A stretch of DNA of 32,885 nucleotides from positions 1 through 32,885 of the forward strand of contig JAQTZZ010000047.1 in NCBI GenBank assembly GCA_028687545.1, in the 5' to 3' direction. Under the pieces are notes generated by a model. The model made no database searches, was not told the DNA's origin, and was given only the letters and a program-made list of their open reading frames with translations. The translations under genes and the position numbers were made by a program. How positions within the stretch are numbered: position 1 is the first letter of the stretch; every line of letters starts with the position of its first letter. Source of the stretch: Candidatus Wallbacteria bacterium (GTDB taxonomy: Bacteria; Muiribacteriota; JAQTZZ01). This document shows, piece after piece, positions 1 through 32,885 of this stretch.

Positions 1-2887
1 CATCCGTTATCTGCTTGAATTTGCCAACGGCATTGGTAATGAGGACGATATTGATCATCTTGGAAACCGCCGTGTCAGGCGTGTGGGAGAGCAGCTGCAG
101 AATCATTTCAGGATCGCCCTGATGAAGATGGAGCGCGAGATCAAGGAAAGAATGACGATCCAGGATCCTTCAGGCATCACTCCTCAGGCTCTGATCAATT
201 CCAAGCCGATCGCCAGCATGGTGAACGACTTTTTCGGCCTGTCACAGCTTTCACAGTTCATGGATCAGACCAATGCCTTGTCGGAACTTACTCACAAAAG
301 AAGGGTTTCTGCACTCGGTCCCGGCGGCGTGAAACGTGAACGTGCCGGTTACGAAGTGCGCGATGTTCATCCGACCCATTACGGAAGAATCTGCCCGATC
401 GAGACTCCTGAAGGTCCCAATGCAGGTCTGATTTCCTCTCTGGCGGTTTATTCCAGGATCAATGACCTGGGATTCATTGAAACCCCATATCTGGCAATCC
501 AGGACAGAAGAGTCACAGATATCATTAACTTTTTTGATGCTTCGCGTGAAGATGAATGCTTTATCGGTCCTCCTGACCTTAAAATAGATGATGCCAGTAA
601 AATCGTTGATGACATCGTGCCTGCCAAATACTTCGGAGATCTTGAACATGAATTTTCCACTGTAGATGCCAAAGATCTTGATTTCACGGGTGTTTCTCCG
701 ATGCAGATGGTGTCTGTAGCCGCTTCCCTGATCCCGTTCCTGGAACACGATGACGCCAACAGAGCGCTGATGGGAACCAACATGCAGCGTCAAGCGGTTC
801 CGCTTCTGAGAAGCACTGCACCATTCGTCGGCACAGGGATGGAATATCGGACAGCCAAAGATTCCGGCTCCTGCATCATTGCCGATATCGACGGAGAAGT
901 AGTTTATGTCGATGCCGATAAAGTGGGAGTGTTGAATCTGGAGCTGGCTGAGGATTTCGACCTCAAGACGAGTATCGAAGAGCTCAAGGAAATGGAAGGC
1001 ATGTATGTGGTTGAGTCTATAGAAAAGGGTAAAAAAGTGATTGCCAAGAAGGGTGAGGAGCTCACTCCCAATCTGATGAAGGAGCTCCAGAAAAGCAAGA
1101 TCGATAAGATCAAAATCAGTGAAGTGAAGTATTTCCCAGTAGCCAAATTTCTCCGTTCCAACCAGGGAACCTGCATCAATCAGAAGGTGATCACCAGGCA
1201 GGGCAACACCGTGAAAAAGGGGGATATTCTGGCTGACGGATCTGCCTGTGACTACGGCGAACTCGCCCTCGGCAAGAACATCCTGGTGGCGTTCATGCCG
1301 TGGGAAGGTTACAACTTCGAAGACGCGATTCTGCTGTCAGCGCGGCTGGTAAAGGATGAGGTCTATACCTCTCTGCATATCGAAGAATATGATGTGGAAG
1401 CTCGTGACACCAAACTCGGGCCAGAGGAGATCACCCGCGACATTCCTAACGTTTCCAACGAACTCTTGAAGAATCTCGATGAAAGCGGCATCATCAGGAT
1501 CGGCGCAGAAGTCGGTCCAGGTGACATTCTGGTCGGCAAGGTAACTCCGAAAGGAGAGATGGAACTGACCGCGGAAGACAAGCTGCTGCGGGCTATTTTT
1601 GGTGAAAAAGCCAAGGAAGTCCGCAACACATCCTATTCAGTGCCGCATGGGGAATCCGGTAAAGTTGTGGAAGTGATGAATCTTTCACGTGAAAACAAGG
1701 ATGACCTGCCGCATGATGTGAACCGGCTGGTGCGGGTTTTCATCGCCCAGAAGCGGCGCATCACTGAGGGGGATAAAATGTCCGGCCGACATGGCAACAA
1801 AGGCGTCATCGCCAGGATTCTACCTGAGGAGGACATGCCGTTTTTACCGGACGGTTCTTCAGTGGACATTGTGCTTAATCCGCTCGGTGTGCCTTCCCGT
1901 ATGAATTTGGGGCAGGTTTTTGAAACCTACCTGGGTCTCGTTGCTCAGGCCTTCGGGATGCTCCTCGAAACACCGATCTTCAACGGAGCCAAGGAGACGG
2001 AGATCCTGGACTGTTTTGTGCGCGCCAACATGATGCTGTTCGGAGAAACCAGGATTTATGATCGTGAAAAACGACTCCCGCTTTACTGGCTGAGAGTGCC
2101 TGAAGAAATCAAGCTTCAGAAGGATGCGAAACTCAGATCCGATGGATTGTGCTGGAATCTGCAGGAATTTATCTCTTATATTTCCAAGAAGTATGGGCTC
2201 TATATCTGCCGCCTCAGCGACAAGATGCCGATCGTGAAGCTTTCCACTAAAGAAGCGGAGGTCAAGAAGGCTTTCGAACCTCCTTATGACTGGTCAAAAT
2301 CAGTCGAGTTCGGTCAGTTTGTGCCGAAGAAAGAAGAACTTGTAAAGAGTTTCGTCGGTAATAAGGAGCATTACCGGACTAAATATAAATCATTGAAATT
2401 CTCCAAGGAGGATGAAAAGAAGATCCTTGATTCACTGAAGAATATTGACATCCTGACCGGTAAAACCGGGAAGAGGATACTTTTAGACGGAAGGGACGGC
2501 AAACCTTTCGACAATGAAGTGCTGGTCGGAAACACATACATACTGAAGCTCGCACATCTGGTCGAAGACAAGATCCATGCCCGTTCCACAGGCCCTTACT
2601 CGCTGGTCACTCAGCAGCCCCTCGGCGGAAAAGCTCAGTTCGGCGGGCAGAGATTCGGCGAAATGGAAGTCTGGGCTCTGGAAGCATACGGGGCAGCTCA
2701 TGTGCTCCAGGAAATGCTGACCGTCAAATCCGATGATGTAGAGGGCCGCGTAGCTGTTTATGAAGCGATCATCAAGGGAGAAAACGTGATCGATCCTAAT
2801 GTTCCGGAGTCGTTCAAAGTTCTGATTTCCGAACTGAGGAGCATGGGGCTGAAGGTCGAGACAGTGAAAAATACGGAGACCAACTAA
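1..2887 (+). CDS. rpoB: RNA polymerase beta subunit, 5'-truncated by window edge
   Basis: Beta subunit of the core RNA polymerase, forming one half of the active-site cleft. The open frame runs from base 2 ([10 protein letters not shown], then [16 protein letters not shown]), so the real start lies upstream; about 440 E. coli-equivalent residues are missing. The rifampicin region is intact: [20 protein letters not shown] and then VSALGPGG, with Asp, His and Ser at the classic resistance positions, so rifampicin sensitivity would be expected. [20 protein letters not shown] and [20 protein letters not shown] are typical. Two stretches are longer than in E. coli or Thermus: about 940-1130, containing a [14 protein letters not shown] motif, and about 2009-2455, after [11 protein letters not shown]. 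The gene ends 47 bp before rpoC, as in a normal rpoBC operon. Family identity is certain; the insert roles are unknown. Confidence 0.99.
2009..2455 (+). other. Lineage-specific insertion in RpoB (about 150 codons)
   Basis: In most RpoB proteins PxFxGAxExEI is followed within about 15-20 residues by the LYDGRTGEPFDxPV segment. Here roughly 150 codons separate NGAKETEI from [14 protein letters not shown]. The inserted segment is rich in Lys, Glu and aromatic residues ([36 protein letters not shown]) and stays in frame with normal coding character. It lies just C-terminal to where the E. coli beta-i9 (SI2) insertion sits, so it is a distinct insertion point or a shifted equivalent. I do not recognise the fold. 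Confidence 0.75.
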
Positions 2888-2934
2888 CTACTGCTGCGTG
2901 GCAACGAAGAATAACCTTCAAGGAGGGCTTAACG

Positions 2935-9753
<6,819 letters not shown>

Positions 9754-9772
9754 ACTTTAAACAGTTACAAAT

Positions 9773-9805
9773 AAAAATCCCCCTCATCTGAGGGGGATTT
9801 TTTTT
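9773..9805. terminator. Bidirectional intrinsic terminator between rpoC and the MBL gene
   Basis: A 13-bp stem pairs AAAAATCCCCCTC (9773-9785) with GAGGGGGATTTTT (9790-9802) across the loop ATCT, followed by further T residues. The A-tract on the 5' side gives a U-tract on the minus strand, so it can end both rpoBC transcription and the convergent hydrolase gene. Confidence 0.93.
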
Positions 9806-9837
9806 ATCAAACTTTCAGAGCCTGGTATAGATCCGGT

Positions 9838-10719
9838 TCAGATATCGACCGAAGTGCCTTCCCGGGCTATGATCACTTCCATTTTGCTGTTTGCTGCAGA
9901 GATGAGGGATTTTGCGTAGTCCAGCATTTTTTCGAGTTGTTCATCAGTTCTGGAGGGGTCGTGATGGAAAATGGCCATTTTCTTAACAGAAGCGGCGAGG
10001 CAGTTGTATACTGCAACGTCGATTGTAGAATGGCCGTAGCCTTTTTTATAATCCGTCTTGGTATACTGGGCATCGTAGATTACTAAATCCGCATTGGCGA
10101 TGAAGTCCAGAAGCTTCTGATTCATATCGCGCACAGTGACTTCGGCTTCATTGAATGTGTCTTCGTCTTCAGCAGAGAACATATTGTAATAAGGTTCAGT
10201 ATCATAGCAGGTGACCAGGGAGCGTCCCTTATGTTCAAATCTATACCCCATCGTCAGAATAGGGTGGTTAAGGTTTTTAGTTGTGATCTTGACATCTTCG
10301 ATTTCCATGGCTGTTTCTGTCAGATCCTTGAAAGAAAGTTCTGCTTTGAGCTCGTTGAAGTTCACCGGAAAATACACATATGTCATCTGACCGCCTACGA
10401 TGTTCTCCAGGGAGTCCGCATAGTTTACAGGACCGTAAATGTTGATCCTGGTGCCCGGAATATAGATTGGAGCGAAAAACGGCAGCCCCTGGATGTGATC
10501 CCAGTGAGTATGAGTTATGAAGAGGTTGAAGTTGAAGGGGGGTTTGAAGTTCTTGAGAAAAAAATCTCCCAGTGGCTTGATTCCGGTACCTGCGTCCAGG
10601 ATCAGCCTGTTATTCCCGATCTCCAGATAATGGCAGGAGGTGTTTCCGCCATATTTGATAGTGTTTGGCCCCGGAGTTGCCAGAGAGCCTCGGGTTCCGA
10701 AAAACGTGTTCCTGAACAA
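9838..10719 (-). CDS. Metallo-beta-lactamase-fold hydrolase
   Basis: A 293-residue MBL-fold protein. The dinuclear metal motif is HTHWDH at 70-75, with further metal-ligand candidates in the C-terminal half (CYDTEPY, GYGHST, FHHDP). The N-terminus GTRGSLATPGPNT...KYGGNTSC is typical of a subgroup related to RNase Z and class III cyclic-nucleotide phosphodiesterases; both assignments are possible and neither is proved, so the substrate (a phosphodiester) is inference. No signal peptide or membrane segment, so cytosolic. The start is TTG at 10719, chosen because AGAGGAGGT lies four bases upstream and no ATG is better placed. The gene stands alone, convergent with rpoC and divergent from the debranching enzyme gene, with no partner in the neighbourhood to narrow its role. 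Confidence 0.85.
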   Translation of the reverse strand: MFRNTFFGTRGSLATPGPNTIKYGGNTSCHYLEIGNNRLILDAGTGIKPLGDFFLKNFKPPFNFNLFITHTHWDHIQGLPFFAPIYIPGTRINIYGPVNYADSLENIVGGQMTYVYFPVNFNELKAELSFKDLTETAMEIEDVKITTKNLNHPILTMGYRFEHKGRSLVTCYDTEPYYNMFSAEDEDTFNEAEVTVRDMNQKLLDFIANADLVIYDAQYTKTDYKKGYGHSTIDVAVYNCLAASVKKMAIFHHDPSRTDEQLEKMLDYAKSLISAANSKMEVIIAREGTSVDI

Positions 10720-10880
10720 CGCTACCTCCTCTGAAACACTATATTCAATTCTGTTTAAATTCTATGAATTCAAGCGGCATGCATAAAAAATATAGCAGAA
10801 TTTCAGTGGATTAACAATTTTCTTTTAGAATTTTAAGCTGTCCGGCAATCTGGCAAACTATAGCCTGTCTATAGTAAAAT

Positions 10881-13190
10881 ATGTACATAATGCACCGCAT
10901 ATCGCGTGAGTTTATTTATTTCACTGACCCGTTGTTTTACCAGGTCGCCATTGCCGGTGACTGGAACCGTTGGGCCGGGGCAGCAGATGGCAGTTTTAAC
11001 CCTGATTCATGTCTGATGGAGATGAATCCGCTTGGAGAGTGGTTTTTTAGCCTCGCGCATTTATCTGACGGGCGGCATGAGTTCAAGTTCATCAGAGACG
11101 GGGAATGGGAGACCGGTGAAAATCATGTGATCCACATCCGCTCAGGATGTCTCTACGATCCCTCCCTGGGAGTCCTGAACGCTTATTTCATTGAAGACGA
11201 TTTGATTTTTCTGCGGATCGACTCCCTTCGGAATCATACCCTTTCCGCCTTCAAGCTGGATCCGGAAATCGGGCTGATCCTGACCTCGAAATCAGCCTCC
11301 GAGATTACTCTCAAACTGGAAGAAAAAGCTGAGATCAGTCGTAATTACCAACTGCTTTACACTGACGGATTTGAACAGGGGATGATACTTGTAGACTGGG
11401 GGAGAAAACTGAAAAGTTTTTACTCCGAAAAACGCCTGGGGAGTCATTTTGCTCAGAGCGGCAATCAGACTGTTTTTCGTGTGTTTGCACCCAGAGCCAC
11501 AGAAGTCAGTCTGCTGATTTATGGTGAAGTCAGGACCAGCGACCCGCGAGCCTGTGGTGAAACCGAACCTGAGGTTTTCCAAATGATGAGGAGCGCGGAT
11601 GGAGTCTGGGAAACCGGCATTGCCGGCGATTTGAGAGGTTTCCTTTACAGATACAGAGTAGACGGACCGGCAGGCGAAGGCGAAGGATTTTCAGAGCGGC
11701 CGCTCTCAGATCCCTATGCGCTGGTAAATCTATATCATGATGGTCCATCGATGGTCTATGAGGGTGCTTTCGAGTTTTCAGCGTTCTCAGCCCCTGCCCC
11801 CGAAGACCTGCTCATATATGAACTGCATCTGCGCGATTTTACGGTGTTCGATAAAACAATCAGGCCTGAACTCCGGGGGAAATACTTGGGATTCCTGGAT
11901 ACTGTCGGCAGAGACACAGGCATCGGCTACCTGAAAAAACTGGGGGTGAATGCTGTCGAATTCCTTCCATTGCATGAATTCGATGAAGACCCGCCAGGCG
12001 AATATCACTGGGGATACATGTCTTCTCTGTTCTTCTGTCCTGAAGCCCAGTATGCCACTTCCTGCTACGGAGGACAGGTCAGCGAGCTGAAAGCGATGGT
12101 GGAACTGTTCCACAAAAACGGGCTGGCCGTGATCCTGGATGTGGTTTATAACCATACCGGAAAGCCTGATCATTTAGCGGGATTCGACAGCAAGTATTAT
12201 TACAGGCAAGGCTGCAATTACACCCGTTTGAATTTTTCCTGCTGCGGCAATGATCTGGCCTGCGAAAACCCGATGGTGAGAAAAATGATTCTGGACAGTT
12301 TGAAATATTTCCTGACTGAGTTCAGATTCGATGGCTTCCGCTTTGATCTTGCCGAACTGGTAGGAGTCGATACGCTCAAGATGGTCGAGGTTGAACTGAA
12401 GAAGATCAATCCGGGAGTCTACCTGATCGCTGAACCTTGGAGTACGCGCGGAGACATCAAGTTCCAGCTCAAAGGCTCGGCATTTTCTTCCTGGAACGAT
12501 TTTTTCCGTGACAGAGTGAGAAATTTCCTGCTCACCAGGATTCAGGCTCGCGAACTTGAGATGCTGATCTCCGGATCAACCGGATTTTTCACCGCTAAAC
12601 CTGTGCAGAGCGTGAATTACCTGGAATGTCATGACGGGTACACGTTGATTGACGCTCTGAACATTGAGCGGAATTTTGACGGCAGTGCACCTGATGAGAT
12701 CAGCGTTAAACGTGCTCAGCTGGGCGCAGGTTTGATTTTCATGTCCCTGGGAGTCCCAATGATCTCCCAGGGTCAGGAACTGCTCCGCAGCAAACAGGGA
12801 AATGGAAACAGCTTTGATTCAGGAGATACGGTCAACGGAATCGACTGGGAGCTCAAAAAGAAGAATTCCAGGATCTTTGAACTTTATCGGAAGCTGATTT
12901 CAATCAGGAATCATCAGCTTTATGGACCGATCTTGAAAAATTCCGGCGGCTGTTCAAAATGCGTCTTTGACTACGATCCGTCCAATCCGCAGGCAATCTG
13001 CTATAGAATTTACAACTGCGGCAGCGCTATGATGATGCAGCTGAACGGCCATCCGGAACTGTCAGCAGAATTTTCAGATCTTGAAATATCAGGCGTATTA
13101 CTTTGCGACAGCTGCCTCGGTTCAGCTGATTTAGCGCCTGCCGCTCAGAAAATCGGTCCGCTGGACTTCAGGATCTACTACATCCCTTAG
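10881..13190 (+). CDS. Pullulanase/isoamylase-type glycogen debranching enzyme (GH13)
   Basis: Hydrolyses alpha-1,6 branches in glycogen or related glucans; no signal peptide is evident, so probably intracellular glycogen breakdown. 769 residues: an N-terminal glycogen-binding E-set module (about 15-85, VAIAGDWNRW, GRHEFKFIRDGEWE), a CBM48 module (about 190-260, TVFRVFAPRATEVSLLIYG), then the GH13 barrel from about 310. Conserved regions: DVVYNH; FDGFRFDLAEL with nucleophile Asp489; LIAEPW with acid/base Glu518; LECHDG with His584-Asp585. The segment SQGQELLRSKQGNGNSFDSGD is typical of type I pullulanases, while YHWGYMS resembles the isoamylase version of YNWGYDP, so exact specificity is open. 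No convincing RBS precedes the ATG at 10881; a TATAGT hexamer six bases upstream could mean a leaderless mRNA. An alternative start is ATG 10890. Confidence 0.9.
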   Translation: MYIMHRISREFIYFTDPLFYQVAIAGDWNRWAGAADGSFNPDSCLMEMNPLGEWFFSLAHLSDGRHEFKFIRDGEWETGENHVIHIRSGCLYDPSLGVLNAYFIEDDLIFLRIDSLRNHTLSAFKLDPEIGLILTSKSASEITLKLEEKAEISRNYQLLYTDGFEQGMILVDWGRKLKSFYSEKRLGSHFAQSGNQTVFRVFAPRATEVSLLIYGEVRTSDPRACGETEPEVFQMMRSADGVWETGIAGDLRGFLYRYRVDGPAGEGEGFSERPLSDPYALVNLYHDGPSMVYEGAFEFSAFSAPAPEDLLIYELHLRDFTVFDKTIRPELRGKYLGFLDTVGRDTGIGYLKKLGVNAVEFLPLHEFDEDPPGEYHWGYMSSLFFCPEAQYATSCYGGQVSELKAMVELFHKNGLAVILDVVYNHTGKPDHLAGFDSKYYYRQGCNYTRLNFSCCGNDLACENPMVRKMILDSLKYFLTEFRFDGFRFDLAELVGVDTLKMVEVELKKINPGVYLIAEPWSTRGDIKFQLKGSAFSSWNDFFRDRVRNFLLTRIQARELEMLISGSTGFFTAKPVQSVNYLECHDGYTLIDALNIERNFDGSAPDEISVKRAQLGAGLIFMSLGVPMISQGQELLRSKQGNGNSFDSGDTVNGIDWELKKKNSRIFELYRKLISIRNHQLYGPILKNSGGCSKCVFDYDPSNPQAICYRIYNCGSAMMMQLNGHPELSAEFSDLEISGVLLCDSCLGSADLAPAAQKIGPLDFRIYYIP

Positions 13191-13336
13191 AATCGGGTCG
13201 ATTCTTCGCATTGTTGCTGATTGTTGCAGCGATTCAATGGCGCAATTCCTGGTTTTTGAAAATAATGGAATCAGAAGGAGGATTGAAATTATACGGCTCT
13301 GAAACCTGTTCCGATTGAAATTCACGGAGGTGTAAG

Positions 13337-15379
13337 ATGAATCTGAATGAATTGAATCCTTTGCTGACCTTTGCAGTCCTTGTTTTTGTTCTGATCATCC
13401 TGCCCTCGATCCGAATCATCGGGCCGACTGAAGTAGGACTGGTGATTAAAAAGTTCAGCTTCAAGAAGCTGCGAAGCGACAACCCGATTGCCTTCAACGG
13501 TGAACCAGGTTATCAGGCGGAACTTCTGATGCCCGGATGGAGATTCAAGCTCTGGATCATCTATGAAGTGCATAAATATCCCTGGGTGCAGGTTCCGGCA
13601 GGCGAAATCGGAGTGGTGATTGCCCAGGTGGGAAATCCCATCTCTACAGGCGCTAAATCTGCGGCCTATAAAAAGGAATTCGGAAATTTCACCAATATTG
13701 ACACCTTTATCAGGGGTGGAGGCCAGAAAGGTGTGCAGCGCCCGGTGCTTTCTCCAGGCACGATCGCTCCGATCCATCCGGTCGGATTCCTGGTGATCAC
13801 AAAGCAGAAGATCTATGGACTTCCGATCATGACCGAATTCGTGACCAGGAAGGAGAAGCTCAGCCCTGCTTCTTTCGGATTGACTCCCAAGCAGCTCGAG
13901 GTGGTGGTGATCGAGCCTTCGTTCGCTGAAGGCCACTCTCAGGACAGGATCGGCATAGTCACTACTCTGGAAGGCGACCCGCTGCCTTCAGGGGACATAG
14001 CCGGCCGCCTCGGCGGATTCGAGGACATCAGCAAGCTTGAGGAGGAGATCAGGGATACCAAAGACAATTCCGGGCTGATGGAATGCATCCTGGGAAGCAA
14101 GAATCACCTGCACAACAACTACCAGGATTTTCAGGCCTTCCTGAACAATGGCGGCAAGATCGGTTTGCAGCACGACCCGCTGCTCTATGGAGCATACACG
14201 CTGAATCCGTTCCTGGTGTCAGTGGAACTGTCAGACATGCTGGTGATCGAACAGGGCGAAGTCGCTGTGGTCAAAGCATACGTGGGTCTGCCCACCAAAG
14301 ACCAGTCAGGTGTTGAATTCAAGTTCGGGAGCCTGGTGAATCCCGGACACAAGGGTATCTGGATCGAGCCGCTGCGCACCGGGAAATACCCGATCAACCC
14401 CCGCTGCTACCATCCGGTGATCGTGCCTACCAGCATACTTACGCTGAACTGGGCCACTGCGGTTTCCCAGGCCCATCAGCTTGACAAGAACCTGAGCCAG
14501 ATCGAGGCCAAAAGCAAGGAAGGATTCGTGTTCAAGATCGACCTGCAGGTGCAGATCCATATCCCGGACACTGAAGCGCCCAAGGTGATCTCGATAGTGG
14601 GCACAATGTCCAATCTGGTGAGCGAAGTGCTGCAGGCCGCTGTAGGCAACCACTTCAGGGACAAGCTGCAGAGCATGCCTGCGATCCAGTTCATCGAGAA
14701 GAGGCAGGAAGTGCAGATCGGGGCATTCGAGCATATCAGGGGAAAGCTCACAGACTACAAGGTGGAAACCAAGGGAGTTTACATCCAGGACGTGATCCTG
14801 CCCAAAGAACTGGTGCAGGTGCTGACAGACAGGGAACTTGCCAACCAGACCATCGCTACTCTGCAGAAACAGACCGAAGCCGAGCGGACCAGGATCGAAA
14901 TGGAGAAGTCCAAAGGCATGGCCAACATGCAGAGCAGCCTCTCCAAATCCAAGGTGGAAGTGGAGATCGCCCAGAATCAGGCCGAAGCCAAGGAACTGCA
15001 GGGAAAGGGCGAAGCCTCATACTTGTCACAGGTTGGAACAGCCAAGGCCGTGGAAGTGAAATGCGTTGGTGAGGCCAATGCCATAGCTTACGAGCGGCAG
15101 GTGAACGCGCTCGGCCAGGGCCCGACTGCAGCCCTCAACATGGTGAAGGCTCTGGCAGAACGCAACATCAAGCTGGTTCCTGACACGCTGATCACAGGCG
15201 GCGGCGACCTGGGCAGCCTGATCTCAGTGATCACCGGGCTTCTCAGCAAGGACGTGGCGGCAAAAGCGGTAATGGTGGAAAAGCCGGCAGCCGTGGAACC
15301 GGTTGTGGTGGAGGAAAAGGTCGAAAAGATCGAGAAAGTCGAACCAGTCGTGAAACCAGAACTGCCGAAGAAGAAATAG
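13337..15379 (+). CDS. SPFH/flotillin-like membrane scaffold protein
   Basis: 680 residues. One N-terminal membrane segment (about 9-30), an SPFH (band 7) core about 300-500 (EQGEVAVVKAYVG, then VQIHIPD and KVETKGVYIQDVILP), and a coiled-coil region about 510-580 (TEAERTRIEMEKSKG, EVEIAQNQAEAKELQGKGEA) as in flotillins and YqiK, then a Gly-rich segment and a Lys/Glu/Pro/Val tail (EKVEKIEKVEPVVKPELP). The N-terminal half is longer than in ordinary flotillins and seems to repeat the same beta unit: GPTEVGLVIKKF, PAGEIGVVIAQVG and EQGEVAVVKAYVG, each later followed by a Pro-Gly or YPINP turn. Flotillins organise membrane microdomains as oligomers; that role is inferred from the family. ATG chosen for RBS CGGAGGT six bases upstream. 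No NfeD partner gene is adjacent. It is transcribed alone to a terminator. Confidence 0.88.
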   Translation: MNLNELNPLLTFAVLVFVLIILPSIRIIGPTEVGLVIKKFSFKKLRSDNPIAFNGEPGYQAELLMPGWRFKLWIIYEVHKYPWVQVPAGEIGVVIAQVGNPISTGAKSAAYKKEFGNFTNIDTFIRGGGQKGVQRPVLSPGTIAPIHPVGFLVITKQKIYGLPIMTEFVTRKEKLSPASFGLTPKQLEVVVIEPSFAEGHSQDRIGIVTTLEGDPLPSGDIAGRLGGFEDISKLEEEIRDTKDNSGLMECILGSKNHLHNNYQDFQAFLNNGGKIGLQHDPLLYGAYTLNPFLVSVELSDMLVIEQGEVAVVKAYVGLPTKDQSGVEFKFGSLVNPGHKGIWIEPLRTGKYPINPRCYHPVIVPTSILTLNWATAVSQAHQLDKNLSQIEAKSKEGFVFKIDLQVQIHIPDTEAPKVISIVGTMSNLVSEVLQAAVGNHFRDKLQSMPAIQFIEKRQEVQIGAFEHIRGKLTDYKVETKGVYIQDVILPKELVQVLTDRELANQTIATLQKQTEAERTRIEMEKSKGMANMQSSLSKSKVEVEIAQNQAEAKELQGKGEASYLSQVGTAKAVEVKCVGEANAIAYERQVNALGQGPTAALNMVKALAERNIKLVPDTLITGGGDLGSLISVITGLLSKDVAAKAVMVEKPAAVEPVVVEEKVEKIEKVEPVVKPELPKKK

Positions 15380-15392
15380 TTGAATTCCCATT

Positions 15393-15424
15393 AAAGGGTC
15401 CGTTCGCAGGAGCGGGCCCTTTTT
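15393..15424 (+). terminator. Intrinsic terminator after the SPFH gene
   Basis: AAAGGGTCCGTTC pairs with GAGCGGGCCCTTT across a short GCAG loop, with two wobble positions, followed by TTTT. It begins 13 bp after the SPFH stop codon and separates it from the convergent toxin-antitoxin block. Confidence 0.85.
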
Positions 15425-15437
15425 CATATTCCGAAAC

Positions 15438-15869
15438 TCACAACCCAAGAAATTCAGCTACTGTCAAGATTTTAATCTTACCGTGTTTCCCGATGGAACG
15501 CAGGTCATCGTCACCAGTGATGATGAAGTCGGCTTCAGCGGAAACTGCGAGTGCGAGGAATTTGTCATCATCAGGGTCTCGGCAGAGGTTCAACCTGGAA
15601 TTGGGCGGTTCCAGAACTTCGAAATAGGGAAGAGTTTCTTCTTCGATGATCAAACGGGTTTCGTCCTTTGTCAGTTTGAATTTAGGATAGCTGAGAACAG
15701 CCGTGAATTCCGCGAAAGTATCCGGGGAAAAGAACGGAATGATTTCCCCTGTTTTCCAGAGACTGATCAGTTCGCCAGGCTTTCCTCCGAACAGGAGCGC
15801 TGAAATCAAGGCATTAGTGTCTATGACTACTTTAAGAGGCTTTCTTTTTCCGCGCCCAGCGCACCGCAT
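15438..15869 (-). CDS. PIN-domain toxin (putative endoribonuclease), VapC-like
   Basis: A 143-residue PIN-family protein. Acidic active-site residues are visible in order: VVIDTNALISALL, the Glu of TFAEF, DPDDDKFLALAV and TGDDDL. PIN toxins are Mg-dependent RNases that inhibit growth until bound by the antitoxin; this subtype (COG1569-like) resembles many chromosomal orphan PIN toxins. The open frame extends to 15947, but that part only overlaps the antitoxin gene; I chose ATG at 15869, which gives a 38-bp overlap with the antitoxin and about 16 residues before the first catalytic Asp. ATG at 15878 is an alternative. Translational coupling to the upstream antitoxin is likely. Confidence 0.85.
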   Translation of the reverse strand: MRCAGRGKRKPLKVVIDTNALISALLFGGKPGELISLWKTGEIIPFFSPDTFAEFTAVLSYPKFKLTKDETRLIIEEETLPYFEVLEPPNSRLNLCRDPDDDKFLALAVSAEADFIITGDDDLRSIGKHGKIKILTVAEFLGL

Positions 15870-16074
15870 CCTGCACATCCTTTCCCTTGAGCGAGAGTTT
15901 CTCGATTTTACCCCTGATCTTATCCAGAGCCAGGTCGGCGGGAACAACCTTGAGCGGAGTGAGAATGATCCGCGACCCGTCGATCTCGGCGTCGAAATAG
16001 TCGATGCCGGGGAAAAACTTGACGATCGCAGCCGGCAGCGTAAGCTGGTTCTTCACTGTTTTTTTTGTAAGCAT
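15832..16074 (-). CDS. AbrB/SpoVT-type antitoxin of the PIN toxin
   Basis: 80 residues. The N-terminal half (MLTKKTVKNQLTLPAAIVKFF, DYFDAEIDGSRIILTPLK) is a swapped-hairpin AbrB/MazE-type DNA-binding domain; the charged C-terminal half (IRGKIEKLSLKGKDVQDAVRW) would wrap the toxin. Such antitoxins neutralise the PIN partner and repress their own promoter. ATG is preceded by GAGGTAAGG, and a good sigma-70 promoter lies 35 bp upstream. First gene of the two-gene module. Confidence 0.88.
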   Translation of the reverse strand: MLTKKTVKNQLTLPAAIVKFFPGIDYFDAEIDGSRIILTPLKVVPADLALDKIRGKIEKLSLKGKDVQDAVRWARKKKAS

Positions 16075-16109
16075 TCCTTACCTCATTACTTTCTATAAAT
16101 CTTACTATT

Positions 16110-16138
16110 AGTATAGCTGACAAGTAAGAGATAGGCAA
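16110..16138 (-). promoter_or_regulatory. Sigma-70-type promoter of the AbrB-PIN module
   Basis: On the minus strand TTGCCT (16138-16133), a 17-bp spacer, then TATACT (16115-16110). Both hexamers are close to consensus and the spacing is ideal; the start codon lies about 35 bp downstream, which fits a short leader where the antitoxin could bind. Confidence 0.7.
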
Positions 16139-16167
16139 GCCTTGTGTACGAGACTTTTGATCAGGTT

Positions 16168-17040
16168 TTATAAATCTTTCAATAACTTGGAAATCACTGT
16201 GATGTCCTTCCAGCCAAAAAAGATCCGGGTCAGAATCATTCCGCCAAAATCCTCTTCATCACAGCAGATCACTTCGCCTTTTAAGGATTCATAGAACTTC
16301 ACTGCCGGAAGATTATCCTTAAGCGCCCATAACATGAAGGACTTGTACCCTTTTTCTTTCATCCATTTGAGCATTTTCCTGCTCAGGGCCTTGCCGATGC
16401 CAAGCCCTTGATAATCCTTCAGGATATAAAGTCCGTACACTTCGACATCCAGATCGGATCTGATCGAAAAAGGCGCGCCGCATGAAATGTAGCCGACTAT
16501 TTTATCGTTCATGATGCAGACGTGGAAAAATTTCCGCTCGTCTGTTTTGCCTGACTCAAGGCCCTTCCTGAATATTTTTTCGAAGGCATCGGCGTTGAGC
16601 TTATCCAGAAATTCCTGAGGGAGAATTCCTTTATAGGTGGAGTGGAAAATGGTGACATGAATCCTGGCGATTTCCAAGGAATCAGCCTCAACAGCGGGTC
16701 TGAGAGAATATTTCGCCGTTAAGACTTTTTTGATGCTTTCCTGAAGCGGAGTAAGATCTCGCTCGATGATTTCCCAGATCCTTTGTAAATTTATGCCGAG
16801 ATAATCATGAACTATTACATTCCTGAACCCGGAAATCGCTTTCCAGGGTATTTCCGGATATTGCTCTTTGAAATCCTGCGACAATTTTTGACATGATTCC
16901 GACAGTTCGTGCAGTTCCCGCAGTGCAGCTTTCCAGGTTTTGCGGTCATTCATGAAATTATCTCTGCCGTCTGATGCGTAACTTTTCAGCGCAGTGCTGC
17001 AATCGAGCATGTGGCTGAGAAACAGCAGATCGTCTTTCAT
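16168..17040 (-). CDS. HepT-like HEPN toxin fused to a GNAT acetyltransferase
   Basis: 290 residues, two domains. Residues 1-107 are a complete HepT (DUF86) HEPN RNase domain with the catalytic motif Rx4HxY: Arg73, His78, Tyr80 (FRNVIVHDYLG). Residues about 111-265 are a complete GNAT domain: beta-1 start YSLRPAVEADSLEIARIH, acetyl-CoA loop YQGLGIGKAL (Gln211-Gly216), and NLPAVKFYESL near the end. In known MntA-HepT modules the nucleotidyltransferase adenylylates the Tyr of Rx4HxY and so silences HepT. The start ATG overlaps the stop of the mntA-like gene (ATGA), so translation is coupled. The fusion is a single uninterrupted frame. GNAT enzymes include tRNA-acetylating toxins and antibiotic-modifying enzymes; the substrate here cannot be told, and it may be an accessory or second toxic activity. 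Confidence 0.85.
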   Translation of the reverse strand: MKDDLLFLSHMLDCSTALKSYASDGRDNFMNDRKTWKAALRELHELSESCQKLSQDFKEQYPEIPWKAISGFRNVIVHDYLGINLQRIWEIIERDLTPLQESIKKVLTAKYSLRPAVEADSLEIARIHVTIFHSTYKGILPQEFLDKLNADAFEKIFRKGLESGKTDERKFFHVCIMNDKIVGYISCGAPFSIRSDLDVEVYGLYILKDYQGLGIGKALSRKMLKWMKEKGYKSFMLWALKDNLPAVKFYESLKGEVICCDEEDFGGMILTRIFFGWKDITVISKLLKDL

Positions 17041-17324
17041 ATGTCTATGGCTTCGCTGAAAACATGATCCCGCAACGATAATTTGATCGCTGCTGCTTCC
17101 ACTACATCCACCGGATGTCCCAGCAGTTCCTGCAGATCATAGACCAGGCCGCCCGGGAACCATGGAGTGGTCGGACCCTGGATTTCGATCAGAAAATCAA
17201 TGTCACTTTTTTCGGTCGCCTCTCCGCGGGCAAAGGACCCGAAAAGCTTGATCTTTCCCACCCCGTGTTTGCGGGCGATTTCCAGGATTTCTTTTCTTTT
17301 TTTATGGATTTCGGCTATTCCCAT
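17037..17324 (-). CDS. mntA: MntA-like minimal nucleotidyltransferase antitoxin
   Basis: 95 residues. The motif GSx10DxD is complete: GSFARGEATEKSDIDF, Gly29-Ser30 with Asp41 and Asp43, and a third acidic residue in HPVDVVEA (Asp73). It belongs to the minimal nucleotidyltransferases that pair with HEPN proteins; characterised members transfer AMP to the HepT tyrosine and thereby act as antitoxin. It is the first gene of the pair and overlaps the HepT-GNAT gene by 4 bp. The RBS is weak (AATAAG before ATG). An 11-bp palindrome GCATATTATGC (17347-17357) sits just upstream and could be an autoregulatory site, which is only a suggestion. Confidence 0.88.
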   Translation of the reverse strand: MGIAEIHKKRKEILEIARKHGVGKIKLFGSFARGEATEKSDIDFLIEIQGPTTPWFPGGLVYDLQELLGHPVDVVEAAAIKLSLRDHVFSEAIDI

Positions 17325-17420
17325 CTTATTATTTTACTTAACTCCGGCATATTATGCAAAAAACGGGTCGTGAATTGAGTTGATCCCACAGTTACTTCTT
17401 CAGCAGAAATCAATCAATTC

Positions 17421-17449
17421 TTGACGATCAGATTGTAATTACTTATGAT
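17421..17449 (+). promoter_or_regulatory. Sigma-70-type promoter of the sigma-54 activator gene
   Basis: TTGACG (17421-17426), 17-bp spacer, TATGAT (17444-17449): five of six matches in each hexamer. The predicted transcription start, about 17456, falls at the first base pairs of the heptad palindrome, which puts that palindrome in the mRNA leader. Confidence 0.7.
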
Positions 17450-17450
17450 A

Positions 17451-17519
17451 GTGAATAGTGATCAGTAAATGGTGAATAGAGTTTCAATTTCCAATCACTA
17501 ATCACCATTCACTATTCAC
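17451..17519. repeat. Palindrome made of degenerate 7-bp tandem repeats (GTGAATA type)
   Basis: The left arm reads as heptads GTGAATA, GTGATCA, GTAAATG, GTGAATA; the right arm, on the opposite strand, reads GTGAATA, GTGAATG, GTGATTA, GTGATTG. GTGAATAGTGA (17451-17461) pairs perfectly with 17509-17519, ATGGTGA (17469-17475) with 17502-17508, and TAG (17477-17479) with 17498-17500. The unpaired 7 nt on the left equals one heptad. As RNA it would be a hairpin of about 21 bp ending 12 bases before the RBS CGGAGGA of the activator gene. Confidence 0.8.
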
Positions 17520-17540
17520 TTCCCGTCCACCGGAGGAATC

Positions 17541-18995
17541 ATGAAACACCATAAAATAGCCTTTACTTTTGTGGGGCTGGAGGCTGCTGTTGCCTCGGCT
17601 TTGTTTCTGCGTCAGAATCCCGAGACTGAGCTGGTCGTCACCAGCGCCGAGAAGTTTCCGGAGAGGCTTGACGAGTTCTCAGACCGGAAAAACCAGGATT
17701 TTTTCATCATCGGCCTGGGCTACCGCGACCGCGAGGAAGAGATGGAAAAAGCGCTGAGATCAATTTTGAAATCAGGTAATAAAGTGACCTGGTTCTGCAC
17801 AGCCCTTGATTTAGCGTATTTCAAAAAACAGTTCAAGGACAAGATCGAATTTCTCACCGGGAAAACCGAACTTTCCCTGCTGATTGCAGGCTGGCTGGGT
17901 TTGAAAAACGATAAGAGCCCTTTGCGGCATCTTGATCACAGGCATTCGGCTGAGGACTGGGAAAATCTGGTGCGTTACGGACTTTCCCGCGCCAAGAATT
18001 TCCGCGATTATGAGATGTATCCAGAGATCGTGCAGAAACTGGCCGGATTGAAATCATTGAGTGCTGAAGATGAACTGCGGATGAAAACTTCAGACCCGTA
18101 TGGCCTATTGATGGGAAATTCCAGCCTGATGAAGGAACTGAGAAATCGGATCAGACTGGTGGGAGGAGACAGCATCTGCAGCGTGCTGATCCTGGGCGAA
18201 ACCGGCACGGGCAAGGAAACAGCCGCCAGAGCCCTGCATGATGCGAGCAGACGGGCGAACCAGGAATTCGTGGCCATCAACTGCGCGAATTTTACGGAGC
18301 AGCTCTTAGACAGCGAACTGTTCGGCTACGTGAAAGGCGCATTCACCGGAGCTGAACACGAACGGAAGGGTCTTCTGGAAGTTGCGGACAAAGGCACCCT
18401 GTTCCTGGACGAGATCGGCGAGATGCCGTTGTTATTACAATCCAAGCTCCTGCGCTTCCTTGACAACAAGGCTTTCCGGCGCGTGGGAGGGACCTCGGAC
18501 ATCAGGGTGGATGTGCGCATCATCGCTGCCACCAACAGGGACCTGCAGACCCTGATCAGCAGAAACGGCTTCAGGGCGGATCTATACTACAGGCTGGCCC
18601 AGGCCGAGATTCATACCCCGGCTCTGCGCGAACATCCTGATGATCTGGGCGTGATAGCTGATCATTTGTTGAAAAAACTTTGTCTGGAACGCAAAATTGA
18701 TTCTGTCAAACTCACCCCGCGACAACTTGAGCAGCTGAAGAAGCACCGCTGGCCTGGCAATGTGCGGGAGCTGACCAATGCTCTTCTTACGGCCCTGATC
18801 AGCGGGGAATGGGATTTCGAGAAAATATTACTTCCAATTGGGTCTCAAGAAGACGATTTCACGGTCTGGCCTTTAGCTGATTATGAACACGAGTATGTGG
18901 AAAAGGTTTACTCGAAATTCGGCTGCAACAAGACACAGTCAGCAAAAGCGCTGGGGATCGCGGTGAATACGCTGAAGAAAATATTAGGTATATAA
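17541..18995 (+). CDS. Sigma-54-dependent transcriptional activator with unusual N-terminal domain
   Basis: 484 residues. The AAA+ domain covers about 190-425: Walker A GETGTGKE (219-226), the sigma-54-contacting loop GAFTGA (266-271), Walker B LFLDEIGE (Asp290-Glu291), and RWPGNVREL. A Fis-type helix-turn-helix closes the protein (CNKTQSAKALGIAVNTLKKI). It hydrolyses ATP to open sigma-54 promoters, so the genome should encode RpoN. The sensory domain (1-180) is not a response-regulator receiver, GAF, PAS or V4R domain by eye. Its pattern, GLEAAVASALFLRQ, DFFIIGLGYRDREEEMEKAL, GNKVTWFCTALDLAYF, resembles the DHH phosphoesterase layout with the catalytic Asp/His replaced; this is a tentative match. 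RBS GGAGGA precedes the ATG. Its targets are unknown; one candidate site is at 25153. Confidence 0.92.
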   Translation: MKHHKIAFTFVGLEAAVASALFLRQNPETELVVTSAEKFPERLDEFSDRKNQDFFIIGLGYRDREEEMEKALRSILKSGNKVTWFCTALDLAYFKKQFKDKIEFLTGKTELSLLIAGWLGLKNDKSPLRHLDHRHSAEDWENLVRYGLSRAKNFRDYEMYPEIVQKLAGLKSLSAEDELRMKTSDPYGLLMGNSSLMKELRNRIRLVGGDSICSVLILGETGTGKETAARALHDASRRANQEFVAINCANFTEQLLDSELFGYVKGAFTGAEHERKGLLEVADKGTLFLDEIGEMPLLLQSKLLRFLDNKAFRRVGGTSDIRVDVRIIAATNRDLQTLISRNGFRADLYYRLAQAEIHTPALREHPDDLGVIADHLLKKLCLERKIDSVKLTPRQLEQLKKHRWPGNVRELTNALLTALISGEWDFEKILLPIGSQEDDFTVWPLADYEHEYVEKVYSKFGCNKTQSAKALGIAVNTLKKILGI

Positions 18996-19042
18996 AGCAT
19001 TTCAGCATCAGGACTCTCATTAGCGAAAAAAAGACCTAATCT

Positions 19043-19057
19043 GTGATCCAGGATCAC
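19043..19057. repeat. 15-bp perfect palindrome between activator gene and ATPase remnant
   Basis: GTGATCC-A-GGATCAC, followed by TAGTGTTTT. It could be a regulator-binding site left from the ATPase gene or a weak terminator of the activator gene (stem 5, loop 5). Nothing in the sequence decides between these. Confidence 0.45.
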
Positions 19058-19075
19058 TAGTGTTTTGGGTGGCAA

Positions 19076-19837
19076 GTGCAGTTCGACAATCCTTGTAGTA
19101 TTCCGCACGACTCTGTAGCTTTACCTGGACTAGGGACATGCGGACTTATCGGCGGCATTTTTTATCATCTGGGTAACCATCAACTGGCCGAGAAAATCGG
19201 GGTTTGCTCTCCGGAACTGGAAGCATGCCTTTCGGAACTTGAAATTCAGGGTAAAACTGTAGTGATGCTGATTGGTGAAGATGGTGTGCAAGCCATTTTC
19301 GCTGTTGCGGACAAGGTTAAAGAGAGCAGCCGGCAGGCCGTCTTGGAGCTGCATCAACTGGGAATAAAAACCATAATGCTGACCGGCGACAATCGGCATA
19401 CAGCAGAGGCGATTGCCGGACAGGTCGGGATCGACATTGCCCTTGGCAACCTATTGCCTGAAGACAAGCTGAAGGAAGTGGAAAAACTTTCTTCCGGTTG
19501 TGTTACAGGAATGGCCGGTGACGGTATCAATGATGCGCCTGCGCTGGCATCAGCCAATATCGGCTTCGCAATGGGTGCGGCAGGCAGCGACATAGCGATT
19601 GAAACCGCTGATGTGGCGCTGATGGATGACGATCTCCGCAAAATACCCGCTTTTGTACGACTGTCCCAGGCTACATCCAGTATTCTGATGCAGAACATCG
19701 GACTGGCACTTGGTATTAAAACGCTGTTCCTGGTGATTACATTCACAGGTCAGCCTACAATGTGGATGGCTGTATTCGCCGACATGGGCACCAGCCTGCT
19801 GGTGATCGGTAACGGCTTGAGGCTGTTGCGGAAATGA
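19076..19837 (+). pseudogene. C-terminal remnant of a Zn/Cd/Pb P-type ATPase (ZntA/CadA-like)
   Basis: The 253 residues correspond to the last part of a P1B-type metal-exporting ATPase: the end of the nucleotide-binding domain (ALPGLGTCG, HLGNHQL, LEIQGKTVVML), the HAD P-domain (IMLTGDNRHTAEAIAG, NLLPEDKL, MAGDGINDAPAL, GSDIAIETADVALMDDDLRK) and the last membrane pair (ALGIKTLFLVITF, MAVFADMGTSLLVIGNGLRLL). The metal-binding N-terminus, the first six membrane helices, the CPC motif and the phosphorylation motif DKTGT are all absent, so it cannot pump. GTG 19076 merely opens the frame and has no clear RBS. The sequence resembles proteobacterial ZntA proteins closely, which suggests that a horizontally acquired gene lost its 5' end. 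No transposase is adjacent. Confidence 0.85.
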
Positions 19838-19866
19838 TCTGGAAAATACTTTTATTTTTTTTACTT

Positions 19867-20823
19867 TCAGGGAATGACAAAGTTAAACAGGTATCCTGTT
19901 ATGATGATCCCGGTCCCTACTACTGACGCGAATATCAGCAGCAGTTTAAGTTTCATCACTCTCTTCAAAATCAGGAATTCTGGAAGCGAAAGGCCGGTTA
20001 CGGCCATCATGAAAGCCAGCGCAGTGCCCATGCCGACACCTTTTTCAGTCAAGACGCTGACGAGCGGAATCATTCCTGCGGCATTGGAATAAAGAGGAAT
20101 GCCGATCAGAGTGACGAGCGGCACTGCGAACAGATTATCCCGTCCGGCGTATCTCGCTAAAAATCCGGCTGGAATATACCCGTGCATCAATGCCCCCAGG
20201 CCAATGCCGAGAATTACATATGGTCCGACTGTTTTTAGTATCTCTCCCGTATAATCCCTGGCATAATGGATCTTCTGCTTGAAGCTCTGCTTCTCTAATT
20301 CAAAGTGGGAAGCACCCTTGATATCGAATTTTTCCACCAGATGCTCCAAATGAAGGCTTCCTATCACCAGGCCTGAGCCGATTGCTATCAGCAGTCCGCT
20401 TCCGATATAGAGACAGGCAATTTTCCAGCCGAACAGTCCCCAGAGCATGACTAAGGCAACTTCGTTAATCATCGGCGAAGCCACCAGGAAGGTGAAAGTG
20501 GTTCCCATCGGCACTCCAGCCTCTATGAATCCGAGAAACAGCGGTACTGCGCTGCAGGAACAGAAGGGAGTAACGATTCCCAGCAATCCTGCCAAAACAC
20601 TGCCTTTAATCCTGTTTCCGCTGCCAAGAATCTTTCTGGAACGCTCGGGCGGAAAAAAAGTCCTGATAAAGGAAACCGCAAAAATGATCACTGTCAGAAG
20701 CAGAAAAATCTTAATCGTGTCATAAACAAAAAAATTAAATGCTTCCCCGGAAACGGAATTCAGATTGAAGCCTAGTTTTTTATAAACAAGCCAATCCACC
20801 ATTGTTTTCAACACAATTACCAT
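19867..20823 (-). CDS. ArsP/UPF0718-family membrane permease
   Basis: 318 residues with about eight hydrophobic helices. The signature TPFCSCSAVP holds a Cys pair at 88 and 90, followed by GFIEAGVPMGTTFTFLVASPMINEVAL, and the second half repeats the pattern (GIPLYSNAAGMIPLVSVLTEKGVGMGTALAFMM), as in the two-repeat permease family that includes the organoarsenical exporter ArsP. Actual substrate unknown; the family is often linked to arsenic or other soft-metal resistance. The ATG at 20823 touches its AAAGG sequence, so GTG 20814 or TTG 20811 may be the true start. A sigma-70 promoter with an overlapping palindrome lies just upstream. It is convergent with the ATPase remnant, and together they may be the rest of a metal-resistance patch. 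Confidence 0.87.
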   Translation of the reverse strand: MVIVLKTMVDWLVYKKLGFNLNSVSGEAFNFFVYDTIKIFLLLTVIIFAVSFIRTFFPPERSRKILGSGNRIKGSVLAGLLGIVTPFCSCSAVPLFLGFIEAGVPMGTTFTFLVASPMINEVALVMLWGLFGWKIACLYIGSGLLIAIGSGLVIGSLHLEHLVEKFDIKGASHFELEKQSFKQKIHYARDYTGEILKTVGPYVILGIGLGALMHGYIPAGFLARYAGRDNLFAVPLVTLIGIPLYSNAAGMIPLVSVLTEKGVGMGTALAFMMAVTGLSLPEFLILKRVMKLKLLLIFASVVGTGIIITGYLFNFVIP

Positions 20824-20861
20824 CCTTTCAGATTTTTCCAGACATCAGAAAGCATTTATGC

Positions 20862-20891
20862 TATTTTGCCAAACAGCAAAATACTTGTCAA
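20862..20891 (-). promoter_or_regulatory. Permease promoter with overlapping palindromic operator
   Basis: On the minus strand TTGACA (20891-20886), a 17-bp spacer, then CAAAAT (20868-20863). A perfect inverted repeat, TATTTTGC, 6 nt, GCAAAATA (20862-20883), covers the spacer and the -10 box, the classical position for a repressor. The predicted start lies about 33-42 bp before the permease start codon. Confidence 0.65.
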
Positions 20892-20947
20892 GGAAAATGA
20901 CTTCCCCGAATTGGTTAGAAAGGTTGGTTTAGGTTCCGCCTATCGGA

Positions 20948-20976
20948 TTGCGATTCAGCTCTGATCTGTTTAGAAT
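20948..20976 (+). promoter_or_regulatory. Sigma-70-type promoter for the AI-2E permease/OadB-like operon
   Basis: TTGCGA (20948-20953), 17-bp spacer, TAGAAT (20971-20976), then about 30 bp of leader to the ATG at 21014 with AGAGGGAG as a distant RBS candidate. Confidence 0.5.
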
Positions 20977-21013
20977 AAATTCAAGGTGTTCAGAGGGAGC
21001 CAGATAATTAATC

Positions 21014-22171
21014 ATGAATCAAGACAGCAAAAAAATTGACACCCGCGCTTATTATTTTCTGCTCACCTGCTTGGTGCTGTTTCTGGGGCTGACATTTTAC
21101 CTGTTTTCCCAATTTTCCGCACCGCTTTTTTTCGCATTGCTCCTGTCAATTCTGTTTTATCCCCTGCATAAAAGCATCTGCAAAGTTCTGGATCGAAAGC
21201 TGAACAGTAATAACAAAGTGATTTGTGCCGTTTTTGGGTTTTTCCGCAGTAACCGTAAACATATTGCAACTCTGCTGATCCTGTTATTGACTATTTTTCT
21301 GGTGTTGATTCCGCTCGTGAGCGTGATCTCAGTATTTATAAACGAGGCCGGTGAACTTTATACTCAGATTCAGGGTGAAATTTCAGAAAAGATTTCTGAT
21401 CTTCCGACCGTGTCGGAAATCAACTCCAAACAGGTTAAATTGAATAAACTGCTTGGAAACTACATTCCTGGGATGAGCATTAATCTGGAAAAGTCAATCC
21501 GCGAATACTTGCTGCCTGCATTGAAAAACATCTCGTCCTATGCAGTCGGGACAGCTAAAAATATTTTTGGCAATGCCCTGCTTTTCTTAGTCAACCTGCT
21601 CGTGCTTCTGATCGGAATTTTTTTCTTGCTCAATGACGCCGGTCGGCTTGGTGCGGTATTGATAAAAATATCCCCTCTGAGAACCAGGGATGAAGTGGAG
21701 ATTTTTTCGATTTTCAGAGGTCTTGCCAAAGGAATTGTTGTAGGCAATACAGTTACAGCACTTGTCCAGGGGCTGCTGCTGGGTCTTGGATTTTATTTTT
21801 TTTCCCTGCCCAGACCTGTCTTTTTCGGTGTGATCGGAGGATTTTTATCATTCATTCCATTTTTCGGGACATTCATTGTCTGGGGACCCGGGCTTTGTTA
21901 TCTGATTTACATGGAATATTATCTTGCCGGAATCCTGTTTCTTCTCTATTGCCTTATAGTGGTCTCAGGAATCGACAATGTCATCAAACCATATTTCATC
22001 AGTGATCACCTCAAACTCAACACAGGGTTGATTCTGGTTGCGATTCTCTCGGGAATCAAAATTTTCGGAGTAATGGGAATCTTTTACGGCCCTTTGATCG
22101 TAGCCATTTTTCAGAAATTAATAGAGTTTTATCTGGAAGAATTGAAAAAATCCTCTCAGGACAACCTTTAG
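21014..22171 (+). CDS. AI-2E/PerM-family membrane transporter
   Basis: 385 residues with about eight membrane segments: two near the N-terminus (about 12-50), one at 75-100 (TLLILLLTIFLVLIPLVSVI), a hydrophilic stretch 110-170, then four to five more. Family marks are FIPFFGTFIVWGPG, the late DNVIKPYFISDHLKLN, and IFGVMGIFYGPLIVAIFQK near the end. The family includes quorum-signal exporter TqsA and Na+/H+-linked members, so the substrate cannot be assigned from sequence. The RBS is weak (AGAGGGAG 14 bases before ATG). The stop codon lies 13 bp before the OadB-like gene, so both probably share a transcript. Confidence 0.87.
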   Translation: MNQDSKKIDTRAYYFLLTCLVLFLGLTFYLFSQFSAPLFFALLLSILFYPLHKSICKVLDRKLNSNNKVICAVFGFFRSNRKHIATLLILLLTIFLVLIPLVSVISVFINEAGELYTQIQGEISEKISDLPTVSEINSKQVKLNKLLGNYIPGMSINLEKSIREYLLPALKNISSYAVGTAKNIFGNALLFLVNLLVLLIGIFFLLNDAGRLGAVLIKISPLRTRDEVEIFSIFRGLAKGIVVGNTVTALVQGLLLGLGFYFFSLPRPVFFGVIGGFLSFIPFFGTFIVWGPGLCYLIYMEYYLAGILFLLYCLIVVSGIDNVIKPYFISDHLKLNTGLILVAILSGIKIFGVMGIFYGPLIVAIFQKLIEFYLEELKKSSQDNL

Positions 22172-22184
22172 TGAAACAGGAATA

Positions 22185-23669
22185 ATGGACATTCTTAGAT
22201 ATCCGGGTGTGTTTTTCCGTCAAACCGGATTCTGCAATTCAACTCCGGATCAGCTTTTAATGCTTGGAGTAGGATTACTGCTGATTTATCTGGCAGTAGC
22301 CAGGCATTTCGAGCCGCTTCTTCTGCTGCCGATTGGTTTTGGCGCCCTGACCGCCAATATTCCAAACAACTGCCTTACCTATGACGGTTATTTTTACAGA
22401 TCCGACCTTATAAATTCCACTGCGCTTATCAGCAGGCTGAATGATCAGAACGAACAATTTTCGAGATACTTAAAGCGATATTTTTCGGAAGATTTGCAAA
22501 ACAAGATAGCTGTTTTCACTGGCGGCGGGACGCCTGATGTGCAACTCGAACTCAACCTGCTGTCTGAGCTTAATAATCTTCTGAACGGCCCTACTCTTTT
22601 TGATGAGGATATTTTTAAAGACTATCAGCTTAACCCGGAAACGCTGAAACTGGCTCATACGAATCTTACTGCGGAAAAACAATTCTTACTGAATCGCCTT
22701 CTGATCGAGGAAGTTTATCCTGCTGAAATCCATCCAGGTCCGGGAAAATCATTCGGATTATTTTATTACCTTTATCACGGAGTCAAACTTGTAATCTTCC
22801 CGCCCCTGATTTTCCTTGGAATCGGAGCAATGACCGATTTTGGGCCTCTGATCGCCAATACCAGAATATTTCTGCTGGGTGCAGCGACACAATCCGGTAT
22901 ATTCATTACCATGCTCTGCGCCATGCTTCTAGGCTTCACGCCTCGCGAGGCGGCGTCCATAGGCATCATCGGCGGAGCGGACGGACCTGTCACGATTTTC
23001 ACCGTAGCCAAGCTGGCTCCTCATCTTCTCGCACCGATCCTTGTAGCCGCTTATTCCTACATGGCATTGATTCCGCTGATCCAGCCTCCCATCATGCGGC
23101 TTCTGACAACGAGCCGCGAGCGGATGATAATGATGAAGCCGCTCAGGGAAGTGTCACGGCAGGAGCGCATTTTATTCCCAATAGTGGTCACACTGGTCTG
23201 CTTGTATATTGTTCCTGCAGTATCCGCCCTGATTTCAATGCTGATGCTGGGAAATCTGATGCGGGAAGCCGGATGCGCGGAAAAACTGGCTGACACTGCC
23301 AGGAATCAGCTGATCAACATTGTGACGATTTTTCTGGGTACGGCAGTCGGTACCACTATGCGTGCCGAGACCTTCCTGAACATTGCCACGCTCAAAATTC
23401 TCGCACTGGGCACTGTGGCTTTCAGCTTCGCCACAGCAGGTGGAATACTGCTTTGCAAATTGATGAATCTGTTCGGCGCGGATAGAATCAATCCCCTGAT
23501 CGGAGCGGCAGGAGTGTCGGCCGTCCCCATCTCGGCCCGGGTGGTTCAGAAAGTAGGGCAGGAGGAGAACCCGCAGAATTTCCTCCTGATGCACGCCCTG
23601 GGAGCAAGCGTGTCAGGTGTGATCGGAGCGGCGGTCACAGCAGGTGTGCTGCTGGAAATGCTGCGATAA
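22185..23669 (+). CDS. OadB-like beta subunit of a Na+-translocating decarboxylase, with a large loop insertion
   Basis: 494 residues against about 370-430 typical. Membrane beta subunits of oxaloacetate, methylmalonyl-CoA and glutaconyl-CoA decarboxylases couple decarboxylation of carboxybiotin to Na+ export. Conserved parts: LFPPLIFLGIGAMTDFGPLI-type sequence (205-225), GIIGGADGPVTIFT (Asp266), MRAETFLNIATLKI and AAGVSAVPISARVVQ. Residues about 64-187 form an insertion of about 115 residues between the second helix (LLPIGFGALTANIP) and the family's LYYLYKGV-like segment; it is hydrophilic and of unknown fold. The alpha, gamma and biotin carrier subunits are not in this window, so it either pairs with subunits elsewhere or works differently. 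ATG with a modest AACAGGA RBS. Confidence 0.88.
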   Translation: MDILRYPGVFFRQTGFCNSTPDQLLMLGVGLLLIYLAVARHFEPLLLLPIGFGALTANIPNNCLTYDGYFYRSDLINSTALISRLNDQNEQFSRYLKRYFSEDLQNKIAVFTGGGTPDVQLELNLLSELNNLLNGPTLFDEDIFKDYQLNPETLKLAHTNLTAEKQFLLNRLLIEEVYPAEIHPGPGKSFGLFYYLYHGVKLVIFPPLIFLGIGAMTDFGPLIANTRIFLLGAATQSGIFITMLCAMLLGFTPREAASIGIIGGADGPVTIFTVAKLAPHLLAPILVAAYSYMALIPLIQPPIMRLLTTSRERMIMMKPLREVSRQERILFPIVVTLVCLYIVPAVSALISMLMLGNLMREAGCAEKLADTARNQLINIVTIFLGTAVGTTMRAETFLNIATLKILALGTVAFSFATAGGILLCKLMNLFGADRINPLIGAAGVSAVPISARVVQKVGQEENPQNFLLMHALGASVSGVIGAAVTAGVLLEMLR

Positions 23670-23689
23670 CTTCGGTTTTGATTGGTTAT

Positions 23690-24946
23690 TCAAACTTCTG
23701 CAGAGATCTTCCTAGCCTCGAATTCCTTTTCCATCCAGTCCGGGCCGTTGACCACTCTGGCAACCAGCATGCCGCAGACATTGTCGCCCACCACATTGAT
23801 CATGGTCGCCGGAGGATCGACGAGCTGGCCGAGCATGGTGATGATTGGCATGGATTCAGGCGGAAAGCCGAATATCGTGATGATCAGAATTTCACCCAGC
23901 ATTCCGCCGGAAGGGATTCCGCTGATGACGGTTCCGCAGAGCAGGGCCACTGCCAGCACCAGGAATACTGTCTGAACTCCTGAAAACGGGATGCCGAACA
24001 GGCCGAACAGCAGAGCCATCTTCATCACTGCGGCCAGCGAAGAACCGTCGCTGTGCACCGACGCGCCGATATTGACGACGACTTCACGGATGTCGTTGGG
24101 AAGACCCATTTTCTTGGCTGCTTCCAGATTGATCGGCAGAGTGGCCAGGCCGCTGCCTGTACCCCATGCAGTCAATGCCGACGGGAGAATGTTGGCCCAG
24201 AAGGCTTTGAGCCCTTTCATGCCGGCGGAAAGCCAGACATAGAAGGTGAAGACTATGGCGAAATATCCTATGGAAAGCGGATAATAAAGAGCCATTGCCC
24301 TGATGTATGAACCGAACAGCTGTGTCCCGAAGGTTCCCACCAGATAGGCGAAATAGGCTCCAAGCCCCACTGGAGCGTAGAGCATCACATACCCGATCGC
24401 CTTGGTCATGACCTCGTTTCCTGAGATCAGAAAATCCGCGAAAGGTTTAGCCAGCGGCCCTGCGGCAGAAGCAGCCAGGCCGATCATGAAGGAGAAGACG
24501 ATCAGAGGGAAAATGCTTTTCTTGGAAAAAATCTCATTGAAATCCGGTACAGTAAGGGTTCTGACCAGCTGCTGACTCAGCGATATTTTTTCGATATTTA
24601 CAGGCTGGTCCATGGCAATTTTGTTGCCCTGGGTCGGCGGGTATAGATTGACGCCGATCAGCATGATGACAGCAGAGATCAGCCCGGTCACGACAAAGAC
24701 CACGACCATCCAGCCGATGATTTTCCCCAGGCGTTTCATATCGCTCATCTTGGCCACTGTCGAGGAGATGGAAAAAAACACCATTGGAACGACAATGGTG
24801 AACAAGAGGTTGAGGAAAATATCGCCAAGTGGTTTGAGGACTTCAGCCTTTTCCTTCATTATCAGGCCGATAATTGAGCCGATGACGATTGAGATGATCA
24901 GGCAAATGGAAAAACTGTACGCTTTCAGGAATGAATTTTTTATCAT
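23690..24946 (-). CDS. Dicarboxylate/amino acid:cation symporter family (DAACS) transporter
   Basis: 418 residues, eight helices plus two hairpins as in GltPh/GltP. Helical hairpin 1 region: AWGTGSGLATLPINLEAAKKMG. TM7 NMDGT motif reads HSDGS (298-302). TM8 reads LVDPPATMINVVGDN: Asp377, Asn384 and Asp388 match GltPh Asp394, Asn401 and Asp405, but the position of Arg397, which binds the side-chain carboxylate of glutamate/aspartate, is Ala380. In the family, loss of that Arg goes with neutral substrates, so this is probably not a dicarboxylate transporter; that is inference. ATG 24946 has only a weak AAGAG upstream. It converges on the OadB-like gene with 20 bp between them. Confidence 0.88.
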   Translation of the reverse strand: MIKNSFLKAYSFSICLIISIVIGSIIGLIMKEKAEVLKPLGDIFLNLLFTIVVPMVFFSISSTVAKMSDMKRLGKIIGWMVVVFVVTGLISAVIMLIGVNLYPPTQGNKIAMDQPVNIEKISLSQQLVRTLTVPDFNEIFSKKSIFPLIVFSFMIGLAASAAGPLAKPFADFLISGNEVMTKAIGYVMLYAPVGLGAYFAYLVGTFGTQLFGSYIRAMALYYPLSIGYFAIVFTFYVWLSAGMKGLKAFWANILPSALTAWGTGSGLATLPINLEAAKKMGLPNDIREVVVNIGASVHSDGSSLAAVMKMALLFGLFGIPFSGVQTVFLVLAVALLCGTVISGIPSGGMLGEILIITIFGFPPESMPIITMLGQLVDPPATMINVVGDNVCGMLVARVVNGPDWMEKEFEARKISAEV

Positions 24947-25152
24947 GCTCTTGATGATATCCGGACTGGCACGACAAGTTCAAATCTGCATCTTCAACCA
25001 GTTAACCAATTGTTGCTGCTTCAGATTGATTGCGATTCTTCCACCACCGGTTTCCCCAGTCAATCATTATCTGATCATCAAATGTTGATCGATATCCGAA
25101 TCCTTAAATTGGCTGATCGGAATTTAACCCGGTTTCAGACGATCTGTAAAAC

Positions 25153-25168
25153 TGGCACGGGAATAGCT
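25153..25168 (+). promoter_or_regulatory. Candidate sigma-54 promoter
   Basis: TGGCAC-GGGAA-TAGCT. It matches the -24/-12 consensus TGGCAC-N5-TTGCW at all but one base, with the GG and GC dinucleotides at the correct spacing. The implied start, about 25179, leaves a short leader with a strong RBS before the small gene at 25205. A sigma-54 activator is encoded 6 kb away. Confidence 0.5.
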
Positions 25169-25204
25169 AATACAATTTCATCAATAAATTTTACGGAGGG
25201 CAAG

Positions 25205-25402
25205 ATGAACAATCAGAGAATCGATGAAAATATCAGGGAGCTGGCTGTTAAAGCAACCAACCGCATCAGGCGTGCGCAATACATACTCGCAGACCTCATC
25301 CGCACTGACGAATCCAATGAAGATCATTACCGCAACATCAGCGCTTTCTGCAATTTTCTGCAGGCCGAGCTGAAGGGCGTGGCACAGTCAGTCAGAAACT
25401 AA
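25205..25402 (+). CDS. Small charged protein of unknown function
   Basis: 65 residues, no recognised family. The sequence is almost entirely helix-forming and rich in Arg, Asn, Asp and Glu, with hydrophobic residues spaced for one or two amphipathic helices (IRELAVKATNRIRRAQYIL, then FCNFLQAELKGVAQSV); there is one Cys and no signal or membrane segment. ATG with a strong RBS (ACGGAGGG, 25193-25200) five bases upstream supports translation. The frame is open further upstream, but that part has no start with an RBS. A candidate sigma-54 promoter precedes it. It stands alone and is convergent with the NupC-like gene across a hairpin terminator. The helical, dimer-like pattern could suit a small regulator, but this is not claimed. 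Confidence 0.7.
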   Translation: MNNQRIDENIRELAVKATNRIRRAQYILADLIRTDESNEDHYRNISAFCNFLQAELKGVAQSVRN

Positions 25403-25456
25403 GCGGAATTTGCCAAAGCTGATAATCATACGACTCAAACGGGCGAATCGGGCGAA

Positions 25457-25485
25457 AATAAGGGAGCCATGACGGCTCCCTTATT
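25457..25485. terminator. Intrinsic terminator, mainly for the minus-strand fatty-acid/NupC operon
   Basis: Perfect 12-bp stem AATAAGGGAGCC (25457-25468) with GGCTCCCTTATT (25474-25485) and loop ATGAC. Read on the minus strand the stem ends in TTATTTT, so it best ends the operon coming from 27038; on the plus strand the T-run is poor, but it may still serve the small gene. Confidence 0.85.
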
Positions 25486-25514
25486 GAAAAAAGACAGATG
25501 TTGTTTTTGAGATT

Positions 25515-27038
25515 TCAGAACAGGACTGAGGCGATGGCCGCTGTCATGAAGCAGGCCAGCGAGCCTGCGATCATGGCTCGCAGGCCGAGCTTTGCCAGGT
25601 CGTGTTTTCTGGAAGGAGCCAGTCCGCCGATCCCTGCGATCTGGATGGCAATGGAACTGAAATTGGAGAATCCGCAGAGTGCATATGTGATTACTAATTT
25701 AGCCCTGTCCGAGAGGTCTGCCACATTCTTCATCAGATCCCCGAAATGCAGATATGCCACAAATTCGTTCAGAACTGTTTTTTCGCCGATCAGATAGCCT
25801 ACAGCCATGGCGTCTTTCCAGGGTGTGCCCATCAGCCAGGCAAGAGGCGCAAGCAGGAAGCCGAAGATCACTTCCATTGAGAATTTCCAGGCTCCGGAAA
25901 AACTGCAGGAAGAAGCTTTCACTGCGGCTCCGTTTTTGGTGATGGAATAGCTGATTTTTTCCTGCCGATCTGCATAGAGATTTTCATTGATCTGGATTTG
26001 AGTCCCCTTAATGGCTTTGATCGTTCCCTGGAAGATCATCAGTTTCTGAGCGCCATACTGGGGTTTTTCCAGGGCCAGGGTGATCTGCTGGCCGGTCAGG
26101 CTTTCAGCTTCAGCAGGCGCGATTTCTTCGCTCAGGACCAGGACATGAGGATCCTTGCCGATCAGGCGGTTGATGCCGTCGCCTGCTGACATCAGCAGGT
26201 AATTGACCATGGCGATCAGGGAAATGAAGGCCATCAGCATGGCTGCTACATTGAGAGCAAGGCCCAGACCTTCGCCTGCACCGCGTGCCGCGGCGTCGAT
26301 CACATTCACATCCAGCTGCTCCACTTTGACTTCCATGGTGCCCTGTGTGACAGGTTTTCCGGTTTCAGGAACCATCAGTTTGGACATCACCATGGCTGCG
26401 GGCGCGCTCATGATGGAGGCAGCCAGCAGGTGGCCTGCGATGGTAGGGAAAGACTCGCGCAGCAGGCCCACATAGGCTGCCATCACGCTGCCTGCAATGG
26501 TGGCCATGCCTCCAGTCATTACGCACATCAATTCAGACATGGTCATTTTTTCGATAAAAGGTTTGACGAGCAGGGGGGCTTCAGTCTGGCCCATGAAAAT
26601 ATTGGCTGAGGCGGATAAGGTTTCAGCGCCGCTTGTCTGCATGGTTTTGGCCATGATCCAGGCGAAAAATTTTACCACCACCTGCATCACGCCGAGATAA
26701 TAGAGCACTGTCATGAAGGAGCAGAAAAAAATGATGGTGGGCAGCACCTGAAAAGCAAAGATGAAACCGAAACCGCTTACATTGGTGATCAGGGAGCCGA
26801 ACACGAATTTGGAACCTTCGGCAGTGAAATCCAGGAGCTTCATGATCACATCGTTCATGAATTCGAAAAAGGCGCGGCCTGTGTCAGTTCTCAGCACGAT
26901 CCAGGCAAAGATGAACTGCAGGGCAGTGCCTCCGTAAACCACGCGCCAGTTGATCATTTTCCTATTGTCGGACATCAGCCAGGCGACAAATATCAGGACG
27001 AAACAGCCAAAAAAAGCAACGATGCGTTCGCTCTCCAT
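25515..27038 (-). CDS. nupC: NupC/CNT-family nucleoside transporter with a loop insertion
   Basis: 507 residues against about 400-420 for bacterial concentrative nucleoside transporters, which import nucleosides with Na+ or H+. Signatures: MGQTEAPLLVKPFI (149-162), TGGMATIAGSVMAAYVG (175-191), SAPAAMVMSKLMVPE (211-225), and GEKTVLNEFVAY. Residues about 295-383, between NYLLMSAGDGINRLIG and FSMEVIFGFLLAPLAWLMG, are an insertion of 80-90 mostly hydrophilic residues (QGTIKAIKGTQIQINENLY, SYSITKNGAAVKAS) with beta-strand character, normally absent. The gene starts 16 bp after fabF with RBS GAGGG, so it is probably read from the fatty-acid operon; a link between nucleoside uptake and lipid synthesis is not obvious. 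Confidence 0.88.
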   Translation of the reverse strand: MESERIVAFFGCFVLIFVAWLMSDNRKMINWRVVYGGTALQFIFAWIVLRTDTGRAFFEFMNDVIMKLLDFTAEGSKFVFGSLITNVSGFGFIFAFQVLPTIIFFCSFMTVLYYLGVMQVVVKFFAWIMAKTMQTSGAETLSASANIFMGQTEAPLLVKPFIEKMTMSELMCVMTGGMATIAGSVMAAYVGLLRESFPTIAGHLLAASIMSAPAAMVMSKLMVPETGKPVTQGTMEVKVEQLDVNVIDAAARGAGEGLGLALNVAAMLMAFISLIAMVNYLLMSAGDGINRLIGKDPHVLVLSEEIAPAEAESLTGQQITLALEKPQYGAQKLMIFQGTIKAIKGTQIQINENLYADRQEKISYSITKNGAAVKASSCSFSGAWKFSMEVIFGFLLAPLAWLMGTPWKDAMAVGYLIGEKTVLNEFVAYLHFGDLMKNVADLSDRAKLVITYALCGFSNFSSIAIQIAGIGGLAPSRKHDLAKLGLRAMIAGSLACFMTAAIASVLF

Positions 27039-27054
27039 TTAACCCTCTATTATT

Positions 27055-28293
27055 TTATTCGTATTTCTTGAATGCCAGGCAGGCATTGTGCCCGCCGAAT
27101 CCGAATGAATTGGAAATCGCTGTTTTCACGGGTATGGCAATAGCCTTGTTAGGTACAAAGTCCAGGTCGCATTCAGGGTCAGGCTGATTGTAGTTGATGG
27201 TAGGTGGAATCAGGCCGTGGAGAAGGGTAAGGGCGGTTGCCGCCGCTTCCACGGCACCGGCAGCACCGAGCAGGTGCCCGATCATGGACTTATTGGAGCT
27301 GATTTTAAGCTTTTTGGCATGCTCGCCGAACAGGGACTTGATGGCTCTGGCTTCATTGAGGTCGTTGTAATGGGTGGAAGTACCGTGCGCATTGATATAT
27401 TCGATATTTTCCGGTAATAAATGCGCATCAGAGAGCGTCAATTTCATAGCCCTGCATGCGCCCTCGCCTTCCGGAGCAGGCTGTGTGATATGGAAAGCGT
27501 CATCAGTAGCGCCGTAGCCTGCTATTTCGGCATAGATCCTGGCGCCACGTTTCTTTGCCAGTTCCAGTTCTTCCAGAATCAACACAGCTCCACCTTCGGC
27601 GATCACGAAACCGTTGCGGTGGAGCTCGAACGGCCTGGAAGCGGTCTCAGGTTTGTCGTTACAGGTGGACAGAGCTTTCATGGATCCGAATCCGGCTACA
27701 GTCAAAGGCGTGATTGCCGCTTCGACACCACCTGAAAAGATCAGGTCTGCCTGATTATCTCTGATTTTATGGAAAGCCTCGCCTACGGCATGAGTGCCTG
27801 AAGCACAGGCTGAGGCGATGATATAGTTGATGCCTTTGAGGCCGAGGTAGATTGCCAGATTGCCTGAGGCCATGTTGGAAATCATCATGGGTACGAGAAA
27901 GGCGCTGACTTTTGAAGGTCCCTTTTCCATCAGCACTCTGCACTGGGCTTCGAGTGTGCTGATACCGCCGATACCGGTGCCCAGGATGGCTCCGGAGCGT
28001 TCCGGATTTAAATTCTCGGGCTTAATCCGGGAATCGGCAAGCGCCAGTTTTCCGGCTGCTACTGCAAATTGTGAGAATCTGTCCAGACGGCGGACTTCTT
28101 TTCTTTCCACAAAATTTTCAGGGTTGAAGTCCAGTACTTCACCGGCCACCTGAGAGTCATGGTTGGACGGATCAAAGCTCTGGATGCGGCGGGTCGCACT
28201 GATTCCAGCGGAAAGTGAATTCCAGAAAACATCGTTGCCTGTTCCGAAGGGGCTGATTACTCCAATTCCGGTGATCACCACGCGTCGCATCAT
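27055..28293 (-). CDS. fabF: 3-oxoacyl-ACP synthase II
   Basis: 412 residues, the usual length. Condenses malonyl-ACP with a growing acyl-ACP in type II fatty acid synthesis. The Cys-His-His triad is complete: Cys163 (SACASGTHA), His303 (NAHGTSTHYND) and His340 (NKSMIGHLLGAAGA), with the C-terminal Gly-rich loop NSFGFGGHNACL. ATG with RBS GGGAGGA. It follows acpP after a 196-bp gap that contains two hairpins, and precedes the NupC gene. Order fabD-fabG-acpP-fabF is the common bacterial cluster. Confidence 0.97.
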   Translation of the reverse strand: MMRRVVITGIGVISPFGTGNDVFWNSLSAGISATRRIQSFDPSNHDSQVAGEVLDFNPENFVERKEVRRLDRFSQFAVAAGKLALADSRIKPENLNPERSGAILGTGIGGISTLEAQCRVLMEKGPSKVSAFLVPMMISNMASGNLAIYLGLKGINYIIASACASGTHAVGEAFHKIRDNQADLIFSGGVEAAITPLTVAGFGSMKALSTCNDKPETASRPFELHRNGFVIAEGGAVLILEELELAKKRGARIYAEIAGYGATDDAFHITQPAPEGEGACRAMKLTLSDAHLLPENIEYINAHGTSTHYNDLNEARAIKSLFGEHAKKLKISSNKSMIGHLLGAAGAVEAAATALTLLHGLIPPTINYNQPDPECDLDFVPNKAIAIPVKTAISNSFGFGGHNACLAFKKYE

Positions 28294-28314
28294 AAGTTCC
28301 TCCCGAAATGCTAT

Positions 28315-28342
28315 GAGCCTCTTGCCTTAAGGTTAGAGGCTC
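28315..28342 (-). promoter_or_regulatory. Hairpin just upstream of the fabF RBS
   Basis: GAGCCTCT (28315-28322) pairs with AGAGGCTC (28335-28342), an 8-bp perfect stem whose 12-nt loop contains a further CCTTAAGG palindrome on the coding strand. It ends about 22 bp before the fabF start. It lacks a T-run, so it is not a terminator; it might act as an RNA-processing or regulatory structure. Confidence 0.4.
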
Positions 28343-28452
28343 TTGGGGTATTAATGCCACTATAATCAAGAACATCCATTAAAACATTCTCTGAACCGCA
28401 GAGGCAAGAGAAGTTTCACCGGCAGCACAGACAATCACCGGAAGCGATCCAA

Positions 28453-28481
28453 CGGACAGCCTCGATCGGACCGATTGTCCG
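28453..28481 (-). repeat. Inverted repeat just downstream of acpP
   Basis: CGGACA (28453-28458) and TGTCCG (28476-28481), with a nested ATCGG/CCGAT pair inside. It begins 9 bp after the acpP stop codon. No T-run follows. A 3' structure that stabilises the abundant acpP message is plausible but unproved. Confidence 0.4.
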
Positions 28482-28489
28482 ACAAGCGG

Positions 28490-28720
28490 TTACTTGTGCG
28501 AATCGATATAATCGACAGCGTTTTTGACTGACTTGATTTTCTCGGCTTCCTCGTCCGGAATCTCGATCCCGAATTTCTCTTCCAGGCTCATGATCAGTTC
28601 GACCAGGTCCAGGGAGTCTGCGCCAAGATCATCCACGAAAGAAGCTTCTTTCGTGATTTCCGATTCGTCGACGCCGAGCTGTTCAGCTACTACCTTTTTT
28701 ACATCATCAAACGTGGCCAT
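28490..28720 (-). CDS. acpP: Acyl carrier protein
   Basis: 76 residues, acidic, standard ACP length. Ser36 in [16 protein letters not shown] receives the 4'-phosphopantetheine arm that carries the acyl chain; [16 protein letters not shown] is the conserved helix III-IV region. The frame extends nine codons further upstream, but I chose ATG 28720 because AAGGAGG lies seven bases before it and MATFDDVKK is the usual N-terminus. Downstream of fabG by 81 bp and upstream of fabF. Confidence 0.98.
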
Positions 28721-28781
28721 TTGAACCTCCTTGGTTTGCACCCGCATATTTACGGGAAATTACAGTTGTCTTATTAAAGAT

Positions 28782-28801
28782 TCCGAACCTGCAGGTCCGG
28801 A
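28782..28801. repeat. 20-bp near-perfect palindrome at the end of fabG
   Basis: TCCGAACCTG-CAGGTCCGGA, with one mismatched pair, directly after the fabG stop codon. On the minus strand it is followed by ATCTTTAATAAG, so it could be a weak attenuator between fabG and acpP, or a protein-binding site for an acpP promoter. Confidence 0.45.
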
Positions 28802-29539
28802 TCACATATACATTCCTCCGTTAATCTGCAAGACCTGACCGGTAATGTATTTCGATTCCTCTCCAGCGAGGAAAACCGCGGCTGCAGCGATTTCCGAGGG
28901 ACTTCCGAAGCGACCTAGCGGGATAGCGGCAAGCATTTCATTTTTAACCTGCTCAGGTAAGGCATCCGTCATGGCGGTCTTGATGAAACCAGGGGCGATG
29001 GCATTGACCCTGGCACCCTTTTTAGCGATTTCACGCGCCAGAGATTTAGTCAGGCCAATCAAACCTGCCTTGGATGCCGAGTAGTTGCATTGTCCGGCGT
29101 TACCCATCATCCCGATGATGGAAGAGATGTTTATGATCGAACCGCTTGATTTCAGGATGTGTTTCAGAGAGAGCTTGCTGCAGAGAAATGCGCCTTTCAG
29201 GTTGATGTCCAGTACCTGATCCCATTCCTCTTCTTTCATCCGCAGCAGCAGGTTATCCCGGGTGATGCCTGCGTTGTTTACAAGGATATCGAGACCTCCG
29301 AATTTCTGTACCGTAGTTTCGACAAGCCTTCCGACGTCATCGGAGTTGATGACATTGCAGACTGTAAACTCGACTGTCCCGCCTGCGCTCTTTAGTTCCA
29401 GCGCAGTCTCGGAAAGCGGTCCTTCCATCACGTCTGAGAGCATGACTCTGGCCCCTTCGGCCAGGAACCGGATCGCAATCTCCTTACCGATGCCTCTCCC
29501 TGATCCCGTGATGATCGCGGATTTGCCCTGCAGTCTCAT
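28802..29539 (-). CDS. fabG: 3-oxoacyl-ACP reductase
   Basis: 245 residues, short-chain dehydrogenase family. It reduces 3-oxoacyl-ACP with NADPH. Cofactor loop TGSGRGIG (11-18), NNAG at 88-91, and the catalytic set Asn113, Ser140 (NISSIIG), Tyr153 and Lys157 (CNYSASKAG). MTDALPEQVKNEM and the C-terminal YITGQVLQINGGMYM are typical of FabG rather than other SDRs. Its ATG overlaps the fabD stop by 4 bp, so the two are translationally coupled. Confidence 0.97.
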   Translation of the reverse strand: MRLQGKSAIITGSGRGIGKEIAIRFLAEGARVMLSDVMEGPLSETALELKSAGGTVEFTVCNVINSDDVGRLVETTVQKFGGLDILVNNAGITRDNLLLRMKEEEWDQVLDINLKGAFLCSKLSLKHILKSSGSIINISSIIGMMGNAGQCNYSASKAGLIGLTKSLAREIAKKGARVNAIAPGFIKTAMTDALPEQVKNEMLAAIPLGRFGSPSEIAAAAVFLAGEESKYITGQVLQINGGMYM

Positions 29540-30492
29540 TGTCTCTCCATCTCTGTTTCATTGTTTTTATCTTCAAGTTCCTGGGAGACTTTTCTGATAT
29601 CTTCCACTTTGCTCACATTGAAGACTTTAGCTTCACGGTTGATCTTGCGGACCAGACCTTTCAGCACATTGCCCGGGCCGATTTCAACAAAGGTATTATA
29701 TCCGCGGGAACACAAATTTTCAACACACTTGGTCCAGAATACCGGGCTGTTAACCTGGCGGGTGAGGTTTTCCCTGATTTCGTTGACATCGTCGCTCGGT
29801 TCGCCGCTGACATTTGCGAAAACCGTCAGGCTGGGGCGATTCATCAACAGATGGCTCATCTGGGCGGAAAGTTTTCCTGAGGCAGAATCCAGCAGGGAGC
29901 AGTGGAAAGGGCCGCTGACTTTGAGCATGGTGGCCCTGGCGCCTTCGATGCTTTCGGTTTTTTTTATGAATTCTTCCAGTACCGGGACTTCGCCGGCAAC
30001 GACTACCTGACCGGGAGCGTTAAAGAGTGCGGGAGAGATTACCCCGTTTTCAGAAAGTTTACGGCAGAGATCCCAGACAACTTCGTTGGAAAGACCCATG
30101 CAGGCTACCAGGCTTCCGTTGCGGGTTTCAGCCATGAATTCACCACGTTTACGAACGAGCGCGACAGCATCTCGGAATGAGAAGACGCCGGCTGCAAGCA
30201 GGGCTGAATATTCTCCCAGGCTGTGCCCGGCTGCTGCGCTGAAACTATCAAAGTGGCGTGAAAACTGCCTGTACATCGCGTATTCCACTGTCAGAAGAGC
30301 AGGCTGTGTATTCTGCGTCTGCTTCAGTTTGTCTTCAGGACCTTCGAAACAGAGTCTGGCAAGGTCAAAACCCAGGACTTCAGAGGCTTTCTCAAAATCG
30401 TCGCGGACTTCGGGATAGGTATCAAAAAAATCCTTTCCCATTCCTACATATTGTGAACCCTGTCCGGGAAACAGCAGAGCAACTTTCATCAT
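29536..30492 (-). CDS. fabD: Malonyl-CoA:ACP transacylase
   Basis: 318 residues. Moves malonyl from CoA to ACP, starting chain extension. LLFPGQGSQYVGMG at the N-terminus, nucleophile Ser91 in GHSLGEYSAL, catalytic His197 in SGPFHCSLL, and FVEIGPGNVLKGLV near the C-terminus. The RBS TAGGAGGG abuts the first ATG, so the second ATG (30489) is the likelier start. It starts 5 bp after etfA, a tight junction between two pathways that are usually separate. Confidence 0.97.
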   Translation of the reverse strand: MMKVALLFPGQGSQYVGMGKDFFDTYPEVRDDFEKASEVLGFDLARLCFEGPEDKLKQTQNTQPALLTVEYAMYRQFSRHFDSFSAAAGHSLGEYSALLAAGVFSFRDAVALVRKRGEFMAETRNGSLVACMGLSNEVVWDLCRKLSENGVISPALFNAPGQVVVAGEVPVLEEFIKKTESIEGARATMLKVSGPFHCSLLDSASGKLSAQMSHLLMNRPSLTVFANVSGEPSDDVNEIRENLTRQVNSPVFWTKCVENLCSRGYNTFVEIGPGNVLKGLVRKINREAKVFNVSKVEDIRKVSQELEDKNNETEMERQ

Positions 30493-30497
30493 CCCTC

Positions 30498-31703
30498 CTA
30501 TTCAGTTTCCTTGAGATATTTGCGGAACTCATCCGTCAGTGCAGGAACTATTTTGTGGAGATCTCCCAGAATCCCAAATGTCGCCACTTGAAAGATCGGT
30601 GCATTTGGATCTTTATTCACGGCGATGATCACTTCGGAACTGCTCATACCGGCCAGATGCTGGATCGCCCCTGATATCCCGCAGGCTATATACAGCTTCG
30701 GCCGCACAGTTTTTCCAGTCTGCCCTACCTGATGTTCCTTGCCGATGAATCCTTTGTCTACGACTGAGCGGGAAGCGCCGATTTCCGCGTTTAAAACCTG
30801 AGCCAGCTTTTCGATGGTCTTGATGTTGGCTTTATCGCCGATGCCGCGTCCGAAGGAAACAATCACCTGGGCTTCTTCGAGATTAACATGGTGGATTGCT
30901 TCTCTCACGACTTTCCTGATTCTGGTGCGCATGTCTTCTTTTTTAAGAATGACATTGAATTCAATCACACTACCGGAAATTTCTGCGCTGTGTTCGGGCA
31001 TTTTCATCACTTTTGGACGTACTGTAGCCATTTGCGGCCTGTGATTCGGAGAAATGATCGTGGCCATTATATTCCCGCCGAAAGCCGGTCGGGTCTGAAG
31101 CAGGATTTTTTCTTCGGGGTCTATGTCCAGTTCAGTGCAGTCAGCCGTAAGTCCGCAGTAAAGGGTGCTGGCCACTCGCGGAGCCAGATCGCGCCCATTA
31201 TGAGTTGCCCCGAACAGGACGATCGCCGGTTTTACTTCCTTGATCAGCTGCAGCAAAGCCTTTAAATAGACATCAGTCTGATAATTCTCCAGCAAGGGGT
31301 TGTCGATCAGATAAAGCTTGTCCGGGTTGTAATGCAATACTTCATCCCGGATCTTGGCAAGCTTGTGTCCCATCACGACCATACTGGATGTTTCCCCGAG
31401 CAAGGCGGCTAATTCACGGGCTTTTCCGAGCAGTTCCAGGCTTACATGCTTCAGTTTTCCTTCCAGCTGCTCGCCGACTACCAGTACTCCCTTATGGTCG
31501 GAAAAATCGCGGGCTGGTTTATTCTGGATCACGCCTTCATAGGCGATGGCGGCGAATTTGCATGTGCTGATGCAGGCCCCGCAATTGGTGCATTTCTGGT
31601 TGATCACTGCTTTATTATTGATGATCTCGATCGCACCATACATGCAGGGACGCAGGCACTGGCGGCAGCCGACGCACTTTTCGGCGATGATTTTGACCTT
31701 CAT
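30498..31703 (-). CDS. etfA: Electron transfer flavoprotein alpha subunit with N-terminal 2[4Fe-4S] ferredoxin domain
   Basis: 401 residues against about 320 for plain EtfA. Residues 1-60 are a ferredoxin domain with two complete clusters: Cys10, 13, 16, 20 and Cys38, 41, 44, 48. Then the EtfA N-domain (VLVVGEQLEGKLKHVSLELLGKA) and the C-terminal FAD domain (QVGQTGKTVRPKLYIACGISGAIQHLAGM, then AVNKDPNAPIF). This architecture is known from CarE of the bifurcating caffeyl-CoA reductase of Acetobacterium and from LctC of the lactate dehydrogenase/Etf complex. So a link to ferredoxin or membrane electron flow is likely, and bifurcation is possible but not shown. Downstream of the acyl-CoA dehydrogenase by 4 bp. 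No etfB lies between them, which is unusual. Confidence 0.95.
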   Translation of the reverse strand: MKVKIIAEKCVGCRQCLRPCMYGAIEIINNKAVINQKCTNCGACISTCKFAAIAYEGVIQNKPARDFSDHKGVLVVGEQLEGKLKHVSLELLGKARELAALLGETSSMVVMGHKLAKIRDEVLHYNPDKLYLIDNPLLENYQTDVYLKALLQLIKEVKPAIVLFGATHNGRDLAPRVASTLYCGLTADCTELDIDPEEKILLQTRPAFGGNIMATIISPNHRPQMATVRPKVMKMPEHSAEISGSVIEFNVILKKEDMRTRIRKVVREAIHHVNLEEAQVIVSFGRGIGDKANIKTIEKLAQVLNAEIGASRSVVDKGFIGKEHQVGQTGKTVRPKLYIACGISGAIQHLAGMSSSEVIIAVNKDPNAPIFQVATFGILGDLHKIVPALTDEFRKYLKETE

Positions 31704-31707
31704 CCGT

Positions 31708-32859
31708 TTATCCTTTCAGTAAATTGCTGGCGATCACCAGCCGCTGGATTTCAGATGTTCCCTCATAAATCTCGGTGATCTTGGCATCCCTGAAATAGCG
31801 TTCCAGCGGATAGTCTCTCATGTATCCGTATCCGCCGTGGATCTGAATGGCCTTGGTGGTAGTATGCATGGCGACTTCTGAGGCATAGAGCTTGGCCTGG
31901 GCGGAAACCATGCTCAGGGGCCGGCCTTCGTCTTTGTAAATGGCGGCTTTGTAAACCAGCAGACGGGCTGCTTCGATCTGGGTGGACATATCCGCCAGCA
32001 TCCATTGAATAGCCTGAAATTTGCAGATCGGTTGACCGAATTGTTTTCTTTCCTTGGAATATTTTGTGGCAGCTTCGAAAGCTCCTGTTGCGATCCCTAA
32101 GGCCTGGGCGCCGATTGAAATGCGGCCGTTGTCCAGGACGTCCATGGCAATCTCAAACCCCTGTGCAACTTCTCCCAGAATATTTTCGCGAGGCACAACG
32201 CAGTCTTCAAAAACCAGTTCCGAAGTGCCTGAAGCCCGGATCCCAAGCTTTTTTTCCTTGGTGCCTGTGGAAAAACCAGGCATTCCCTTTTCCACAATGA
32301 AGGCTGTGATCCTGCCTCGCAGTTTCTTACGGTTGGGCACTACTTTGGCGAATACGATCACGAAATCGGCGATGTCTCCGCCGGAAATGAAGATCTTGGT
32401 GCCGTTGATGACGTAATTGTCGCCGTCAGGAATTGCGGTCGTGTCCTGACGGATGGCGTCCGAACCTGCTTCCGGCTCAGTCAGGGCAAAGGCACCGAGT
32501 TTTTTTCCTTTGGTGATGGGTGTCAGAAATTTATGTTTCTGTTCTTCAGTGCCGTATTTTGTCAGAGGATAACAGAACAGGGAATTCAGAGCAGCTAAAA
32601 TTCCTCCTGTAGAAGCACAGACCTTGGAAAGCTCTTCCACGGCGATGATGTAACTCAAAGCATCTGCTGAAGCTCCACCGTATTCTCTTGGTACAATCAC
32701 AGCCAGAAGATTCATCGCTGCCATCTTTTCTACAGTTTCGTATGGAAAGCGTTCTTCCTCATCGATGATGCTTGCCAGCGGCTCCACTTCTTTCTGCGCA
32801 AAATCTCTGACAATCCTTTGAATCATCTTCTGAGCCGGAGTCAGGCTAAAGTTCGTCAA
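31708..32859 (-). CDS. Acyl-CoA dehydrogenase
   Basis: 383 residues, full length for the short-chain acyl-CoA dehydrogenase family. These FAD enzymes interconvert acyl-CoA and 2-enoyl-CoA, passing electrons to or from Etf. Seen: [12 protein letters not shown] (124-135), the FAD/substrate segment [47 protein letters not shown], and catalytic Glu366 in IYEGTSEIQ. The start is TTG at 32859: GAGGA lies about six bases upstream, and an in-frame stop only a few codons before excludes other starts. The chain length and direction of the reaction cannot be read from the sequence. Apparent first visible gene of the operon that continues into fatty-acid synthesis; the upstream gene lies outside the window. 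Confidence 0.95.
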
Positions 32860-32885
32860 TTCGTCCTCAATCCCATGTGATCAGA

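Follow-up and report, generated by a model that had tools for sequence, protein, structure and literature searches.

Palindromic heptad arrays upstream of a sigma-54 activator gene in a Candidatus Wallbacteria genome are probably one copy of a dispersed, convergent repeat

A long palindrome lies upstream of a sigma-54 activator gene in the window analyzed here, which comprises the 32,885 nucleotides of contig JAQTZZ010000047.1 of a Candidatus Wallbacteria bacterium (assembly GCA_028687545.1), and its position raises the question of whether it serves that gene. An initial annotation of the letters had proposed that it forms the 5' leader of the activator transcript and could regulate translation, protect the RNA, or be a mobile intergenic repeat. 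The locus contains the following features, with coordinates given within the window.

16168 to 17040, minus strand: gene with HepT-like and GNAT domains, next after the nucleotidyltransferase gene (domain search)
17037 to 17324, minus strand: nucleotidyltransferase gene (NTP_transf_2), the divergent neighbor (open reading frame and domain search)
17421 to 17449, plus strand: promoter-like site TTGACG-17-TATGAT, 10/12, outside the repeat family (promoter scan)
17450 to 17480, plus strand: left arm, four RGTRANN heptads with GTRA on the plus strand (letters, repeat search, and folds)
17462 to 17468, in the left arm: bulge of one heptad (seven bases), seen in both RNA and DNA folds
17478 to 17492, no strand: core between both arrays, AGAGTTTCAATTTCC (array reading)
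17490 to 17520, minus strand: right arm, four heptads with GTRA on the minus strand (letters, repeat search, and array reading)
17532 to 17536, plus strand: GGAGG, the activator's ribosome-binding site, not within the arms (letters)
17541 to 18995, plus strand: sigma-54 activator gene, 484 amino acids, with Sigma54_activat at residues 190 to 357 (open reading frame and domain search)

Reading of the window letters confirmed the palindrome at positions 17450 to 17520, and the repeat search gave arms of 31 nt each that are 74% complementary without gaps. The left arm is composed of the heptads AGTGAAT, AGTGATC, AGTAAAT, and GGTGAAT, and the right arm of AATCACT, AATCACC, ATTCACT, and ATTCACT; four degenerate heptads per arm in opposite orientation, as initially described, are therefore present. 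The RNA fold of positions 17445 to 17560 has an energy of −28.2 kcal/mol versus −17.2 ± 3.2 kcal/mol for shuffled sequences (z = −3.5, with 1 of 200 shuffles equal), and the DNA fold of positions 17446 to 17524 gives a z of −5.7, with 0 of 200 shuffles equal. The bulge of one heptad that had been noted in the initial annotation appears in both folds.

The near-consensus promoter that was described next to the left arm is present. Transcription usually starts 6 to 8 nt past the −10 box, and a start at that distance would fall within the first heptad and not at the first paired base, where it had been placed. The scanned 1 kb contains two promoter-like sites versus 1.2 ± 1.0 in shuffled sequences, which is no clear excess. 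The hairpin had also been described as ending near the ribosome-binding site; GGAGG does lie downstream, but it sits beyond the arms. Since the nucleotidyltransferase gene is on the minus strand and the activator gene on the plus strand, the gap that holds the palindrome lies between divergent genes. About 185 N-terminal residues of the activator have no Pfam match, and a paralogue with 48% identity is found in the same genome (C5:66644-68050); one scan of the genome contigs for activators found two distant ones. On the other side of the gap, the single reading frame at 16168 to 17040 holds a HepT-like ribonuclease domain (residues 11 to 106) and a GNAT acetyltransferase domain (residues 165 to 252). 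The nucleotidyltransferase, judged by its place beside this HepT-like gene, is MntA-like, and the two genes possibly represent a fused variant of the HepT-MntA pair.

The genome of the window (G000; 4.54 Mb in 108 contigs, 97% complete) contains further arrays of the GTGAATA type. The exact pattern GTGAATAGTGA occurs 30 times versus 2 for the reversed pattern, and a looser pattern of two heptads occurs 180 times versus 36 for a reversed control that is contaminated, as AGTGA reads the same both ways. In 20 stretches of this genome that were read in addition to the window, and counting the window copy, there are 15 two-armed elements of RGTGAWT heptads, plus several one-armed arrays. In each element, two tandem arrays of RGTRANN face each other across a core of approximately 7 to 45 bases, mostly 12 to 24. 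Over its full length, the window copy is matched best by C25:23313-23396, at 81%. Left arms hold from 2 to 11 heptads, so that the number of heptads does vary between copies, as the bulge had been taken to hint. Among neighboring arrays within 100 bases of each other, 15 pairs are convergent (plus, then minus) and none is divergent, with three in the order plus-plus and one minus-minus. As a control check, the G000 loci in reversed form gave nine pairs in the other order among arrays of two heptads.

The cores of these elements are related. Two copies share an identical 20-mer over the core and the arm edge, and a third carries it with three mismatches. The trimmed cores of 14 elements are more similar to each other than dinucleotide shuffles are (511 versus 463 ± 11, with 0 of 300 as high); when L066, one of the identical pair, is left out, the values are 426.5 versus 398 ± 9, with 1 of 300 as high. 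These sequences indicate that at least two copies descend from a common element, with modest support for the others. Dispersal within the genome rests on core similarity, which is modest except for one pair.

The gene context of the 15 elements, from mechanical reading-frame calls, is divergent in four, tandem in four, convergent in three, and unresolved on one side in four. By the same calls all 15 are situated at gene edges, and a predicted frame contains one of the one-armed arrays. These data bear directly on the proposal that the palindrome is a cis-regulatory leader hairpin of the activator, acting on translation or mRNA stability. Its placement between the promoter-like site and the ribosome-binding site and its stable RNA fold are what such a hairpin would present, and the outermost pairs of the fold join positions 17445 to 17449, which a transcript from the promoter-like site would lack, to the region of the start codon. 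Fourteen further sites nevertheless carry the same element, with neighboring genes in every orientation, and a good promoter-like site adjoins only the window copy among the 15, with a weak one at one other copy (L080). The activator's closest homologues, which come from two other genera (G001 of the same family, 49%; G002 of the same phylum, 41%, with one in-frame stop), have no arrays upstream, and isolated heptads only are found at these loci. The two arms of one element are less similar (0.592) than arms of different elements (0.644 ± 0.020), and the consensus fold of 12 copies shows no gain from covariation (+1.01 kcal/mol), with double changes in 3 of 16 pairs. The Rfam search returned two matches, neither above chance and both far under the gathering scores (best E value, 0.63). 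A dedicated leader regulator was rejected by the comparison of homologues, the comparison of arms, and the gene context, and the regulation of activator translation that the initial annotation had suggested is very unlikely. Because the same element stands at many unrelated genes, the palindrome is probably not a switch made for this gene but a copy of a widespread repeat. Among 14 two-armed copies, the DNA fold reaches a z of −4 or below in 12 (the other two are L061, with −1.3, and L066, with −2.1), and with such strong folds a structural role is possible.

The repeat is not confined to this genome. Pairs of GTGAWTR heptads occur in 17 of the 36 genomes of the phylum that were searched and are strongly represented in G001 (16 versus 1 for the control) and G002 (45 versus 0), whereas in G025 and G030 control matches are as many or more. 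Arrays of four GTRA heptads number 303 versus 18 for the reversed pattern in G001 and 153 versus 13 in G002, and they are absent from most other genomes. The reversed pattern exceeds the heptad pattern in five genomes (G004, G008, G010, G013, and G035), and in G004 and G035 this excess is due to other heptad families. In G035 the arrays consist of another heptad, AATGATG, with 50 matches of four heptads. Among array pairs within 150 bases in 20 contigs of G001, 11 are convergent and 4 divergent, or 8 and 2 after removal of shared flanks. All four divergent pairs are in one locus (L200, G001:C124, positions 3270 to 9782), where 8 or 22 bases separate the arrays of a pair; all four seem to be copies of a single unit that has GTAACGG-type heptads. 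The arrays of G002 are mostly one-sided, with neighbors in the order plus-plus (eight), minus-minus (five), and plus-minus (two).

Viral contigs carry the repeat as well. The IMG/VR database contains 55 stretches of three and a half GTGAATR heptads versus 9 of the reversed pattern, and the neighboring pairs at 20 loci, with shared-flank pairs removed, comprise 29 convergent, 1 divergent, 2 plus-plus, and 1 minus-minus. The sole divergent pair is the junction of two adjoining convergent elements. One viral contig of 19.7 kb (IMGVR_UViG_3300035696_000263; L169 and L178) presents 12 convergent pairs of GTRANNN heptads, mostly between predicted genes, and many of them begin at the stop codon of the preceding gene. 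A plasmid search by BLAST with the low-complexity filter on returned four records. From these tallies, the convergent rule holds strongly in G000 and among the viral contigs and less so in G001, and G002 does not show it.

Conservation within the unit was counted in 456 heptads, themselves unconstrained, each with two GTRA heptads before it and one after it; they come from four sets, in which near-identical contigs may count more than once. Four positions are kept in 97 to 99% of cases (G1 in 452, T2 in 443, A or G at position 3 in 448, and A4 in 450). Position 6 is variable, and in G001 it is nearly uniform, with 29 C, 24 T, 21 G, and 21 A. Plain slippage followed by drift would not give such a pattern, so that RGTRA is seen either by selection or by the process that generates the arrays. 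The strong conservation of GTRA amid variable positions exceeds what neutral slippage would leave, and this hints at recognition.

The kept positions also spell stop codons, since TRA every seven bases closes all reading frames, and arrays in convergent order would do so from both sides as a bidirectional three-frame stop cassette. The convergent order (15:0 in G000 and 29:1 in the viral set) and the purine at position 3 in 448 of 456 heptads are in line with this explanation, as is the position of gene ends. In the viral contigs, related ones included, a frame of at least 100 codons ends between −60 and +40 bases on the GTRA side in 126 of 191 arrays, versus 868 of 6000 random positions in viral and G000 loci, and in 13, 15, and 8 of these 126 arrays it ends at the first, second, and third heptad, respectively. 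For 124 single arrays from the four sets, the stop lies outside the array on the GTRA side in 49 and on the other side in 23 (binomial test, 0.0015), a bias that is partly mechanical and that in G000 alone is 1 versus 2. It is partly mechanical because GTRA arrays stop every frame that enters them, whereas reading frames on the opposite strand often run through them (35 cases). Against a stop cassette, G1 is conserved (452 of 456) as much as the stop itself, and the stop triplets are TGA in 348 and TAA in 86 but TAG in only 1 of the 456 heptads. The arrays of G002, being mostly one-sided, do not fit it either, and the GGGAATC repeats of Xanthomonas are likewise convergent in the accessible part of their description (PMC4692102), though by a reading of the letters their tandem unit contains no stop. 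The conservation of G1 and the near absence of TAG led to the rejection of this explanation, which is extremely improbable.

The description of the palindrome as a mobile intergenic repeat stands as far as other copies in the genome are concerned, but signs of transposition are lacking: target duplications are not in excess, and the locus of the Y1 transposase contains no arrays. A non-autonomous element of REPIN or MITE type, moved in trans by a transposase, would account for copies that are dispersed, palindromic, and related in their cores. However, the mean longest string shared by the two edges of G000 elements is 4.07 versus 3.93 after permutation, with 325 of 1000 permutations as high, and matches between element loci cover the arms and core only. 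The edges read AGTG or GGTG at one end and CACT or CACC at the other, with no GTAG or CGTC tag. The 3.3-kb locus of the single Y1_Tnp gene of G000 contains no array, the nearest being approximately 6 kb away. Relatives provided five additional Y1 loci, four without an array and one (L221) with a single match of two heptads, and G006 has six Y1 hits and no arrays. A REPIN driven by a RAYT was rejected, as no association between Y1 transposases and arrays was found.

Facing heptads can ride in a MITE, as seen in G004, of a related genus, although the family of the window gives no sign of it. In G004, one array of 25 bases recurs exactly at 28 of 62 matches; it lies within a MITE of approximately 205 bases (L229 to L248) that has inverted ends starting with GGCTCTT and also contains a facing array of a different heptad. 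Of its 20 loci looked at, both ends were recognized in 8, two of which have odd right ends, and exact duplications of 8 bases flank 3 of the 8. The ends and the length of the duplication presumably resemble those of ISL3. Among six genomes, matches to ISL3-type transposases are found only in G004, and the ends of the MITE were not found beside them; G000 has no such transposase, nor does G010, which carries the repeat of G004. A MITE was rejected for G000 given the lack of an ISL3 transposase and of a duplication signal, and movement of the window's family by a transposase in trans is unlikely. A separate repeated unit of approximately 300 bases in G001 (L096, L099, L106, and L107) holds facing heptads upstream of an apparent start of a signal-peptide gene. 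Because the left part of this unit resembles the beginning of such a gene, it was set aside as a mobile element; a gene duplicated together with the region upstream of it is the more likely reading.

The palindrome most likely belongs to a heptad repeat that is dispersed, intergenic, and convergent, and it is probably a bystander to the activator. Its arrays would grow and shrink by whole heptads, whole elements may occasionally reach other intergenic sites, and selection would confine them to the gaps between genes. The copy at the activator gene may be part of the 5' untranslated region and form a hairpin once transcribed, without being a dedicated switch. The hairpin of the window is therefore a caution against reading such a structure as a riboregulator of the activator. 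A wider reading, which we regard as doubtful, is that convergent RGTRANN arrays are a sequence-recognized element and not slippage debris, with a protein or nucleic-acid machine that reads RGTRA every seven bases, and that facing arrays at gene edges follow a general plan for which different lineages and phages use different heptads. The heptads used in this way are RGTRANN in the present family and its viral relatives, GGGANTN in Xanthomonas according to the accessible part of PMC4692102, and AGTG facing an AGTT type in the MITE of G004. That the arrays of G002 are one-sided speaks against full generality and slightly lowers the odds of this wider reading. The window's genome, its relatives, and the viral contigs are the sets where recognition, mobility, and slippage can be told apart.

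A literature search, with most subscription journals outside its reach, found no prior description of convergent GTRA arrays and only a GTGATTA heptanucleotide of Helicobacter pylori, cited in the accessible part of PMC4692102. For the systems compared here, the comparison extends to the accessible parts of the reports. A survey of 7006 genomes (PMC6344855) ranks tandem heptamers first in abundance among intergenic tandem repeats and offers no clue to their function; they are intergenic like those described here, and a convergent layout is not mentioned in the part of the survey at hand. The TAACTGA repeats of marine Beggiatoaceae (PMC4679880) likewise form numerous heptad arrays between genes and occur in distant lineages too, but they are direct repeats with one inverted case, lie mostly just upstream of start codons, and have a single conserved unit. 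Geobacter metallireducens carries, at many sites, families of tandem heptads in sets of four (GGACCGG) or five (MTYCTGA) (PMC2700814), which differ in their units and, for the GGACCGG family, in also lying within genes. REP and REPIN sequences with their RAYTs (PMC3733652) are dispersed intergenic palindromes, as here, but they have GTAG or CGTC tags and stems of 5 to 13 bp, and the GTAG type often stands beside RAYT genes, none of which was met here. The extended start-associated sequences of cluster K mycobacteriophages (PMC3203893) are inverted repeats in gaps before phage genes, like the viral relatives here, but consist of 17-bp non-tandem half sites linked to a 13-bp motif, with no heptads.

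The closest likeness is to the GGGAATC, or (GGGANTN)n, repeats of Xanthomonas (PMC4692102), which have a period of seven with the first four positions conserved and are dispersed, mostly intergenic, and near open reading frames. Their array pairs are convergent, with 70 and 75 cases, and their function is unexplained in the accessible part of that paper, whose authors weighed quadruplexes, found no role in gene regulation, and saw few inverted pairs in Nostoc. Both families share a unit of seven with positions 1 to 4 kept and the others variable, convergent pairs, and dispersed placement at gene edges. The Xanthomonas unit lies on the coding strand downstream of a gene or on the non-coding strand upstream, and the stop counts that bear on this point here are the partly mechanical 49 versus 23 given above, with 1 versus 2 in G000 alone. 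Here, unlike there, no avoidance of divergent gaps was seen in the 11 of 15 copies with resolved context. The unit length, convergent pairing, and gene-edge placement match although the sequence differs, and the family is accordingly placed in the Xanthomonas-type class, where the convergent GTRA heptads can be filed as a new sequence in a known, unexplained class of repeats. Unlike GGGANTN, the RGTRANN unit has no G tracts and hence no quadruplex, so the convergent layout does not need quadruplexes. That the layout of the Xanthomonas repeats recurs with a unit free of G tracts, both in another phylum-level set and among viral contigs, sets this layout apart from the quadruplex explanation.
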